DNA of 64,000 nt from Verrucomicrobiia bacterium (GTDB taxonomy: Bacteria; Verrucomicrobiota; Verrucomicrobiia; Verrucomicrobiales; Akkermansiaceae), in NCBI GenBank assembly GCA_947462875.1, contig CANHQJ010000003.1, positions 124,001 through 188,000 of the forward strand. The letters are read 5' to 3'. Under the pieces are notes generated by a model. That model was given only the letters and a program-made list of their open reading frames with translations, did not search any database and was not told the DNA's origin. This document shows positions 1 to 64,000 of the stretch, piece after piece. The stretch's first letter is position 1, and every line of letters starts with the position of its first letter. A program made the position numbers and the translations under genes.

Positions 1-746
1 ACGACGTAGCCCGCGCGTCCGTTCGCGGCTTCGCGCACGCGCGCTTCATCGCTGCTGCCCGCGACATGAAGCACCTGGGTGCCTGCGGGAAAATGATCGA
101 AGGCCTCGGCGACAAGGGCATTGAGACGTCGCGCGCCCTGACTGCCGCCCATGACCACGACGATGGGACGGGCGGGATCGAGCCCGAAACGCCGGGCGGC
201 CGCCGTGCGCTCTGGCAGCACGTGCATTTCCTTGCGCACAGGCGTGCCGGTGACCACGACGCTGCGTCCGGGGAAATGGGCGATGGCTTCTTTCATGCCG
301 ACAAAAACCTGATCACACCAGCGCGCGGTGAGTCGGTTGGCTTTGCCCGGCAGGGCATTGGAATCGTGCACGAAGGTTTTCAACCCGAGCTTGCGGCCGG
401 CATAAACGGGCGGCAGCGAGGTGAAGCCGCCCATGCCGATCACCGCATCCGCCTGGCGCTCGCGCAGGATGGCGCGGCACTGGCGAATGGCCCCCCACAG
501 CTTCCATAAAAACGGCAGCATCTTCAGAGAAAACGTCGCGGGCTTGGCGATCGCGGGGATGCTGATGAACTCGAGATCACCGTACTTGCGCGAAGCCTCG
601 CGATCAACGGACTTTTGCGAAATCAGCAGCAAGGGCTGGTGCCCGCAGGCGCGCAACTGCTCCGCCACGGCGATGCCCGGAAACAAATGCCCCCCTGTGC
701 CGCCGCATGCGATGACAACCTTCCGTGCTTTCCCCGTGCTTTCCAT
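1..746 (-). CDS. murG: MurG, lipid II-forming GlcNAc transferase (3' end beyond window)
   Basis: The gene starts at ATG 746 on the minus strand and runs off the left edge after about 248 codons of a family that is usually near 360. MurG adds GlcNAc to lipid I on the inner face of the membrane to make lipid II for peptidoglycan. Visible family motifs are the glycine-rich donor loop GGTGGHLFPGIAVA at residues 15-28, IGMGGFTSLPP near 103, HDSNALPGKANR near 127 (usually HEQN) and GGSQGARRLN near 200. It is divergent from the next gene with a 139-bp gap. The identification rests on these motifs and is firm; the C-terminal half is not in view. Confidence 0.95.
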   Translation of the reverse strand, partial: MESTGKARKVVIACGGTGGHLFPGIAVAEQLRACGHQPLLLISQKSVDREASRKYGDLEFISIPAIAKPATFSLKMLPFLWKLWGAIRQCRAILRERQADAVIGMGGFTSLPPVYAGRKLGLKTFVHDSNALPGKANRLTARWCDQVFVGMKEAIAHFPGRSVVVTGTPVRKEMHVLPERTAAARRFGLDPARPIVVVMGGSQGARRLNALVAEAFDHFPAGTQVLHVAGSSDEARVREAANGRAGYV

Positions 747-885
747 GACTGTGCGCTTGTTATGCTACGGCACCCCCCCGCCAAGCAATCCTGAAAATGG
801 GAAAATCGGCAAGGTATCGGGCGACTCTTCGCCAGCTCGCGGATTGCGCCTTGTGTTTTTCCGGCGGCGGCTTACGACTGACGGC

Positions 886-1392
886 ATGGCGATCGAGATT
901 GAGCGGAAGTTTCTGGTGGCATCGGATGGCTGGCGCGCGGGAGCAACGCCGCATGCGATCAAGCAAGGATACCTGGCGCGGGAGCCGCACCGCACCGTGC
1001 GCGTGCGCCTGCGCGATGACGAGGCGTGGATGACGGTCAAGGGCCCCACCACGGGAATCAGCCGGGAGGAGGTGGAGTTTCCGTTGGAAATCGGCATCGC
1101 CCACGAGTTGTTGGATTTATGCCTGGACGGTCTGATCGAAAAAACCCGCCATGAACTCTGGCATGGCGGGATGCTGTGGGAAGTGGATGAATTTCACGGC
1201 AGCAATGCGGGGCTGGTGGTGGCGGAGGTCGAGCTGCCGGATGCCACACACGTGATCGAGTATCCCTCATGGCTCGGTGCGGAAGTTTCCGACGATCTGC
1301 GTTTTTCCAATTCGCAACTGGCGCGGCGGCCGTGGTCGGCGTGGTCGGACGAAGAGCGCGCGGCGGTGAACGCACTCGCGCGGGGTGATTGA
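886..1392 (+). CDS. CYTH-domain (triphosphate tunnel) protein, 168 aa
   Basis: Start chosen at ATG 886 because the protein then begins MAIEIERKFLV, the EIERKFLV signature that opens CYTH proteins; the open frame further upstream is antisense to murG and has no family features. Conserved charged positions alternate along the predicted beta-strands (RVRLRDDEAWMTVKGP near residue 40, EEVEFPL near 64, VVAEVELPD near 124, WLGAEVSDDLRFSNSQLA at the end). Family members hydrolyse inorganic triphosphate or other phosphoester substrates in the cytoplasm; the substrate here cannot be told. It converges on the OmpA-domain gene with a 1-bp gap and no obvious terminator. Confidence 0.9.
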   Translation: MAIEIERKFLVASDGWRAGATPHAIKQGYLAREPHRTVRVRLRDDEAWMTVKGPTTGISREEVEFPLEIGIAHELLDLCLDGLIEKTRHELWHGGMLWEVDEFHGSNAGLVVAEVELPDATHVIEYPSWLGAEVSDDLRFSNSQLARRPWSAWSDEERAAVNALARGD

Positions 1393-1393
1393 G

Positions 1394-2734
1394 TTACTCC
1401 TCGATCGGTTGGGCGCGCGGTGGCGCAGGCTCCCTGACCGGCGCGGCGCGTGGCGGCGATTCCTCCTCCACGGGAGCGGCTTTCGGCGGGGCGGGTTCCT
1501 CTACCACGGGCACGGCGACCTTGGGTGGCTCGGGGATTTCCTCTTCCACCGGAAGGGCACGCATCGGCTTCACGCGGACGGGCATGGCTTTCGGCGGCGC
1601 AGGTTCCGGCTCGGGAGGGACGGGTTGCGCACGCGGCGGCACAATCACCGGAGTCGGCGGCGGCGCGATGCCATCCACGGGCGGCGGCGTTTTGCGCATC
1701 TTGATTTCCACCCGGCGATTGATCGATTGTTCCTCCTGTGTGCCTTGCGCGACGATGGGATGATTTTTCCCGAGCCCCCTGGTGCGGATTTTCAGTGGGT
1801 CCATTCCCATGGCGACGAGAAAAGCCTTCACGGATTCGGCACGGCGCAGCGAGAGATCGTAGTTAAAATCATCGCCACCGTACAAGTCCGTGTGTCCCTC
1901 GATCCAGCAATAAAGCTGCGGATTCAGATCCATCACCAAGGCGATTTTCTGCATGCCCACCTTCGAGCTGCTGCGGAGGTCAGCGCTGTTGTATTCAAAT
2001 AGCAGATCGCCCGGAAGCATGGTGGTCTTGGTGACGAGCACGTTTTCCGGAAGTCCGGCGATTTCATCCAGCGACGAGGTTCCATCGAGTCTCCCATCCG
2101 CCGCCTTGCCGGCGCTGCCTTTTTTGATGAGATCCTTCATGAACGAATCAAGCGGATCTTTTTGCGCGAGTTCACTTCCGGGATCGACGATCATTTGCCC
2201 CTGGGCCGCCATGGGCGTATAAGTCTCCGTCTTGCCGAGCGATTCCAGATCTTCCGCTGCGATTTCCACCGCACTGGCGATATCGACCTTGTCGCCAGCC
2301 GGATCGCCCGCCAGCGCCGGAGCCTCGATTTTCAAATCCACGTCAAAGGACGCCTCGGTGATCTCCGGCTTCATTTCCAGCTCGGGGTCCTTGAGTTGCT
2401 CGAGAATTTCCACGTCATCGACCAGCTTCGTGCGATCTGGTTCCGGCGTGGGTGTTTCCGTTTCCGCCGGCGGGATCTCCACGGGCAGCTCCTCCTCCAC
2501 CGGGCGCACCACGACAGGCTCGGTGATGATTTCCTCCGTGCTGGTCCAGCCGAAACCCATCTTCAGGTGACCCAGAGAAATGAACAAAATGATGTGCAGC
2601 ACGATGGCCACGGACAGCGAAATCACCATCCACCAGCCGACGCGGTCCGATGCTGGCAAAAACGATTCGCGGCCGCGCACGTGTGCGGGCTCGTGCCAAT
2701 CGAAACGTCCTTCCATGCCTTCATCATACGCCAC
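1394..2734 (-). CDS. Single-pass membrane protein with OmpA domain and Pro-rich tails, 446 aa
   Basis: A short cytoplasmic N-terminus is followed by one membrane span (about residues 33-55) and a Glu/Pro-rich spacer with runs of EP and PE. The OmpA/MotB-like peptidoglycan-binding domain lies at about 245-347, with EGHTD (279-283) and NRRVEIKM (339-346). The final 100 residues are repeats of Pro-Pro-Lys/Arg-Ala with Glu. The span plus Pro/Glu spacer resembles TonB, but the folded domain is the wall-binding one and lies in the middle, not at the end. Inferred role: linking the inner membrane to the cell wall. A TonB function is not supported because no TonB C-terminal domain is seen. Confidence 0.8.
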   Translation of the reverse strand: MAYDEGMEGRFDWHEPAHVRGRESFLPASDRVGWWMVISLSVAIVLHIILFISLGHLKMGFGWTSTEEIITEPVVVRPVEEELPVEIPPAETETPTPEPDRTKLVDDVEILEQLKDPELEMKPEITEASFDVDLKIEAPALAGDPAGDKVDIASAVEIAAEDLESLGKTETYTPMAAQGQMIVDPGSELAQKDPLDSFMKDLIKKGSAGKAADGRLDGTSSLDEIAGLPENVLVTKTTMLPGDLLFEYNSADLRSSSKVGMQKIALVMDLNPQLYCWIEGHTDLYGGDDFNYDLSLRRAESVKAFLVAMGMDPLKIRTRGLGKNHPIVAQGTQEEQSINRRVEIKMRKTPPPVDGIAPPPTPVIVPPRAQPVPPEPEPAPPKAMPVRVKPMRALPVEEEIPEPPKVAVPVVEEPAPPKAAPVEEESPPRAAPVREPAPPRAQPIEE

Positions 2735-2816
2735 ATCGCCCCAAGATCAATCATCAGATACGGAAATTTCGCGTTGGTACGGATGTTGCTATACCAATGT
2801 TGCACTCCTGACGATC

Positions 2817-3140
2817 ATGAAAGAAAAAGCAGATTCCCCGCGCGCTCGCAAAACGACTCCCAAAACAGGGACCCCCACCGCGAAAAAAGCGACCCCGAAA
2901 GAAGCGAGCGCCGCCGCCAAGCCCGTCCGCAGCAAGAAAGCCCCCGCCGCTGCCAGCGCTGATCCAGAGAAAAAGCCGACCCGCGTCAGCCGCCGTCGCA
3001 CGGTTGCTGTGGCTCCCTCCGCCGATGACGTCGCCGTCGCCGCGTTCCTGAATTGGTGCCAACGTCGCAATCAAGGCTTGCCAGACGACCCATTGGCTGA
3101 TTGGATCATGGCGGAATCCGAAATGGGTCTTGCCAATTAG
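2817..3140 (+). CDS. Small basic protein with DUF2934-like C-terminus, 107 aa
   Basis: Start taken at ATG 2817. The first 65 residues are Lys/Ala/Pro/Thr rich (KTTPKTGTPTAKKATPKE), a low-complexity basic tail of histone H1-like composition. The last 40 residues contain VAVAAFLNWCQRRNQGLPDDPLADWIMAE, written here in parts: VAVAAFLNW, then LPDDPLADWIMAE. This is the helix pair with a D-x-x-x-D-W-x-x-A-E pattern found in DUF2934 proteins. Function is unknown; DNA or RNA binding by the basic tail is only an inference. It is divergent from the OmpA-domain gene and lies 100 bp upstream of glnB. Confidence 0.7.
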   Translation: MKEKADSPRARKTTPKTGTPTAKKATPKEASAAAKPVRSKKAPAAASADPEKKPTRVSRRRTVAVAPSADDVAVAAFLNWCQRRNQGLPDDPLADWIMAESEMGLAN

Positions 3141-3198
3141 GACTTTCCATTAGCCCAACCCGCAAAACAAAAAACCTATTTTTCAAGAATCATCCACT

Positions 3199-3214
3199 TG
3201 GCACACTCTCTGCT
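3199..3214 (+). promoter_or_regulatory. Sigma-54 (-24/-12) promoter for glnB
   Basis: The sequence TGGCACACTCTCTGCT has the invariant GG and GC of sigma-54 promoters separated by exactly 10 bases, with TGGCAC matching the -24 consensus. Transcription would start near 3225, leaving a leader of about 16 bases. glnB/glnK are classic NtrC/sigma-54 targets, so motif and gene context agree. Confidence 0.75.
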
Positions 3215-3234
3215 ATAAAACACATACAACCTGA

Positions 3235-3588
<354 letters not shown>

Positions 3589-3616
3589 TTTCTTGTGAGT
3601 TAGTGTTCGTAATGTT

Positions 3617-3657
3617 CAAAAGCCGCTGCATGACCTGCAGCGGCTTTTGATTTTTTT
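3617..3657 (+). terminator. Rho-independent terminator after glnB
   Basis: A perfect 14-bp stem (arm CAAAAGCCGCTGCA at 3617-3630, its complement at 3636-3649, 5-base loop) is followed by seven T residues at 3651-3657. It lies 28 bp after the glnB stop. Confidence 0.92.
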
Positions 3658-3739
3658 GGTTGATGAAAGCAAACAATGCGGGCTTGTCATTCATCACGGA
3701 GCTTTATAGCTTGCTTGTAGAAATTCACTCACCTATCCC

Positions 3740-4480
3740 ATGACTCCACCCTTGATTGCGTTAGGCGTGGCGACGTCTTTGTTCGTTGCCGTGTGGCTTG
3801 GCATGTATGTGCGCCGGCATTTGCCGGAGCCGCATTTGAGTGCCGATACCAAGGATACGGTGAAAATTGCCATGGGTCTGGTCGCTACCATGTCCGCCCT
3901 GTTGTTAGGCTTGTTGGTCAGTTCCACACAGGATTCTTACAAGACCGTGCAAAGTCAGGTCGTCACTCTGGGTGCGAAAATCAGCTTCATGGACCGGCTC
4001 TTGTCCTTGTATGGTCCGGAAGCCGCCGCCTTGCAAGCCAGTGTCCGGCAGTTAACCAAGGCCACGGTGCAACAGATGTGGAATTCAAAGAGCGAGCCCA
4101 GCGCCATCAATTTGGAAGCGGGCAATGGCCTGTATGTTGCTTTGTTAGAATTAGAACCGAAGAATGAATTGCAGCGAAATTTGAAAACGCAGGGCATCGC
4201 TACGTTTATGGAAGTCGGCCAACTGCGCACGGTGATGCAGGTGCAATCACAAAAAACCATGACCTGGCCCTTGCTGATCGCAGTGGTTTTTTGGCTCATC
4301 GTGATCTTTTTCTCTTTCAGTTTGTTTGCTCCCGACAATAAAACGGCCTCGTTCTCCCTGATGGTATCCGCACTGTCTGTTGCCGTGGCGATCTTTCTCA
4401 TCCTGGAGCTCAATCAGCCGTTTCATGGCCTGATCCACATCTCGCCCGCGCTGCTGGAGAAAGCCGTGCCGCAATCGTAA
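3740..4480 (+). CDS. DUF4239-type (bestrophin-like) membrane protein, 246 aa
   Basis: Membrane spans are visible near residues 3-23, 43-62, 178-197 and 206-224, with a soluble stretch of about 110 residues between the second and third. The segment DTVKIAMGLVATMSALLLGL followed by Ser/Asp-rich residues is the conserved start of the DUF4239 family. Members are uncharacterised integral membrane proteins sometimes grouped with bestrophin-like channels; no substrate can be assigned. The following kinase gene begins 14 bases downstream, so the two are probably co-transcribed. Confidence 0.7.
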   Translation: MTPPLIALGVATSLFVAVWLGMYVRRHLPEPHLSADTKDTVKIAMGLVATMSALLLGLLVSSTQDSYKTVQSQVVTLGAKISFMDRLLSLYGPEAAALQASVRQLTKATVQQMWNSKSEPSAINLEAGNGLYVALLELEPKNELQRNLKTQGIATFMEVGQLRTVMQVQSQKTMTWPLLIAVVFWLIVIFFSFSLFAPDNKTASFSLMVSALSVAVAIFLILELNQPFHGLIHISPALLEKAVPQS

Positions 4481-4494
4481 GGTGGCTGGCATCT

Positions 4495-5976
4495 GTGAGC
4501 GCCCATCGCATAAGCCCTAGCACCATGAGTTTGATTACAGTCATTTGGTCGATGATCGCCGCCTCTTCATTGACGCTGGGGTTCGTTCACTTGTTGATCT
4601 GGTGGCAGAACCGGGAAAAGCGGGAACGGCTGTGGTTCTTTATTATGACATTGGGCACCGCATGTCTGGCCTTGAGCGAATTGGCCATGATGAAAGCCCA
4701 AACGCCTGAGGCATTCGGCATCGCACTGCGCTGGCTGCATTTGCCGACGTGGTTGATTTTTGTGGCGATCGTGGGTTTCATTCTCGTCTATTTACGCACG
4801 GGACGCTACTGGCTGGCGTTGGCTGTGATCGGCCTGCGCACGGTGACCTTGGGATTAAATTTTCTGCTCGATCCCAACATCAACTATCGCGAAATCACGG
4901 GCCTGCGCGAGGTCCGCTATCTTGGTGATTCCGCAGCGATGGCGATCGGACGCCCGAATCCGATCATGCTGGTGGCGCAGGTCGCGCTGCTGCTGCTGTT
5001 GATTTTTGTGGTGGATGCGTCTGTTCAGGCATGGCGGCAAGGAGAAAAAAGGCGGGTGCTGCTGACGGGGGGCAGTATCAGTTTTTTTGTCGCGATGGGC
5101 ACGCTCAGCGCCATCCTTTCGCTATGGCAGGTGGTGGAGGTTCCGGTGAGCGCCAGTCTTTTTTTCATGGGGATGATTCTGCTGATGGCCTTCGATCTCA
5201 GCTTGGAAACAAAGCGTGCGGCCATCTTGGAGGTGGAACTGAGAGACACCCAGGAGAGCAAGTACAAGGAGGTGACACACCTCGGCAGGGTGGCGGCACT
5301 GGGCGAGTTATCAGTCTCCCTAGCTCATGAGATGAATCAGCCGCTGGCCATCATTCTCAGCAATGCGCAGGCAGCGCAGAAATTGTTAGAAAATAAAACT
5401 CCCGATCTCGCTGAGGTCGGAGAGATTCTCGGAGAAATCGTGAATGAAAATCTCAGGGCCAGCGAGACGATCAAGCGCATCCGGGCGCTGCTGCAACGGG
5501 GCGAGGTGAGTAGCCAGATCCTTGATCTGAATGAAGTGGTCACCGAGGTCTCTCATTTGATGAAAAACGAAATGGCGCGGCGTCAGGTGAGCTTGAGTCA
5601 TGATCTCGCCCGGCCTCTTCCACACATTTCCGCCGACCGCATCCAGCTCCAACAAGTGCTGCTCAACCTGATGCTGAATGCCTGTGACTCCATGGCAACG
5701 GGGGGCTCGGATACGAGAAAATTGCACGTCACGACCAAGAGCGATGGCGCATCGGTGAGCTTGGAGGTTACTGATAACGGTCAAGGCCTGCCCGCGGATG
5801 TGGAGTCGATTTTCCAGGCATTTTATACGACCAAAGATCAGGGACTCGGCATGGGACTGGCGATTTGCCGCTCCATCATCGCCGCTCACCGTGGCCAGCT
5901 ATGGGCTGAGCCTGCGCGTGCCAGTAGCGGCGCTACTTTCCATGTGGTGCTGCCAGTCAAGGAGGTGAGGTCATGA
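4495..5976 (+). CDS. Membrane sensor histidine kinase, about 493 aa
   Basis: The first 235 residues hold seven or so hydrophobic segments with no recognised extracellular domain. A linker follows, then the dimerisation/phosphoacceptor helix ALGELSVSLAHEMNQPLAII (His278 counted from GTG 4495), the N box QVLLNLMLNACDSM, and ATP-lid motifs DNGQGLP and GLGMGLAICRSI. The E-M-N-Q-P after the His is typical of FixL/NtrB-like kinases. The start is uncertain: GTG 4495 has AAGGTGG 9 bases upstream, while ATG 4525 lacks a clear ribosome site but starts directly on the first span. It overlaps the response regulator by 4 bases, so the two form a two-component pair. The signal sensed is unknown. Confidence 0.9.
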   Translation: MSAHRISPSTMSLITVIWSMIAASSLTLGFVHLLIWWQNREKRERLWFFIMTLGTACLALSELAMMKAQTPEAFGIALRWLHLPTWLIFVAIVGFILVYLRTGRYWLALAVIGLRTVTLGLNFLLDPNINYREITGLREVRYLGDSAAMAIGRPNPIMLVAQVALLLLLIFVVDASVQAWRQGEKRRVLLTGGSISFFVAMGTLSAILSLWQVVEVPVSASLFFMGMILLMAFDLSLETKRAAILEVELRDTQESKYKEVTHLGRVAALGELSVSLAHEMNQPLAIILSNAQAAQKLLENKTPDLAEVGEILGEIVNENLRASETIKRIRALLQRGEVSSQILDLNEVVTEVSHLMKNEMARRQVSLSHDLARPLPHISADRIQLQQVLLNLMLNACDSMATGGSDTRKLHVTTKSDGASVSLEVTDNGQGLPADVESIFQAFYTTKDQGLGMGLAICRSIIAAHRGQLWAEPARASSGATFHVVLPVKEVRS

Positions 5977-6587
5977 ATGATGCAGCGATCGTCTATCTTG
6001 TGGATGATGAGCCGGGAATGCTCAAGGCACTGACGCGTCTATTAGGTGGGGAGGGATTCCAGATAAAGTCGTTTGATTCTGCCAAAACATTTCTCGCAGA
6101 ACCGGAACTGCACGGCTGCGTGATCCTGGATGTGGCCATGCCCGAGATGGATGGCATGGAGGTGCTCAGGCTACTGCAGGCCAAAGGATCTCACGTGCCG
6201 GTGATTTTTCTCACAGGGCACGGTGACATTCCGATGAGCGTGCGCGCCATGAAATCAGGCGCGGTGGATTTCCTCACCAAGCCCGTGCGGAGCGAGGATC
6301 TGATCCGCGCCGTGAAATCGGCATTGGATCTGTTAGAGAAAAGTGATCAGAAACAAGAGGAAGTCGAACGCTTGCGAATCTTGTATGCACAACTCACCGC
6401 GAGGGAGAAAGAGGTGCTCGCCCATGTCATCTCGGGCAAGCCGAACAAACAAATCGCATTTACTTTAGGCACCATCGAGCAGACGGTGAAGATCCATCGC
6501 ATGCGCGTCATGCACAAGATGCAGGCGGAGTCGATCGTCGATCTCGTGCACATCGCACAATCGCTGGGCGTGTCTGCCGCAGATTGA
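5973..6587 (+). CDS. FixJ/NarL-type response regulator, 204 aa
   Basis: Receiver domain at residues 5-120 with the acidic pair DDE at 11-13, phosphoacceptor Asp53 in ILDVAMPEMDG, Thr in FLTGHGDIPMSVRAM and Lys in FLTKPV. The LuxR-type helix-turn-helix spans about 138-200 (LTAREKEVLAHVISGKPNKQ). It is a DNA-binding transcription regulator activated by the overlapping kinase (ATGA overlap). Targets are unknown; the sulfatase 155 bp downstream is a candidate only by position. Confidence 0.93.
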   Translation: MNDAAIVYLVDDEPGMLKALTRLLGGEGFQIKSFDSAKTFLAEPELHGCVILDVAMPEMDGMEVLRLLQAKGSHVPVIFLTGHGDIPMSVRAMKSGAVDFLTKPVRSEDLIRAVKSALDLLEKSDQKQEEVERLRILYAQLTAREKEVLAHVISGKPNKQIAFTLGTIEQTVKIHRMRVMHKMQAESIVDLVHIAQSLGVSAAD

Positions 6588-6742
6588 GCCGCATGCTCCG
6601 GCGTTATACGAAAGTTTACTATTCAATTTTCGCTCAATGTACTAATAAGTGAGTGGCTCTGGTGGCAAAAGCCGTCAATGACTGCAGGACACGTTCCCCC
6701 TAGGTCGCAGACATTGGTTCATGATCCATTCCTGATATCACT

Positions 6743-8275
6743 ATGAAAACCAAAAAAATCATCACGCTTATCCTAGGGCTGGCGATCTCCGCATCCACGG
6801 CCTACGGGCAAAAGAAAAAACCGAACATCCTCATCATCTGGGGAGATGACATCGGACAATTCAACATCAGCGCCTACAACATGGGTATGATGGGATACAA
6901 GACACCGAACATCGATAGCATCGGCAAACAAGGTGCGATCTTCACCGATTGGTATGGACAACAAAGCTGCACGGCGGGCCGCGCGGCGCTCATCACGGGT
7001 CAGTCGCCGATCCGCACCGGACTCACCAAGGTAGGCCTGCCGGGCGCTCCCGAGGGCATGAAAAAAGAAGATCCGACCCTCGCCACCTTGCTCAAAGCGC
7101 AGGGCTACATGACGGGACAATTCGGCAAGAACCACCTCGGCGATCGCGACGAAATGCTGCCCACCGCCCATGGTTTCGATGAGTTTTTCGGCAACCTCTA
7201 TCACCTCAATGCGGAGGAAGAACCCGAGAACCCGGATTACCCCACGGATCCCGCCTTCAAGAAAAACTTCGGGCCGCGCGGTGTGATTCATAGTTTTGCC
7301 GATGGTCGCATCACCGATACCGGTCCGCTCACCAAGAAGCGCATGGAAACCATCGATGAGGAAGTCAACGTCAAGGCGCTCGACTTCATGGAGCGCGCCG
7401 CCAAGGCGGACAAGCCGTTCTTTCTCTGGTGGAACTCCACCCGCATGCACATTTTCACTCACTTGAAGGAGGGCTCGGTGGGCAAAACCGGGCTGGGCAT
7501 TTACGCCGATGGCATGGTCGAACACGATGGCCACGTCGGTCAAGTTCTCGCAAAACTCAAGGAACTCGGTCTCGATGAAAATACGATCATCATGTATTCC
7601 TCGGACAACGGCGCGGAAACCTTCACCTGGCCCGATGGAGGCACGACCATGTTCCGTGGAGAGAAAAATACCCAGTGGGAAGGCGGCTATCGCGTCCCTA
7701 CGCTGATCAAATGGCCCGGCACCATCGCGCCCGGCACCGTTGTGAATGAAATCGGCGCGCACGAGGACATTCTCACCACGGTCGTCGCTGCTGCCGGCGA
7801 TACCACCGCCAAGGAAGATCTACTCAAAGGTCGCAAGATCGGCAACAATACCTACAAGGTCCACCTCGATGGCTATGACCTCGGCCCCGCACTCAAGGGC
7901 CAGGCGGAATGGCCGCGCAAGGAGTTCATTTACTGGACTGACGACGGTAGCGTAGCCGCTCTCCGCTACAACAACTGGAAAGTCACTTTCCTCGAACAGG
8001 AAGAAGAAGGCCTGAAGGTCTGGCAGAATCCGTTCACCGAACTGCGCGCACCGAAAATCTGCAACCTGCGCATGGATCCGTTCGAGCGCGCCGAACATGA
8101 GAACGCCATCGGTTACCAGCGCTGGTATCTTGACCGCATGTTCATCATCGCTCCCGCCGGTGCCTACGTCGGCAAGTGGCTGCAAAGCTTCAAGGAATTT
8201 CCTCCGCGCCAAAAACCGGGAAGCTTCAATCTCGACCGCGTGATGGAAGCCGTCACCTCGGGTGCCAAGCAATAA
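6743..8275 (+). CDS. Secreted arylsulfatase (formylglycine type), 510 aa
   Basis: A signal peptide covers the first 22 residues (cleavage likely after STAYG). The sulfatase metal site NILIIWGDDIG follows, then the active-site motif CTAGR at residues 76-80. Cys76 is the residue expected to be oxidised to formylglycine by an FGE or anSME enzyme, neither of which is in this window. Further family features are GQFGKNHLGDRD near 126-137 and SSDNGAE near 290. It probably hydrolyses sulfate esters in the periplasm or outside; the substrate is unknown. The HAD hydrolase follows after 66 bp and may be in the same unit. Confidence 0.93.
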   Translation: MKTKKIITLILGLAISASTAYGQKKKPNILIIWGDDIGQFNISAYNMGMMGYKTPNIDSIGKQGAIFTDWYGQQSCTAGRAALITGQSPIRTGLTKVGLPGAPEGMKKEDPTLATLLKAQGYMTGQFGKNHLGDRDEMLPTAHGFDEFFGNLYHLNAEEEPENPDYPTDPAFKKNFGPRGVIHSFADGRITDTGPLTKKRMETIDEEVNVKALDFMERAAKADKPFFLWWNSTRMHIFTHLKEGSVGKTGLGIYADGMVEHDGHVGQVLAKLKELGLDENTIIMYSSDNGAETFTWPDGGTTMFRGEKNTQWEGGYRVPTLIKWPGTIAPGTVVNEIGAHEDILTTVVAAAGDTTAKEDLLKGRKIGNNTYKVHLDGYDLGPALKGQAEWPRKEFIYWTDDGSVAALRYNNWKVTFLEQEEEGLKVWQNPFTELRAPKICNLRMDPFERAEHENAIGYQRWYLDRMFIIAPAGAYVGKWLQSFKEFPPRQKPGSFNLDRVMEAVTSGAKQ

Positions 8276-8341
8276 TACCGTCGCTTTTCCCGGCATGGGT
8301 CGCATTCGTTCAAAAGGTTGCGACTCCCCGATTTACCACTC

Positions 8342-9316
8342 ATGAAAGCATGGTTGATTAGCATTCTGGTAGGCGGCACGGCGTTCGCCCACGCCGCCGA
8401 TCCGCTGCCCTCGTGGAATGATACCGCTCCCAAGCAGTCCATCATTTCTTTCGTGGAGAAGGTCACCAAGGACGGGGCATCCGACTTCGTGCCCGCCGCC
8501 GAGCGCATCGCCGTCTTTGATAACGACGGTTGCCTCTGGGCCGAGCAGCCGATGTATTTCCAGCTCTTCTTTGCCATCGACCGGATCAAGGCGCTCGCGC
8601 CACAGCACCCGGAGTGGAAAGACAAAGAACCCTTCGCCTCCCTCCTCAAGGGTGATACCAAAGCCGCGCTGGCAGGAGGCGAGCATGCTCTGGCTCAAAT
8701 CGTCATGGCCACCCACGCGGGTCTAACAACGGAAGAGTTTGAGAAGATCGTCACCGATTGGATCTCGACCGCCAAGCACCCGAAGACCGGCAAGCTGTTC
8801 ACGCAGATGGTCTATCAGCCGATGCTGGAACTACTCGCCTACCTGCGTGCGAATGGTTTCAAAACCTACATCGTTTCCGGTGGCGGCATCGAGTTCATGC
8901 GGCCGTGGACGGAACGCGTTTATGGCATCCCTCCCGAGCAAGTCATCGGCAGCACTGGCGGGCTGAAATACGAGATCCGTGACGGCAAGCCCGCGCTCGT
9001 CAAGCTTCCGGAGATCGCCCACAATGACGACAAGGACGGCAAGCCCATAGGCATCCAGCGCCACATCGGACGTCGCCCGATTTTCGCCGCAGGAAACTCC
9101 GATGGCGACCTGGCCATGCTGCAATGGACTGCTGCTGGCGACCGAACCAACTTTTGCCTTTACGTTCATCACACCGATGCCGCGCGCGAGTGGGCCTACG
9201 ATCGCGAATCACCCATCGGCAAACTCGATAAAGGGCTTGACGAAGCTAACGCGAAACGTTGGAATGTCATCGATATGAAAAGCGATTGGAATATCATTTT
9301 CCCCGTCACTCCCTGA
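8342..9316 (+). CDS. Exported HAD-superfamily phosphatase-like protein, 324 aa
   Basis: ATG 8342 is preferred over an upstream TTG because the protein then starts with a clean signal peptide (MKAWLISILVGGTAFAHAAD). HAD motif I is FDNDGCLW with Asp60 and Asp62. Motif II is the Ser of TYIVSGGGIEF, and the final metal-binding motif is AGNSDGDLAML. The insert between motifs I and II is a helical cap of about 100 residues. These are the catalytic parts of a phosphoserine-phosphatase-like hydrolase, here predicted to be periplasmic. The substrate is unknown; proximity to sulfatase and aquaporin genes does not define it. Confidence 0.85.
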   Translation: MKAWLISILVGGTAFAHAADPLPSWNDTAPKQSIISFVEKVTKDGASDFVPAAERIAVFDNDGCLWAEQPMYFQLFFAIDRIKALAPQHPEWKDKEPFASLLKGDTKAALAGGEHALAQIVMATHAGLTTEEFEKIVTDWISTAKHPKTGKLFTQMVYQPMLELLAYLRANGFKTYIVSGGGIEFMRPWTERVYGIPPEQVIGSTGGLKYEIRDGKPALVKLPEIAHNDDKDGKPIGIQRHIGRRPIFAAGNSDGDLAMLQWTAAGDRTNFCLYVHHTDAAREWAYDRESPIGKLDKGLDEANAKRWNVIDMKSDWNIIFPVTP

Positions 9317-9367
9317 CATCCAAATTCTCCCCGAAAATCCTCCCATCATCAACACACACATCCTACC

Positions 9368-10093
9368 ATGATCACATTGAAACAAAAATTGATGGCCGAA
9401 TTTTTCGGAACGTTCTGGCTCGTATTCGGCGGCTGCGGCAGCGCGGTGCTTGCCGCTTTATTTCTCACATCTGGAGCCTCGCCCACACAACTGGGCATCG
9501 GCTTTGTCGGCGTCTCGCTTGCCTTCGGTTTGACCGTTCTGACGATGGCCTACGCGATCGGCCACATCTCGGGCTGCCACCTGAACCCGGCGGTGACCAT
9601 CGGACTCGTCGTAGCAGGTCGCCATCCGAAGAGCGAGACGTTTCCCTACATCCTCATGCAGGTCTTGGGCGGTATCGCGGGCGCAGGCGTTTTGTATCTC
9701 ATCGCCAGCGGTAAAGCGGGTTTCTCCACCGCGGGTGGTTTTGCCTCGAACGGCTTCGCCGATCATTCTCCCGGCGGCTACTCGATGATCGCCGCGCTGG
9801 TAGCGGAAGTCGTTCTCACGTTTTTCTTTTTGCTGATCATACTCGGTGCCACCGATAAACGCGCGCCGCAGGGTTTCGCACCGATCGCCATCGGCCTTGG
9901 TCTCACGCTGATTCACCTCATCGGCATTCCGGTGACCAATCTCTCGGTCAATCCCGCCCGCAGTACGGGACCGGCTCTGTTTGTCGGTGGTTGGGCGATC
10001 CAGCAACTGTGGCTGTTCTGGCTGGCTCCCATCGTCGGCGCCATTCTCGCCGGCGTGATTTATCCGATGATGGCCGGGGATAAGAACAAGTGA
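9368..10093 (+). CDS. aqpZ: Aquaporin of the AqpZ type, 241 aa
   Basis: Six membrane spans with the two half-helix signatures: HLNPAVTIG (NPA at residues 73-75) and [12 protein letters not shown] (NPA at 195-197). His183 and Arg198 are in the positions of the narrow, water-selective aromatic/Arg filter of AqpZ rather than the wider one of glycerol facilitators. It passively conducts water across the inner membrane. Length is normal for the family. It follows the HAD gene by 51 bp on the same strand. Confidence 0.92.
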
Positions 10094-10180
10094 CCGTCAT
10101 GACCTGAGCATCTTTTGCTCCTCTGTCACCAAAAATTGTTATTTCGTTGATATCGGTAAAAAAATCACACGATCGACCTT

Positions 10181-11080
10181 ATGAAAAAGCCATTCCTCTT
10201 GATCAGCTTCATGGTCTTCCTATCTCCTCTCTTCGCGGAGGAGCCCAGTCCGGAGATCGCGGGGCTGCGCCAATCCGCCACGGATTTTGTCGCCGCCTAC
10301 AACAAAAAGGACGCGGCGGCCGTAGCGATGTTGTTTGCGGAGCAGGGAGAAATTGTCGAAAACGACGAGGTTACTTCAGGACGAGCGGCGATCCAGGCCC
10401 GTTACGAGTCCCTTTTCAAGGAGGATCCCCGTCAGATTGCGATCGAGGTGGCGGACGTGCGCCTCGTCGCCCCCACGGTCGCGATCGAGGACGGTGTCTA
10501 TCACATTTCCCGTCCCGACGATGAGAACATGCCGCCGCGCTCCACCGCCTACACGGCTGTGATGGTGAAAAACGACAAGGGCAAGTGGCAGATTGCCAGT
10601 TGCCGCGATGTGGAAGATGTGACCGATGCCGCCGGACAACTCGCCGATTTGGAAGAAGTGCTTCGCGGTGAGTGGACCAGTCACACCGATCAGGTCGAAG
10701 TCAGCTATGCGTTCGGCTGGGATCCCACGGGGAAATTTCTGTTAGGGGACATTCTCACCACCAAAGCGGATGCCGATCCACAAGCGGGTACCATGCGCAT
10801 CGGCTGGAATGCGGCGAAAAAATCGATTGTTTCCTGGGTATTTGATGCCGAGGGTGGCGTGATCGAAGGCGTATGGACCACGACTGAAGAAGGTTGGATG
10901 ATCCGCGCGGAAGGCACCACCGCCAATGGCGAGGTGATTACGGCAAATCAGAAACTCACCACGGAGGGCAAAGACACACTGGTCTGGTCCGTTACGAATC
11001 GCGTGATCGGCGGAAAAAAACAACCCGATCTCACCATGCGCATTGTCCGCCAGGCTCCTGAACCTGCCGCGGCGGAATAA
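10181..11080 (+). CDS. Exported SnoaL/DUF4440-like protein, 299 aa
   Basis: Signal peptide MKKPFLLISFMVFLSPLFAEE, then an alpha+beta fold of the SnoaL-like/SgcJ type at about residues 25-145 (LRQSATDFVAAYNKKDAAAV, GRAAIQARYESLF, YTAVMVKNDKGKWQIAS). A second, unnamed beta-rich region spans 150-295. The SnoaL-like family includes enzymes and many binding proteins of unknown function; no catalytic residues can be asserted. It is the first gene of a run of six plus-strand genes with short gaps. Confidence 0.7.
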   Translation: MKKPFLLISFMVFLSPLFAEEPSPEIAGLRQSATDFVAAYNKKDAAAVAMLFAEQGEIVENDEVTSGRAAIQARYESLFKEDPRQIAIEVADVRLVAPTVAIEDGVYHISRPDDENMPPRSTAYTAVMVKNDKGKWQIASCRDVEDVTDAAGQLADLEEVLRGEWTSHTDQVEVSYAFGWDPTGKFLLGDILTTKADADPQAGTMRIGWNAAKKSIVSWVFDAEGGVIEGVWTTTEEGWMIRAEGTTANGEVITANQKLTTEGKDTLVWSVTNRVIGGKKQPDLTMRIVRQAPEPAAAE

Positions 11081-11100
11081 CCATTCAACCCCATACGATC

Positions 11101-12924
11101 ATGAAACATTGGAATTTGTTCATCACCCTTCTGTTAGGATGGGTTCTCACAACACCTGACGCCTTTGCCCGCGGGGGTAGCCGAGGCGGCGGTGGTGGCT
11201 CTCGCGGTGGGAGCAGTATGTCGCGTGGGAGCAGTGGCAGTCGTCCCAGCTATAGCCGTCCCAGCACGGGGTCACGGAACCCGACGACAGGCTCATCCCT
11301 GAGCCGCCCCAGTACTCGTCCATCCACTCCAAGTACTCGCCCGTCCGTACCCAGCACACGTCCCTCGATTCCCAGCACACGCCCCGCGGAAAAACCATCC
11401 GTGCAGCGCCCTTCAACATTGCCCAGCACAAGACCGAGTCTTCCCAGCACCAAACCGAGCGTTCCTAGCACACGTCCGGGTTTGCCAGAAACGGGCACGC
11501 GCCCTGGTCAAGGCGCTGGATCTGGTTTGGGCAACCGCCCCACGACCTTGCCCGCCGATCGCCGTCCCAGCCTGGATCGCCCGAGTGGCAATCGTCCCAC
11601 GACCTTGCCCGGCATGGTCACTTATCCAAGCCGCCCCGGCATCAGCAATGGTGGCCGGCTGCCAGGCAGCTTGAATCGCCCATCGACCTTGCCTGCCAAT
11701 ACCGGCAAATGGAATAACAATCAATGGGGTGGCAATCGTGGTGTGTGGGGAAATGGCAATAACGTCAATATCAACATCAACAACAATTTCCACAACAACT
11801 ACAACTACTCCCACAATCCCAGATACTGGGGTGCACGGCCTTGGTGGGGTGCGGGATCTTGCCATGGCTGGCATCACGGCCACTGGAGCTACGGCTGGAG
11901 CAGCAGCTATTATCACCATCATTGGTGGTGCGACGATGATGATGATTTTATCGAAGGCATCATGTGGGGCATCGGCGTCTGGAGTCTGGGCAACATGATC
12001 TATAACATGGGCTACCAGAGCTACAGCAATCCCTACCCGGCTCCCACGGTACAAAATACCTACGTGACCTACACGCAACCGGTTTCCGTCGCCGCCGCCG
12101 CGCATCCTCCGGGCGATGAAACCACCGTCGCGAGCGCCGAGGCGAAATCCAATGAAGCGCTGAAACGTTCGCGCGATGCCTTTGCCAAAGGCGATTACAT
12201 GACCGCTTCCAAGGCGCTGGATGAAGCGATTGCCGCCACTCCGGGCGACGTGACCTTGCACGAATACCGCGCGCTGGTTTTCTTCGCGCTGGGCAAGTTT
12301 TCCGATGCCGCTGGAGTGCTGAATCCCGTACTCGCATCCGGACCCGGCTGGGGCTGGGAGACAATGATCGGTTTCTACAGCAATTCCGAGTCCTACAATC
12401 AGCAATTGCGGAAGTTGGAGGATTACACCAAGTCCTCCCCCAAGATGGCGGATGCCCGCTTTTTGCTAGGCTACCATTATATGGTCTGCGGACACATGAA
12501 AGAAGCAAATGTCGAGTTCGCCAAAGCATGCGAACTACAGCCGGCGGATTCGATTTCTCGCCAGTTGCGCGATTTGACAAAGTCCTCGCTTCCGGGCGCC
12601 GATGATAACGCGAACCCGCCCGCGAAGCCTGATCTGATGACGCAAACCAAATTGCCCGGTCTGTGGGTCAGCGATCGCGGCAAAGATGGCAAGGTAACCT
12701 TTGATGCGAAACCCGATGGGAATTACACATGGAGCTATCTGCACGAGGGACGTACGACCGCGATGAGCGGCACCTATTCCTTCAATGACAAGGGCCTGAT
12801 GGTGATGACCTCGGATGACACGCAAATGATTGTGGAACTCGTGCGCAAGGACGACTCACACATGAAGTTCACGATCATCGGCGCTCCTGATGGCGATCCG
12901 GGGCTGGAGTTTACCAAGGGCTGA
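11101..12924 (+). CDS. Exported Ser/Pro/Arg-repeat, His/Trp-rich protein with TPR-like region, 607 aa
   Basis: After a signal peptide (about residues 1-23) comes a Gly/Ser/Arg stretch, then about 100 residues of P-S-T-R-P-S type repeats. An Asn-rich segment (VNININNNFHNNYNYSHNP) follows, then a compact His/Trp/Asp cluster near 240-285 (SCHGWHHGHW, YYHHHWWCDDDDDF). Residues 345-500 form TPR-like helices (ALKRSRDAFAKGDYMTASKA), and the last 90 residues form a beta-rich domain starting LPGLWVSDRGKDG. This layout suggests a surface or periplasmic assembly or metal-binding protein, but no function is established. Only 20 bp separate it from the upstream gene. Confidence 0.65.
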   Translation: MKHWNLFITLLLGWVLTTPDAFARGGSRGGGGGSRGGSSMSRGSSGSRPSYSRPSTGSRNPTTGSSLSRPSTRPSTPSTRPSVPSTRPSIPSTRPAEKPSVQRPSTLPSTRPSLPSTKPSVPSTRPGLPETGTRPGQGAGSGLGNRPTTLPADRRPSLDRPSGNRPTTLPGMVTYPSRPGISNGGRLPGSLNRPSTLPANTGKWNNNQWGGNRGVWGNGNNVNININNNFHNNYNYSHNPRYWGARPWWGAGSCHGWHHGHWSYGWSSSYYHHHWWCDDDDDFIEGIMWGIGVWSLGNMIYNMGYQSYSNPYPAPTVQNTYVTYTQPVSVAAAAHPPGDETTVASAEAKSNEALKRSRDAFAKGDYMTASKALDEAIAATPGDVTLHEYRALVFFALGKFSDAAGVLNPVLASGPGWGWETMIGFYSNSESYNQQLRKLEDYTKSSPKMADARFLLGYHYMVCGHMKEANVEFAKACELQPADSISRQLRDLTKSSLPGADDNANPPAKPDLMTQTKLPGLWVSDRGKDGKVTFDAKPDGNYTWSYLHEGRTTAMSGTYSFNDKGLMVMTSDDTQMIVELVRKDDSHMKFTIIGAPDGDPGLEFTKG

Positions 12925-12931
12925 TTGACTG

Positions 12932-13906
12932 ATGAAAGTACGCCGCTTCATAGGTTTCACCGCTCTCGCACTGTTGCTGATTCCGCTTTTCCTCTGGGCC
13001 ATCGGAGCGATCTACTTCGATGGTCCCTTTCGCGCCCTCGCCTGGATCAATGCCATCGCCGTTATCGCAGGCTTTGTGTGGCTGAAACCATGGAAAAGGA
13101 AAATCGTCGCCTTTGCCACATGGTTCGGCATCGTTCTCCTGTGCTGGCTGTGCCAACGGCCGAGCAATGAGGGGGATTGGCAGCCGGATGTCGCAGAGCT
13201 CGCTCATGTACAGATCAATGGCGATCTGGTTACGTTTCACAACGTGCGGGCTTTTGACTATCGAACAGCCCAGGATTACACGCCGCTGTGGAAAACCCGC
13301 ACGGTGCGCCTGTCGCAGCTGACAGGCATCGACATGGCGGTCAACTACTGGGGCTCACCATGGATGGCGCATCCCATCGTCAGCTTCCAGTTTGCCGATG
13401 CGCCGCCTCTCTGCGTATCGATCGAGACCCGCAAGAAAAAAGGCCAAACCTACTCGGCGCTCGGCGGACTCTATCGTCAATTTTCGTTAGTCTATACCGT
13501 GGCCGAGGAATCGGATGTCATCCGCCTGCGCACGAACATTCGCATGGGAGAAGATTGTTACCTTTATCGGCTCAACATTACGGCCGATCATGCGCGGGAG
13601 CGCTTTCTCGAATACGTGCAGACCATCAACCGGCTGCATGAGAAGCCCCGCTGGTACAATGCCATCACCACCAACTGCACCACCGCCATCCGCCAGCAGC
13701 GCGATTCCTCGAAACGCCTGCCCTTCGATTGGCGCATGCTGGTCAATGGCAAGGGCGATGAAATGCTCTATGAACGCAAGTTTATCCTCACCGGCGGCTT
13801 GCCCTTTGCTGAATTGAAACGCCGATCTCTGGTCAATGAAGCCGCTCGCCAAAACACCGACCCTGTTACTTTTTCGACACAGATACGAGCAGGCTTGCCA
13901 TGGTGA
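12932..13906 (+). CDS. DUF4105 (Lnb N-terminal domain-like) membrane protein, 324 aa
   Basis: Two hydrophobic spans near residues 9-29 and 35-77 precede the DUF4105 domain: VHFHNVRAFDYRT-like segment (TFHNVRAFDYRTAQDY near 103-118), then GSPWMAHPIVSFQF, VSIETRKKKGQTYS and YNAITTNCTTAI near 245. The last contains the conserved Asn-Cys-Thr of the family. The domain resembles cysteine-peptidase-like or lipoprotein N-acyltransferase (Lnb) folds and should face the periplasm. The exact reaction is not known for this subfamily. It begins 7 bp after the preceding stop. Confidence 0.8.
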   Translation: MKVRRFIGFTALALLLIPLFLWAIGAIYFDGPFRALAWINAIAVIAGFVWLKPWKRKIVAFATWFGIVLLCWLCQRPSNEGDWQPDVAELAHVQINGDLVTFHNVRAFDYRTAQDYTPLWKTRTVRLSQLTGIDMAVNYWGSPWMAHPIVSFQFADAPPLCVSIETRKKKGQTYSALGGLYRQFSLVYTVAEESDVIRLRTNIRMGEDCYLYRLNITADHARERFLEYVQTINRLHEKPRWYNAITTNCTTAIRQQRDSSKRLPFDWRMLVNGKGDEMLYERKFILTGGLPFAELKRRSLVNEAARQNTDPVTFSTQIRAGLPW

Positions 13907-13949
13907 AATACTCAGCATACCATCACCGAACAAACCACAGAGTCATATT

Positions 13950-14309
13950 ATGAGCGCCACACTACTCGATGCCTCCGATGGCATCCTTACCATCGAAATC
14001 AAAGGAAAAATCAGCCCCGCGACACTCGCGTCCGTGCAGGGGCAGATCCTGGAAACATTACAGGCTTGGGGCGGCGGAGCCATGTTATTGCTCTGCGATG
14101 AGTTCGAGGGATGGGCCAATGGCGACTGGAGCGATACCTCCTTTCAGATGCAGGCAGACAATTTGCTTCGCAAAATGGCCATCATCGGTGAGCTGCAATG
14201 GAAAGACATGGCCATGGCATTCACTGGTCAGGGCTACCGTCCCTTTCCCATCGCTTTTTTCGAAAGCGGCCTGACAGAATCCGCCAAAGCCTGGCTCAGC
14301 GCGGAGTAA
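13950..14309 (+). CDS. SpoIIAA-like / STAS-type protein, 119 aa
   Basis: Start set at ATG 13950. The pattern ILTIEIKGKISPATLASVQG, the helix-strand alternation, MLLLCDEFEGW in the middle and KDMAMAFTGQGYRPFPIAFF match the small SpoIIAA-like (DUF3478) family related to STAS domains. Such proteins are cytoplasmic and of unknown role. The gene lies 43 bp after the DUF4105 gene and 19 bp before the lipase-like gene. Confidence 0.7.
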   Translation: MSATLLDASDGILTIEIKGKISPATLASVQGQILETLQAWGGGAMLLLCDEFEGWANGDWSDTSFQMQADNLLRKMAIIGELQWKDMAMAFTGQGYRPFPIAFFESGLTESAKAWLSAE

Positions 14310-14328
14310 CGACACTGCTCACTTTCCC

Positions 14329-15915
14329 ATGAAGACACTCTCCACAGCAGCCACCATCCTGGCCATCGCACTCGTCAGTTGCGTTCACTCCCACAAGATC
14401 CCGGAATCCGACCGCAACCGCGCTGCCATCGCCTATCTGGAAAATGCGAACCAACAGTCGCTGTCCACAGAAGCGCGCGCGGTCGCCTATCTCGATTCCG
14501 CCAAAACGGCACTGGACGGTATGAAAAGCTCCGCCACGCGGGAGGACAATCGCCTCGTCTATAATGAAGCTGCCGGCCACTTGACCATGCTCCTGCGATC
14601 TGCCGAGCAGGGCAAGTACTGGAACCGCCCCGTCACTCTATCGCATGGCGGTAAAACCTATCGCCTCCGCTACGCCCCCGCCGCTCGCGATGGTCAGTGG
14701 GATCCGAAACAATTCACGTCCTTTGTGCCGGCTGCCGATGTGAAAAGACCGGACATAGAACAAGCGAACGAGATCGATGGCGTCGGAGGTGCCCTCGTCG
14801 GCATCCACCAGGAATCTCCACGTCAGGCATTCGCTCCCCTGGTCGGGGTGACCGCGGCTGTCTCGGCCATACTCGATTTCAAAGGCTCCGACGTCACCCT
14901 GCGCTTGGTGAATCCCACCAAAACCACGCATACAACGTTGGCCGGCACTCGCCAGCCGCTCGAAGCCGATTTCACCGCGCCTCTCGAATACTACCCGCAC
15001 GTTTCGGAACTCTGGACCGGTCTGATGGGAGCGATCAAGGTGGAGCGTTACATGGATATCACCGGCTTGTTTATGCTGCAGCCGTATGATCCCGATAAAA
15101 TCCCGCTCATCTTCGTACACGGTCTCATTTCCACCGCGCGAATGTGGCGCACCGTGATCAATGAAATCGAGCGCGATCCGATTCTTCGCAGCCGCTACCA
15201 GTGCTGGGTTTTTTCCTACCCAACGGGAAATCCACCGGCCTACTCCGCCATGCGCTTGCGCGAGGAATTGGGCAAAGTAAAGCACCTCTATCCCAACGCC
15301 AAGGATTTCGTATTGGTAGGTCACAGCATGGGCGGACTGCTGTCGCAAATGCAGGTCAGGACACTGAATCGCAGCGACTGGGATATCATCGGCAAGGACA
15401 AAGCGCAGGCGTTTTTCAGCAGAGTGAAGCCCGGCAGTGACATCCATAAATCGTTGCTTTTCGAAGCGAATCCTCACGTGGATCGTGTGGTTTACATTTG
15501 CACGCCCCATCGCGGTAGCAACATGGCGTCTGGCGGAGTTGGTAGCCTCGCGAAAAAATTGATTTCGCTGCCAGGAGACATCGCTTCACAAATTACTTCC
15601 TCGGTCGGTGACTCCATCGCGATACTCACCGGTGACAGCAAACGCCTGCCCAATAGCGTCAGCGGCCTTTCTCCCTCGAACCCCACGCTGAAAGTTCTCG
15701 ATAAAAAGCCGATGACCGCACCCTACCACAGCATCATCGGCGACCGCGGCAAAGGCGATACTCCGAACAGTTCGGATGGCGTTGTCGCCTACTGGAGTTC
15801 AACTCTCAAGGGTGCCCAGTCCGAGCTCATCGTCCCCGGTCCGCACGGTGCCTGTGAGCTTCCGGAAACCCTCACGGAACTGCGCCGTATCCTGCACTTG
15901 CAGCTTCGCCAATGA
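14329..15915 (+). CDS. Lipase-like alpha/beta-hydrolase lipoprotein, 528 aa
   Basis: A lipoprotein-type signal peptide ends with ALVSC (Cys18), so lipid anchoring is likely. The N-terminal 250 residues are unassigned. The hydrolase fold starts at IPLIFVHGLISTARMW (oxyanion-side HG motif) and has the nucleophile elbow GHSMGG with Ser333. YICTPHRGSNMASGG follows, and a C-terminal HGAC may supply the catalytic His. The closest general type is the PGAP1/lipase class that acts on ester bonds of lipids. Substrate unknown. The gene belongs to the same run as its neighbours. Confidence 0.82.
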   Translation: MKTLSTAATILAIALVSCVHSHKIPESDRNRAAIAYLENANQQSLSTEARAVAYLDSAKTALDGMKSSATREDNRLVYNEAAGHLTMLLRSAEQGKYWNRPVTLSHGGKTYRLRYAPAARDGQWDPKQFTSFVPAADVKRPDIEQANEIDGVGGALVGIHQESPRQAFAPLVGVTAAVSAILDFKGSDVTLRLVNPTKTTHTTLAGTRQPLEADFTAPLEYYPHVSELWTGLMGAIKVERYMDITGLFMLQPYDPDKIPLIFVHGLISTARMWRTVINEIERDPILRSRYQCWVFSYPTGNPPAYSAMRLREELGKVKHLYPNAKDFVLVGHSMGGLLSQMQVRTLNRSDWDIIGKDKAQAFFSRVKPGSDIHKSLLFEANPHVDRVVYICTPHRGSNMASGGVGSLAKKLISLPGDIASQITSSVGDSIAILTGDSKRLPNSVSGLSPSNPTLKVLDKKPMTAPYHSIIGDRGKGDTPNSSDGVVAYWSSTLKGAQSELIVPGPHGACELPETLTELRRILHLQLRQ

Positions 15916-15944
15916 TCTTCCCCCCCAACTACAACACACACATT

Positions 15945-16535
15945 ATGAAAACAGCATCCAAATTCATCGCCCTCGCCCTCGCTTCACTCAGCACAATCTC
16001 CCTCGTGCCGAGCTGCGCCAATGGACCCATTGCCCAAACCAACGCCGCCGGAGCGAGCTCATCGCAAATCGCCAGCGACTCGCGCGCGGCACTGCGTTCG
16101 CTCTATCGCCAGAACTCCGCCGCCCGCGCCCTCGGTGCCCGCGCGAAGGCCGTGCTGGTGTTCCCGAACGTTGTCAAAGGCGGCCTGATGGTCGGCGCCC
16201 AAGGCGGCAATGGTGCACTGATCCGCAGCGATGGCTCCATCGGCGGCTACTACCAAACCGCAGGCGCCTCCTACGGTCTGCAAGCCGGCGTCCAACAATA
16301 CGGCTACGCGTTGTTCCTGATGGACAATGCAGCCTTCGATAACATCAACCGCTCCAGCGGTTGGGAAATCGGCAGCTCGCCGAGTCTGGTCGTCGTCGAT
16401 CAGGGAATGGCCACATCGCTGACCACTACCACGATCAACAAAGGCACGTATGCCTTCTTCTTCAATCAGCGCGGCCTGATGGGCGGTCTCGGTCTGCAAG
16501 GCACCAAGATCACCCGAATCAACCCCGCCAACTAA
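15945..16535 (+). CDS. SYLF (Ysc84-like) lipid-binding protein, 196 aa
   Basis: Start set at ATG 15945, giving a signal sequence with a lipobox-like LVPSC (Cys24-25 region). The SYLF domain is recognisable by ARALGARAKAVLVFPNVVKG, GLMVGAQGGNGALI, YGLQAGVQQYGYALFLM and the C-terminal YAFFFNQRGLMGGLGLQGTK. SYLF domains bind phosphoinositides in eukaryotes; bacterial members are exported proteins of unclear role. Last gene of the envelope cluster, followed by tandem terminators. Confidence 0.85.
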   Translation: MKTASKFIALALASLSTISLVPSCANGPIAQTNAAGASSSQIASDSRAALRSLYRQNSAARALGARAKAVLVFPNVVKGGLMVGAQGGNGALIRSDGSIGGYYQTAGASYGLQAGVQQYGYALFLMDNAAFDNINRSSGWEIGSSPSLVVVDQGMATSLTTTTINKGTYAFFFNQRGLMGGLGLQGTKITRINPAN

Positions 16536-16539
16536 GGAG

Positions 16540-16611
16540 AAGGGGTTTGCAACCCCTTTCCTCACAACCCAAGCCTCAAAAAAAGAAGGGATTCACCTCC
16601 CTTCTTTTTTT
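16540..16611 (+). terminator. Tandem rho-independent terminators after the SYLF gene
   Basis: The first hairpin has perfect 8-bp arms AAGGGGTT/AACCCCTT at 16540-16558. The second, at 16578-16611, is an A-tract/GAAGGGA stem pairing with TCCCTTC followed by a T-tract. The second is near-symmetric and could also act on the other strand. Confidence 0.88.
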
Positions 16612-16678
16612 GTGCACCCCCCAAAGCGCCACCGACTTCACGCTTGCTTGTCATGGCAGCACATTCCACAATCATCCC

Positions 16679-17029
16679 ATGAACGATTCCATAGGAGACT
16701 TAACCAGCCGCATCCGCGCCTTTGTCGCCGCACGCGAATGGGAACAGTTTCACAACCCGAAAGACATGGCCGTGGCCATCGCCGCTGAGGCCGGTGAACT
16801 TATGCAGCACTTCGTCTGGCAACAACCGGATCAACTCGAACAACGCGTGATCGAGCACCGCGAGGAAATCGCCTCGGAGATCGCCGATGTGGGCATTCTC
16901 CTGTTCGAAATGGCGGATCTGTTAGGTATGAAACTGGGCGATGTGATGGCGGCCAAGATCGCCTACAACGAACAACGCTACCCTGCCGAAAAATCTCGGG
17001 GAAACAACCGCAAGTACGATGAACTCTGA
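16679..17029 (+). CDS. MazG-like nucleotide pyrophosphohydrolase, 116 aa
   Basis: ATG 16679 starts a protein with the complete MazG/dCTPase-type helical motif. EAGELMQHFVW (E-x-x-E metal ligands, residues about 42-52) and EIASEIADVGILLFEMAD (E-x-x-D, about 66-83) together bind Mg ions for hydrolysis of NTPs or dNTPs to monophosphate. The single-domain short form is the house-cleaning dCTP pyrophosphatase-like type. The stop overlaps the start of rsmH by 11 bp, so the two are translationally linked. Confidence 0.85.
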   Translation: MNDSIGDLTSRIRAFVAAREWEQFHNPKDMAVAIAAEAGELMQHFVWQQPDQLEQRVIEHREEIASEIADVGILLFEMADLLGMKLGDVMAAKIAYNEQRYPAEKSRGNNRKYDEL

Positions 17030-18053
17030 TGCTCCGTCCGCCGATGAACCGGTACCCGTCCACGTCCGGCGCAAACGCTACTCCGGCAAGAACCCGCGGA
17101 AATTTTCCGAGAAATACAAGGAGCTCAATCCGGAACTCTATCCGGAGATTTTGCAAAAGGTCGCCGCATCCGGAAAAACACCCGCCGGTACTCACATCCC
17201 GGTGCTGATGGAGGAATCGCTCGCTGCCCTCCAACTCGCTCCCGGCATGACGGGGATCGATGGCACGCTCGGATTCGGCGGTCACGCCCGCGAAATTCTC
17301 TCCCGCATTCTCCCGGGGGGCAAACTCATCGGTCTCGATGTCGATCCGATCGAACAGCCCAAAACCATCGAGCGCCTGCGCCAGGCGGGTTTCGGCGAGG
17401 ACTGTTTCGAGGCCGTGCTTTCGAACTACGCCGGCATCGGCAAGGTGCTCGGTCAGCGCGGCATCAGCGGCGTCGATTTCATTTTCGCCGACCTCGGCTG
17501 CTCCTCCATGCAGATCGATGACCCGCGCCGGGGATTCACCTTCAAGACCACCGGTCCGCTCGACATGCGCATGAACCCGCAACGCGGCATCAGCGCGGCG
17601 GAATTTCTCCAACGATGCACGGTGGAGGAACTCGCGGAAATCCTGCGCGAAAATGCCGATGAACCGCACGCCGATCGGATCGCCTCCTTCCTCGCGGGTA
17701 AGTCATTGCAAACTACTACGGACTTAGTACAATTGGTCGATGCCGCCGCGCACGATGCGTCAGGCGACACCACCCGCCGCGTGTTCCAGGCCCTGCGCAT
17801 CGCGGTGAACGAGGAGTTCAGCGCGCTCGATGCCTTTCTGCGCACCGCACCGCATTTCCTCAAACCCGGCGGACGCCTGGTGATTCTCACGTTCCACAGC
17901 GGCGAGGACCGTCGCGTGAAAAAAGCATTCCAGCAATGGCAACGCGATGGCATCTTCCGCGAAATCAGCGAGGAAGTCATCACCGCCGGTGCCGAAGAGC
18001 GCCGCGCCAACCCTCGCTCCATCCCCGCCAAGCTGCGCTGGGCTAGGGCCTGA
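17019..18053 (+). CDS. rsmH: 16S rRNA (cytosine-1402-N4) methyltransferase RsmH, 344 aa
   Basis: After a 60-residue basic N-terminal extension not found in most homologues, the family starts at THIPVLMEESLAALQL. The SAM-binding loop is DGTLGFGGHAREIL, and the later signatures are LGCSSMQIDDPRRGFTF, GPLDMRMNP, RVFQALRIAVNEE and VILTFHSGEDRRVK. It methylates N4 of C1402 in the ribosomal P site. RsmH usually sits at the head of the dcw cluster, but here no ftsL/ftsI follows and the gene converges with a P450, overlapping it by 11 bp. murG is 16 kb away on the other strand. Confidence 0.95.
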   Translation: MNSDAPSADEPVPVHVRRKRYSGKNPRKFSEKYKELNPELYPEILQKVAASGKTPAGTHIPVLMEESLAALQLAPGMTGIDGTLGFGGHAREILSRILPGGKLIGLDVDPIEQPKTIERLRQAGFGEDCFEAVLSNYAGIGKVLGQRGISGVDFIFADLGCSSMQIDDPRRGFTFKTTGPLDMRMNPQRGISAAEFLQRCTVEELAEILRENADEPHADRIASFLAGKSLQTTTDLVQLVDAAAHDASGDTTRRVFQALRIAVNEEFSALDAFLRTAPHFLKPGGRLVILTFHSGEDRRVKKAFQQWQRDGIFREISEEVITAGAEERRANPRSIPAKLRWARA

Positions 18054-19182
18054 GCGGCCGCAAGCGCACGAGCAGGCGGTCATAGCCCACTTCGCGCTCA
18101 TACGCCGCCTCACACTCGCGGTGCGGCTGTGATTCCAGCACTTCCACCACTTCGATGCGAGCGACCATCGTTTCCAACAAACACCGCACCAGCAAACGCG
18201 CATGCGCGGCACCGAGACACAAGTGCGCGCCGAAGCCGAAGGCCACGTGCGGATTCGGCTTGCGGTCAAGACGGCATTCCCGCGGATTCGGGAAAACATC
18301 CGGATCAAGGTTCGCCGCCGCCCAGCCTAACGAAACACGGCCATCGGCGGGCACCGTCACACCACCCACCTCTGTTGCCACAGGACAAACCCGACCGATG
18401 TGGGTCAGCGGCGAGATCCAGCGGAAAAATTCCTCGCTCGCATGCACGATGCGAGCGGGATCCTCGCGCAGGAATGCCAGGCTCGCGGGATGCTGTGCGA
18501 AGTGGGCGAAGATCGATGAGATGGTATGGATCACCGTATCGCGCCCGCCCGCAAAGGTGAGATTGGCAAAGCCCATCATCTCCTCCTCCGTGAGATCGCG
18601 GCCCTGATAGGTCGCGCGGGTCAGGGCACTGAAAAAATCATCGCCGGGTGCCGCTCTGGCGCGTTCGAACCGCTGGCGCAGATAGCGTTCCAGCACTTCC
18701 CCCTTCTGCGCGCCGTCCTCACCATCGCGAAACACATGGACGCCCCAGCCGATCCACGTTTCCGCCTCGTTCTCGCTCTCTGCCAGCAAATGCGCCAGCG
18801 CGCGTGATTGCAGCGGTAGCGCGAAATCGCGCACGATCTCGATCGCCTCTTGCCGCAACGCCGTATCTAACAAATGGCGAATCATCGACTCCACCGCGGT
18901 GATGACTTCCGGAAGTTTGGCGCGCCGGAAATAGGGCTCAACGATGGCACGATATTCCGTGTGCTGCGGCGGATCTGTCTCGATGGGCAATTGGCGCATG
19001 CGCCGCCAGGCTTCTTCCGAGGGAATCGGCACGCGAAACGGCGCATCAGAGCTGAAAGTTTGCCAATCCTTCGCCGCTATCCGCACCGCCGCATGACGCA
19101 GCAACATCGGAATCGCCTCACCCTGGAACGGACAGGACAACACGCCGGTTTTCTCACGCGCTTCGGCAAAGGGATCTTTCAT
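18043..19182 (-). CDS. Cytochrome P450, about 379 aa
   Basis: The heme ligand signature FGFGAHLCLGAAHAR is complete (Cys322 from ATG 19182). The I-helix AGGRDTVIHTISS carries the oxygen-activating region, the ExxR-type helix is EEFFRW with a downstream Arg, and DPPQHTEYRAIVEPYF is the conserved helix C region. A TTG at 19218 would add 12 residues; ATG 19182 is preferred. Bacterial P450s of this soluble class use ferredoxin partners to hydroxylate small molecules; no ferredoxin gene is adjacent, so substrate and partner are unknown. The 3' end overlaps rsmH tail to tail by 11 bp. Confidence 0.93.
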   Translation of the reverse strand: MKDPFAEAREKTGVLSCPFQGEAIPMLLRHAAVRIAAKDWQTFSSDAPFRVPIPSEEAWRRMRQLPIETDPPQHTEYRAIVEPYFRRAKLPEVITAVESMIRHLLDTALRQEAIEIVRDFALPLQSRALAHLLAESENEAETWIGWGVHVFRDGEDGAQKGEVLERYLRQRFERARAAPGDDFFSALTRATYQGRDLTEEEMMGFANLTFAGGRDTVIHTISSIFAHFAQHPASLAFLREDPARIVHASEEFFRWISPLTHIGRVCPVATEVGGVTVPADGRVSLGWAAANLDPDVFPNPRECRLDRKPNPHVAFGFGAHLCLGAAHARLLVRCLLETMVARIEVVEVLESQPHRECEAAYEREVGYDRLLVRLRPLRP

Positions 19183-19278
19183 CAAGACTAGGAAACAGCA
19201 TTTCCCCGCCGGTTTCAAGAGCCGGATTCACGGAATGGCGCGATGCGGCATCAGCCGGGTGTCATCGTTTTTGATTTC

Positions 19279-22200
19279 TCATTTCACGGCTTTCAGGCGC
19301 ACAAAGAATTCCGTGGCACTGCCCGTGGGGATGGTGGCGATGATGCTGTCGTTCGGTGAACCATCGGTGGCATCGAAAGTGACACCACTGACGACCGCAT
19401 CACCCGCTGGCACGGTCACAGACGTCCATCCCGTCAGGTTGTTGCCGTATTCGAGCACGATGCTCACATCGCCGCCGTTCAGCGCCACATCGCTGCGGGT
19501 GAACGTGAAGACAAACTGGTTTCCATCGCGCTGGCCCTGGGGAGCGAGCGTGTGATTCGCCACCGCTGGATTGCCGCCTAACACATACTCAAGCAAATTG
19601 CCGAAGCCATCCGCATCAGGATCCGCCAAGGCACCGCGATCCGCCTCTGCCAGGCCGAAGCCGGTGATCCACGAATCAAAGCCGGTGGAAACTTTCAGCG
19701 AGAGGACTCCCGTCGCCTCGTCAAAGGTCCAGGTTTTCCCGGTCTCCAATTTCACCCATTTGTTGTCGTTGTCGCTGTCATCAAATCCGGCCACTGAAAA
19801 GCTTTCCGCGAACGACTTGGTCGTGGAATCGACGATGGTCCAGCTGTTGTTATCGGCAATGGCGGCCTCCGTCAGATCAAACACGAAGCTGCCTTGCATC
19901 GTCGCCGCGCCCGCTCCCGTCACGCGGTTGCAGGTATTGTTCGCCTTCGGCGCGAATTTCAAGCTGCCCGTGCTGTTGAGGAAAAGCGAGCCGCTGTTCA
20001 CCGTCGTGTTGCCGAGATAGGTATTGGTTCCCGCCATGCGCAGAATGCCTGCGCCGTTTTTCACGACATTCCCCACGGCCGTTCCGGCGCTGAGTGCCTG
20101 CACCGTGACATCATACGTCTGCACATCGATAGTCGCTCCGCCGGATTCGACATTCACGGCGGTAATGTTTTGAAGAAATGCCGCGTTTGCGCTGTTCGCT
20201 CGCAGCGTGCCGCCATTGAAGTGCAAGGTGGAATTTCCGGCTCCGCCAATGATGGAACCGGCATCGATGATGCCACCATTCAGATGCACCGCCCCGAGGC
20301 CCGTAGCACTGCGGGCGATGCTGAAACCACTGGTTCCGGCATTGATCAGACCGCTGGTGAGCACCAAGGTGGCCTTGCCCTCGACACCGATCGACTTGCT
20401 GAGCTGCGTGGCGTTATTCAGATTCAAGGTGGCGCTGTTTTCCAAGGTAATCGTGGAGTCAGATCCTGGACGTTCGCCAGCGTTCAGCATCCCTGCAATG
20501 CTAACAACGCCGGAGCCCTTGATGGTGAGAGATTGCGCCGCGGCATAGCCCGCCAGATTCAGGCTATTGCCCATAGCCAGACCATTCGCTGCGGCGGTGA
20601 CATTTAACGTGCCAGTGTCCACGATCACAGCCGAGGTGAGGCCACTCGTGCCGTGACCGCGGCCGATGGAGAACCAGTTCGCGGCATTGAGCGTGGCGTT
20701 TTGGGAAATCTCTAGCGCGGCAGGCGTGTAGTTGCCATCCGTGAGCAATTGTCCGCCCACCACCATTTCGCCCGTGACGGCGAAAGTGCCATTGCGCAAC
20801 ACCAGGCGACCATTGGCCACGTTGGCGGCGAACACGCTCGTGCCGCCATTCGTGCCGTTGCTCAAACGCTGCGTCGCAGCCGCATTGGTGAAGCTCAGCG
20901 TGCCTGTGCCGCGTTTCACAAACCCACCGGTATCATCTGCATTGACCGCACCCGTGAACGTAAGATCGGCCGCTGTATCGATGATGCCGCTGTTGCCCGC
21001 CGTGCACGATACATTCAGGCTACGATCAATGGTCGTGTTGCCGCCCGTATAAAGCAATGTGCCGCTGCCAGCCTGCGTGCCGAATCCTTCGCCCAAGTAG
21101 AACTGGGCACCCGCGCCGATCGAACTGGCCAGCCCCACATTTGCCAAAGTATCAGCGACCAACGTGCCGTTGCGAATCGTCATCCGTCCCGTGAAACTCT
21201 GAGGCGCGGAAAACTGAAAGCTGCCGGTGCCCTCTTTATTGAAGCCCAGAGGACCTACGGCACCATTTTGCATGACTCCCTGGAACACCTGATCCGTGGC
21301 GTTGTTCAGGAAAAACCAGCGCTCCACACCTCCACCGTTTTCGATGATGCCCTGACCCGTGAGTCCTGTTGTCACAAAATCATTGGTCGTCCCGGCAGTC
21401 GCTCCCGTATTAAAGCGCAAGGTGCTACCTGCCGCGACCGACAGTGGCCCATTGATATTGCTCGCCGCATTGGTTGTGATCGCCAACACACCCGCACCGC
21501 TCAACGACAGCCCGGTGCCATCCGTGCTGGTCAATCGGCCAATGCCGAGTGTGCCTGCCGCTACTTGCACTTGGCGATTACCGCCGCCGCTCAGCGTCAC
21601 GACGCCACTGTTGAAATCGAGACCATTTGTGCCTGTAAAAGTGAAATTCCCCGACCACGTTTGAGCCTTCGCCGCTGTGGTCGTGATCGCCGCGCCACTG
21701 GTATTATCGAGCACGCCGCCATTGATCACCAAGCTGCCCGACGTAGTCTGCCCCAGCGCCGATGCCTGATTGAGGCGCAGCGTGCCCGAGTTGAGCGTGG
21801 TGTTGCCGGTATGGGAATTTGCCACCGCGAGGGTCAAGGAGCCCGTTCCGCTCATCACGAAATCCCCCGTTCCGGAAATGGGATTGTTGAGGCTTTGCGC
21901 ACCAGCGGTGTGATACGCCAGTGTGCCGTTGTTGATGATCTGCGCACTCTGCGCGATCGATCCATCCGTGACGCCATCGCCGATCTGCAGCGTGCCGGCA
22001 TTGATGGTAGTCGTGCCCGTGTAGGTATTGTTGGTTTTCAGCACCACCCTGCCGGTGTTGTTTTTCACCACCGATCCACCGGAGATGCCGAAATTTCCAA
22101 CGCTCGAAAAAGTATATTCAGTCGTGTTATTGAACACAGTGGCTCCCGGCGTCACGTTCGCATCGATGCTGACGGCGAAATTGCCCGCATTGTCATCGAA

Positions 22201-25104
22201 CAGCACCACGTCTCCCGTGAGGAAATCCGCGCCCGTCATGGAGCTGGGTAGGATCCAGTTGTGGTTCGGATCCAGCGGTGTGGTCGTCCATTGGGAATTG
22301 AAAGCTCCCGTCCAGCGCAGGGAGTCTCCCGTGATGCGCAAGGCGATGGCGTTGCCGGTATTGACCAGGGATGGCGTCTGGCGCGGGCTCAGACCGGAAA
22401 CCGTGCCTAACACAAAATCATCGAGCGAGCCGCTGAATATCGTGTAACCGATCAACGGATAGTCTGTACCACCGGACCAAGCCCCGATGTTGGAGACATT
22501 GATCACAACCTGGCCGTTCGCCGCTCCATCGCCGGGTGTGGTCAAGGCCATCGTGCCGCCGCCGTAGGCCTCGATGCCGCGATCCATGAAGCCGCCGTTG
22601 GCACGCAGGTTGACCGTGGCCGCGCCGGAAAACGTCAGGGCGTTTTCCACGATCATCGAATACGCCGTGCCCGCGCCGGGGTTGAGGGTGTTGTTCCCAT
22701 TGTTCGCCACCGTCAGCGACTTGATGACGCCATTGCTCTCGTAGGTTCCCTGCGTCAGAGTGACAGGAGGAGTAAAGGCCGCGAGATTGCTCTGGGTGAA
22801 TTTCGCGCCACTGCCGTTGATCGTCAGACTGCTGCTGGTATTGATCGAGACTCCAGAGCCGATCGACAAGGTGCCGCCATTCACCACGGTAGGACCGGTG
22901 TAGGTATTCGTTCCGCCCAGTGCCAGCGAACCGGCGCCATTTTTGGTGAGACCGCCATCGAGCGCGAGATCCTCCGCGATATTGCTGTGCTGCAGCGCAG
23001 TGGGCATGCCGACATCCGCGCCATTGGTGTCAACGATGGCCCCGCCATTGCGCACATTGGCACGGGCATTTCCCGTACCGAGGTTGAAGAACGCCACATT
23101 GTTGTTCGTCGCCTTCAACACGCCGCCGTTGAAATGGAAGGTACGCGTGCCGGTAGTGGCGGTGGAGATCACTTGCGGAACGGTGAGAGTGCCGCCATTG
23201 AGATGATAGGTGTTATTGCTGGCGGCAGCGCCCGCGCGCTGGAGGTCTAGATTTCCTGTGCCACCCACTGTGGTCCCGGCATTGCTGAAAAAGGTGATAT
23301 CGCCGCCGTTGTGATTGATCACATTCGCGCCTACCGTGCCATCGGCATTCATTTTCAGGGCGCTGCTATTGAGCAGACGAAGATTGCCGGAATTCACATC
23401 GAGCTGACCGCGGCTCGTGTCCCATTTGCCCACCTGCATCCATTTGAGAGCCAGGGTGCCTACGTTCAGAGTGCCGCCATTGATGACCAAACGACCGAGG
23501 TTGTTATTACCCGCAAAACCGAGAATGAGATCTTCCTGGTTATTGACGATGGCACCCGTATTGATCGTGACGAGACCCGAAACGGTGTTTTGATTGTTGT
23601 TACCGCGGGCCACGGTCATCGCAAAGAGGTTTGCCGTGCCGCCGCTGAAGGTAAGTGTTCCGGTTCCGTTAGGACCTGTGCCGTTGATGTCGGATCCGCC
23701 GACTCGAAGCTCGGCCGCTTGGTTCCATAGGCCGGCGGATTGCGTCATGGTGCCATTGCCCGTGTTGTAGCCGATATAACTTAGACCACCCGTGGTGAGC
23801 GTGCCCGTGCTCGCATGGTTCACCGTTCCCGTGCCACCCGTGTGACCAACAAACATCGCCGCGGTGCCGAAGGTGGCGTTGCTGGCACCATTCAGATTCA
23901 GCGTGCCGTTTCCACCCACAAAACCGATATACGTCAGTCCATTGCCAAAGGTCAGACTGCTGCTGTTGTTGAGAGTCACCACTCCGGTTCCGGCATTGCC
24001 CAGCGTCTTCACACCAGTGCCGGGATTGTTGATTTGCGCGCTGTTGTTCGCCGTTACGGTGACGTTTGATCCCGCAGACTCTGCAAGATTGAAAACTCCG
24101 TTGGCGCTGATCGTAAGAATGGAGGTTTGATTGAGAGTGACGGATCCCTTGGGCCTGTTTAGCGTGGAACCGCCATTGAATCCACCGCTGAAATTCGCTG
24201 CGGTAACGGTCGCGGAATTGTTGATTTCCAGATCGGACGACACGACCCCGGTACCATTGCCGCGACACACCGACAGATACGCCGAGACCGTCACCGTGCC
24301 CGCATCAATCTGCCACTTGGCATTCTGACCCGCGCCACCATTCGTCACCACTCCGCCCACCACCGCCTCGCCCGTGATGCCATACGTACCGCCATTGAAG
24401 ACCAGACTCCCCTCACGCACCAAAAACGGCACATTGGCCGACCCCGGCAAATTCGAATTGACATTGTTACCGTTGATCGTGCCGCCAGCCGTTAGCGTCG
24501 CGGTGCCTGTACCCGTCTTGAGCAAACTGAGATTGTTCGCCAGCGGTGCGAACGCCTTGTTGATCTGCCATTGCCCTGTGCCGGCGAGTGCCAAAGTGTG
24601 GTTGCCACCGCCACCGAGTCCCCAGTTCACATCGGATGCGACGGTCGCCGTATTACTGGAATCATTCGTCCATGTGTGTGTTTGCCCGCCCGCGCCTCCC
24701 AGGGTCAGGTTGAATGCGTTGGCGCTGTTTCCTAACGAAAACGCCCCCGCTCCCGCGGCGATGGTAACGCTGTTGAGGCGGATCGAATTGGTATTCGTGC
24801 CGGAATCCAGGTTGAGCGCTTCGGTTTGCGTCGCTGTGATCGATAGATCCAAACCGGGATTCCCCGCAGCGCCCCCGAGGGTGGAATTCGCTGCCGTGTA
24901 AAGCAGTGACAGTGGCCCCGTCACCGCACCATTCCACTGGATGAGATCAGGAACGGCGACACTAGGGGCCGCATCCGGATTCCAGTTGGCGGCCAATCCG
25001 AGATCATCACTGGGACTTCCGCCACCATCCCACACAAGTATGGCGGCATAGGAAGGTGCTGACATCAGTACGGCAAGAAACACATTGCGGCTGCGGGTTT
25101 TCAT
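19279..25104 (-). CDS. Giant autotransporter-associated beta-strand-repeat surface protein, 1941 aa
   Basis: A signal peptide (MKTRSRNVFLAVLMSAPSYA) leads into about 1750 residues of Gly/Asn/Thr-rich parallel beta-helix sequence. The passenger-type repeat occurs many times, for example NTYTGPTVVNGGTLSIGSG, NTYTGTTTINAGTLQIGDG and NTYLGNTTVNSGSLFLNSTG. The C-terminus has the acidic loop DPDADGFGNLLEYVLGGNP and a terminal beta-sandwich ending FFVRLKAVK. There is no outer-membrane beta-barrel, so it is not a classical type V autotransporter; a dedicated sorting route is inferred. It is divergent from the regulator interrupted by the prophage (77-bp gap). Likely an adhesin or surface-layer filament. 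Confidence 0.9.
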   Translation of the reverse strand: MKTRSRNVFLAVLMSAPSYAAILVWDGGGSPSDDLGLAANWNPDAAPSVAVPDLIQWNGAVTGPLSLLYTAANSTLGGAAGNPGLDLSITATQTEALNLDSGTNTNSIRLNSVTIAAGAGAFSLGNSANAFNLTLGGAGGQTHTWTNDSSNTATVASDVNWGLGGGGNHTLALAGTGQWQINKAFAPLANNLSLLKTGTGTATLTAGGTINGNNVNSNLPGSANVPFLVREGSLVFNGGTYGITGEAVVGGVVTNGGAGQNAKWQIDAGTVTVSAYLSVCRGNGTGVVSSDLEINNSATVTAANFSGGFNGGSTLNRPKGSVTLNQTSILTISANGVFNLAESAGSNVTVTANNSAQINNPGTGVKTLGNAGTGVVTLNNSSSLTFGNGLTYIGFVGGNGTLNLNGASNATFGTAAMFVGHTGGTGTVNHASTGTLTTGGLSYIGYNTGNGTMTQSAGLWNQAAELRVGGSDINGTGPNGTGTLTFSGGTANLFAMTVARGNNNQNTVSGLVTINTGAIVNNQEDLILGFAGNNNLGRLVINGGTLNVGTLALKWMQVGKWDTSRGQLDVNSGNLRLLNSSALKMNADGTVGANVINHNGGDITFFSNAGTTVGGTGNLDLQRAGAAASNNTYHLNGGTLTVPQVISTATTGTRTFHFNGGVLKATNNNVAFFNLGTGNARANVRNGGAIVDTNGADVGMPTALQHSNIAEDLALDGGLTKNGAGSLALGGTNTYTGPTVVNGGTLSIGSGVSINTSSSLTINGSGAKFTQSNLAAFTPPVTLTQGTYESNGVIKSLTVANNGNNTLNPGAGTAYSMIVENALTFSGAATVNLRANGGFMDRGIEAYGGGTMALTTPGDGAANGQVVINVSNIGAWSGGTDYPLIGYTIFSGSLDDFVLGTVSGLSPRQTPSLVNTGNAIALRITGDSLRWTGAFNSQWTTTPLDPNHNWILPSSMTGADFLTGDVVLFDDNAGNFAVSIDANVTPGATVFNNTTEYTFSSVGNFGISGGSVVKNNTGRVVLKTNNTYTGTTTINAGTLQIGDGVTDGSIAQSAQIINNGTLAYHTAGAQSLNNPISGTGDFVMSGTGSLTLAVANSHTGNTTLNSGTLRLNQASALGQTTSGSLVINGGVLDNTSGAAITTTAAKAQTWSGNFTFTGTNGLDFNSGVVTLSGGGNRQVQVAAGTLGIGRLTSTDGTGLSLSGAGVLAITTNAASNINGPLSVAAGSTLRFNTGATAGTTNDFVTTGLTGQGIIENGGGVERWFFLNNATDQVFQGVMQNGAVGPLGFNKEGTGSFQFSAPQSFTGRMTIRNGTLVADTLANVGLASSIGAGAQFYLGEGFGTQAGSGTLLYTGGNTTIDRSLNVSCTAGNSGIIDTAADLTFTGAVNADDTGGFVKRGTGTLSFTNAAATQRLSNGTNGGTSVFAANVANGRLVLRNGTFAVTGEMVVGGQLLTDGNYTPAALEISQNATLNAANWFSIGRGHGTSGLTSAVIVDTGTLNVTAAANGLAMGNSLNLAGYAAAQSLTIKGSGVVSIAGMLNAGERPGSDSTITLENSATLNLNNATQLSKSIGVEGKATLVLTSGLINAGTSGFSIARSATGLGAVHLNGGIIDAGSIIGGAGNSTLHFNGGTLRANSANAAFLQNITAVNVESGGATIDVQTYDVTVQALSAGTAVGNVVKNGAGILRMAGTNTYLGNTTVNSGSLFLNSTGSLKFAPKANNTCNRVTGAGAATMQGSFVFDLTEAAIADNNSWTIVDSTTKSFAESFSVAGFDDSDNDNKWVKLETGKTWTFDEATGVLSLKVSTGFDSWITGFGLAEADRGALADPDADGFGNLLEYVLGGNPAVANHTLAPQGQRDGNQFVFTFTRSDVALNGGDVSIVLEYGNNLTGWTSVTVPAGDAVVSGVTFDATDGSPNDSIIATIPTGSATEFFVRLKAVK

Positions 25105-25181
25105 GAAAGTTGCGGGATATGGTTTTGGGTAGACGTTAAAAACTAGACCGCGCTTGTGTCATACGCTATGTCTTTTTATAT

Positions 25182-25459
25182 ATGAAATCGGACATCCTGT
25201 TAGCCAATCAACGCACCGTACTTTTCGCATCGATGGGTCATCATAATGCGCTGACCCAGCTTTTCGATCAGATACCCGATACCACGTTCTTTCTGAAAAA
25301 CGCTGATTCTGTTCTCCTTGCGGGAAGCCGTACCTTTTACGAGCGGCTCGGCTTCGATGACGAGAGCGAGATGCTGGGAAAATCCGATTTTGACCTTTTT
25401 CCGACACACATGGCGGAGCATTTCCGGCGCGATGACCTGACGGTGATTCGCACCGCCAC
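25182..25459 (+). pseudogene. 5' part of a PAS-AraC regulator interrupted by the prophage
   Basis: The first 90 codons up to ATTCGC plus the shared 8 bp encode the start of a PAS domain: LFDQIPDTTFFLKNADSVLL, GKSDFDLFPTHMAEHFRRDD, VIRTAT. After 25,459 the frame enters prophage DNA and stops at 25,484. The rest of the gene resumes in the same frame at 56,910. In related Verrucomicrobia proteins the next words are typically K-x-N-I-V-E-L-F-F, exactly what the distant part supplies (PKRNIVELFF). The regulator is divergent from the beta-repeat protein and could have controlled it. Confidence 0.88.
25452..25459. repeat. Left copy of 8-bp insertion-site duplication
   Basis: ACCGCCAC occurs here and again at 56,910-56,917. 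Both copies begin at a codon boundary of the interrupted gene, and deleting one copy with the prophage gives a continuous frame. Mu itself duplicates 5 bp, so part of the 8-bp identity may be chance. Confidence 0.7.
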
Positions 25460-25465
25460 CGTAAG

Positions 25466-25505
25466 CCGCCGAAACGTTTTGTAAATTTGTGACAGATGTT
25501 TTGTG
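25466..25505. promoter_or_regulatory. Left-end transposase-binding-site candidates (L1 degenerate, L2)
   Basis: TGTGACAGATGTTTTGTG at 25488-25505 differs by one base from the inverted site at 56767-56784 near the right end. A weaker copy (GAAACGTTTTGT) at 25471-25482 lies nearer the tip. Repeated sites in inverted orientation at both ends are the expected substrate of a MuA-type transposase. Confidence 0.6.
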
Positions 25506-25539
25506 CTTTTGACTTTTCTGCCCAAATTCGCGCATCGAC

Positions 25540-27153
25540 TCACTTCGCCGACAGCCTGCGGAAACGGCTCATGAGTTCGATTCCGGAGCCTGCGGAAGAT
25601 GGCCCAAGGCGCAGCTTCCTCACTCGGGTGGCAAAGTCGTAGGATTCCTCCCTGACCTGGGCACGGGCCGTAGCCAGCTCAGGGGTGCCACCCAGCACGT
25701 TAATAACTCGGCCTAGCACGCGGTCGTAGGGTTCCCACGCATCGTAGGCCAACGAGCCGTCATAGGGTGCATCGCCCATGGTCTCCAGCAGGAATGCCGC
25801 GATGCCAGCCGGAGGTGGCGTGAGCGGGTAGTCGCCCGGATCTCGCAGCGTGGTGGCTGTTGCGTAAGGCACGTTGAGAGCGCGGGTGGTGACGCTGCTC
25901 TTGTAACGGTAAAACCAAAAGCCGGAGTTTTCGTAAAACAGCTCCATTGCTTGCAGCAGCTCGATCTGCCCTGTAGTGAGACCGAAAGACTTGTTGACCG
26001 AGACCCAGTAGGTCCCCTCGCATTGCACCTCCTCGGATTGGATTCCGAGCTTGGTGCCCATCCATTCCTGCCAGGCTCCACTTTGCATGTAGTGGGTAAG
26101 GGTGGGCGCTGCCCCTGTCCCCACCAATCGGCGAGACTGAGGAAATGTCCAGGACGTGATGGTGTAGCCTGACCATGTCGGGCTAGAGACCGTGAGTGCT
26201 CCACTGCTGAAGTTACTCGATACCATGCCGGGATAAGCTGCCTCCAGTTCGGCGAGGCGCGCATCGCGGGCGATGAAGAATGATAGGGGCAAGGATGATG
26301 CCAGCGTGATAGTCTGAACGCTTTGTTCGCTGGCCTGTGCCCGCTGCTGAAATTCGTCGAATCCGGTGGCGGCCGTCACGACTTGTAACCGGTTGACCGG
26401 CTCGGCGGATCCGGCGCTTTCGGTTACCTGGGAGACGATTCCATTGGCATCGCTGACCGCGTAAATAAAGTCCACCCGATCCGGCGTGGCGGTGTCATCC
26501 GGGGAAAGCTCGCATTCGGTCACGGCATCCTCGCCGAGGATGAGTTGCTTCGCCACGGCCGTGCGACGGCGGGTGATGTGAATGGTCGGATACGGCGACG
26601 TGGAATAGTCCACGCGGGTCATCGCATCCTGCGAAAATCGGAGCAGATCGCGCAAGGTGGCGGCTGCGGTAGCGGAGCGGAACTGCAGCGGGAAACAGTC
26701 CATCATCGCCGCGATCTCGCCGATCTGTAGCCGCGCTCCGGCGGAGATGGCCAGCGCCAGCACGGCGCTGATGCTCGTGGCGAGGTTTTGCTGGGGGATG
26801 TCATAGGTTGGCGAGGCCCCAGCGATGAGAGGCACACGCTCCAGTTCATGCCAGCCTCCTTTGACCTCGATCTGCCACCCTTGGCCGGTCCTATTGTAGA
26901 TGTATTTCCGCGTCACCACGCGCCCGCAAAACTCCCTCACGCCATCGCGGTAAAGCGAGATATTCTGCAGCCGATCCGGCACGTAGCCGCTGTTCGTTCC
27001 ATCTGCGGAAATGGGCAAAAAATACCCAAAGGAATCCGCCGCCTGGCTGCGAAAAACGACCGGCTGCACCAGCGGGAAAAGCGCTTGCAGCGGTAGCCGT
27101 CCCGGTCCCATGGCAGCACCTACTTCACCGGCGATTTCCCATTGGTCATTCAT
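25540..27153 (-). CDS. Putative tail hub / tip protein, 537 aa
   Basis: Last gene of the leftward late operon, 55 bp from the L2 site. It follows the tape-measure gene by 3 bp, the usual place for baseplate-hub or tail-tip proteins in siphoviruses. Sequence is beta-rich with segments like YVPDRLQNISLYRDGVREF and WQIEVKGGWHELERVPLI, and a middle region DAMTRVDYSTSPYPTIHITR reminiscent of late-control/hub (gpD-like) proteins. Assignment is from position and general character, not from a clear domain. It would make the tip through which DNA is ejected. Confidence 0.55.
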   Translation of the reverse strand: MNDQWEIAGEVGAAMGPGRLPLQALFPLVQPVVFRSQAADSFGYFLPISADGTNSGYVPDRLQNISLYRDGVREFCGRVVTRKYIYNRTGQGWQIEVKGGWHELERVPLIAGASPTYDIPQQNLATSISAVLALAISAGARLQIGEIAAMMDCFPLQFRSATAAATLRDLLRFSQDAMTRVDYSTSPYPTIHITRRRTAVAKQLILGEDAVTECELSPDDTATPDRVDFIYAVSDANGIVSQVTESAGSAEPVNRLQVVTAATGFDEFQQRAQASEQSVQTITLASSLPLSFFIARDARLAELEAAYPGMVSSNFSSGALTVSSPTWSGYTITSWTFPQSRRLVGTGAAPTLTHYMQSGAWQEWMGTKLGIQSEEVQCEGTYWVSVNKSFGLTTGQIELLQAMELFYENSGFWFYRYKSSVTTRALNVPYATATTLRDPGDYPLTPPPAGIAAFLLETMGDAPYDGSLAYDAWEPYDRVLGRVINVLGGTPELATARAQVREESYDFATRVRKLRLGPSSAGSGIELMSRFRRLSAK

Positions 27154-27156
27154 CCC

Positions 27157-28770
27157 TTATCGGTTGCTTTGTGAGTTGAGAATTTCCTGCAGGCGCAGGC
27201 GGTCAGCGGATTGCTGCGCGATGATGTTTTGCAGCACGCGATCACGGGCTGCTTGCTCACTCTGGAACTGCGAGACAACACCTAAAATTTTCCCTAACTC
27301 TGTATTCAAATTGCCGCTCATGCCGCTGAGTTGTTGCACGGCTGCTTGAGCTTCTTTCGTCGATAGTTCGCCATCGCTTACGGCCTTTTGCAGCGCGGTG
27401 AGATTTTCCTCTTCGAGTCGGTTGCGCGGCTCGATTCCATCGATGGCTTTCTTGACTTCATCCGCCGCTTGTTTCGACGCTTCCTGGCTCTTTTCTCCTA
27501 CGTCAAGGGCCTGTTGTTTGATGGCTTCGATGTCAAAATTCTTGTTGATTTTTGTCACCTCTACTTCCAGGAGTTTGAGGCCTTGCTCTACGGCTGACTG
27601 CGCGGCGTCGATTTTCTTTTTTGCATCAGGAATCAGAGCTTGGACTGTCTCCAAATTTTTCTGCGCAGTCGTCATCGCCGCTTCGCCCTTACCCAATTCC
27701 TCGGGAGTTGCTCCACGTCCGGGAGCATTCAGCTCTGTCCATCGTTGTTCGGCTTTCTCGATGCTGGCCAAGGCGAGTTCTTGCCGGAACTCAATGAGGC
27801 GCAGATCTTCTCTGGCACCGTCCAGCGCTGCTTGCCGCGTCTTTTGCGCGGCCTGTGCCTCATCGAGCGCAGATTGCTTTTCTGCCGCTGCCCGGCGCTG
27901 GCGTAGCTCCTGCATTTGGGCGTCCTCTTGTGCTGCTGTGATCGAACCGGATTGACGTTGCGCTTTGATCGCTGCCTCTTCGGCTCCCATCACGCTTTGC
28001 GATAAAGTTTCCGTCGCCCTCCGGCGGGCATTTTCTAGCTCGATATTATCCCGCACCGCCTGGTTGACTTTCTCGACACTACTCAGCATGTCATCCCACT
28101 GCGTTTCGTAGGCTTTGTTGAGTTTCAGCTCAGCGGCTTTCTGTGCATGTTGCTGCAGCGCGGCATCGTTCGCTTTGATTCTTTCCTTCGTTTCCGCGAC
28201 TACGGCATTGTATTCTGCGTAGGCCTGCTTTACGGCTCCGATGCTACCCACCAACGCGCCCAGCGCGGCACCCCACGGACCTCCGGCTGCGGCTCCCTGA
28301 GCGGTGCTGGCCGCGATGCCCGCGAGTTCAGGGTTTACGGCGGCCAGGCCCTTGGCCAGCTCTGCCGTAGCCATGGCTGCGAGTTGCCCTTTGAGTCGGC
28401 TTGTAGCTGCGGCTGTTTGCCCCATTGCCTGCTCTACGGCAGCTTCAGCAGTGGCTTGCTCCCGTGCTGCCTTCGCTGCCTTTGCACGCGCCACATCCGC
28501 TTCCGCTTGTTTGATGCGCAGTTGCTCTGCGGAGGCAGCCGTTTCATCAATTGCCTCGGAGAGCGCGCGCTGAGCCTCTTCAGCCTCCGCCGCCTCATCT
28601 CGCGCAGGTCCCAGCATGCTCTCCGGAAGAGCCATCGGGTTCACTGCCCCTTGCGTGGCCGCCTCCGTTTTTTTTGCTTCCTCCGTTACTTCCTTCAGCC
28701 CTTTTTTCGCGGCGTCCGTGCCCTTCAGCTCGGCTTCGGTTTTGATCTTGAGGTTGATGTCTTCTGCCAT
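27157..28770 (-). CDS. Tape measure protein, 537 aa
   Basis: Strongly helical Ala/Glu/Lys/Gln-rich protein with long heptad coiled coils (EAEEAQRALSEAIDETAASA, RIKQAEADVARAKAAKAARE). One hydrophobic glycine-rich segment lies near residues 165-185 (GIAASTAQGAAAGGPWGAAL), a combination typical of tape measures. At about 1.5 angstrom per residue the tail would be near 80 nm. Neighbours are a putative hub downstream and tail/fibre genes upstream. Confidence 0.7.
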   Translation of the reverse strand: MAEDINLKIKTEAELKGTDAAKKGLKEVTEEAKKTEAATQGAVNPMALPESMLGPARDEAAEAEEAQRALSEAIDETAASAEQLRIKQAEADVARAKAAKAAREQATAEAAVEQAMGQTAAATSRLKGQLAAMATAELAKGLAAVNPELAGIAASTAQGAAAGGPWGAALGALVGSIGAVKQAYAEYNAVVAETKERIKANDAALQQHAQKAAELKLNKAYETQWDDMLSSVEKVNQAVRDNIELENARRRATETLSQSVMGAEEAAIKAQRQSGSITAAQEDAQMQELRQRRAAAEKQSALDEAQAAQKTRQAALDGAREDLRLIEFRQELALASIEKAEQRWTELNAPGRGATPEELGKGEAAMTTAQKNLETVQALIPDAKKKIDAAQSAVEQGLKLLEVEVTKINKNFDIEAIKQQALDVGEKSQEASKQAADEVKKAIDGIEPRNRLEEENLTALQKAVSDGELSTKEAQAAVQQLSGMSGNLNTELGKILGVVSQFQSEQAARDRVLQNIIAQQSADRLRLQEILNSQSNR

Positions 28771-28782
28771 GGGATGGAGTCG

Positions 28783-29412
28783 TTAGAATGCACGTACAGC
28801 GGCGAGGACCGATCCAGCTACCACAGTGAGCGTGCGTGAGGCACCTTCATTGGCGGCCTGGAGTTGCACTGTCCCCGTGCCACTGCTGACCTGCACCAGC
28901 ACCATTCCTGTGCGGCCGAAGTTGAAATTCGTGGACGGGCTGGATTGTTGTTGGCTTTGGAATGTGCCGCCCAGCACCGTGGCACCGGTGCCGAGGGCTG
29001 TCAGCAGCACACCGCTATCTGCATCGCTGCTCTTAACAAGCCCGGAAAATACCACCATCCACGTGCCCACAGGCAGGGTCAGCACCATGCCGGTGACATT
29101 CACGGCACTGGTGGTATTGTGGGTAAAGTCACTGCCCAGCACCACGGTGCGCGTGCCTGTGAGTGGGGACAGCTGCACGCGCCCCGGCTGATCGGGAATG
29201 ACCACGCTGTGAAGAGCCGTGGCCTCTGAGGTAAACTGGCTCATGCTCGTGCTACTCGTGCCTATGCCCACGATGCCATTGCCCAGGTAGAGTGGCGTGC
29301 CCGTGCCATTGCCCCACTCCACGCGATAGACGGTGCCTGCGGAGGGATTGAGCGCGCTGGCGGTCATCACGCATGTGTAGGTGGCTCCAGGAGTTGTTCC
29401 GGCGAGATTCAT
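28783..29412 (-). CDS. Beta-rich virion protein, 209 aa
   Basis: Thr/Ser/Gly/Val-rich with a C-terminal half (FQSQQQSSPSTNFNFGRTGM, LVQVSSGTGTVQLQAANEG) resembling the jelly-roll head domains of phage fibres and C1q/TNF-like trimers. It lies between the tape measure and other tail genes. A receptor-binding or tail-decoration role is inferred from composition and position only. Confidence 0.45.
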   Translation of the reverse strand: MNLAGTTPGATYTCVMTASALNPSAGTVYRVEWGNGTGTPLYLGNGIVGIGTSSTSMSQFTSEATALHSVVIPDQPGRVQLSPLTGTRTVVLGSDFTHNTTSAVNVTGMVLTLPVGTWMVVFSGLVKSSDADSGVLLTALGTGATVLGGTFQSQQQSSPSTNFNFGRTGMVLVQVSSGTGTVQLQAANEGASRTLTVVAGSVLAAVRAF

Positions 29413-29422
29413 AGATTTCTGA

Positions 29423-29977
29423 TCAGGTGATAGGTGTTAGTGAAATGTCATCCCAGTCCGCGGCGATGCTTTCCCAGGGTGGGCAGACGGCGGTGACCAG
29501 GTAGTCCCAATGCGCGGGCGAACCCTCCGGCAGAGGTCCTGCCACCAGGCGGAGCGGTCCGCACTTTGCGGCATAGCTTTGGAGTAGATAGGATTTGCGG
29601 GAGTGTTCCGGATAGGTAGGCTCTATGCTATCCACGGAGCTTCTTTCCCATGCCCACGTGGCCCCGCCTGCGATCTGCGCCTGCAGCGTGCCCTGCTGCC
29701 CCCACGGGAAGCGATAGGCATCCATCAGGGCCTGCGTGCGTGGGAGATGCTCGGCGAGCGTGCGCCTGCGCGTCCAGGCGGCTGTGTGCATCGCCCCGCC
29801 CAGTGCGAAGGCATGGCCCCAGGGCGAAAAGATCGGCACACTGGTGGCCACTCCCTGGGAGACAGGCAGCTTCGGCTCGGCATCCATCAGGTCACCGTGA
29901 TCCAGCAGCAAAAATTCCTCCCCCGCACGGGGACCCGTGCTGGTGAGAAAGGTAATGCGCCAGACGGACTTGATCAT
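29423..29977 (-). CDS. Tail protein of unknown class, about 184 aa
   Basis: ATG 29977 overlaps the stop of the upstream gene (TGA at 29980-29982 is 3 bases away), fitting a tightly packed late operon. A TTG at 29983 would add two residues. Sequence features: IKSVWRITFLTSTGPRAGEE, a Trp/Pro-rich centre, and LVAGPLPEGSPAHWDYLVTA near the end. No domain recognised. The position between fibre and tape-measure genes suggests a tail-assembly or tail-tip component. Confidence 0.5.
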   Translation of the reverse strand: MIKSVWRITFLTSTGPRAGEEFLLLDHGDLMDAEPKLPVSQGVATSVPIFSPWGHAFALGGAMHTAAWTRRRTLAEHLPRTQALMDAYRFPWGQQGTLQAQIAGGATWAWERSSVDSIEPTYPEHSRKSYLLQSYAAKCGPLRLVAGPLPEGSPAHWDYLVTAVCPPWESIAADWDDISLTPIT

Positions 29978-29979
29978 GA

Positions 29980-30387
29980 TCAACGAAAAATGTTATCGAG
30001 CTGCTCGGCCGTGATTCCAAGTGCCGCACAAATCATATCGCGGTTTTCTTTGATAAAAGGATAATCAGAAGAAATAGTCGGCGACGCGTCCCACAGTAGC
30101 TTTTCCGCTGGCGGGAGAGTTGCTAGGAGCGCAAGGAAAGGGATAGTCAAGTTCTGGGCGTTGAGCTTTTCAGCGAGTTGACGTTTGGTAATTGTTTTCG
30201 CACGAGGTGGTGGCACCGGAGAGGGTATCTTCATGAACTCTTTGATCGCGCTGTTTTCGTCTTCTGCGTTGACGACAGTTGCGACCACTCTTGCCTCTGC
30301 AGGTATCTCACGAAGCCGGTAAAACTTACCGTCTTTTGTGACTGCTTCTTTCGCGGGTCCTGTTGGTGTGAATGCGTAGCGTTTCAT
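29980..30387 (-). CDS. Hypothetical protein downstream of the tail fibre, 135 aa
   Basis: Starts MKRYAFTPTGPAKEAVTKDG, then a Pro-rich hinge (KIPSPVPPPRAKTITKRQ) and a helical C-terminal domain (ALLATLPPAEKLLWDASPTI, ICAALGITAEQLDNIF). Its place directly after the fibre gene (9-bp gap) is where many phages encode a fibre-assembly chaperone; that role is an inference. Confidence 0.5.
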   Translation of the reverse strand: MKRYAFTPTGPAKEAVTKDGKFYRLREIPAEARVVATVVNAEDENSAIKEFMKIPSPVPPPRAKTITKRQLAEKLNAQNLTIPFLALLATLPPAEKLLWDASPTISSDYPFIKENRDMICAALGITAEQLDNIFR

Positions 30388-30396
30388 GGCGTTGTT

Positions 30397-31728
30397 TTAG
30401 AATACGACGATGGAGAAGTCAGGGCGAGGCGCGACGTAGAAATCACTGCCAGGCATTGGTCCAGTGACGATGTTATAAAACCCAGTGTTCTCCTGGTGAC
30501 GTTGTGGGTAGATAGACGTCGTGATAATCTCCGAAAACTCGTTTGTGGACTCGAAGCCAGCTGGTCCAGTATAGATAGAGTCATTCATCAGCCCTTCGGT
30601 AAAGCCGTTGCCGCGAGTGAGGTGGAACTGATCGTAGGTCACTAGGTTCGTGCAAGTCAGCAAGTCGGGATAGAGAGGAACCTCTATCCAAGCGGTTGTG
30701 AGTGCATTTGACTCTGGGAAGGATATCATGTTACCAGCGCTGATCCAGTTGTTGACGAACTCTTGCAAGGAATCCTCAAGAAGAAAACCTGGGTCCATTC
30801 CGTAGTAACCTCCAGACAGATCAATGGACTTACTGTTCACTTGGAAAACCCATGGACAGTTCAGCAGCGAGCTGAAAAGATATGTGAAGTTCGTGCCGTA
30901 GCCATACCAATAGAAGTTGTTTACCGTGGCAGGGATCGGGAAGGTGCCATAATTCCCTGCCAAACTTATGTAGAGGTCAGTTACCGTAAAGAGGACAACA
31001 CCGTCTGGCAGACCTTCAGTAGCAATACTGGAACCAGTGACGGATGCTTCCATGCCTGTTGCGGAGGCGGTTACTGTTAGAGTGGGCGAGTTCGCAGCGA
31101 TAGCTTGGTTGACGGCATACGGACGATACCAGTATGATGCAAGGCTAAAATCCGGACCGCCACCCCCACCGCTTTGCCACCCACTACCGAGAACGGAGTC
31201 AATCGCATATACAATACGATGCGGCTCAGTCTCAGGCATCCACATCCAGTCAGTGTTACCTAGCGAAGCACTCATCGCAGTGTGCATACTGCCTTCGAGC
31301 CACTGAGTTGCATCCGCTCCACTGTGATAGTGTTCCGCTGCAGCTGCAGCAATGTTTGCGCGTGCTTGATTTTGTTCCGTTGCTTCTAAAGCTTGCTCCT
31401 GATCATACCGCACGGCACCCGCGCCGCCGCCCGCCTCTTCTAGTGCCTCCACACGCTCCGTGAGCGTGGGGCCTTCACCGGGCAGAGGCGGGTAGCCACC
31501 CATGGGGGATTCTGGCGCGGTCGCATTCGGCGCGGCGGGCAGAACATTCTGGGGAGCCGTGGCATCAGGAGCAGCGCCCAGCACGCTGCCAGGCGTAGAG
31601 GCTGATGGCGCTTCCCCCAGCACGCTGCCGGGAGTGGTGGCCGTGGGCGCAGAGCCTAGCACACCACCGGGGGTGGTGGCGGTGGGCAGCGCGGGCAGGG
31701 GCGAGGTGGGCGGATCTACAGGTGGCAT
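30397..31728 (-). CDS. Putative tail fibre with N-terminal 13-residue repeats, 443 aa
   Basis: Residues 17-81 are five copies of a 13-residue unit of the form A-T-T-P-G-S-V-L-G-x-A-P-x. A short coiled coil follows (TLTERVEALEEAGGGAGAVR), then EATEQNQARANIAAAA, a phrase commonly seen in phage tail-fibre stalks. The C-terminal 300 residues form a large Tyr/Asn/Ser-rich beta domain that may include leucine-rich-repeat-like strands (VTDLYISLAGNYGTFPIPAT). It most likely binds the host surface. The flanking spacer at 31729-31841 carries two repeat arrays. Confidence 0.6.
   Translation of the reverse strand: MPPVDPPTSPLPALPTATTPGGVLGSAPTATTPGSVLGEAPSASTPGSVLGAAPDATAPQNVLPAAPNATAPESPMGGYPPLPGEGPTLTERVEALEEAGGGAGAVRYDQEQALEATEQNQARANIAAAAAEHYHSGADATQWLEGSMHTAMSASLGNTDWMWMPETEPHRIVYAIDSVLGSGWQSGGGGGPDFSLASYWYRPYAVNQAIAANSPTLTVTASATGMEASVTGSSIATEGLPDGVVLFTVTDLYISLAGNYGTFPIPATVNNFYWYGYGTNFTYLFSSLLNCPWVFQVNSKSIDLSGGYYGMDPGFLLEDSLQEFVNNWISAGNMISFPESNALTTAWIEVPLYPDLLTCTNLVTYDQFHLTRGNGFTEGLMNDSIYTGPAGFESTNEFSEIITTSIYPQRHQENTGFYNIVTGPMPGSDFYVAPRPDFSIVVF
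31486..31680 (-). repeat. Five tandem 39-bp repeats inside the fibre gene
   Basis: These encode the 13-residue units ending APT, APS, APD, APN and YPP. Units 1-3 are nearly identical in protein and similar in DNA; units 4-5 are diverged. Such in-frame arrays can change copy number. Confidence 0.75.
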
Positions 31729-31746
31729 GGTAAAAAGAAGTGCGGA

Positions 31747-31760
31747 GTGATCAGTGATCA
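31747..31760 (-). repeat. Heptamer array, two units, inverse orientation
   Basis: Two TGATCAC units on the minus strand in the spacer before the fibre gene. It faces the array at 31802-31829, and the two could pair as a hairpin arm pair with two mismatches. Confidence 0.7.
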
Positions 31761-31801
31761 GTAAGAGGAATCATGTGGCTAGGAGCATGCGCAGCATGCA
31801 G

Positions 31802-31829
31802 TTGCCACTGCTCACTGCTCACTAGCCAC
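31802..31829 (+). repeat. Heptamer array, four units
   Basis: TTGCCAC, TGCTCAC, TGCTCAC, TAGCCAC in exact 7-bp phase, followed by TTCAACT. Lies 12 bp outside the end of the tail-tube-like gene. Confidence 0.75.
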
Positions 31830-31841
31830 TTCAACTTCAAC

Positions 31842-32399
31842 TTACTCAGGAGCCATCCAGCTATTGAGAGCCGTGCCCAGCTTGACTTCGAATTCGAACT
31901 GCGGGCGCGTCGGCTTCCCATCCACCTTGGTGCCGCCTTTGAGTGTGAGCTGGCCGTAGAGGTCGCAGTAAACGATGTCCGCGCCGGTGCGGTCGCGCTC
32001 GATGATTTTCAGCCAGCCCTCGATGCTCGGGGAGCCGGTGAACGGGATCTGCGCCACGGCGGCCGTGACCTTCGCAGGCAGCACCCAGAGCAGACGCTCA
32101 AAGTGCTCGCTCTGCGTCTTATCGGTGAAGGCCAGCTTCACGCCCACGAGGTCGTAATCCGTTTCCATTTGCCATCCGCCGGTTTCGGCAGGGCATTTGA
32201 CTTTATCCTCCTCGATCTCGCGCATGATGTCCAGCTCCAGAGTGCAGGGGCGGGCAGGCCAGTTCGTGGTCGGCGTGTTGTCAGGTTTCGCCAGGGCATC
32301 CACCGTGATGGTGACGCTGGCGGCTTCGGATTCCGTGCCTTTTTCCACGAAGAAGAGGAAGGCGTTCGGGAGAATTTTGCGGGTGCGGTCAATATACAT
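31842..32399 (-). CDS. Putative major tail (tube) protein, 185 aa
   Basis: Size and order (after the terminator-like protein, before fibre and tape-measure genes) fit a tail-tube protein. Sequence is alternating strands: DRTRKILPNAFLFFVEKGTE, ASVTITVDALAKPD, ETDYDLVGVKLAFTDKTQSE, VYCDLYGQLTLKGGTKVDGK. No sheath gene precedes it, which argues for a non-contractile tail. The functional call is inference from position and fold-like pattern. Confidence 0.55.
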   Translation of the reverse strand: MYIDRTRKILPNAFLFFVEKGTESEAASVTITVDALAKPDNTPTTNWPARPCTLELDIMREIEEDKVKCPAETGGWQMETDYDLVGVKLAFTDKTQSEHFERLLWVLPAKVTAAVAQIPFTGSPSIEGWLKIIERDRTGADIVYCDLYGQLTLKGGTKVDGKPTRPQFEFEVKLGTALNSWMAPE

Positions 32400-32428
32400 G
32401 AGCGTAGAATGTGAGTATATAAAAAAAG

Positions 32429-32626
32429 TTAGAACGCTGGCGGCACGGCCACGGCCACCTTGGCCGCGATCATCTCCTGCGCCTTCTCATGCGTGGCGAG
32501 GAATTCCTTTCCCGGCGCGATGATACAGCCTCCGGCCGTGATCTTCTGTGTGGCGCGGAGCTTTACCTTCTCCACGGCGGGTGCGGTGGATTGGTCCGGT
32601 GTGGTGGTGGCAGATGTTTTACCCAT
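32429..32626 (-). CDS. Small virion-region protein, 65 aa
   Basis: Begins at ATG 32626 (MGKTSATTTPDQSTAPAVEK). The conserved-looking centre is KVKLRATQKITAGGCIIAPG, followed by KEFLATHEKAQEMIAAKVAV. Small proteins with a strand-turn pattern like this often lie between tail-completion and tail-tube genes of Mu-like phages. No function assigned. Confidence 0.5.
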   Translation of the reverse strand: MGKTSATTTPDQSTAPAVEKVKLRATQKITAGGCIIAPGKEFLATHEKAQEMIAAKVAVAVPPAF

Positions 32627-32722
32627 GGCTGTCAGATTGGTGTTCCGTTTCGGGAGCACCAATCTGCCTCAGTCCATGCCACCCGCGCCACGGTGGCGCA
32701 TGGTTTCTGATGCTTCAGTCGC

Positions 32723-33196
32723 TTACGGCACGGCCAGCGTCAGCGGGAAGCGGAAGGTGGTGGCGCGGGCGTAGTATTGGAATTCGTTAGGAACGTGGCT
32801 CCAGCTCACCAGTCGCAGCTTTTCGTAGCAGTGGCCGCTCACGGTATCCGGCAGCAGCACCTTGCCATGCAGGGCTTTGACCATGCGTTCCCAGGCATCC
32901 TCCTCGGGCCAGTCGGTATTGCCCTCATCGCCGGATTCTGGCGTGTAGGTCGGCTCGCAGAAGAGCGTGAGCACCACGTCCACGCTGAGCTGGAGATCGG
33001 CATCATCAGGATCGATGTTCGTGCCGCTGGCCTCGGCGATGTGAAGCACCACGCCCGTCTTGGCCATCGCAAATGCCTGGGCGATGACTTCCCATTCATC
33101 CGCCTGGCGGTCCACGATGATTTGCTCGGCAGGGAAAATTTCCTGAGCCACCAGCTCGGCTTTGATGGCATGTCGGTAGTTCTTGAGTTGGCTCAT
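32723..33196 (-). CDS. Putative tail terminator/completion protein, 157 aa
   Basis: Starts MSQLKNYRHAIKAELVAQEI and overlaps the end of the upstream gene by 4 bp. The VVLHIAEASGTNIDPDDADL and DVVLTLFCEPTYTPESGDEG segments resemble minor tail/terminator proteins of siphoviruses that close the tail and join it to the head. The order after the gpG-like protein supports this. Assignment is by context and size. Confidence 0.5.
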   Translation of the reverse strand: MSQLKNYRHAIKAELVAQEIFPAEQIIVDRQADEWEVIAQAFAMAKTGVVLHIAEASGTNIDPDDADLQLSVDVVLTLFCEPTYTPESGDEGNTDWPEEDAWERMVKALHGKVLLPDTVSGHCYEKLRLVSWSHVPNEFQYYARATTFRFPLTLAVP

Positions 33197-33846
33197 GTTG
33201 GGAGATCGTTGAAGGTTTGGAGTAAATCTTTGATGGCCTGCACGGCCACGGCACGCAGCTCGTCATCACTGGGTAGCACGGCCGGATTGGCTTTGTGGCT
33301 GGTGCGCTTGCGCAGCACGAAGAGCATCTTGCCGCCTTTCTTTGCCACTGTGATATATTTTCCCTTGCTCTCGCCGCGCTTGGCCAGCTTTTGCTCTCCC
33401 TCTACCAGGTAGCCGGTGGTATCACCGCCCTTGCGGTTCAGCACGAAGGCGAGCAGGGGGAAATCTTTCGGGCGCTGGCGGTTCTGGTTCACGATGGGCA
33501 CGTGTTTCGTGGGCAGGGAAATGCTCTTGGTGGGCTGGCCTGTCTGGCTGCTGATATTGCGGCCCGGAGTGACTTCTCCACCGAACCGGCGCAGGCCTAT
33601 GCCCGCCGCCTGGATGATGATGGTAGCCGCCGCATCATCGGCCGTGCTGTTCACCCCGGCGGCCGCCTTGGCGTAGTAGCCAGTGTTTGGCGAGCGGTTG
33701 TTGAGCGCAGCCAGGTGTTTCTTTACCATGGTCTCCGCCTCGGCGCGGATGGCATCGTGCAGCATCGCCTTATCCGCCAGCACGTCGCTGAATTTCTCCA
33801 GCGCTCCGGAGACCAGATTTTCGATGTTGACGGTGAGGGTGATCAT
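33193..33846 (-). CDS. gpG-like virion morphogenesis protein, 217 aa
   Basis: Matches the general layout of Mu gpG/HK97 gp10-like head-tail joining proteins: helical N-terminus (ENLVSGALEKFSDVLADKAM, EAETMVKKHLAALNNRSPNT), basic centre and C-terminal strands (GKYITVAKKGGKMLFVLRKR). It stands between the F-like gene and the tail genes as in Mu. Its start is only 14 bp from the divergent start of a tiny plus-strand gene. Confidence 0.55.
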   Translation of the reverse strand: MITLTVNIENLVSGALEKFSDVLADKAMLHDAIRAEAETMVKKHLAALNNRSPNTGYYAKAAAGVNSTADDAAATIIIQAAGIGLRRFGGEVTPGRNISSQTGQPTKSISLPTKHVPIVNQNRQRPKDFPLLAFVLNRKGGDTTGYLVEGEQKLAKRGESKGKYITVAKKGGKMLFVLRKRTSHKANPAVLPSDDELRAVAVQAIKDLLQTFNDLPT

Positions 33847-33860
33847 GGTAGGGTGGGGGC

Positions 33861-34043
33861 GTGAAAGAGTCTGATCGCATTTGGGAAGAGCATAATGCTA
33901 AGGGCACCGATCCGTTTGATGATCCTGCTTTCCTTGCGGCGCAGGATGCAGAAGATGACATTCTTCCACTCGAAGGTGCTCAGTGGAATCCCGCTTGGTT
34001 GAATGAGCGTATTTATGGCAAAACCTCCTCTACCTCTAAATAA
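33861..34043 (+). CDS. Tiny acidic protein encoded against the late operon, 60 aa
   Basis: GTG start at 33861 is preceded by a purine-rich GGGTGGGGG that could act as ribosome site. The product is acidic and Trp-containing (DRIWEEHNAKGTDPFDDPAF, LAAQDAEDDILPLEGAQWNP). It overlaps the 3' end of the ADP-ribosyltransferase-like head gene by 31 bp on the opposite strand. Sequence reads like a real protein and not like a shadow of its complement. Role unknown; an inhibitor of the neighbouring enzyme domain is one guess. Confidence 0.5.
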   Translation: MKESDRIWEEHNAKGTDPFDDPAFLAAQDAEDDILPLEGAQWNPAWLNERIYGKTSSTSK

Positions 34044-35368
34044 ATTTGCTTTCTTCCTGTTTCGTCAATCGTCACCAACGGCTCTCCCACGGCGCGGAAA
34101 CGCACACCTTCCATCGCCACTACCTCGCCTTGGTGGGCGAACTTTGGCATAACTTTTTTGGCGATCTCATAGATCGGCTTCATCGTAGCATGTTTTTTGC
34201 AAACGATGATCAGTTCATACGGGGTTTTTCCTGTGGCGAATCGTTTTGCCACGGATTCTTTCAGGGAGAAAGATTCCCCCATGCTCATCACTGCGTAGGT
34301 GTCACGAAACATTTGTATCCGCGCACTTATGTCCATGGCGCTTGAATAAAACTCGCCACGGAATATGGGCTTATCACCGCGCAGAGGTTCGATTCTTTGC
34401 AAAAGCCGCGTGAAATCATCGAGCATATCTTTGCCGCGCTGGAACTTGATGTTTTTTCCAGCATCCTCAATCCACAGTCGCATCGCCTCCGCCTGCATGT
34501 TTCGGAAGCCATTCGGCAGCTTCGCCGTGATGACTTTGGCAGCTTCGAGCTGAGAGAGTTTCCGCGTCCCGTTCGGATCGGTAAACACCAGCGTATCATC
34601 CCGCCACTCCGCGAGGCCCTGTAACTTTTCCGCGAGTTCCTTTCGCAGCGCGGGGGACTGGATGCGTGGCTTCACTTCCAGAGATTCGTTAGGGCTGGCC
34701 AGCGGTTTTGTTTCCGGCGGCTTCCATCCCTCCAGCAGTCCCAGCGCCTTTGCCTCCTGAAACTTCACCGGCATCCAGCCCATACCACTTTGCCAGGCGA
34801 AGGGCGGATAGTCAACATTCAGCGCATCATCGAAGGTGCGTTTATCCCCCAGCTCCGCCCAGATCAGATCCTGCTTGAGCGCGATCATGCGCCCGTCTTT
34901 CGTGAGTGTGCCGCCCACCTTCAGCCAGCGTTTATGCCATTCACGTGGCACCTGCGGCATCGGGCCTAGGCGCACCAGCTCCCATGCCGGATAGAGGCGC
35001 ATCGCACCGGGGCCGAAGCCACGCACCTTTTCCGCATAGCCCTGTGCCAGTTGGCGGTTCGTGCGCAGCATCACCGTCAGGCGGCGCAGGCTGCGCAGGT
35101 CCTTGATCGTGCCCTCTTGCCCCGCCTCCGGCTTGTAGCCGATGCGGTCGAGAAAAAGCTGGAGCTGCACCCGCGCGGTGGATTCATCCGTGCTGCCTTC
35201 CACCACCTTTTGCGCCCAGCCCCGGAACTCATCCAGGATCTCCGCTTCCGTCACGGCCGCTGAGTAAAACGCGCGTTCCTTTGCCCACTGACCGGCACGC
35301 TCCCACTCCGCCGTGCGCAGCTCTGCGGGCACGGTCTCTTTAGAGCGAAAGTATTCATCAGCTAGCAT
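34013..35368 (-). CDS. Mu F-like head morphogenesis protein with ADP-ribosyltransferase-like C-terminus, 451 aa
   Basis: Residues 1-200 follow the Mu F/gp30-like pattern: LRSLRRLTVMLRTNRQLAQG, AMRLYPAWELVRLGPMPQVP, GGTLTKDGRMIALKQDLIWA, YPPFAWQSGMGW. The last 120 residues differ from Mu F and have the R-S-E layout of ADP-ribosyltransferase folds: IFRGE (Arg337), ESFSLKESVAKRFA (Ser366-Phe-Ser368) and HQGEVVAMEGVRFRAV (Gln413-x-Glu415). The gene lies after the capsid and gp36-like genes, not directly after the portal as in Mu. If active, the domain would enter the next host with the virion and modify a target using NAD. The fold call is inference from motifs. Confidence 0.65.
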   Translation of the reverse strand: MLADEYFRSKETVPAELRTAEWERAGQWAKERAFYSAAVTEAEILDEFRGWAQKVVEGSTDESTARVQLQLFLDRIGYKPEAGQEGTIKDLRSLRRLTVMLRTNRQLAQGYAEKVRGFGPGAMRLYPAWELVRLGPMPQVPREWHKRWLKVGGTLTKDGRMIALKQDLIWAELGDKRTFDDALNVDYPPFAWQSGMGWMPVKFQEAKALGLLEGWKPPETKPLASPNESLEVKPRIQSPALRKELAEKLQGLAEWRDDTLVFTDPNGTRKLSQLEAAKVITAKLPNGFRNMQAEAMRLWIEDAGKNIKFQRGKDMLDDFTRLLQRIEPLRGDKPIFRGEFYSSAMDISARIQMFRDTYAVMSMGESFSLKESVAKRFATGKTPYELIIVCKKHATMKPIYEIAKKVMPKFAHQGEVVAMEGVRFRAVGEPLVTIDETGRKQIYLEVEEVLP

Positions 35369-35405
35369 TTCAAATCTTATGTCTTATGTCTGAAAGTCTT
35401 ATCTC
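35369..35405. repeat. Spacer with 8-bp unit repeat (GTCTTAT type)
   Basis: CTTATGTCTTATGTCTG followed by AAAGTCTTATCTCTC in the 37-bp gap between the gp36-like and F-like genes. It is a second kind of short-unit spacer repeat, unrelated to the 7-bp family. Confidence 0.55.
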
Positions 35406-35870
35406 TCAGATCCCATCCTGATCACTCAGCCCATAGCGGCGCGGGCGTCCATTCACGCGCGGGGAATTGCTCGTCTGCGGCGTGTTCGCACTCGTCTGCG
35501 GATTCAGCGGACGCGGCGGTCTCACCTCGCACTTTGCCATGCTCTCAAAGAACTTGATGGCGGCATCGTATTCTTGTTTCCGCGCATCCCCCGGCACATA
35601 CTTCGGCAGAGCCGTGAGCACACGCCATCGGGCGATGGCCACAGCGTGGTGCATCGCCATGCTCGGGATCAGACTCGTATCCACATCCATCACATTGCGC
35701 TCGCAGCTCGCGATGTAGCTCCGCACCAGCGCGATGACATTCGTGATGATGAGAGGCACACGGTCGACGGGCGGGTCACCACTGACGCCAAGCCCAAAGA
35801 CTTCACGCTCCTTCACCGTGAACGATCCAGTGACGTCTTGCTCCGTAATCGTGATCCATGCTTCCGCCAT
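35406..35870 (-). CDS. Mu gp36-like (DUF1320) head-tail protein, 154 aa
   Basis: Start set at ATG 35870. The opening WITITEQDVTGSFTVKEREV, helix VPLIITNVIALVRSYIASCE and HHAVAIARWRVLTALPKYVP follow the DUF1320 pattern of Mu gp36-like adaptor proteins (helical bundles at the portal or neck). The C-terminus is a Pro/Asn/Ser-rich tail. It lies directly downstream of the capsid gene, as in Mu-like phages. Confidence 0.65.
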   Translation of the reverse strand: MAEAWITITEQDVTGSFTVKEREVFGLGVSGDPPVDRVPLIITNVIALVRSYIASCERNVMDVDTSLIPSMAMHHAVAIARWRVLTALPKYVPGDARKQEYDAAIKFFESMAKCEVRPPRPLNPQTSANTPQTSNSPRVNGRPRRYGLSDQDGI

Positions 35871-35875
35871 AAAAA

Positions 35876-35908
35876 AATAATCCGTAAATCCGTTAAATCC
35901 GTCGTGAA
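35876..35908. repeat. Spacer with AATCCGT-type repeat
   Basis: Three direct units (AATCCGT, AAATCCGT, AAATCCGT) lie upstream of the gp36-like start. They share the ATCCGT core with the spacer at 43671-43707. Confidence 0.6.
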
Positions 35909-35981
35909 AAAAGTGTTCTCTCATTACGCTGCACCGCTTTTTCACGGGCGATGCAGCGGCTATGAAACAACGCAGCTTCGG

Positions 35982-36908
35982 TTAGCTCAGCGTGATGCGG
36001 CGGCCTGCCAGCGGCGCGGTGACGATCACGTCTTCCGTCCAGTCCACGGCATACACATCGCTACTGGCACCCTCTTCGCGGTATTCCTTCACGGCATTCA
36101 CGCCAGAGGAATCCACGCGGAAGGTTTTGCAGAAGCTGATGTCATACACGCTCGGGCTTTCATCCGCGAAGTAGGTCCACACCTCACCACCCACGATGTT
36201 CGCATTCGCCGCAGCTTTGCCGGGCTTGGTCGTATCGTAGGGGATCACGCCGATCTGGATTTCCATCGCAGGATTCAGCAGCATCGCAGCGAGCTGCTGC
36301 AGCGTCACGCCGATGTTATCGCTGCCAGGTTGGCGGCCGCGCACCAGCGGGTGATTTTTCAGCACACGCCAGGCAGAGAGGCCGATGACCATGCGGTTGG
36401 GCATCTTGCCGATGTTATCCGCGATGGCTTGGATCTGGGCGTCCAGCTCAGCCACGGGGTCATTGCCCGCATTGCTCCACACGCCCACGCCACCCACGGC
36501 GGCCACCGCAGTGCGGATGCGCGTGAAGACGTTCAGCTCGTGGCTCACCGTCTGGGCGGAAATGAGCGTGGCGATCTTGGCGCGTTCCAGCATGAGTCCG
36601 CCCTTGTCGTTTTCTCCGGCGGCTTCGCGCTCGAAGTCATCGATGGCGATTTCCAATCCGTTAGGACGGCAGTTGAAGAACGGGTCCGTGCCCTCGAACT
36701 CGATGCGCGTGCGGTTTCCCCCCACGGCACGGGCCGTGTTGTAGGCGGCGAAGGCGTTCTTATCAGAGAACGCTTTGTATTGTCCCGAGGCCGATCCAGT
36801 GGGAACGACAGGGGCGAGGAACTCAGCCAGCTTCGACTTCTTATCCACGGCGATGCCGCGTGCGTAGTTGGTGAGTGTTTGGTTGACAGTAGATGCTCTT
36901 GCAGACAT
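35982..36908 (-). CDS. Major capsid protein, 308 aa
   Basis: Size and sequence fit a Mu gpT/HK97-fold major head protein: KLAEFLAPVVPTGSASGQYK near residue 26, the RIEFEGTDPFFNCRPNGLEI strand region, a helix with DAQIQAIADNIGKMPNRMVI, and the late IVGGEVWTYFADESPSVYDI and TEDVIVTAPLAGRRITLS. It lies between the decoration-like and gp36-like genes. Forms the icosahedral shell. Confidence 0.8.
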   Translation of the reverse strand: MSARASTVNQTLTNYARGIAVDKKSKLAEFLAPVVPTGSASGQYKAFSDKNAFAAYNTARAVGGNRTRIEFEGTDPFFNCRPNGLEIAIDDFEREAAGENDKGGLMLERAKIATLISAQTVSHELNVFTRIRTAVAAVGGVGVWSNAGNDPVAELDAQIQAIADNIGKMPNRMVIGLSAWRVLKNHPLVRGRQPGSDNIGVTLQQLAAMLLNPAMEIQIGVIPYDTTKPGKAAANANIVGGEVWTYFADESPSVYDISFCKTFRVDSSGVNAVKEYREEGASSDVYAVDWTEDVIVTAPLAGRRITLS

Positions 36909-36948
36909 AATCTTATGGTAAATGAGTGTTGAGTTGACGGGTTAAAGG

Positions 36949-37299
36949 TTAGGGAGCACCGGGGCGGAAAAGCACGGCCTCTACCAGCTCATCGGTAGAT
37001 CCCGCTTCCAAGACCTGGGCGCACACAGTGGTAGCGCCCGTCACAGCGAGTCCGGAGGCATTACTGCCCACCAGTGCGCCAGCGGTAACGTTGCCACCGA
37101 GTTTGAGTTTCACCACGACAGCACCGGCGCACACGGCTACGGAGCTGTTCATGCCTACAGGATAGCCCTCTGTCACCACACCAAAGGCGGCGGCATTAGC
37201 TCCGGTCAGTGCACCGGCTACGGTGACGAATTTTCCCTCTTGCCCGGAAAGGTCCACGGCAGAGGCGATGGGGATGATGGCAGTATTTCTTGCTAACAT
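36949..37299 (-). CDS. Head decoration-like protein (DUF2190 type), 116 aa
   Basis: Gly/Ala/Val-rich small beta protein: VTVAGALTGANAAAFGVVTE, CAGAVVVKLKLGGNVTAGAL, ASGLAVTGATTVCAQVLEAG. The motif order (control of novelty loops, capacity for trimer) and position between protease/scaffold and capsid genes match DUF2190-like decoration proteins. Confidence 0.65.
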   Translation of the reverse strand: MLARNTAIIPIASAVDLSGQEGKFVTVAGALTGANAAAFGVVTEGYPVGMNSSVAVCAGAVVVKLKLGGNVTAGALVGSNASGLAVTGATTVCAQVLEAGSTDELVEAVLFRPGAP

Positions 37300-37329
37300 A
37301 TTTTGTGTAAAAAAAGTTGATGTTACGGG

Positions 37330-38307
37330 TTAGGCGAAAAGCTCAGGCTTCTCCAGCATGGCTTGTTCGTAAGCCTTGGAGTAGGTGGTTTTCTCGCGGT
37401 TCATGATGCTGCGCACGGCAGCCTCCTGTTGATCGGCCTTATTGGCCACGGCGGTTCCATCCGTGGACTCCGCAGGGGCGGGCGTCTTCGCATGGCGATT
37501 GTGAATGCGCTCAGGCGCAGCAGCAGCGGCGGCAGGGAAAGAAGCTTCGATGAGCTTCTCCGCACTCTCGCGGTTGGTGATGAGCTGCTCACGCCAGTGC
37601 GGGCGCGCGGCCTCGGGGATGCGGCTACCCATGCGGTTCATCACCACATCGGCGGCGGCCTCCTTGGTTTCTTTTTCCAGCCCCTCGGTCTTAGCCATGA
37701 GGTCGGAAACGGCTTTCAGAATGGCTGCCTCATCCGCATCGGCGGGCAATCCCAGTTTTAGTGCAATGGCTTTCATGCTTGGTATTTGTATTTCATCTTG
37801 TGTTTGTGGTTGCCCACCGCTCGGCTTGTCCTCGCGGTTGGAGATTGGTTTGCCACCCTTATTGTTAGGGCGGTTGGTAAAGGCAAGTCCGCTCAGGCGC
37901 AGCGGCCGCACACGGCCCTCGCCCAGGTCCTCCAGATCCTCCGGATCATACTCGGTCGAGAAAAACTTATAGACCTTGCCCTTCACAGCAGCCTCGCCCG
38001 CGCTGCTCAGGTCCAGTTGCGCATACAGTTGCCCATCGCGCACGGCCAGCTCTTTCACCCATGCCATGGCTGATGTCTCATTTTCCAGATCATGGCTCAG
38101 ATGGTCACGGTCCACCAGCAGCCCCGCGAAGGCCTCGCCCGCTTGCGCTTTCTCATCGGCAAAGCAGTTCACGATGCTGGTCAGCGCCGCATCATCGATC
38201 ACCTGCACCCGGCCCTCCCCAGCGGCATGCTCGCCAGTGACTTCGATCTGATACCAGCCATCGGCTGGCAGGCTTTGACTCGTGCGATTAAGAATGAGTG
38301 GTTTCAT
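37330..38307 (-). CDS. Mu gpI-like prohead protease with scaffold C-terminus, 325 aa
   Basis: The N-terminal domain carries the Mu I/protease elements: GLLVDRDHLSHDLENET (His near residue 70) and VYKFFSTEYDPEDLEDLGEG (Ser near 116). RPLRLSGLAFTNRPNN follows. After a Gln/Pro linker, residues 177-325 form a helical scaffold starting MKAIALKLGLPADADEAAIL. Mu makes a separate scaffold (gpZ) from an internal start; Met177 is a candidate for this here. It cleaves head proteins during maturation. Confidence 0.72.
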   Translation of the reverse strand: MKPLILNRTSQSLPADGWYQIEVTGEHAAGEGRVQVIDDAALTSIVNCFADEKAQAGEAFAGLLVDRDHLSHDLENETSAMAWVKELAVRDGQLYAQLDLSSAGEAAVKGKVYKFFSTEYDPEDLEDLGEGRVRPLRLSGLAFTNRPNNKGGKPISNREDKPSGGQPQTQDEIQIPSMKAIALKLGLPADADEAAILKAVSDLMAKTEGLEKETKEAAADVVMNRMGSRIPEAARPHWREQLITNRESAEKLIEASFPAAAAAAPERIHNRHAKTPAPAESTDGTAVANKADQQEAAVRSIMNREKTTYSKAYEQAMLEKPELFA

Positions 38308-39695
38308 GATGGATCTTCGGTTTCTTCCGCTTCTTGATAGCCCTTCACAATGGCCTCCTCAGCCATCGCCCGGAGTGCATCAAAGAGAGAATTGTTAGGT
38401 GCGCCGGCCGCAGTTTCAGCGCGCCGCGTTTCGTCCGGTTCATCCGTCTCGCGATTCAGAATCTGCGCGGGAGCAGCAGTAGCATCCGCCGTCACCGGGT
38501 AGCCCGTCTTCTCCGCCACATAGCTCGCGCTCGTCACGTAGCCGGCACTCTTGAGAGCCGTCACGTCAGCCACGATGGCCCCGGCATCCGTCTCCTCATT
38601 CGCCGCAATTTCAAAATACACATGGCAGCGCGTGCCAGGGAAAAGCTTTTCTAAAAACGGCTTGCTGATTTGCTCGTTAAACAGATCGGAAATTTCCGCC
38701 GCCTCCGCCGCAGCGATGTCATCGAACGCATCCTGGTGCACATCCCCTTGATTCGAGTTCAGCCCCGTGGCCGCCGTGAGCATCGTCAGCTTGCCACCCG
38801 TGCCGCGCAGAATCATCTGCTCATCTTGATAGGTGATGTGATCCTTGAAGGGATTCACCCCGCGCGCCCCATTGTCCACCGTCTTCACATCAGAGCCATG
38901 CGGCAGCACACCGCGCGCATTGCTCACCACATCATCCGCCGTGGCCAGATACTCCGCTTCCTTCTCCTGAGGCACCGAGGGCGGCATCACCAGGAAAACA
39001 GCAGGAATGCCAAAAGTCTCCACAAATCCATCCCAGTCTTTCTGACTCAGGGACTTGCGCACAAATGCCACCAGCGCCACCCGATTGATCGGACGCGCCA
39101 CCTCACGCACCACAAACCGCTCCTCCTCCACAGGCGTTCCCCGCGTAGAGCCAAACGCCGCCCCCTCATTATACTCCCAGGCCCCATTCAGCCCATCACG
39201 CACCCAATACCACTGCGGCACATCCACCAGCTCCACGATCCGCCCCGACGCATCCCGCACAATTTCCAGATGCGCATAACCTCGAAACGATGCCATCACC
39301 ATCTTCTCCCATGAGCTCTTCAGATTGCCGATGTTTTCATACAGGTCAGACAGCGCCGCTTGCTGCGCCTCCGCCGTCTGCACTTCCTCCGGCTTCAGCC
39401 CATCGCGGATCTTCACATTCCAGTTCAGCTTCTTGATAGCCGCCGTGCGCCGCTCGATGATCGCCCCCAGCACCGCATCCTGCATCTCGATGAAACGGTA
39501 TGTCCACTGCACATCGGCATAGGCCCCGCGCTCCCCATCCTCCAGCATACTCACCACACGGCGCATCGTCAGCCCGCGCAGCGGATTATAGTGATCGCGC
39601 CACAAGTTCGCCGTCATCACATGAAACCGCATCGACACCGAGGCCAGTGCCCGGTTCATCTGGGATTTCATTCGTTGGAAAATACGCTCTCTCAT
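38304..39695 (-). CDS. Portal protein, Mu gp29-like (DUF935), 463 aa
   Basis: Family features: NPLRGLTMRRVVSMLEDGER near the N-terminus, FIEMQDAVLGAIIERRTAAI, WNVKIRDG, and a central WDGFVETFGIPAVFLVMPPS. This is the usual length of DUF935 portals. It forms the ring through which DNA is packed and ejected. Overlaps the protease gene by 4 bp, and lies upstream of it as in Mu. Confidence 0.82.
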   Translation of the reverse strand: MRERIFQRMKSQMNRALASVSMRFHVMTANLWRDHYNPLRGLTMRRVVSMLEDGERGAYADVQWTYRFIEMQDAVLGAIIERRTAAIKKLNWNVKIRDGLKPEEVQTAEAQQAALSDLYENIGNLKSSWEKMVMASFRGYAHLEIVRDASGRIVELVDVPQWYWVRDGLNGAWEYNEGAAFGSTRGTPVEEERFVVREVARPINRVALVAFVRKSLSQKDWDGFVETFGIPAVFLVMPPSVPQEKEAEYLATADDVVSNARGVLPHGSDVKTVDNGARGVNPFKDHITYQDEQMILRGTGGKLTMLTAATGLNSNQGDVHQDAFDDIAAAEAAEISDLFNEQISKPFLEKLFPGTRCHVYFEIAANEETDAGAIVADVTALKSAGYVTSASYVAEKTGYPVTADATAAPAQILNRETDEPDETRRAETAAGAPNNSLFDALRAMAEEAIVKGYQEAEETEDPS

Positions 39696-39798
39696 TAGCG
39701 GGGAAATCAGTGGAAAAATCGCGGCCTTGCATCCGCCGCACGCCCAGAGTTCTACCCCTCACGCCTTGCCATGTGTTTCGGTCACGCAAGGTCACTCA

Positions 39799-40032
39799 TC
39801 ACCGCATCGCAAAATAGATCGCCATGGCATGATCACCGGCGGCCTTGATGCCCACTGCCCAGAGCGCCAGGGGATGGGCATTCCCCATCCACAGCAAAAC
39901 CCAGATGATGGTCCACAAACACGCGATCACCTCCTCGACCTTCGATGCACTCCAGACCCGCCCGCAGAATTGCCCTGTGCCGCCTGTGCCGCGCGATTTG
40001 AGAGGGGGATGCGCCCCCTCACGCGTATTCAT
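39799..40032 (-). CDS. Small membrane protein between portal and terminase, 77 aa
   Basis: From ATG 40032 the product has a Gly/Arg-rich start and one or two hydrophobic helices (VEEVIACLWTIIWVLLWMGN, HPLALWAVGIKAAGDHAMAI). A longer open frame upstream overlaps the terminase 3' end and was not used. There is no homology call. It could be an inserted accessory gene in the packaging module; reality is moderately supported. Confidence 0.35.
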   Translation of the reverse strand: MNTREGAHPPLKSRGTGGTGQFCGRVWSASKVEEVIACLWTIIWVLLWMGNAHPLALWAVGIKAAGDHAMAIYFAMR

Positions 40033-40088
40033 TGGTTTCCGCTCCCCACCCCTTAAATCGCCCGATTTCACGCACAGCCCCTTTCGCC

Positions 40089-41612
40089 TCAAATCCGCCG
40101 CCCCGCATTCCGCGTCCGCCGCCCTGGTGAGCGAGGGGGAAAGGAACTCGTCACCGCCCCAGAAGCCGCCCGCACCGCCAGCGCATACGCCGTGCAAATG
40201 TCGCTGTGCCCCTCTTTTGTCCTGGGACTCCAGTAGTTGTATTCCGTGCCATTGTAGGTCTGCATCATCGCGTGCAGATCCTCGCGCACCGTCCGGCTGA
40301 CGGGAATCATCAGCTCGCGTTGCTCAAACGCCCGGCGAAGGCGCGGGAAAATCAATCGCTTAAACCCAGCCGAGAACGTGCACAGCTCCACCTTGCCCAT
40401 CTTGTGCTGCTCCGGCTTCCACTCCCCGTGCTCTTTTACCAAATAATCGCCCAGGCCAATGCCGGGGCCGGTGTAGTCAAAGCACGTCCGCTGGCTACTC
40501 AGGATCGCCGCCCGCATCCGGTCCTGTTGATCCGGGCTGGATACTTGCTTCATCACATTCACCTCCCGCGTGATCAGCAGCCCACCCACCCGCTGCAACG
40601 TCACCGTCACACTCGGGTCATTCTGCCTACCGAAGTCGATCCCCGTGAAACAAGGACCGCCACCCAGCGCATCCGTCACGTTCCACGCCTCGGTCGCCTC
40701 AAAGCTCTCGCACGTAGCGATCAGCTCATAGGGGAGCAGCACATTGCTGCCATCGAGAAACTTGCATTCAAACTCCTGTGCCCAGCCGTCCGGGTCATCG
40801 AACATTTCCTTGAGCTGCTCGATGTCCACCGGCAACCCCATCAACACCGCATGATAGATCGTCACCAGGTGCTTGCTCCACCGCGTCTTTCCGATCTCAT
40901 TCTTGCTCCAGATCTTATCCGCTGCACCGCCCTTGCCATTCGGCGTAGTGATCAGGCGCACCTTCTTTTCCCCACCCTTCAGCGGGTTCGTGATCGATGG
41001 CAAGATCGCCCGCCACGTCGCTCCCGGATCATCGAAGAAATCGAACTCCGTGAGCAGCAGATTCGCACTGCGGCCCCGCACCGTATCCGGCCTGCCCGGC
41101 ACCGCACGCACCTTGCTTCCATTCGAATAAAGAATCTCCGCACTCTTCAGCAGCGTCTCAGAGCCACCCTCACGCTTCTCCTGGTAATCCTCGATCACCA
41201 GATCAAACGCCTGCGCCCACGTCTTACCCTGCTCCAGAGAATCCAGCGCCTGCCGTTCCGATGGTGCCGCCACCATCCACTCCGTGCCCGGACGCGCCTG
41301 GCAATCCTCCGCCGCCTCACCTTCTGAAGTGAAGTCCTTACCACTCTGGCGCGACATCAGCGAAATCTTGAACCGCTCCCGGTCATGGAAATTCGCGAAC
41401 TGATACTCTAACAAAAGCGAACGCGGATCACTCGACGGGTAGGGGTTCTTCCACCCACTATGCGTCGTCCCCAGCACATGCCCATCAGCCAGCGGGCGGA
41501 CATCATCCAGGTGCATTTCCCACAGCGGATTCTCCCGCGCACTCTTAGTAGCAGCAGCCACCTGCGCGTGCAGCTTATCGAGTGCCTCACGGCTCTGTCG
41601 TGACTTCGCCAT
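40089..41612 (-). CDS. Terminase large subunit, Mu gp28-like, 507 aa
   Basis: Start taken at ATG 41612 (MAKSRQSREAL), one base from the upstream gene. ATPase part: RFKISLMSRQSGKDFTSEGE holds the Walker-A-like Q-S-G-K-D, and RSANLLLTEFDFFDDPGATW is the Walker-B region. The nuclease part has FTGIDFGRQNDPSVTVTLQR and RTCFDYTGPGIGLGDYLVKE, with catalytic Asp residues. It cuts and pumps DNA into proheads; for transposable phages packaging starts from integrated copies. Normal length. Confidence 0.85.
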   Translation of the reverse strand: MAKSRQSREALDKLHAQVAAATKSARENPLWEMHLDDVRPLADGHVLGTTHSGWKNPYPSSDPRSLLLEYQFANFHDRERFKISLMSRQSGKDFTSEGEAAEDCQARPGTEWMVAAPSERQALDSLEQGKTWAQAFDLVIEDYQEKREGGSETLLKSAEILYSNGSKVRAVPGRPDTVRGRSANLLLTEFDFFDDPGATWRAILPSITNPLKGGEKKVRLITTPNGKGGAADKIWSKNEIGKTRWSKHLVTIYHAVLMGLPVDIEQLKEMFDDPDGWAQEFECKFLDGSNVLLPYELIATCESFEATEAWNVTDALGGGPCFTGIDFGRQNDPSVTVTLQRVGGLLITREVNVMKQVSSPDQQDRMRAAILSSQRTCFDYTGPGIGLGDYLVKEHGEWKPEQHKMGKVELCTFSAGFKRLIFPRLRRAFEQRELMIPVSRTVREDLHAMMQTYNGTEYNYWSPRTKEGHSDICTAYALAVRAASGAVTSSFPPRSPGRRTRNAGRRI

Positions 41613-41613
41613 A

Positions 41614-42138
41614 TCATCCCATCCGGAAAATCTGCTTGATCCGTTGCGCCTTCTCCTCATCCGTCAGCGCCTCATCATCGCTCACACCCTTTGCCTTATC
41701 CGCAAGCGCCGCCTTCCGCTCCAGGATCTCAATGCGGCGGCTATCATTCTTGATCTTATCCTCCTGCAGCTTCAGCTTCATCAGTTGGATGAACAACTTC
41801 GGATCATCCGTATCCAGAGTCCGCTGAGCGAAAACATACTGCGCAGACTCATGTGCCTGCTCCACCGTCATTCCGCTCGTCTGCATCTCACGCGCCACCT
41901 GTTCCGCCAGCGCCTTGCCACTCTCCATGCGCCGCTTGAATCGCAGCCACTTGTAAAAATTCGAGAGTGCCCCCATCGAGCAGCTCACGCCATACAAGCG
42001 CGGGATCTCCACACAGATCGCTTCCAGCGTCATCGGCTCACCGCCCTCCTCCGGATTGCGCATCCGCCACAGATCCTCCAGCGCCTGCTCTGGCAAACGC
42101 TTCAGCACCGCATCGCTACGAATTTCACGATCACTCAT
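41614..42138 (-). CDS. Terminase small subunit-like (Mu gp27, DUF3486), 174 aa
   Basis: Helical protein beginning with a DNA-binding-like segment (RLPEQALEDLWRMRNPEEGG, MTLEAICVEIPRLYGVSCSM) followed by a long coiled region (FIQLMKLKLQEDKIKNDSRR). This is the layout of DUF3486 proteins that precede gp28-like terminases. Gene order supports the call; only 1 bp separates it from the large subunit. Confidence 0.72.
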   Translation of the reverse strand: MSDREIRSDAVLKRLPEQALEDLWRMRNPEEGGEPMTLEAICVEIPRLYGVSCSMGALSNFYKWLRFKRRMESGKALAEQVAREMQTSGMTVEQAHESAQYVFAQRTLDTDDPKLFIQLMKLKLQEDKIKNDSRRIEILERKAALADKAKGVSDDEALTDEEKAQRIKQIFRMG

Positions 42139-42143
42139 AAGGG

Positions 42144-42410
42144 TCAGCCTTGGGATTTCATCAACGCGTCCCCGCGTTCCGTGAGAGTGTATTGCTCCAG
42201 CTCCGCATCAAACTTGCTTTCCACCCGTGCGATGAACCCCTGCCGATCCATCTCATCCACGCAGGCCCGCCACTCCTCATCGCCCACCGGCGGCTTGACC
42301 AGGTCACGCACATACGCGCGCACCACATCCACCGCCAGCGGATAGCCATCCGCCATCGCCAGTGCCTCCAGCACTGCGCCCATCACTTGCTTCTTTCGGA
42401 ACGGATTCAT
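42144..42410 (-). CDS. Mu gp26-like small winged-helix protein, 88 aa
   Basis: Compact helical protein (GAVLEALAMADGYPLAVDVV, EWRACVDEMDRQGFIARVES) ending in a wing-like YTLTERGDALM. It occupies the position of Mu gp26, just upstream of the small terminase, five bp away. Function unknown; a DNA-binding role is plausible. Confidence 0.55.
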   Translation of the reverse strand: MNPFRKKQVMGAVLEALAMADGYPLAVDVVRAYVRDLVKPPVGDEEWRACVDEMDRQGFIARVESKFDAELEQYTLTERGDALMKSQG

Positions 42411-42413
42411 AAA

Positions 42414-42863
42414 TCATTTCTTCACCGTAGGTTTCACCTGCCCGGAGAGCGCCAGCGCCTGCAGCAGCTCATCGATCCGCTCATGCACACCCGTGATCCC
42501 TTTGTCTAACTTTTCCCCCAGCCGGATCTCCCGCTCATACGCAGAGGTAATGATCGCCCGGAACTGATCCCCCTGTGCAGATTTCATTTCATCCACCTTT
42601 ATCTCGATGTGTTTTACCCGGTCCTTCAGATCGCGCACCTCTGTCCACGAGACCTCTTGGCGCTTATGACGCCCCGCTGCATCCGTCACGTTCACCTCAC
42701 CATCCACCGTCACCTTGGCCTTCGTGCGGAAATACATCACCAGCACCGAGACCACAGCACCCGCAACCGCAGACACCGCCCCCGTAGTCACCGTAGATAC
42801 CTCCCCCTGAGTCCCGTGAGTCACCACAGCCTCAGCCAACATCGTCATAAGTAACATCATCAT
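42414..42863 (-). CDS. Membrane-anchored coiled-coil protein (Mu gp25-like), 149 aa
   Basis: N-terminal hydrophobic region and one clear span (TTGAVSAVAGAVVSVLVMYF), then a basic turn and a long coiled coil (TEVRDLKDRVKHIEIKVDEM, GEKLDKGITGVHERIDELLQ). In Mu-like phages such a protein between lysis and packaging genes is common. It may be an inner-membrane spanin-type component. Confidence 0.55.
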   Translation of the reverse strand: MMMLLMTMLAEAVVTHGTQGEVSTVTTGAVSAVAGAVVSVLVMYFRTKAKVTVDGEVNVTDAAGRHKRQEVSWTEVRDLKDRVKHIEIKVDEMKSAQGDQFRAIITSAYEREIRLGEKLDKGITGVHERIDELLQALALSGQVKPTVKK

Positions 42864-42875
42864 AAATTCAAAAAA

Positions 42876-42907
42876 TCACTGCTCACTGATCACTGCTCAC
42901 TCGACAC
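42876..42907 (+). repeat. Heptamer array, four to five units
   Basis: TGCTCAC, TGATCAC, TGCTCAC, TCGACAC in 7-bp phase. On the minus strand it supplies the last codons and the TGA stop of the 73-aa gene at 42890. Confidence 0.8.
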
Positions 42908-43111
42908 TTTCCCCTGCATCCGTTCCGCTTGCTCGATCACGCACAGCCACTTGATCAGCGCGGGGATTCCCCCCTTACAGCCATTCCGCGTTTGGAGGTG
43001 CTCCGCCTTCTTACGCAGCAGCCGCAGCTCATGATCCGTCAGCCCGCGCACATACCGCGCCGTATCGCCATCCTCACAGGCCTGCTCATAAAGATAGTCG
43101 TGATCGATCAT
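42890..43111 (-). CDS. Small phage protein in the lysis module, 73 aa
   Basis: Predicted helical: DHDYLYEQACEDGDTARYVR, GLTDHELRLLRKKAEHLQTR, then GGIPALIKWLCVIEQAERMQ. It overlaps the amidase stop by 4 bp and its own stop codon lies inside a heptamer array. No function recognised. Confidence 0.55.
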   Translation of the reverse strand: MIDHDYLYEQACEDGDTARYVRGLTDHELRLLRKKAEHLQTRNGCKGGIPALIKWLCVIEQAERMQGKVSSEQ

Positions 43112-43671
43112 CGCCCCACCTCCTTTGCATACCCATGCAGCGCCGCCGCATAGCTCTTGGCCAACATCTCAGGAGACCGGCCAAACATCCGCCAGTCCGT
43201 TGCGTTAGACCCGAAGAAAGGCTCACAGATCACCGCAGGGCATGGCGTCAGGCGCAAAAACAACGCACCTCGATCAGACCGTCCACGCGGCAAAACCCCG
43301 CGAGATGGCAGCGTAGGGTAATCCTGGTCAAACACCGCATCAAACCAGTCAGCCAAAGCCTTGCCCTTGGCAGATCCCTGCCAATACAACCACTCATGAC
43401 CCCGTGCCTGCGCATGAGCTGAATTGAAATGCAACTCCACCGCCACATCCGGACGTGACTGCCGCAACCGACGCCCCAGCCAACTCATCGCTTCCTCGTA
43501 GCCACTGCTTTCATACAGAGCCACCTTTTCCTCTTCGTGGCCTCTACCCCGCAGTTCAGCACACAACAGATCACCCACTTGATTGTTAAAGGCCCATTCA
43601 GAGACCCCACTCACCGATACCGCGCCATCATCGCCCCTGCGACTGTGCCCTATGCAAACTGCGATTTTCAT
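43108..43671 (-). CDS. N-acetylmuramoyl-L-alanine amidase endolysin (Amidase_3 type), 187 aa
   Basis: Zn-site pattern: KIAVCIGHSRRGDDGAV (first His), GYEEAMSWLGRRL (Glu), VAVELHFNSAH (second His) and CPAVICEPFFGSN (catalytic Glu). The order matches Amidase_3 enzymes that cleave the amide bond between MurNAc and L-Ala. There is no signal peptide, so it needs the holin-like neighbour to reach the wall. The start is preceded by an ATCCGTG-type repeat. Confidence 0.85.
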   Translation of the reverse strand: MKIAVCIGHSRRGDDGAVSVSGVSEWAFNNQVGDLLCAELRGRGHEEEKVALYESSGYEEAMSWLGRRLRQSRPDVAVELHFNSAHAQARGHEWLYWQGSAKGKALADWFDAVFDQDYPTLPSRGVLPRGRSDRGALFLRLTPCPAVICEPFFGSNATDWRMFGRSPEMLAKSYAAALHGYAKEVGR

Positions 43672-43707
43672 ATCCGTGTTAATCCGTGTCCATCCGTGGT
43701 TAGAAAA
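43671..43707. repeat. ATCCGTG-type spacer repeat upstream of the amidase
   Basis: Three spaced units TATCCGTGTT, AATCCGTGTC, CATCCGTGGTT in about 10-11 bp phase lie immediately before the minus-strand start. Same ATCCGT core as at 35876-35908. Confidence 0.65.
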
Positions 43708-43772
43708 ATGCTGCTCTCGCGTATCATCAGCCTTTCGCGCTCGTTATTCCGTCTACGGGAAATTCAAAACCC

Positions 43773-43800
43773 TGATCACTGCTCACTGATCACTTGCCAC
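43773..43800 (+). repeat. Heptamer array, four units
   Basis: TGATCAC, TGCTCAC, TGATCAC, TTGCCAC in exact phase. On the minus strand it encodes the end (SGK) and TGA stop of the holin-like gene. Confidence 0.82.
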
Positions 43801-44209
43801 TCCTAACCTCCACCTCAATCCCACCCTTGGAACTGTAGCACGCCCTGTTGCCATCCTTATCGGTATAGCACGCTTTAATGGGAACGGATCGCGCTACCTC
43901 CCGCTGCTCCGGAGTGCAAGATGGCAGGCCCAGCAGCGCCAGGCCTGCCACCCCCAGCAGCAACAACAAACTGCCGGGGCTACTTCCATCCTCTTTGTGC
44001 GCGGAAATCACCTTGCCACCAAACTTCATAATCAAACGCATCAGCACCGCCATGATCACTCCCGTCAATACCGTCATCAACGTCAGTCCCTGTGCATTCA
44101 CCTGGGCCACATCCTCCGCGCCCAGCAAGCCAGCCGCATGCAGCGTAGTTCCCAGCCCGGCCAAAAACGTCAACAAATGACGCACCAACGATTGCAGTAA
44201 TTCTTTCAT
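43790..44209 (-). CDS. Holin-like membrane protein with lipobox-like C-terminal part, 139 aa
   Basis: Start taken at ATG 44209 (MKELLQSLVRHLLTFLAGLG). Hydrophobic spans lie at about 6-28, 40-62 and 77-97, and a Cys in LLGLPSCTPEQREVA resembles a lipobox. A Cys-containing soluble tail ends in SGK. First gene of the leftward late region and next to the amidase, so a holin or combined holin/spanin role is inferred. Confidence 0.55.
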   Translation of the reverse strand: MKELLQSLVRHLLTFLAGLGTTLHAAGLLGAEDVAQVNAQGLTLMTVLTGVIMAVLMRLIMKFGGKVISAHKEDGSSPGSLLLLLGVAGLALLGLPSCTPEQREVARSVPIKACYTDKDGNRACYSSKGGIEVEVRSGK

Positions 44210-44364
44210 AATAATGGTAGTGTTTGTGAGATTGCGCCGGTGGCAGTCAGGAAACCTCTTAACTTCCCACCACCGGCGACTTATCATGGCAACCCATCCC
44301 TGGGCGGACACACACCATGCCATTTCCACCGCCCCCGCGTGACCGTCACCAATGGTCAAGAATA

Positions 44365-44392
44365 GTGCCGAGTGAGAAGTGAGCAGTGATCA
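44365..44392 (-). repeat. Heptamer array, four units, inverse orientation
   Basis: On the minus strand: TGATCAC, TGCTCAC, TTCTCAC, TCGGCAC. Confidence 0.8.
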
Positions 44393-44494
44393 GCGAAGAA
44401 TTTTTTCAGCGCCCCATTTCCCTGCTACACTCCCCACGTCTCGCCCTTCGTAGTCTCGCGTCAGCGTGACGTAGTAGGGTCCCTGCCTTCCCAC

Positions 44495-44529
44495 TGATCA
44501 CTGCTCACTCATCACTAACCACTCATCCC
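44495..44529 (+). repeat. Heptamer array, five units, ending at a start codon
   Basis: TGATCAC, TGCTCAC, TCATCAC, TAACCAC, TCATCCC, then T and the ATG at 44531. No Shine-Dalgarno sequence is present before that ATG. Confidence 0.82.
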
Positions 44530-44530
44530 T

Positions 44531-44950
44531 ATGAACACACTCCGCATCGTCCACCCACAACTAGACCTAGACCTGGGCCTCCCCCCCGCACCCCGCAAAT
44601 TCGTCTGCCCCGCATCCCCAAAGGATCACACCATCCTGCGCACCAGTAAGGGCATCGAGAAAAAACGCTTCATCCAGATCAAGGATGCCTGCGCCATCAT
44701 GGGCGGGTGTGATCAGGGCGTCATGCGCGGCATCATTCGCACCGGCCTCATCTACGCCTACAAAACCACCGACCGGCCCGATAGCTGGTTCAAGATCGAT
44801 AGCGTAGGCGTTTACCTCTATCGGGAAAACCAACGCCGCCGCACCATCGGCCAGCCCCCCACCCAGCAATGGTTAGACTACAGCGCCCACATGCAAAAAC
44901 TCAACACCGCCGATCCCGAAGTCTTCGGCCCCCCACCCATTCCCCAATAA
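44531..44950 (+). CDS. Phage DNA-binding-like protein, 139 aa
   Basis: A Pro-rich N-terminus is followed by RFIQIKDACAIMGGCDQGVM and RGIIRTGLIYAYKTTDRPDS, a helix-turn-helix-plus-wing pattern of the MerR/excisionase kind, then KIDSVGVYLYRENQRRRTIG. It is transcribed rightward alone between the late promoter region and a terminator. A regulator of the late switch is a reasonable guess from position; no Mor or C homology could be recognised. Confidence 0.55.
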   Translation: MNTLRIVHPQLDLDLGLPPAPRKFVCPASPKDHTILRTSKGIEKKRFIQIKDACAIMGGCDQGVMRGIIRTGLIYAYKTTDRPDSWFKIDSVGVYLYRENQRRRTIGQPPTQQWLDYSAHMQKLNTADPEVFGPPPIPQ

Positions 44951-44976
44951 CGTCAACACCGTCAATCCCTACAAAC

Positions 44977-45010
44977 AAAAAAGCCCCGGCATTCCTGCCG
45001 AGGCTTTTTT
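44977..45010. terminator. Bidirectional rho-independent terminator
   Basis: Stem AAAAAAGCC-C-CGGCA pairs with TGCCG-A-GGCTTTTTT around a TTCC loop with one mismatch. It separates the convergent 44531 gene and the exported-protein gene. Confidence 0.88.
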
Positions 45011-45027
45011 CTTTTACCGCTACCCCA

Positions 45028-45543
45028 TTAAGGCGGCCGCCGCAATACCACCTTACTCGCCAGCAAATCCGCACCAACATCACTCCGCACCACATACCAG
45101 AAGAAACGCCCCGTCCCCACCTCCGGCAGATCCTCATAGGCGATTTTATCCGCATCCTCCGGCAGCACCGCATCCTTTTGCACCCAGCTCGTGACATTGC
45201 CCTCCTTCTCCTGTTTCGTCACGCGAGATACGCGCGTCATCTTACCCCCCGCCTGCACCACACAAGAGGCAGGTCCCAGCGAGCGGAATCCATACACATA
45301 CTCACTCGCGGGCAGAGTCCACACAGCCTTCTCACCCTTTTGCCCCACACGCACCAGCTTTGCACCCAGCTCATTTTGCAGAATCACCCATGCACGCCCA
45401 TTCGCCTCCGGCCGCACCACCGTCTGGCTCACCAGCGCATTCGGCAGGATCGCCTCCGTATCCAGCTCCCACACCAGAGCTTGCCCCATCACCGGTGCAG
45501 CGAATGCCGCACACGCCATCATAGTCATCATCAGTTTCTTCAT
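45028..45543 (-). CDS. Exported protein of unknown function in the prophage control region, 171 aa
   Basis: ATG 45543 gives a clean signal peptide (MKKLMMTMMACAAFAAPVMG, cleavage near residue 20). The mature part is beta-rich with repeated strand patterns: ALVWELDTEAILPNALVSQT, ANGRAWVILQNELGAKLVRV, EYVYGFRSLGPASCVVQAGG. It lies between the terminator and the RHH gene on the strand likely transcribed in the lysogen. This suggests a lysogenic-conversion (moron) gene acting in the host envelope. No family recognised. Confidence 0.6.
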   Translation of the reverse strand: MKKLMMTMMACAAFAAPVMGQALVWELDTEAILPNALVSQTVVRPEANGRAWVILQNELGAKLVRVGQKGEKAVWTLPASEYVYGFRSLGPASCVVQAGGKMTRVSRVTKQEKEGNVTSWVQKDAVLPEDADKIAYEDLPEVGTGRFFWYVVRSDVGADLLASKVVLRRPP

Positions 45544-45698
45544 AACGGCAGCAGCATGCCTAGCAGCCGCGCAGAGCACAATGAGAAAATGCAGCGGATT
45601 TTCTAACCACAATTTTTCTTTTTCCCGTTAGATTATCTTGAACGGCCACAGCCCCACGATTATATTGCCTTGCACGATACGATAGGCAGGGGGATTCT

Positions 45699-46004
45699 CT
45701 AACCAACCTGGGCTTTTTCATCCGGCGATCCGGTGCCAGGCACTGGCTTGAGCTTCGGCTTGCGAGGGGAGGGGGAAGTTAGCGCCGACTTTTTATCTAC
45801 GGCAGCCTTGCGCGGCCTTCCTCCTTTGCCAGTTCTATCGGGAGCGTTCAGCATATCGCCAGCAACACCCAAGTAATTACCAATAGCCTGCCGCACAAAA
45901 GCACTGCGGGTTAGCCCGCCGCGCTTCTTGTCAATAGCAGCTAGCAACCTCTCATCTACCGCTACTCCGATGAGCGTTTGTCCTGGTGAACGTGGTTTAG
46001 ACAC
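45699..46004 (-). CDS. Ribbon-helix-helix regulator, probable repressor, 101 aa
   Basis: GTG 46004 is the first plausible start; frames further upstream enter the AT-rich operator. The N-terminal 45 residues match the RHH fold: GQTLIGVAVDERLLAAIDKK as strand plus helix A, then GGLTRSAFVRQAIGNYLGV as helix B. The basic tail has GGRPRKAAVDKK. It is divergent from a second RHH gene across 98 bp with two palindromes, the arrangement of a phage genetic switch. Which of the two is the lysogeny repressor is not known. Confidence 0.6.
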   Translation of the reverse strand: MSKPRSPGQTLIGVAVDERLLAAIDKKRGGLTRSAFVRQAIGNYLGVAGDMLNAPDRTGKGGRPRKAAVDKKSALTSPSPRKPKLKPVPGTGSPDEKAQVG

Positions 46005-46054
46005 ATGAGCCTTATACGGGGCCTCAAAAAAAAATAAAGATTTTTGTTGTAATT

Positions 46055-46093
46055 GAATTAAATTGAATTTAATTCTAATTCGTTCGCACGAAC
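46055..46093. promoter_or_regulatory. Operator candidates of the divergent RHH switch
   Basis: A perfect palindrome with 10-bp arms and one central base spans 46055-46075 (arm GAATTAAATT). A second, GTTCGCACGAAC with 5-bp arms, lies at 46082-46093. Both sit between the two divergent RHH genes in an otherwise AT-rich spacer that also contains likely -10 hexamers. Confidence 0.6.
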
Positions 46094-46102
46094 CAGCACA
46101 AC

Positions 46103-46270
46103 ATGAAAGCAGAAAAAAAACGTTCCAACTCTCCACGCATGAAGCTGATCGGCGTTTGGGTGCCAGACGAAGTGGCGAAGGCATTAGATCAAACCGCCAA
46201 AGCCCGTGACCTGACCAAATCGCAGATCATCCGCAAGGCCATCAAAAACGAAATCAAACAACCCGCCTAA
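46103..46270 (+). CDS. Small ribbon-helix-helix protein, 55 aa
   Basis: A short gene starting at ATG 46103. After a basic start (MKAEKKRSNSPRM), KLIGVWVPDEVAKALDQTAK and ARDLTKSQIIRKAIKNEIKQ form a complete strand-helix-helix RHH domain. It is the first gene of the rightward early operon, like Ner/Cro-type proteins of other transposable phages that act on the early promoter. Confidence 0.65.
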   Translation: MKAEKKRSNSPRMKLIGVWVPDEVAKALDQTAKARDLTKSQIIRKAIKNEIKQPA

Positions 46271-46276
46271 CACACC

Positions 46277-46465
46277 ATGGCCCAAAACCTCCAAGTCAAC
46301 TACGCCGCCAAGCACAACGCCGTGCTGGAAAAAATCGCCCGCCTTCAGGCCGTCATGGAAGACATGCCATCACCCGACCACCCACGCCTTGCCTGGTCAG
46401 ATCACGGCGACCTCTGCCGCATCGACCGCGACCTGGAAGAAATCCTCGAATACGCCGAATCATGA
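46277..46465 (+). CDS. Early small protein, 62 aa
   Basis: Begins 7 bp after the RHH gene. Helical: NLQVNYAAKHNAVLEKIARL, QAVMEDMPSP, then DHGDLCRIDRDLEEILEYAE. No function recognised. Its stop overlaps the next start (ATGA). Confidence 0.55.
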   Translation: MAQNLQVNYAAKHNAVLEKIARLQAVMEDMPSPDHPRLAWSDHGDLCRIDRDLEEILEYAES

Positions 46466-46626
46466 AAACCGCCAAACTCAAACCAGACTTCATCCGCACC
46501 GCCCGCGCCTACCGCCGCCACACCGAGCGCATGTTCGCCTACATCTGTGCGGGCAAAAACGACAAGCTACTCCAAGTCCGCCGCAACCGTCTCTACCGCG
46601 CCTACCTAGCCCACCTCGAAGCCTAA
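46462..46626 (+). CDS. Early small basic protein, 54 aa
   Basis: Starts in an ATGA overlap with the preceding gene. Arg/Lys/Tyr-rich helix protein (KLKPDFIRTARAYRRHTERM, LLQVRRNRLYRAYLAHLEA). Probably nucleic-acid binding by charge; no family. Confidence 0.5.
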   Translation: MKTAKLKPDFIRTARAYRRHTERMFAYICAGKNDKLLQVRRNRLYRAYLAHLEA

Positions 46627-46632
46627 CCGATC

Positions 46633-47466
46633 ATGCAAATACCATCCATCATAGACCTGCTCCAGACCGCCAGCGCCCTGCGCGCCCAATGCAAAACACA
46701 CCGCTTTGAAGACCTCATGCGCCAGCTCGATGCCCTCATCGAGCTAGAAGACCGCGATATCCTCATCGCCGGTCTCGACATGATCACCACGGCCTACCAA
46801 TGCCGCCTGGAAAAACTCCTAAGCCAACAATCCGCCCCCATCGAAAAAAACTTCGCGGAGCACGATCTCCACGCCTACCTCCCCTTCAAGCGTGAGAGCA
46901 CCATCAGTCCCAAAGCACAAGCCCTCCTCGATCACATGGAACAGAAGGCAGAGCTCAGCGACTGGCGCACACTCATGGACGGCTTTGTCCAAAGACAAGA
47001 CGCCTTGCATTCCGCGCTCATCCGTTTCGCCGAAAAACGCCGCGCCCACGCGCCCGCTAATTCAACGTCACCTGACTCAGCTCCCACATCGGCGGCACAT
47101 CCGTCAGCCACTAGCATAAATCCAAGCATCAATCGCCTTCTGCTTTGTCGCGTCCTTCTTGCGGACTGCGTGGAAGATCTTGGCCTTCATCCCCATCTAC
47201 TGCAGGCGGGTGAGGCGGTAAGCCAGTTACTCGGAGCGCTTCCCACGTCACCCGCAGGATCTCCACGGACCGGCACCATGTCTCAAACACCATCCGATCC
47301 TTCCGGTGAACCTGATCTGACAAGAATCGGATCTGCCCTTCCATCCCTGTTAGCCGAGCTTCAAGCGCGGCAACACGCTCCCGCAACATCTGTATCTCCT
47401 CCTTTTTCTTCACCCCAACACCCTACCACCTTCGTCAATCCCACTGATGAACGGTTCGATCACTGA
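46633..47466 (+). CDS. Early protein with helical N-terminus and disordered tail, 277 aa
   Basis: Residues 1-145 look like a folded helical protein (MQIPSIIDLLQTASALRAQC, RFEDLMRQLDALIELEDRDI, ALLDHMEQKAELSDWRTLMD). From about 150 onward the sequence is Ser/Pro/Thr-rich and lies antisense to a minus-strand gene at 47129-47413 that looks better as protein. The stop TGA falls at the start of a heptamer array, as at other junctions, which supports translation to 47466. The tail may therefore be real but unconstrained. No function recognised. Confidence 0.5.
   Translation: MQIPSIIDLLQTASALRAQCKTHRFEDLMRQLDALIELEDRDILIAGLDMITTAYQCRLEKLLSQQSAPIEKNFAEHDLHAYLPFKRESTISPKAQALLDHMEQKAELSDWRTLMDGFVQRQDALHSALIRFAEKRRAHAPANSTSPDSAPTSAAHPSATSINPSINRLLLCRVLLADCVEDLGLHPHLLQAGEAVSQLLGALPTSPAGSPRTGTMSQTPSDPSGEPDLTRIGSALPSLLAELQARQHAPATSVSPPFSSPQHPTTFVNPTDERFDH
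47129..47413 (-). CDS. Antisense coiled-coil small protein A, 94 aa
   Basis: GTG 47413 (alternative ATG 47389 with AGGAGGAG 7 bases upstream). It encodes a leucine-heptad helix (MLRERVAALEARLTGMEGQI) followed by RFLSDQVHRKDRMVFETWCR and a Pro/Asp/Glu-rich tail. It is similar to protein B at 48268-48489 in the helix. Within that block identical residues mostly differ at third codon positions on this strand, a mark of coding. A 20-bp element just upstream is shared with B (17 of 20). Confidence 0.5.
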   Translation of the reverse strand: MKKKEEIQMLRERVAALEARLTGMEGQIRFLSDQVHRKDRMVFETWCRSVEILRVTWEALRVTGLPPHPPAVDGDEGQDLPRSPQEGRDKAEGD

Positions 47467-47499
47467 CCCACTGATCACTGATCACTCTCCACTTAAAAC
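47464..47499 (+). repeat. Heptamer array at an early gene junction
   Basis: TGACCCAC (8 bp), then TGATCAC, TGATCAC, TCTCCAC, TTAAAAC, then TTT and ATG 47503. The first TGA is the stop of the preceding gene. Confidence 0.82.
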
Positions 47500-47502
47500 T
47501 TT

Positions 47503-48273
47503 ATGAGCGACCTCATCACCACCATCCCACAAACCGCCATCACCATCCCTGGCATCAATCAGCTCCACCACGCCGCCACCCAGCTCGCGGAGGAAGCCCG
47601 CACCAAGGCCAATGCCGCCACCCAAATGGCGCTCCTCATCGGCCTCAAACTCATCGCCCTCAAAGCCGCCACCCCCCACGGCCAATGGGAAAAACTCTTC
47701 AAGAGTGATGACAAAACCATCCGAAAAGTAAATCGGCCACATGTGAACGATTTGATCGATTTCAGCCTCAGCACAGCGAAACGCTACATCGCCGTATCCA
47801 CCGAGGTCATCAACCGCCGCCTCACCCCAGAGCAGGCGCAGGCATTGCAGCACATCGCCGCCGCCCCCGCCCTGGAGAAAGCAGATGCCGCCCTCCTGGA
47901 AGAAATCACCCCACCCGAGACCCTCCGCCAGCTCTACCTCCAGATGGGCATCGTAAAGCCCACCCGCAAAGAACTCCACGCCATGACCGCCCCCCTCCGC
48001 GAGGAAGAGGGACCGGAAGAGCCCCAGGACAAAACCCCGCTCACCCCCGCCCAGCGCATCGCTCAGAAACGCGATGAAGCCCGCCACTACTGGTTCGGCA
48101 CCACCAACCCCGAGCACGTCGCCCCTGGCTTCATCATGGCCATCCAGCAGGAACTCAATCAGCCAGAGAAAGGCCGCCTCCACTACCTCGCCAAGGAAGA
48201 CCTCCACACCATGGAAGAACTCCTCGCCCAACTCCTCAAACGCATCAAAAAAATCAAAACAGAAATCTCATGA
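47503..48273 (+). CDS. DUF3102-type protein, 256 aa
   Basis: The segment ATQMALLIGLKLIALKAATP HGQWEKLF (residues about 43-70, shown in two parts) and the following NDLIDFSLSTAKRYIAVSTE match DUF3102 proteins of phages and plasmids. Their pattern is iG-x-x-L-x-x-x-K followed by hG-x-W and a helix-turn-helix-like tract. The C-terminus is a Lys-rich coiled coil. Likely a DNA-binding accessory protein of early replication; not proven. Confidence 0.65.
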   Translation: MSDLITTIPQTAITIPGINQLHHAATQLAEEARTKANAATQMALLIGLKLIALKAATPHGQWEKLFKSDDKTIRKVNRPHVNDLIDFSLSTAKRYIAVSTEVINRRLTPEQAQALQHIAAAPALEKADAALLEEITPPETLRQLYLQMGIVKPTRKELHAMTAPLREEEGPEEPQDKTPLTPAQRIAQKRDEARHYWFGTTNPEHVAPGFIMAIQQELNQPEKGRLHYLAKEDLHTMEELLAQLLKRIKKIKTEIS

Positions 48274-48489
48274 ATCCATCCGCATCGCCCACCCCAGCTC
48301 CTCCCGCAGCCCCAGAGCCACCATCTGCTCCGCGAACTTGTCAATGCGTTCGCCCATCCGCCGCGCAGATCCATCAGCGCATTCAGGATTACGACCTTCA
48401 ATACCGTCAAGTTGTGCGCGCAGCTCTAACACGTCTGCTTGCAGCCGCTCCAGCTTCAACAACACCAACACCAGCAGTTCCTTCTCCAT
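48268..48489 (-). CDS. Antisense coiled-coil small protein B, 73 aa
   Basis: ATG 48489, with AGGGTGG a few bases upstream. LKLERLQADVLELRAQLDGI then EGRNPECADGSARRMGERID; the L-x-x-x-V-x-x-L-x-A-x-L-x-G-x-E-G block is shared with protein A. It ends tail to tail with the DUF3102 gene, overlapping it by 6 bp. The competing plus-strand frame is Pro/Ala/Ser-rich. Role unknown. Confidence 0.5.
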   Translation of the reverse strand: MEKELLVLVLLKLERLQADVLELRAQLDGIEGRNPECADGSARRMGERIDKFAEQMVALGLREELGWAMRMDS

Positions 48490-48521
48490 CCGTCCACCCT
48501 ATCACCCCCGTCAACCCATGA
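48270..48521 (+). CDS. Competing plus-strand frame, 83 aa (alternative to protein B)
   Basis: Starts and ends in ATGA overlaps with its plus-strand neighbours, as a coupled gene would. The product is mostly Pro/Ala/Ser/Thr with one helix (QIHQRIQDYDLQYRQVVRAA). Comparison with the related stretch near 47360 shows the plus-strand residues are not conserved while minus-strand residues are, so it is probably a shadow. Kept because the overlaps are hard to dismiss. Confidence 0.25.
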   Translation: MNPSASPTPAPPAAPEPPSAPRTCQCVRPSAAQIHQRIQDYDLQYRQVVRAALTRLLAAAPASTTPTPAVPSPSVHPITPVNP

Positions 48522-48751
48522 ACCCCGCCCTAGAAAAACTCGGCCTTGCCAGTGAACTCCAGGCATCCCAGCTCATCAGCATCTTGGAAAGCATCACAGA
48601 GGTCCTCGCCAAAGCCATCGCCGGTGACGACAGCCCACTCGCCACACATTCCGCAGCACTAGACATCAGCATGGATACCGCCGCCGCGTCAACCCAGCTC
48701 GCCCACATCACAAAGAACCTCCGCAATCCCCCTCAACCCACTGCCCACTAA
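48518..48751 (+). CDS. Early small protein, 77 aa
   Basis: Helical: LEKLGLASELQASQLISILE, SITEVLAKAIAGDDSPLATH, MDTAAASTQLAHITKNLRNP. Stop TAA lies within the next heptamer array. No family recognised. Confidence 0.55.
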   Translation: MNPALEKLGLASELQASQLISILESITEVLAKAIAGDDSPLATHSAALDISMDTAAASTQLAHITKNLRNPPQPTAH

Positions 48752-48769
48752 TCACTCAACACTTAAACC
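48742..48769 (+). repeat. Heptamer array at an early gene junction
   Basis: TGCCCAC, TAATCAC, TCAACAC, TTAAACC, then T and ATG 48771. The TAA of the second unit is the upstream stop. Confidence 0.8.
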
Positions 48770-48770
48770 T

Positions 48771-49013
48771 ATGCTCCCACCATCCTACATCCGCGACATG
48801 ATCACCAAGATCCGCATCCTTATCGCGATCAACATCATCATCGCCCTCGCCAGCGCAGGCGTCGGCTTCTGGATGATCTGGGCCATCGTGGTAAAGCCCG
48901 CATGGCCATTCGCCGTGATCCTTCTAATGGCAATGGTAGCCGTAGACGCCGCTCGCTACCAAGCCCTCAACCTCCTACGCCAGCGCAGCTTTTGGCAAAA
49001 ATTACTACCCTGA
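48771..49013 (+). CDS. Small two-span membrane protein, 80 aa
   Basis: Spans at about residues 14-38 (IRILIAINIIIALASAGVGF) and 43-60 (PAWPFAVILLMAMVAVDAAR). Early membrane proteins of transposable phages can be toxic to the host (Mu Kil is an example), but no specific match exists. Stop TGA is the first triplet of the next heptamer array. Confidence 0.55.
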   Translation: MLPPSYIRDMITKIRILIAINIIIALASAGVGFWMIWAIVVKPAWPFAVILLMAMVAVDAARYQALNLLRQRSFWQKLLP

Positions 49014-49045
49014 TCACTGCTCACTGATCACTCGCCACTTTTATT
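49011..49045 (+). repeat. Heptamer array at an early gene junction
   Basis: TGATCAC, TGCTCAC, TGATCAC, TCGCCAC, TTTTATT, then CCC and ATG 49049. The initial TGA is the stop of the membrane-protein gene. Confidence 0.85.
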
Positions 49046-49048
49046 CCC

Positions 49049-49246
49049 ATGTTGTCCGATCTCACACCCGAAGAATTCGCCTACTTCGCCGCCGCGCTCC
49101 ACCTTGCGCAGCAATGCGGAGACGCACCACCCCCAGGAGAGATCAGCTATCGCGAACTCGCAGAGTGGTTCGGCACCACGCCCCAGGACATCAAAAACGA
49201 GGAACTCGCAGCCATCGAAAAACTCCGCAACTTGCTTCACACATGA
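49049..49246 (+). CDS. Small HTH-like protein preceding the transposase, 65 aa
   Basis: LSDLTPEEFAYFAAALHLAQ then ISYRELAEWFGTTPQDIKNE and LAAIEKLRNLL resemble the helix pair of sigma-factor region 4 or a small winged helix. Overlaps the transposase start (ATGA). May help control or assist transposition. Confidence 0.55.
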   Translation: MLSDLTPEEFAYFAAALHLAQQCGDAPPPGEISYRELAEWFGTTPQDIKNEELAAIEKLRNLLHT

Positions 49247-51252
49247 ATCACACACTCACCACCCGCCTCACCTTCGTGCCAAAGGAAGACGCTGCCGCCT
49301 ACGCCCAGCTCTCCGCACCCGTGAAACAAAAAGCAGAAGCCCTCTACGAGATCGCCTGTGAAGTAGCGCGCACACCGCACAAAGAAAAAGGTGCGCTTTA
49401 TGAGGCCCATGCCAAAGCCCTCGGTGTCCATGTCAACACCATCGCCGGTCCCATTCGCCGCTTCCTCAAAACCCGCGACTGGCGCGCCCTCATCGACCGC
49501 CGCATGGAACCATCCCTCTGGCTCACCCGCAACGATAACAAACTCCCTCACGCCTTCATCCAATACTGGAAAACCCTCGTCGAAGCAAACTCCCGCTGCA
49601 CCGCCGCCGCCTACGTCGCCCTCATGGAAAAACTCCACGCCTGGCGCAGAGGCGATATCACCGCCGCTATCGATGGCTACCACACCCCACCGCCTAACGC
49701 ACCAGGCTTCCACCATCCCCACAAATGGTCAGAGCGCACCCTCCGCCGCTTCATGCCCACAGATACCGAGCTTGCCTCCGCCCGCGAAGGCCGCAACGCT
49801 GCCATGAAAACACTCCCCACCATCTTCACCACCCGCAAAGGCGGCCACATCGGCATGGAGTTCCAGTTCGATGACATGTTCCATGACATCGAGTGCGTCC
49901 ACGGCAAAGCCCTCTGCCGCCCCGTCGAATACGGAGCCGTCGAGTTCTACTCCGGATTCTACCTGCCCCCAGGCATCAAGCCACGCATCAAAAAAACCGA
50001 TGCAGAGACAAAGTCAGAACACTGGTCAGACCTAACGGAAAAAGAATTTGCCCTCTACGCCATCAACCTCTTCGCCACCGTCGGCTACAGCCCTCGCGGC
50101 ACCACCGCCCAGGCAGAAAAAGCCAAAGCCGTCTTCCGCGATGCCCTCGGCCAAAAACTCAGCCGCTGGACAAACGGAGCCATCAAGATCGCCAAGCCCG
50201 GCATGAGCGGAGCCTCCGCCTACTCCGGCGGCTGGGCAGAGCGCGCCAAAGGCAACCCCAATGCAAAAGCCCTCAAAGAAGGCATGGGAAAAATCATCCA
50301 CAACCGCCTCGCCGCACTCCCTGGTCAGCTCGGCATGAACCCCGCCACCATGCCCGCAGGCACCCACGGCATGCAGAAAGACACCGAGCTGCTCCTCAAA
50401 CTTAGCGGCATCATCGGCGCACCCATCCCCACCGCCCACCTCAAATGGGAAGACGTCATCCAGCAAATCTACTACGCCTACGATCTCATCAACCGCCGCA
50501 CCGAACACGATATCGAAGGCTACGAAGAAGAAGGCCTCATCATCCCCGAGTTTCATGCAGATCCGCATAACGACTTCTGGATCAACCTCACCGAGCTGGA
50601 TCCCACCCGCCGCGCCGCCATGGAAATCATCCGCCACTCCATGCCACACCTATTCCGCATCCGGCGCATGTCCCCAGCAGAAGTATGGCACCGCGATAGC
50701 GCACAGCTCATCAAGCTCATGCCAGAAGCAGAAGCAGATTGCCTCTACGATCTGAACCGCCGCACAGAAACTGCCAACCACGGCGTCATCTCCTTTCGCG
50801 ATGCAGAACAAGGCCTCGGCACCTTCCGCTACTTCGCCACCTACCAATCTCCTGATGGCTTTCGCCGCACCATCCACAACGGCGATGACATCGATGTCGT
50901 CATCAATCCCTTCCGCCCCGAGCGCGCCTTCTACTACACCCTGCGCGGCCAATACCTCGGCATCGCCCAGCGCGATCACAGCATCACACGCGGCGATGTA
51001 GATGCCCGTAACAAACGCATCGGCCAGCGCGAGGCAGACTATAAAGCCGCCGTCGCCGCCACAGAATACCGCCACGGCCTCCGCAAAGAAAACCACCTCA
51101 ATGCCGCCACCCGCACCCTCCTCGATCACCTGGATGGACTCAAGCCCACCCGCGCCACCTCCGCGCCAGATATCCCCGATCTCTACTCCGGTGCCGATCT
51201 GCCCAGCGAACCAACCAACGCAGACTTACCCGATCCTCACGCTCTCCTCTAA
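49243..51252 (+). CDS. MuA-type DDE transposase, 669 aa
   Basis: ATG 49243 overlaps the upstream stop and is preferred to in-frame GTGs further left. N-terminal winged-helix/HTH parts (KAEALYEIACEVARTPHKEK, YEAHAKALGVHVNTIAGPIR) resemble Mu end-binding domains. The RNase-H-like core opens at GMEFQFDDMFHDIECVHG, carrying the first catalytic Asp. The third acidic residue is probably in AKALKEGMGKIIHNRLAALP, which precedes the family's PGQLG. The second is not obvious (TTAQAEKAKAVFRDAL where most relatives have a D/E-H/N-G motif). A beta-barrel region (HGVISFRDAEQGLGTFRYFA) follows. Acts on the terminal sites with MuB. Confidence 0.88.
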   Translation: MNHTLTTRLTFVPKEDAAAYAQLSAPVKQKAEALYEIACEVARTPHKEKGALYEAHAKALGVHVNTIAGPIRRFLKTRDWRALIDRRMEPSLWLTRNDNKLPHAFIQYWKTLVEANSRCTAAAYVALMEKLHAWRRGDITAAIDGYHTPPPNAPGFHHPHKWSERTLRRFMPTDTELASAREGRNAAMKTLPTIFTTRKGGHIGMEFQFDDMFHDIECVHGKALCRPVEYGAVEFYSGFYLPPGIKPRIKKTDAETKSEHWSDLTEKEFALYAINLFATVGYSPRGTTAQAEKAKAVFRDALGQKLSRWTNGAIKIAKPGMSGASAYSGGWAERAKGNPNAKALKEGMGKIIHNRLAALPGQLGMNPATMPAGTHGMQKDTELLLKLSGIIGAPIPTAHLKWEDVIQQIYYAYDLINRRTEHDIEGYEEEGLIIPEFHADPHNDFWINLTELDPTRRAAMEIIRHSMPHLFRIRRMSPAEVWHRDSAQLIKLMPEAEADCLYDLNRRTETANHGVISFRDAEQGLGTFRYFATYQSPDGFRRTIHNGDDIDVVINPFRPERAFYYTLRGQYLGIAQRDHSITRGDVDARNKRIGQREADYKAAVAATEYRHGLRKENHLNAATRTLLDHLDGLKPTRATSAPDIPDLYSGADLPSEPTNADLPDPHALL

Positions 51253-51260
51253 CAACAACC

Positions 51261-52370
51261 ATGCAACCATCCCTACCAAAACAAGCCATGTCCACCACCC
51301 ATCCCTGGAACATCACCCTGCCCGCACTCAAAGAGCGCATCTGCCACTGCGATCCCACCAACCAGAAACTCCTGGAAGCCGCCTGGCGTCTCAGCGGCGA
51401 GCGCGGCCTCTCCATCGCAGAGTTTGCAGACAGCGCAGGCATCAGCTCCAGCACCCTATCTAAAATCATCGCAGGCACCTACGTCAATCCGCGTAACACC
51501 AGCGAACGCTACGATCTGCCCGCCAACATCAGCGAGACACTCCACAGCTGGCAAACCGGCATCATCGAGCGCATGCCCACCAACGTCACCTTCGTCTCCA
51601 CAGACACCAGCCGCAAAGTCAACTTCAACTGCGATCTCGCCCGCGAGTCCCGCACACCCGTCTTCATGCAAGGTGCCAGCCACATCGGTAAAACCACAGC
51701 CCTGGAAAAATACGCCGATGCCAATCCCCACAACACCTACCTCATCACTGTCACCGCAGGCATGGGAGCCAAAGGCCTCGCCATCGCCATCGCAGAGGCC
51801 ATGGACATCGCCACCAACGGCAGCGTGGATGCGCTCACCCGCCGCCTTCGCAAAGAACTCACCCGCGACAAACTCCTCATCCTGGATGACTTCCACGTCC
51901 TAACACTATCCGCCACCCCACGCGGCTTCCTCAAATGCATGGAGCTGCTCCGCGCCCTCTACGATGCAGACAAATGCGGCATGCTCTTCAGCACCACCGA
52001 TATCGACTTCGGCCGCATCAGCAAAGAATACAAAAACGCCCTGCACCAGCTCCTACGTCGCGGCATCCACCGCCCCCACCTCGGCCTCGCACCGCTCAAG
52101 AAAGACGTCAAGGCCATCCTCGCCGCTCACGGCCTGCCATGGCCCGCCAAAACCCTCCAGTGCGAAGCCTACGGCCAAACCTATCGCCCCGCCACCATCC
52201 TCCAAGACCTCGCCAAACAAGCCGGTCTCAAATCCATCACCGAGCGTCTCCGCTACGCCCTCAAGCTCGCAGCGCGGAACACCGAGTCCATCACCTGGCA
52301 CCACCTTTGCCAGGCACAAGCCCTCGTCGCCTCAAACGACTCCATCCCCACCGACGACTGGAATGACTAA
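51261..52370 (+). CDS. MuB-type transposition ATPase, 369 aa
   Basis: N-terminal lambda-repressor-like HTH (GLSIAEFADSAGISSSTLSK) followed by an AAA+ ATPase: Walker A GASHIGKTT near residue 137, Walker B KLLILDDFHVL, and a sensor-like CGMLFSTTDIDF. The order is that of Mu B, which binds ATP and target DNA, delivers target to MuA and gives target immunity. Starts 8 bp after the transposase stop (alternative ATG 51288). Overlaps the next gene by 8 bp. Confidence 0.88.
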   Translation: MQPSLPKQAMSTTHPWNITLPALKERICHCDPTNQKLLEAAWRLSGERGLSIAEFADSAGISSSTLSKIIAGTYVNPRNTSERYDLPANISETLHSWQTGIIERMPTNVTFVSTDTSRKVNFNCDLARESRTPVFMQGASHIGKTTALEKYADANPHNTYLITVTAGMGAKGLAIAIAEAMDIATNGSVDALTRRLRKELTRDKLLILDDFHVLTLSATPRGFLKCMELLRALYDADKCGMLFSTTDIDFGRISKEYKNALHQLLRRGIHRPHLGLAPLKKDVKAILAAHGLPWPAKTLQCEAYGQTYRPATILQDLAKQAGLKSITERLRYALKLAARNTESITWHHLCQAQALVASNDSIPTDDWND

Positions 52371-52572
52371 CCACGAGAAAATCCTCCGCGACCTCAGCAT
52401 CAGCCAGAGCACAGCGGATAGCATCGCCGGGCGGCTCGGCCTCCCCACCCAAGCCGTCCAGCTGCTCCTCGACCAACTCATCGCTAAAGGCCAAGTCGAA
52501 AGCTCCCCCCTCGGTTTCTCCCTTGTCATCTATCGCCTAACAGCCGGAATCCCCACCCTGCAAAAACCCTGA
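52363..52572 (+). CDS. Small winged-helix protein after MuB, 69 aa
   Basis: ATG 52363. NHEKILRDLSISQSTADSIA, GRLGLPTQAVQLLLDQLIAK, GQVESS and SLVIYRLTA make a compact winged helix. Small DNA-binding genes here are common in transposable phages. Stop is the TGA of a heptamer array. Confidence 0.6.
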   Translation: MTNHEKILRDLSISQSTADSIAGRLGLPTQAVQLLLDQLIAKGQVESSPLGFSLVIYRLTAGIPTLQKP

Positions 52573-52597
52573 TCACTGCTCACTCCACACTCACCAC
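52570..52597 (+). repeat. Heptamer array at an early gene junction
   Basis: TGATCAC, TGCTCAC, TCCACAC, TCACCAC, then TTTTCCCC and ATG 52606. First TGA is the upstream stop. Confidence 0.84.
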
Positions 52598-52605
52598 TTT
52601 TCCCC

Positions 52606-52830
52606 ATGTTCGACATCAAACAAACCCGCGAAGAGTTAGAAGAACTCGCCGCCACCGCCCAGCACATCGGCAACCTCGGCCCGCACTTCATCAGCGATTC
52701 CGGATCCAAGTTCTGGATCCGGAAATCAGAATTCCTCCTCGGCCTCGCCGATGTCCTGGAAAACCTCGGCACTGAGGAACTCACTCTAGCCAACCTCCAA
52801 GCCGCCGCAGAGCGCGCCCTCCAGCCATGA
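52606..52830 (+). CDS. Early small protein, 74 aa
   Basis: FDIKQTREELEELAATAQHI, then FISDSGSKFWIRKSEFLLGL and ADVLENLGTEELTLANLQAA. Helical, no family. The middle carries a perfect 10-bp inverted repeat in the DNA (52698-52724). Overlaps the next start by 4 bp. Confidence 0.55.
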   Translation: MFDIKQTREELEELAATAQHIGNLGPHFISDSGSKFWIRKSEFLLGLADVLENLGTEELTLANLQAAAERALQP

Positions 52831-53042
52831 ACTGCCAATCACGCACATGCCGTAACCCCGCCACCTGGCACCGCCCCAATGCCATCCACGGCTGCGCGAA
52901 CGCATTGTGTGATACCTGCATGATTCGCATTTACAGCGGCTTCCCTCACCACACCACAGCCTGGCAAAAACTCTCCGCCCCATCTCCCCAACCAACAGCA
53001 CCCCAACCCGCAACCACCACAGAACAACCAACATTATTCTAA
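52827..53042 (+). CDS. Small Cys/His-rich protein, 71 aa
   Basis: Four Cys and several His residues in CQSRTCRNPATWHRPNAIHG and CANALCDTCMIRIY suggest a zinc-binding knuckle; the C-terminus is Pro/Gln/Thr-rich. Binding to nucleic acid is a guess from the motif. Confidence 0.5.
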   Translation: MNCQSRTCRNPATWHRPNAIHGCANALCDTCMIRIYSGFPHHTTAWQKLSAPSPQPTAPQPATTTEQPTLF

Positions 53043-53043
53043 C

Positions 53044-53265
53044 ATGCCCACCAAACTCGAAATCAAAGCCAATGAAAAGGAAGCGCGCGATCTGCGGAAG
53101 CTTCTTGGATCCAAACAACGCGCGAACCTGAAAGCCACCAAGGCCCAGCGCGCCATCATCCGAAAAGCCGAGAAGAAAATCCAGATCCTCGCGCTGCAGC
53201 AGGAACTGCTCACCAAAAAAATCGACCGTCGCCTCGCGATCCTCGAAGGCCGCAACGAAGCATAA
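53044..53265 (+). CDS. Small highly charged coiled-coil protein, 73 aa
   Basis: PTKLEIKANEKEARDLRKLL, AQRAIIRKAEKKIQILALQQ, ELLTKKIDRRLAILEGR: mostly one long basic helix. No family; starts 2 bp after the preceding stop. Confidence 0.5.
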   Translation: MPTKLEIKANEKEARDLRKLLGSKQRANLKATKAQRAIIRKAEKKIQILALQQELLTKKIDRRLAILEGRNEA

Positions 53266-53277
53266 CTCACACCTGCC

Positions 53278-53790
53278 ATGACCAACGAACAAATCACAGC
53301 CGACATCGCACGCGGAATTTTCCTAAAGGACCGCATGGAAAAAGACAAAGCCGAACTCAAAGCCATCGAGGCACGCCTAGAAGCCGCTGGCCTGCGCGGC
53401 CCACACGTGCCACTCGAAGACAACGAGCGCGAGGGCAAACAAGCCATCCTGACCAGCCCCACGCACCGCTTGCCCGTGCGCCTCGAAAGCGATTCGCTTG
53501 TCGGAGGATTCGACATTGGCAGCGACACCGAAAAAGAAATCAGCGGCATCATCACAACCGCTCAATTCAATGTCCTTTTCAAAAAAGTAGAAAAGTACGA
53601 GCGAAAAGAAAAAGACGGTCACGACTTCCGCAAAAAAGCCAAGAAGGCGATCCCTGATATCGCAGTGTATTTGAAACTAATCAAAGCCCTGCGCTCGACC
53701 GACGCCGACGGCATCCCCAAATCAAAAACCGTCATCGCCTGGGACGCCGTCCAGGTCATCACCCCAGACGCTGCAGAAAGATCGGCCTAA
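53278..53790 (+). CDS. Early protein of unknown function, 170 aa
   Basis: Helical N-terminus with coiled coil (GIFLKDRMEKDKAELKAIEA), central strand region (SPTHRLPVRLESDSLVGGFD) and Lys-rich helices (NVLFKKVEKYERKEKDGHDF). Position and size are those of Mu Gam, the host-nuclease inhibitor that binds DNA ends, but no Gam motif is evident; that role is a weak guess. Confidence 0.5.
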   Translation: MTNEQITADIARGIFLKDRMEKDKAELKAIEARLEAAGLRGPHVPLEDNEREGKQAILTSPTHRLPVRLESDSLVGGFDIGSDTEKEISGIITTAQFNVLFKKVEKYERKEKDGHDFRKKAKKAIPDIAVYLKLIKALRSTDADGIPKSKTVIAWDAVQVITPDAAERSA

Positions 53791-53882
53791 CGAGAATGGC
53801 CTCGGTGCCGCCGGAGCACAATTGCAAGCCCTGTCTCGCGAGCAGGGCATCCGGCAAACCCTTCACTCCCAATCCCATCCCA

Positions 53883-54212
53883 ATGAAAATCAAAATGCAC
53901 ATCCTCGAAATAGGAGGCTACTACCTAGGCTTCAAAAGCATCTCTGCCGCTACCGCAGCCATGACCGCTTTATCCAAAGGCATAGCCATCACCCATGACA
54001 GCGATTACAGAGACTTCGTTCTTTGTTCCGAATCGGATCGTGGCGTGAATGACCGCATGCGATTGTATACGGGTAATGTAGCTCAGCCCACTAAGAAAAA
54101 ACCCCTAGGCCTGCCAGCGCCCAAGCGCAATACCATCGAGTGCCCCTTCTGCGAGTCCGTTTCCGTAGTGCGCGGATTCGAATGCCAATCCTGCGGAACC
54201 TACGTGCCATGA
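53883..54212 (+). CDS. Small protein with C-terminal zinc ribbon, 109 aa
   Basis: Start set at ATG 53883. The body has IGGYYLGFKSISAATAAMTA; the end has two Cys pairs, CPFCESVSVVRGFECQSCGT, a typical zinc ribbon. Overlaps the next gene by 4 bp. Function unknown. Confidence 0.55.
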   Translation: MKIKMHILEIGGYYLGFKSISAATAAMTALSKGIAITHDSDYRDFVLCSESDRGVNDRMRLYTGNVAQPTKKKPLGLPAPKRNTIECPFCESVSVVRGFECQSCGTYVP

Positions 54213-54415
54213 AATGCAAATTCAATATCACCTGTCAGAACGGATCTCTGTATCGCCAATTGGTCGGTACATGGGAAGTGACAGTGAATCACGGTGACCC
54301 TTATTTGCACCCAACAACGATTGCCGCCATGGTGCTGCATGAACTGGGCAAAACATCCCAACTAGAAGGACATACCATCACCTTCAAATTCCATCTGCCG
54401 AAAAAGAAAAAATGA
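54209..54415 (+). CDS. Early small protein, 68 aa
   Basis: MKCKFNITCQNGSLYRQLVG, TWEVTVNHGDPYLHPTTIAA and a Lys-rich end (KFHLPKKKK). Beta-rich start and short helix; no family recognised. Confidence 0.5.
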   Translation: MKCKFNITCQNGSLYRQLVGTWEVTVNHGDPYLHPTTIAAMVLHELGKTSQLEGHTITFKFHLPKKKK

Positions 54416-54419
54416 TGCC

Positions 54420-54839
54420 ATGCCCTGCGACTACAAAAATTATCCCATCGATTGGCACACCAGAATCCGCCCCGCAATCCTGAAAAGGGCAGGGAATCGG
54501 TGTGAGGAATGCGGTGTTCCGAATTACTCCATAGTGACCAAACCTGGTCGCGATTTTATCCATCACTTTGATACCCACGCCGCCGCCATAGCAGCCCTGC
54601 CACTATGCAACCCCTCAGACCGGTGCGAAGGCTTCATCATCATCGTCCTCACCATCGCCCATCTCGATCATTTCCCGATGAATTGCAGCCCGGAGAATTT
54701 GAAAGCGCTCTGCCAAAAATGCCACAACTCCTATGATGCGAAACACCGCGCCAAAACCCGCCGCGAGAAACACGCCGCCAGCCTCGAATCCATCGCCCCC
54801 AGCCTCCAACTCGTAACCTCCATCACCACCACAGTATGA
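54420..54839 (+). CDS. HNH endonuclease-like protein, 139 aa
   Basis: The ILKRAGNRCEECGVPNYSIV Cys pair, AHLDHFPMNCSPENLKALCQ and CHNSYD form a complete HNH core: His in H-L-D-H, Asn in E-N-L, and the C-x-x-C/C-H zinc pairs. Single-domain phage HNH proteins often nick or cut DNA, or assist packaging. Four-bp overlap with the following gene. Confidence 0.75.
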   Translation: MPCDYKNYPIDWHTRIRPAILKRAGNRCEECGVPNYSIVTKPGRDFIHHFDTHAAAIAALPLCNPSDRCEGFIIIVLTIAHLDHFPMNCSPENLKALCQKCHNSYDAKHRAKTRREKHAASLESIAPSLQLVTSITTTV

Positions 54840-55390
54840 GCATTTACAAACGCCAAGCAGACGACTCAAAACCCGCTCGCAAACAAAAGCCGGCTGCCGC
54901 TCAGAACTGGGTCACCAAAGGCCTCACCAACCCGCAAAAAGCCCAGCTTAGCATCGCCGCGCGGGATGCCTACGACGTGCAATCCAATCACGGCCTCACC
55001 GAGGGACAAACCTACGATGAATGGCGTCACGCCGAGACCAAAATCGCCTGCGGAAAAGAGTCATTCCGCGACTGCACCAACAAAGACTTCCGCAGCATCC
55101 TCGCCCGCTTCTACGCCCTCGCCGGTCGCGAGCAAGATGCCGCCGCCCTCTGGCAAAAAACAGGCCGCGTCAAAGGCTCCGAGGAGCTGAACGACACCCA
55201 TGAAAACCGCGAGCTTTGCAAGGCCCTGATCCGCGACAAAATCGCCGCTTCCCAGGGAGCCATTAACGACTCCTACGTCGCCGCCATCATCCGCAACAAA
55301 CACCAGGGCAAAACCATTCACGATCTCACCGCCAGCGAGCTGCAGCAGCTCGTCTACACCATCACCGCACGCCTCTCTAAAAAGGAATGA
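54836..55390 (+). CDS. GemA (Mu gp16)-like candidate, 184 aa
   Basis: NPQKAQLSIAARDAYDVQSN, then GKESFRDCTNKDFRSILARF. These recall the GemA/gp16 pattern of an N-terminal I-x-x-A-K-x-x-L-x-L helix and G-K-x-S-x-x-x-L/C-T-x-x-x. A related echo occurs at the C-terminus (GKTIHDLTASELQQLVYTIT). Mu GemA modulates host gene expression and supercoiling. Similarity is weak; call kept tentative. Overlaps both neighbours by 4 bp. Confidence 0.4.
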   Translation: MSIYKRQADDSKPARKQKPAAAQNWVTKGLTNPQKAQLSIAARDAYDVQSNHGLTEGQTYDEWRHAETKIACGKESFRDCTNKDFRSILARFYALAGREQDAAALWQKTGRVKGSEELNDTHENRELCKALIRDKIAASQGAINDSYVAAIIRNKHQGKTIHDLTASELQQLVYTITARLSKKE

Positions 55391-55731
55391 ACGGTCAACT
55401 AGAAATGGACTTTGAGACCAAGCCGCCAGCGCACGATGACATCGAGCGACTGGCGCTTTTTCTTTACGAGCAAGGCCCCGTCTGGACCACCGCAAAAGAC
55501 ATCAGCGCCGCCCTCCATTTCTCAGATCGCCAAATCCGCAAACTCGCCTCAGAATCCAACGGCCTCATCCTCTCCGGTCCCGGCTGCCCAGGCTACCGTC
55601 ACGTCCGTCATGCCACACCGGAAGAGGTGCAGGAAGTCGTCGCTCGTCTCCGGCACCAAGCCCACCAAATGGACCGCCGCTGCAGCGCCATCCACCGCGC
55701 GTATCATGAGCATGTCCACAAGCCCGCTTGA
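55387..55731 (+). CDS. Winged-helix DNA-binding-like protein, 114 aa
   Basis: DIERLALFLYEQGPVWTTAK, DISAALHFSDRQIRKLASES and GLILSGPGCPGYRHV form a helix-turn-helix with wing, then an Arg/His-rich helix. In other phages proteins of this type regulate or protect DNA; no exact family. Confidence 0.6.
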   Translation: MNGQLEMDFETKPPAHDDIERLALFLYEQGPVWTTAKDISAALHFSDRQIRKLASESNGLILSGPGCPGYRHVRHATPEEVQEVVARLRHQAHQMDRRCSAIHRAYHEHVHKPA

Positions 55732-55761
55732 CAACCGATTTCCGATAGCGATCTCGCAGCC

Positions 55762-55935
55762 ATGAACTCAGCAGCCAAGCACAGCCGGTGCGGCAAAAAG
55801 GCCCGCAACAAACGCGAGAAATCCATGGACATCAACCTCATCGATTTCCTCGAAAAACGTGGCCTCTACCAACGCGGGCGCCAGGCTCTCAATTTCAGGT
55901 CGCAAAAAAAGATTGACCGCAAACACGCCGCGTAG
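55762..55935 (+). CDS. Small basic protein, 57 aa
   Basis: A short frame starting at ATG 55762: NSAAKHSRCGKKARNKREKS then MDINLIDFLEKRGLYQRGRQ. Very basic, likely nucleic-acid binding. Precedes the methylase by 14 bp. Confidence 0.5.
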   Translation: MNSAAKHSRCGKKARNKREKSMDINLIDFLEKRGLYQRGRQALNFRSQKKIDRKHAA

Positions 55936-55949
55936 ATCTCGTGCCGGTC

Positions 55950-56762
55950 ATGAAAACGAAACCATTGATCAGTTGGCCTGGTGGAAAAACCAGAATGCTC
56001 CCAAAGCTCCTACCCCACATCCCCGAGAAAGCCGGATACATCGAAGTCTTCGGCGGCGGAGCCGCGCTCCTTCTGGCTAAGCCGCCGAGCAAACTCGAAG
56101 TGTACAACGATGTGAATGGCGAAGTCGTCAACCTCTACCGCATCGCCAAGTATCACCCCGAGGCCCTCGCCACCGAGATCGAGACCATGCCCGTCTCCCG
56201 CGACTTCCTCCACCAGATCGGCGAAGCCCTCGGCACAAACTGCCTGACCGACATCCAGCGCGCTGGCTTTTTCCTCCACGCCAACAAGGCATCCTTCGGC
56301 GGTGGCGGCACCTCTTTTCCCGTGTGCCGGTCACCCCACACCGCACCCGTCATTTCCCGAGATTCCATCATCGCCGCCATCCGTGGCTTCAGCCGCCGCA
56401 TGGAGCGCGTCCTGATCGAGTCACTCGATTACCGCCGCATCTTCCAGAACTACGATCACCCAGAGAATTTCATGTTCCTGGATCCGCCCTATTTTAACGC
56501 CAAGCGTACCAACTACGACGGATGGTCTGAAGATGAAATGCGCGAGTTCGCCGGACACGTGGCCAAGCTCAAAAGCGACTGGATCCTCACCGTGGATGAC
56601 AGTCCCCTGAACCGGAGCCTGTGGCGAAACCACTACATGGAAGCCGTCACCACCCGGAACGGCTGCGGAAACCACGCCAAGATCCCGGTGCGCCGTTTCG
56701 GCGAACTCATCATCCACAGCCGCCCACCCCGCAAAAAGCCAGCCGCACGCCTGGCCGCCTGA
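55950..56762 (+). CDS. dam: Phage Dam-type DNA adenine methylase (D12 class), 270 aa
   Basis: ATG 55950 or GTG 55941. The SAM-binding N-terminus is KPLISWPGGKTRMLPKLLPH, next the G-rich YIEVFGGGAALLL, the catalytic FMFLDPPYFNAKR (DPPY) near residue 178, and KSDWILTVDDSP. Class alpha N6-adenine methylases of this kind modify GATC in the Dam group; specificity here is inferred. It is the last gene before the right end. The phage's heptamer spacers contain GATC. Confidence 0.85.
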   Translation: MKTKPLISWPGGKTRMLPKLLPHIPEKAGYIEVFGGGAALLLAKPPSKLEVYNDVNGEVVNLYRIAKYHPEALATEIETMPVSRDFLHQIGEALGTNCLTDIQRAGFFLHANKASFGGGGTSFPVCRSPHTAPVISRDSIIAAIRGFSRRMERVLIESLDYRRIFQNYDHPENFMFLDPPYFNAKRTNYDGWSEDEMREFAGHVAKLKSDWILTVDDSPLNRSLWRNHYMEAVTTRNGCGNHAKIPVRRFGELIIHSRPPRKKPAARLAA

Positions 56763-56766
56763 AAAA

Positions 56767-56908
56767 CACAAAACCTCTGTCACATCGCCCACATGTGGCA
56801 GAGGAATCACAAAACCTGCCCCGCCGCCCAAACCCGCCCTGACCCCTGATTTTACGCTATTTCAGGCTACTTCAGGCATTTTCACAATACACTAAACCTC
56901 CTGTCGTA
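56767..56908. promoter_or_regulatory. Right-end transposase-binding-site candidates (R1-R3)
   Basis: In the inverted orientation relative to the left end: R1 at 56890-56908 (on the minus strand TACGACAGGAGGTTTAGTG), R2 at 56767-56784 (TGTGACAGAGGTTTTGTG, 17 of 18 with L2) and a partial R3 at 56808-56820 (GGCAGGTTTTGTG). R2 also forms the left arm of a 12-bp stem with one wobble at 56774-56804. No gene lies in this 147-bp right end. Confidence 0.6.
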
Positions 56909-56909
56909 A

Positions 56910-56917
56910 ACCGCCAC
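56910..56917. repeat. Right copy of the 8-bp insertion-site duplication
   Basis: ACCGCCAC, identical to 25,452-25,459 and starting at the same codon phase of the interrupted gene. Confidence 0.7.
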
Positions 56918-57404
56918 GCCGAAGCGGAACATCGTCGAGCTCTTTTTCAATCGCCTGGGCATCCCCGATTGGTATGTGACGAACAAGTTTCCGGTGTTCA
57001 ATGACCGGGGCAAGGTCATCGGCGTCATGGGTACGACCCGCAGCTACACCGGGGCCAAGGAAAATCTGAAGCCCTACCTGCTCATCGACCAGGCCGTGGA
57101 GATCATCCGCACGTCCTTCCGGCAGAAACTCAATGTCGCGGAGTTGGCGGAAATCGTCGGCTTGTCCGAGCGTCAGTTCCTCCGCCGGTTCAAGCAGGCC
57201 TTCTCCTGCAGTCCGCAGGTCTTCATCCTGAAAACGCGCATGAGCGCCGCCTGCGACCAGCTCAGCCAGACCGATGAAAAAGTCACCCAAATCGCCCGCG
57301 ACTGCGGCTTTGCCGATGGCTCATCCTTCGTGCAGCTATTCCGCCGCGAAATGGGCGAGACTCCCCTGCACTACCGCCGTCGCTACCGCCTGAACGAGAC
57401 TTGA
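56910..57404 (+). pseudogene. 3' part of the interrupted PAS-AraC regulator
   Basis: Begins directly in the duplication and reads T-A-T-P-K-R-N-I-V-E-L-F-F in the frame of the 5' part. After the end of the PAS domain (VFNDRGKVIGVMGTTRSYTG) comes an AraC-type double helix-turn-helix: LNVAELAEIVGLSERQFLRR and DEKVTQIARDCGFADGSSFV with RREMGETPLHYRRRYRL. A truncated product could start at GTG 56976 with intact DNA-binding domains. If expressed, it would act without its PAS sensor. Confidence 0.85.
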
Positions 57405-57482
57405 TTTGCGTTTGGGAAAAAATCACCGTTTTGTTGGTTTCTGATTCCCATGCTCCCATTCGTTTCGTAAAAACACCGCCAC

Positions 57483-59975
57483 ATGAGCGGCACCGAACTT
57501 ACTCCGATGATGGCCCAGTACCAGGCCATGCGACGGACTTTGCCCGCGGACATCATCCTGCTCTATCGCCTCGGGGATTTCTACGAAATGTTTTTCGAGG
57601 ATGCCAAGACCGCCGCCCCGATTCTCAACGTCGCTCTCACCAAACGCCATCTCGTGCCGATGTGCGGCATCCCCTGGCACGCGGCGGAGTCATACATCGC
57701 CCGGCTCGTCAAGGCCGGCAAGCGCGTGGCCATCGCGGAACAGACCTCCGACCCCAAGCCCGGCAAACTCGTGGAACGCGAGATCGCCCGCATCCTCACC
57801 GCTGGCTCGATCGATGACCTCAATCTGCTTGATCACCAGCGCTCGAACTACCTTGCCGCCGTTTACCTGCAGGGGAAAAAAATCGGACTTGCCTGCATCG
57901 ATCACTCCACGGGCGAATTCACCGTCGGCGAGTATCTCGATCTCGCCCAACTCCAGGACGAGCTCGGACGCCTCACTCCGGCCGAGCTGCTCATACCCGA
58001 GGATCAAACGGCAACCTTCGGCGCACTGCCGAACGCGCTCGCCTACGAGGGATACGCGTTTCTTCCCGGTCAGGCGCAGCAACTTCTGCTCGATCATTTC
58101 GCCGTGCAATCGCTCGATGGTTTCGGCTGCAGCCACCTCACGGCGGCCATCGGCGCGGCGGGTGCGACGCTCCACTACCTCATTCACCAACTCCGCCGCA
58201 ACTGCACCCACGTGCGTTCGCTGCGCGTGCGGGAGTCGCTGGAGACGATGCTCATCGATGCCGCCTCGCAACGCAATCTCGACCTCGTCGAATCGCGCTC
58301 GGGCCGCGAGCACACGCTGCTCGGCGTGATGGATCGCACCCACACGCCCATGGGCGCGCGCTTGCTGCGCGAATGGATCCTTCACCCCTCACGCCAGATT
58401 TCCCTGCTGCTGGAGCGCCAGGACTTTATCGCCGCCCTGCTCGCGGAGCCATTCGTGCTCTCGAAATGCCGCGAGTCCCTGCGTCAGATCCGCGACATCG
58501 AGCGCACCACCAGCCGCCTCGCCCAGGGCGCGGGAAACGCCCGCGATTTGCAGCAGTTGACGCATTCGCTCGACTGCATCCCGCCGCTCAAGGAAGACCT
58601 GCTCGCGCTACCCATCGCCCCCGCGCAATCGCAACGCATCATCGCCCAGCTCCACGATTTTTCGGATCTAAGGAAAATTTTCACCCAGGCGCTGGCCGAC
58701 GAACCTCCCGCCCAGCTCAAAGAAGGAGGCATGATCCGCGACGGCTACTCCGCTGAGCTCGATGAACTCCGCAGCATCTCCCGCGATGGCAAGGGCTGGA
58801 TCGCCAGGTTGCAGGAATCGGAACGTCAGCGCACGGGCATCGATACCCTGAAAATCAAGTTCAACAACGTCTTCGGCTATTTCATCGAAATCACCAGTTC
58901 CAAGCTGGCGAAAGTGCCCGAGGACTACACCCGCAAGCAAACCCTCGCCAATGCCGAGCGCTACATCACGCCCGGATTGAAAGAGATGGAGCAAAAAGTG
59001 TTAGGCTCCGAGGAGCGCTCGAAACAACTCGAATACGAACTGTTCCTGCAACTGCGCGGCAAGGTAAGCGAGCACCTCGATGCCCTGCAATCCTGTGCCG
59101 CCGCCATCGCCACCCTCGATGTGCTGTGCGCCCTGGCCGAGACCGCGCAGCGCTTCCGCCACGTGCGCCCGCAGCTGGTGGAGAGCAAACAACTCCTCAT
59201 CGTCAACGGCCGCCATCCCGTGCTGGAGCAAACCCTCGTCGGTGAAACCTTCGTGCCGAACGATACCACCATCGATCCACAGGACTCGCTGCTCCACATC
59301 ATCACCGGCCCGAACATGGCGGGAAAATCCACCTACATCCGCCAAGTGGCTCTCATCACCCTGATGGCGCAGATCGGCGCTTACGTGCCGGCGGATTCTG
59401 CTACGATAGGCATAGTAGATCGGATCTTCTGCCGCGTCGGCGCCTCGGATGACATATCGCGCGGGCAATCGACCTTCATGGTGGAAATGAATGAGACCGC
59501 GCTCATCCTGAACAACGCCACCGAGGCCTCGCTGGTCATCCTCGACGAGATCGGCCGCGGCACCGCCACCTTCGACGGCCTCTCGATCGCCTGGGCCGTC
59601 GCCGAGCATCTGCACGACCTGACGAAGTGCCGCACGCTTTTCGCCACGCACTACCACGAGCTCACCGACCTCACCAACACCCGCCCGGCAGTAGCGAATT
59701 TCAACGTGGCCGTGCGCGAGTGGAACGACGAAATCATTTTCCTGCGCAAAATCCTCCCCGGCTGCGCCGATAAGTCCTACGGCATCCAGGTCGCCCGGCT
59801 CGCCGGCTTGCCGCAGCCGGTCATCGACCGCGCCAAGGCCATCCTCAGCCACCTCGAGCTACACTCCACCCGCCCCGAGGCGCGCAAAGAAGGCCCCAAG
59901 GCCAAAAACACCCGCAACAACACCTCCCTGCCCGAAGCCAATCCCCCGCAAATGGATCTCTTCGGCAGTTGGTAG
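57483..59975 (+). CDS. mutS: DNA mismatch repair protein MutS, 830 aa
   Basis: All domains are present: mismatch-reading GDFYEMFFEDA (Phe-x-Glu near residue 30), MutS II-IV regions, and the ABC ATPase with Walker A GPNMAGKST, signature DDISRGQSTFMVEM and Walker B SLVILDEIGRGTATFDG. A C-terminal QMDLFGSW fits a beta-clamp-binding motif. Recognises mispairs and recruits MutL. Starts 78 bp after the regulator remnant; no mutL in view. Confidence 0.97.
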   Translation: MSGTELTPMMAQYQAMRRTLPADIILLYRLGDFYEMFFEDAKTAAPILNVALTKRHLVPMCGIPWHAAESYIARLVKAGKRVAIAEQTSDPKPGKLVEREIARILTAGSIDDLNLLDHQRSNYLAAVYLQGKKIGLACIDHSTGEFTVGEYLDLAQLQDELGRLTPAELLIPEDQTATFGALPNALAYEGYAFLPGQAQQLLLDHFAVQSLDGFGCSHLTAAIGAAGATLHYLIHQLRRNCTHVRSLRVRESLETMLIDAASQRNLDLVESRSGREHTLLGVMDRTHTPMGARLLREWILHPSRQISLLLERQDFIAALLAEPFVLSKCRESLRQIRDIERTTSRLAQGAGNARDLQQLTHSLDCIPPLKEDLLALPIAPAQSQRIIAQLHDFSDLRKIFTQALADEPPAQLKEGGMIRDGYSAELDELRSISRDGKGWIARLQESERQRTGIDTLKIKFNNVFGYFIEITSSKLAKVPEDYTRKQTLANAERYITPGLKEMEQKVLGSEERSKQLEYELFLQLRGKVSEHLDALQSCAAAIATLDVLCALAETAQRFRHVRPQLVESKQLLIVNGRHPVLEQTLVGETFVPNDTTIDPQDSLLHIITGPNMAGKSTYIRQVALITLMAQIGAYVPADSATIGIVDRIFCRVGASDDISRGQSTFMVEMNETALILNNATEASLVILDEIGRGTATFDGLSIAWAVAEHLHDLTKCRTLFATHYHELTDLTNTRPAVANFNVAVREWNDEIIFLRKILPGCADKSYGIQVARLAGLPQPVIDRAKAILSHLELHSTRPEARKEGPKAKNTRNNTSLPEANPPQMDLFGSW

Positions 59976-60010
59976 TCTGTTGCAGCACACCGATCACACG
60001 AACAACAATC

Positions 60011-61492
60011 ATGAAACCCACCGCATTCCTGCTCGCTTGCATGGTAGCCTTCTCGTTCCTTTCCGCCGATGAAAAGCCGAACATCATCATCATCATGGCC
60101 GACGATCTCGGCTGGGGGGACATCTCCTGCAGCGGCGCCACCGCCCTCAAGACACCGCACATCGATCAACTTGCGGCAGAGGGCGTGCGTTTCACCAGCG
60201 GCTACTGCTCGGCATCGACCTGCACACCCACCCGCTACTCCTTGCTCACCGGCACCTACGCGTTCCGCGCGAAAAACACCGGCATCGCCCCGCCGAACGG
60301 GCCCGCCATCATCAAGCCGGGCACCACGACCTTCGCCTCGCTTGTCAAGCAGAGCGGCTATCAGTCCGCGGTCATCGGCAAATGGCACCTTGGCCTCGGC
60401 GATCCCAAGCCCGACTGGAATGGCGAGTTGAAACCAGGTCCGCTGGAAATCGGTTTCGATCACTGCCTGCTGCTGCCCACCACCAACGACCGCGTTCCGC
60501 AGGTCTATGTGGAAGACCACCGCGTGCGCCATCTCGACCCCGCCGATCCGCTCTGGGTCGGCGATAAAATCCCCTCGCCCGATCACCCCACCGGCATCAC
60601 TCACCGCAACACTCTCAAGCTCGACTGGAGCCACGGCCACAACAACACCATCCACAACGGCATCAGCCGCATCGGCTTCTACACCGGTGGACAAAAGGCA
60701 CGCTACCGCGATGAAGACCTCGCCGACGAGTGGGTGAATCAGTCGAAAAAGTGGATCGCCGCGAAAAAAGACCAGCCCTTTCTGCTCTTCTTCGCCGCGC
60801 ATGACATCCACGTCCCGCGCATGCCGCATGAGAGATTCCACGGGAAAAGCGGTCTCGGTCTGCGCGGCGATTCCATCCTGCAGTTCGATTGGTGCGTGGG
60901 TGAGCTGATGAAGACCATCGAGGAACACAAGCTCTCGGAAAAAACCCTATTCATTCTCTGCTCCGATAATGGCCCGGTGCTGGATGATGGCTACAAGGAC
61001 GAAGCGGTGGAAAAACTCGGCACGCACACACCGTCGGGCCCCTATCGCGGCGGCAAGTATTCCGTCTTCGAGGGCGGCACACGCACCCCCTTCATCACCC
61101 GCTGGAAAGGCCGCATCACTCCCGGTGTTTCGGATCAGGTCGTCTGCACCATCGATCTCCCCGCCAGCCTCGCGCGGCTCACCGGCGCGAAGATTCCCGC
61201 GGATGCCTGTCTCGACAGCCAGAATATCCTCCCCGCCTTGTTGGGAGAAAAGGACGCCAAGGGCCGCGAAGTCCTTTTGCAGCAGGACAACAACGGCAAA
61301 AGCTTCGGACTGCGCGCGGGAAAATGGAAGTTGGTGCGGGAAAAGAACAATGAGAAACAGAGCCACCAGCTCTTCAATCTCGAAAAAGACCCCAGCGAAA
61401 AAACCAATGTCGCCGCAGAGTTTCCCGAGGAACGCAAACGCCTTGTCGCCCTGCTCGATAGCATTCTCAAAGAGCGCACGCGCCGCCCCTAA
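60011..61492 (+). CDS. Secreted arylsulfatase, 493 aa
   Basis: ATG 60011 gives a signal peptide (first 19 residues). Metal site NIIIIMADDLGWGDISC; active-site motif CTPTR at 71-75 (Cys71 for formylglycine); YQSAVIGKWHLGLGDPK and LFILCSDNGP are later family signatures. The C-terminal R-x-G-x-W-K-L-V-R-E is also typical. Substrate unknown; the next sulfatase follows after 11 bp, so the pair is co-transcribed. Confidence 0.93.
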   Translation: MKPTAFLLACMVAFSFLSADEKPNIIIIMADDLGWGDISCSGATALKTPHIDQLAAEGVRFTSGYCSASTCTPTRYSLLTGTYAFRAKNTGIAPPNGPAIIKPGTTTFASLVKQSGYQSAVIGKWHLGLGDPKPDWNGELKPGPLEIGFDHCLLLPTTNDRVPQVYVEDHRVRHLDPADPLWVGDKIPSPDHPTGITHRNTLKLDWSHGHNNTIHNGISRIGFYTGGQKARYRDEDLADEWVNQSKKWIAAKKDQPFLLFFAAHDIHVPRMPHERFHGKSGLGLRGDSILQFDWCVGELMKTIEEHKLSEKTLFILCSDNGPVLDDGYKDEAVEKLGTHTPSGPYRGGKYSVFEGGTRTPFITRWKGRITPGVSDQVVCTIDLPASLARLTGAKIPADACLDSQNILPALLGEKDAKGREVLLQQDNNGKSFGLRAGKWKLVREKNNEKQSHQLFNLEKDPSEKTNVAAEFPEERKRLVALLDSILKERTRRP

Positions 61493-61503
61493 CAAAGGAA
61501 CCC

Positions 61504-63003
61504 ATGAAAGCCCTTATCCACGCCATCATCGCGCTCACCATCGTCATCGCGCCCGCCTACGCTGCGGCTCCAAACATCGTGATCTTTCTCGTGGATGACA
61601 TGGGCGTGATGGACACGTCCGTGCCCTTTCTCACCGATGAATCCGGCGCGCCGAAAGTACATCCGCTCAACCAATGGTATCGCACGCCGAACATGGAGCG
61701 CTTGGCAAAACACGGCATCCGCTTCCCGCAATTTTGTGCGATGAGTGTTTGTTCGCCCACCCGTGTTTCCATTCTCACCGGGCAGAATGCCGCCCGTCAC
61801 CACGTGACCAATTGGATCAACCCCGATGCCAACAACCACGGTCCTCAGGGGCCGCGTGATTGGGACTGGAAAGGACTGGAAAAAACCGACACCACCCTGC
61901 CAAAAATTCTGCGTCAGCAAGGTTATCGCACCATCCATGTGGGCAAAGGACATTTCGGCCCCAACCGCACCGAGGGCTCGGATCCGGTCAATCTCGGCTT
62001 TGATGTCAACATAGCCGGCAACTCCTATGGCCAGCCCGGCAGCTACTACGGGGAAAAAAATTACGGCAAGGGCAGCAAACAAGCGGTGCCTCATCTCGAT
62101 GCCTATCATGGCTCCAACACCTTCCTCACTGAAGCCCTCTCGCTGGAAGCCAACAAGCAGATCGATGCCAGCATCCGCGACAAAAAACCGTTTTTCCTCT
62201 ACTTCGCCCAGTATGCCGTGCACGCCCCGTTCCAAGCGAATCCGCGTTTTGCCGCGCACTATGCGGACGCAAAACAATCCCCCGCCGCCAAGGCCTTCGC
62301 CACCCTGATCGAGAGTATGGATGAATCGCTCGGCATGCTGCTCGATCATCTGGAAAAAACGGGCCAAGCGGAAAATACACTGGTTTTTTTCCTGGGTGAC
62401 AATGGCAGCGATTCCCCGCTGGGCGAGGCGCACAACGTCGGCAGCTCCGCTCCGCTGCGCGGCAAAAAGGGATCGCATTATGAAGGCGGCATGCGTGTGC
62501 CTTTCATCGCCGCCTGGGCCAAACCCGCCGCCGCGAATCCTCACCAACAAGCGCTGCCCATCGCCGCAAACGCGGTGCAGCCGCATCTCGCGTCGGTGAT
62601 CGACCTTTTCCCGACCGTTCTGGATGTGACTCAAGGCAAAGCCCCCGCCTCCCACCAGCCCGACGGACAAAGCCTGCGTGTGTTGCTCGGCGGCAAGGAC
62701 GACCCCGCCCACAGTGATGCGTTCCTCATGCACTACCCTCACGCCCCGCACCGCAGCGACTACTGGACCAGCCTACGCCAGGGCGAATGGAAGGTGATCT
62801 ACCATTACCTCCCCGGCGCCAAGGGCAAGCACTACCAGTTATTCCATCTCAAGAACGATCCCTACGAGCAGCAGGATCTCGCGGAAAAAGATCAGGCCAC
62901 CCTGGCGCGCATGATGAAACTTCTCATCGATTCGTTAGAGCAACACAAGGCGCAATACCCGCACGACAAAGAAGGCAAAGAACTGCGCCCCAAGCTGCCC
63001 TGA
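61504..63003 (+). CDS. Secreted arylsulfatase, 499 aa
   Basis: Signal peptide MKALIHAIIALTIVIAPAYA; NIVIFLVDDMGVMD; active-site motif CSPTR at residues 83-87 with Cys83 for formylglycine; TIHVGKGHFGPNRTEG and FFLGDNGSDSP. It differs from the upstream sulfatase in the insert regions, so a distinct sulfated substrate is likely. Ends 1 bp before the convergent phosphate transporter. Confidence 0.93.
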   Translation: MKALIHAIIALTIVIAPAYAAAPNIVIFLVDDMGVMDTSVPFLTDESGAPKVHPLNQWYRTPNMERLAKHGIRFPQFCAMSVCSPTRVSILTGQNAARHHVTNWINPDANNHGPQGPRDWDWKGLEKTDTTLPKILRQQGYRTIHVGKGHFGPNRTEGSDPVNLGFDVNIAGNSYGQPGSYYGEKNYGKGSKQAVPHLDAYHGSNTFLTEALSLEANKQIDASIRDKKPFFLYFAQYAVHAPFQANPRFAAHYADAKQSPAAKAFATLIESMDESLGMLLDHLEKTGQAENTLVFFLGDNGSDSPLGEAHNVGSSAPLRGKKGSHYEGGMRVPFIAAWAKPAAANPHQQALPIAANAVQPHLASVIDLFPTVLDVTQGKAPASHQPDGQSLRVLLGGKDDPAHSDAFLMHYPHAPHRSDYWTSLRQGEWKVIYHYLPGAKGKHYQLFHLKNDPYEQQDLAEKDQATLARMMKLLIDSLEQHKAQYPHDKEGKELRPKLP

Positions 63004-64000
63004 TCAGGGGAGCCATCCGCAGACTTGGAACAGCTTGACCATCAGGTAGCCCACCAACGCGGCTGCGGGCAAGGTCAGCACCCAGGCCCAAATGATGCGC
63101 TCTACGAGCGATAATTTCAGCGCATTGAAACGCTTGGCGCAGCCCACGCCCATGATGGCGGTGGTGATGCTGTGGGTGGTGGATACCGTCATGCCCATGC
63201 TTCCCGTGACCGCCAGCAACGTCGCGGCCGTGGTTTCGGCGGCGAATCCATGCACGGGATGCAGCTTGACCATCTTGTGGCCCAGCGTCTTGATGATTTT
63301 CCAACCACCCGCTGCGGTGCCCGCGGCCATCGTCAGGGCGCAGATGATCTTGATCCAGGCAGGAACGTCGGGCGAGAGGTCCTTGACTTTGCCCGCAGCC
63401 ACCGTGATCGGCACCTTCTTCGCGGCAGTCGCACCCGCCATTTCGGCATCGAGCGTTTTTTTCCAATCGGTGAATTTCGCCGCCACCATCTTGCCCACCA
63501 CCGGTGTTTTGGGCAACCAACGCCGGGCTTCCTGATCCAACAAATCGGCATGGGTTTTCCGCGCAGCGGCCATGGTGCGCTGCGAGGCCTCGCTCTGGCC
63601 CGCTTCATCATAGGCGTAGGCCGATAGGGTGAGGAACGCTTCGCGGAACTCGCCATTTTTCAAACGCAGCGCCTCGCTTTCCAGAACAGCGGCCGCACCG
63701 GCGAGAGTCTCTTCCGATAGGTCCTTCGTCTGCAGGGACTTGAGCGCTTTCTCGGCTTGCTGGGTTTTGTCCATTTTCAGGAAGGAGCACCAGTCAGGCA
63801 ATTCCTGGAAACTTCCCGCTGCCGTCGCCGTGACGAGCGCGAGAGTGATCACGCCCATGGTTTTTTGCGCATCGGCCAGACCGTGGGCAAAGCCCATGTA
63901 AGCGGCACTGACAATCTGCGCCTTGCCAAAAAACCGGTTCACAAAGCGCGGGCGGGCACTGCGCAGCAGCAGGTAAAACAAGCCCATGACGATGAATCCG
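63004..64000 (-). CDS. Pit-family inorganic phosphate transporter with large soluble insert (5' end beyond window)
   Basis: The frame is open through the right edge (G-F-I-V-M-G-L-F precedes the first internal Met). First-half signature: GFAHGLADAQKTMGVITLAL; second-half: ALTMAAGTAAGGWKIIKTLG, HPVHGFAAETTAATLLAVTG and TVSTTHSITTAIMGVGCAKR. Between them lies about 140 residues of helical soluble sequence rich in Ala/Glu/Lys (EKALKSLQTKDLSEETLAGA, REAFLTLSAYAYDEAGQSEA). Transports phosphate with H+ or Na+ through the membrane. Confidence 0.85.
   Translation of the reverse strand, partial: GFIVMGLFYLLLRSARPRFVNRFFGKAQIVSAAYMGFAHGLADAQKTMGVITLALVTATAAGSFQELPDWCSFLKMDKTQQAEKALKSLQTKDLSEETLAGAAAVLESEALRLKNGEFREAFLTLSAYAYDEAGQSEASQRTMAAARKTHADLLDQEARRWLPKTPVVGKMVAAKFTDWKKTLDAEMAGATAAKKVPITVAAGKVKDLSPDVPAWIKIICALTMAAGTAAGGWKIIKTLGHKMVKLHPVHGFAAETTAATLLAVTGSMGMTVSTTHSITTAIMGVGCAKRFNALKLSLVERIIWAWVLTLPAAALVGYLMVKLFQVCGWLP

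Follow-up and report, generated by a model that had tools for sequence, protein, structure and literature searches.

The closest precedent for the arrangement analysed here is the olg1/gene 10 pair of Pseudomonas phage Fc02, a Mu-like phage of the B3 type. In the published account (PMC9936078), genes of the lysogeny strand, olg1 and olg2, overlap the early lytic gene 10, and both olg1 and gene 10 are reported to give superinfection exclusion. Our comparison is one of arrangement: as described, Fc02 has one such locus beside the repressor, whereas the prophage studied here and its relatives have several cassettes in different slots, a promoter-like element common to them and a statistical indication of selection to keep the sense frame open.

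A second group of known systems are the prophage morons and other accessory loci (PMC7067206), described as extra genes between phage genes with a promoter-like element of their own and with variable content. Our genes resemble them in all three respects; unlike the morons of that description, they lie inside the early operon, are read against it and face a sense frame that is kept open. Finally, antisense overlapping genes such as pop have been described in E. coli O157:H7 (PMC7103648, PMC9927249), where one ORF is likewise embedded antisense to another. In contrast to pop as described there, here it is the antisense frame that is better supported and the sense frame that is doubtful.

The window, that is, the whole stretch of 64,000 nucleotides that was analysed (G000:C3:124001-188000, from a 3.95-Mb assembly), contains at about 46-52 kb the early operon of a Mu-like prophage, in which small early genes precede a MuA-like and a MuB-like gene. 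The assignment to the Mu-like phages follows from profile matches, which show a MuA-type transposase and then a MuB-type ATPase. The features needed below, in coordinates of the window, are as follows.

46624..46635, plus strand: junction TAACCGATCATG, the stop of the preceding gene with the start of plus ORF P0001; the form is common to the plus ORFs over genes C, D and F of the related loci
46633..47466, plus strand: plus ORF P0001, gene-like at 46633-47058 (GC at codon positions 1/2/3 0.65/0.37/0.71), then in frame over all of A
47129..47413, minus strand: antisense gene A, GTG start, 94 aa
47419..47438, minus strand: upstream element of A, TTGACGAAGGTGGTAGGGTG, separated from the start codon by 5 nt and read as a putative leaderless promoter of the extended -10 type
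47503..48273, plus strand: DUF3102-like early gene P0005 (E 3.6e-4, below the curated cut-off)
48268..48489, minus strand: antisense gene B, ATG start, 73 aa, three helices predicted
48270..48521, plus strand: plus ORF P0004, spanning all of B, with ATGA overlaps with the preceding and the following gene
48495..48514, minus strand: upstream element of B, TTGACGGGGGTGATAGGGTG, separated from the start codon by 5 nt
48518..48751, plus strand: early gene P0008, which in the related locus L009 is joined straight to the DUF3102-like gene, without B
49114..51252, plus strand: ORF of the MuA-like transposase (phrog_310, E 3.3e-14; the true start is probably further in)
51261..52370, plus strand: MuB-like transposition ATPase (phrog_296, E 1.4e-33; AAA_22, E 9.2e-14)

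MuA matches were present in 4 of 57 genomes (the own genome, G006, G009 and G021), and four Mu-like loci were compared: the window; L009, with a MuA 74-76% identical to that of the window; L030, a 5580-base contig (G009:C128) with a MuA of 49% identity and a TGA within the MuA match; and L031 (G006:C15), which lies on the other strand and belongs to a phage less closely related, with a MuA of 28% identity. The antisense genes are named A and B in the window, C in L009, D and E in L030, and F, G and H in L031. We were not able to find relatives in viral contigs with MuB or MuA, nor in phage records with MuA. The DUF3102-like protein led to one viral contig, L081, and the element before the antisense genes is absent from it, as it is from nine stretches of prophages of the same family (genus g3) with a remote DUF3102 relative.

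The original prediction was that A and B are two related minus-strand genes preceded by a common 20-bp element. Both ORFs are present with the limits given above, and the elements agree in 17 of 20 bases and leave the same 5-nt gap to the start. Beyond the window, the early operons of the four Mu-like loci contain altogether eight antisense ORFs (73-135 aa) with such an element 25 or 26 nt upstream of their start; the full core is found in seven of them, and H has a weaker element. The layout is TTGAC-N4-GTGNTAGNNT-N6/7-RTG; its TGN-TANNNT box lies 12-13 nt upstream of the start codon, and we read this as a putative leaderless promoter of the extended -10 type. The -10 type hexamer (TANNNT) is TAGNNT, 12-13 nt before the start, in seven of the eight, and TATGCT in H.

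Taken without the start codon, the motif is uninformative. The 16-nt core has 15 matches in ten genomes of the genus, against 19 for the reversed control, so that we rejected the bare motif as evidence and used the motif plus start codon instead. The own genome has two core matches, exactly upstream of A and B (reversed control: one), a count which is in itself unsurprising; the strength lies in the position. Seven of the 15 matches are in phage early operons, all antisense and all with an RTG at +25/26 that begins an ORF of 73 aa or more, while none of the other eight has a start there that opens an ORF of at least 40 aa. The combination of motif and start spacing exceeds chance. Once the start codon was made part of the pattern, a scan of 386 genomes of the order gave 17 matches against 2 in the reversed control. 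Ten of these 17 are outside the phages discussed here, and nine of the ten, in other genera, open ORFs of 82-501 aa; two of the nine are cut by the locus end, and because three pairs are homologous, the nine represent six distinct genes. A slightly different pattern had 19 matches against 1 in the control in 12 genomes, namely the own one and 11 picked for earlier matches. The looser TTGAC-N8-TANNNT-N6/7-ATG was discarded as too loose (20 matches, control 16), though it revealed H; as this pattern itself held the ATG, H is not independent evidence for the start spacing. A search of IMG/VR contigs gave 24 stretches, mostly within genes or before very short ORFs, and was uninformative.

We also looked at the starts of 351 host ORFs in 520 kb. 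There is no peak of TTGAC at -25, which is thus no host feature, and no Shine-Dalgarno peak before the first ATG; TANNNT shows a weak rise 12-15 nt before it. In a Cappable-seq map of Akkermansia, about 10% of the mapped start sites are reported to be at start codons (PMC4782308), so leaderless starts do occur in this phylum. The bias reported for these start sites is at -10 and -35 (PMC4782308), whereas the element here has TTGAC at -25. A literature search, which covered open papers, gave no report, for verrucomicrobial phages, of either the element or the antisense genes described here.

An element of this kind could also be the promoter of an antisense RNA with a regulatory role, the repression of the early operon, and the ORFs would then be incidental. 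The orientation of the genes agrees with this, as all eight are directed against the early operon. Two observations are difficult to reconcile with it: the start codon is fixed relative to the element, and the proteins of D and G are similar with divergence at third positions (see below). We regard a purely regulatory RNA as very improbable.

Next, we turn to the proteins. The helix block proposed as the sign of common descent of A and B (LRERVAALEARLTGMEGQ and LQADVLELRAQLDGIEGR) is present, with 8 of 18 residues identical and with 6 of 7 nucleotide differences in the identical codons at third positions. It is marginal: the ungapped score of 39 is reached by 19 of 2000 shuffles (about 1%). 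For the whole proteins, the Smith-Waterman score is reached by 8 of 400 shuffles and the BLASTP E value is 0.65. The two genes share an element, and antisense genes with such an element recur in relatives; the relatedness of A and B to each other, judged by these alignments, appears weak. The homologue search suggested with the original prediction gave a clear answer for B, which is similar to E and H, antisense genes of other prophages (1 and 0 of 400 shuffles reach the score, respectively; for E and H, 0 of 400), whereas for A no clear homologue emerged. A second family comprises D, F and G (D-G 0 of 400, D-F 2 of 400).

In three diverged pairs the minus-frame proteins are alike, and those of the open plus frame opposite them are not: z is 11.0 against -1.8 for D-G, 7.5 against 0.4 for E-H and 5.9 against 0.1 for B-H. 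The nucleotide identity of D and G by minus codon position is 0.44/0.53/0.27, that is, lowest at third positions. There are, however, counter-points. Another plus frame (p1), which is not open there, is weakly similar in D-G and D-F (z 2.6 and 2.8), and H, besides its weaker element, has no gene-like GC profile. For the pair B-E, the plus frame has a score of 92 (z 8.1-8.5) and the minus frame one of only 50. The DNA of the two is 60% alike over 215 nt, with the highest conservation at minus third positions (0.62, against 0.33 expected from composition), a pattern that would fit a plus-strand protein at least as well. Conservation along the plus-strand frames had been named beforehand as what would speak against the minus-strand genes; we see it in B-E and not in D-G, E-H or B-H.

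The codon composition also favours the minus strand in most cases. GC at codon positions 1/2/3 is 0.72/0.43/0.56 in the minus frame of A and 0.71/0.56/0.43 in its open plus frame; for B the values are 0.73/0.36/0.67 and 0.73/0.67/0.36. The minus-frame GC is lowest at position 2 in seven of the eight genes, like in host genes (0.63/0.43/0.71, 62 training ORFs), whereas the open plus frame is lowest at position 3, the exception being H in both respects. Codon log-odds are higher in the minus than in the open plus frame in all genes except H. Among all six frames, the minus frame ranks first only in B, D and F; in the remaining five genes (A, C, E, G and H) it is outscored by a frame that has several stops.

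We were not able to assign a function by similarity. A, B and their relatives have no match better than E 0.02 in Pfam, PHROGs or PADLOC. For the D/F/G family, the searches gave no relatives beyond its members in the 386 genomes and none in viral contigs; those of phage records gave none for D or for B. A search with the B/E/H alignment in ten genomes of the genus returned the three members and one weak match (E 0.08). The model of B has three helices (pLDDT 86) and that of D is all-helical (pLDDT 74); fold searches, against PDB and viral structures for D and against PDB only for B, gave no significant match. The minus-strand genes A and B are probably real, and among the eight the minus strand holds the better-supported protein genes while the sense frame is doubtful.

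The neat junctions of the overlapping plus frames had been noted from the start as a conflict with this. The junctions are real, and the plus frames turned out to be unusual. In all eight cases, the plus frame whose codon position 1 faces antisense position 1 is open over 91-100% of the antisense gene. Over A, E and H, in our reading, it continues the upstream operon gene in frame, and the same is probably true of D, to judge from a weak similarity between P0001 and D (E 0.008). Over B, C and F the frame forms an ORF of its own, which begins at the preceding stop or directly behind it; the ORF over G is located at the operon's left end. The starts of the plus ORFs over A, C, D and F share the sequence TAAC(A/C)GA-N2-ATG, and TAAC(A/C)GA followed after two or three bases by ATG occurs twice in 520 kb of host DNA. 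Several of the plus-frame proteins end in or near ...TPVNP. On the other hand, the plus frames have no gene-like codon profile in seven of eight cases (the exception is H), and no clear conservation of the protein outside the pair B-E.

To quantify the openness, we permuted synonymous codons only, with the minus proteins and their codon counts held exactly. The eight genes have 3 stops in the sense frame against 17.0 expected, a value reached by 0 of 5000 permutations. The result does not depend on the two genes with which the question started: the six relatives outside the view of the original prediction have 3 stops against 15.6 expected (0 of 5000), and A, C, F, G and H only have 2 against 13.7 (0 of 5000). 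No such depletion is seen in another antisense frame (20 stops, 22.3 expected), and in host genes the ratio of observed to expected stops is 0.92. Shuffling the order of codons gives the same picture, with 3 stops against 26.3 expected (ratio 0.11) in the eight genes, ratios of 0.89 in 291 host genes and 1.22 in 13 other phage genes, and 20 stops against 19.8 expected in another antisense frame. For A and B taken singly the depletion is not significant (P 0.26 and 0.66), with only 1.06 and 0.37 stops expected. The three sense-frame stops belong to C, D and H, at a distance of 16-25 nt from where the antisense gene starts.

That the open plus frame could be a mechanical by-product of codon composition is rejected by the frame z-scores together with these permutations. 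Rather than being in plain conflict with the antisense genes, the sense frames are neither plain artefacts nor ordinary genes; they are kept stop-free beyond what the minus genes explain. We thus have antisense overlapping pairs in which both strands are constrained, the minus strand as seen from the protein similarity of diverged members and the plus strand as seen from its openness.

Three features would speak for the plus frames as the only genes, encoding small early proteins, with the antisense ORFs as by-products: the ATGA on both sides of P0004, the start sequence common to four plus ORFs, and the similarity of B and E in the plus frame. The converse test is to shuffle the plus codons, which places 31.1 stops in total across the lengths of the minus ORFs, about one each being expected for chance ORFs; as ORFs are stop-free by definition, only their length is evidence here, and the test is weaker than it looks. 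Nevertheless, the lengths of the antisense ORFs, the fixed spacing between element and start, and the diverged pairs that are similar in the minus frame make it highly unlikely that the plus strand alone is coding.

It is possible, though less likely than our preferred reading, that both strands encode functional proteins, one for lysogeny and the sense protein for early lysis, as in Fc02, where olg1 and gene 10 are both reported to be active. The stop depletion shows that the sense frame is constrained, and the B-E pair is similar in precisely this frame. The pairs D-G, E-H and B-H, on the contrary, lack protein similarity in the open plus frame while they show it in the minus frame, and GC in the plus frames is lowest at codon position 3 in seven of eight, unlike in other genes here.

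We also compared the positions of the genes in the operon. In L009, the DUF3102-like gene and the homologue of P0008 meet at a single ATGA and the B cassette is absent. The window has, exactly at that junction, about 248 bp with B and its element, and an ATGA at each side. B is an insert relative to L009, and it is the only one of the genes seen as an extra gene between neighbours that are adjacent in a relative; for A we found no empty site. According to the ORF lists, the eight antisense genes fill at least five different slots among the early genes. Their GC of 0.50-0.58 is at or below that of the window's own plus genes (about 0.56-0.60). The varied slots, the GC and the lack of relatives for the D/F/G family, and for B in phage records, would all agree with ordinary morons with a promoter of their own, whose open sense frames are due to coincidence or to a codon-pair bias. 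We strongly disfavour this as an improbable account, since the stop depletion is limited to one frame (0 of 5000) and is not seen in host genes or in other phage genes.

The reading that we prefer, with a probability of roughly 0.55, is that A and B are real accessory, moron-like genes that face the early lytic operon, are driven by the element and are leaderless, and that the sense frame is kept open for the ribosomes of the operon. From the element, transcription would begin at the start codon or directly beside it. As each gene has its own promoter-like element, A and B would not depend on the lytic transcript for their expression, which would most likely take place in the lysogen. Since each antisense gene lies inside the operon, the sense strand would be under selection too: one phase-fixed sense frame, either an in-frame extension of the upstream gene or a small separate ORF, would be kept free of stops, so that early-operon ribosomes may cross the antisense gene. 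Translation could then occur on either strand of this DNA. What the antisense proteins do can be guessed from the Fc02 precedent only, for which reason superinfection exclusion is our best guess.

As for the reason why ribosomes should cross, we suggest that translation would stay coupled and would keep Rho from terminating in a C-rich untranslated stretch. The plus strand of the eight genes contains 0.27-0.41 C and 0.18-0.23 G, and a Rho RNA-binding domain is found at two loci in the host genome. In the gal operon of E. coli, failure to start translation at the next cistron junction is described to lead to termination by Rho (PMC9239205); unlike here, the polarity described for gal involves no antisense gene. 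On the other hand, for bacteria with runaway transcription it has been argued that purine content, and not translation, protects from Rho (PMC13323073), and if this holds here, the Rho explanation is weakened. We put forward only tentatively, and with less confidence than the preferred reading, the notion of a "ribosome corridor", meaning a frame under selection for openness, in fixed phase to the antisense codons and hardly selected for its protein, which would spare lytic transcription from Rho.

Taken together, the arrangement recurs with signs of selection on both strands, and by its sequence it would belong to a known class, the antisense overlapping, moron-like phage genes. The four loci provide eight comparable cases of near-full overlap on opposite strands, with a clear statistical signal for a sense frame that is kept open at the synonymous sites of the antisense gene, and they suggest how a phage operon can accommodate accessory genes on its antisense strand. 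They are also a warning: a gene caller that settles on one strand may settle on the wrong one, and selection can keep an ORF open without its protein mattering. If the corridor reading is true, there would be a coding constraint that is neither gene nor non-coding DNA, and it would let temperate phages place genes against their own lytic operon.

The early operon of the window has, at its left end, two divergent ribbon-helix-helix-like proteins, recognised by reading, which are likely to be a repressor/regulator pair:

45699-46184, minus strand, ribbon-helix-helix-like protein
46103-46270, plus strand, ribbon-helix-helix-like protein

In L030, a Mu-like locus, the apparent C-terminal end of a ribbon-helix-helix gene (FIKQPA) lies isolated at 2335-2380, between the antisense gene E and the next plus-strand ORF, a sign that the DNA around the inserts has been rearranged.

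Between positions 31746 and 52584 of the window there are short intergenic arrays of TGATCACT-like 7-mers, with the variants TGATCACTGATCACT and TGCTCACTGATCACT (15 matches, some overlapping, vs 0.08 expected), for example:

47472-47486, TGATCACT-like 7-mer array
49011-49032, TGATCACT-like 7-mer array

Similar stretches are found at other places in the same genome, and also upstream of some elements.

In L078 (G210:C22:13001-25000), small ORFs, two of which resemble membrane proteins, are preceded by three elements of the A/B kind:

5369, plus strand, element 1
5839, minus strand, element 2
6134, minus strand, element 3

An integrase-like ORF is not far away, and these elements may be the A/B promoter class carried by a different mobile element.

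In L042 (G295) and L043 (G251), loci from two species, the element and a GTG start precede apparently the same tRNA-dihydrouridine synthase gene. Since this gene follows the element despite upstream flanks that are unlike each other, the sequences point to a general leaderless promoter type within the order.
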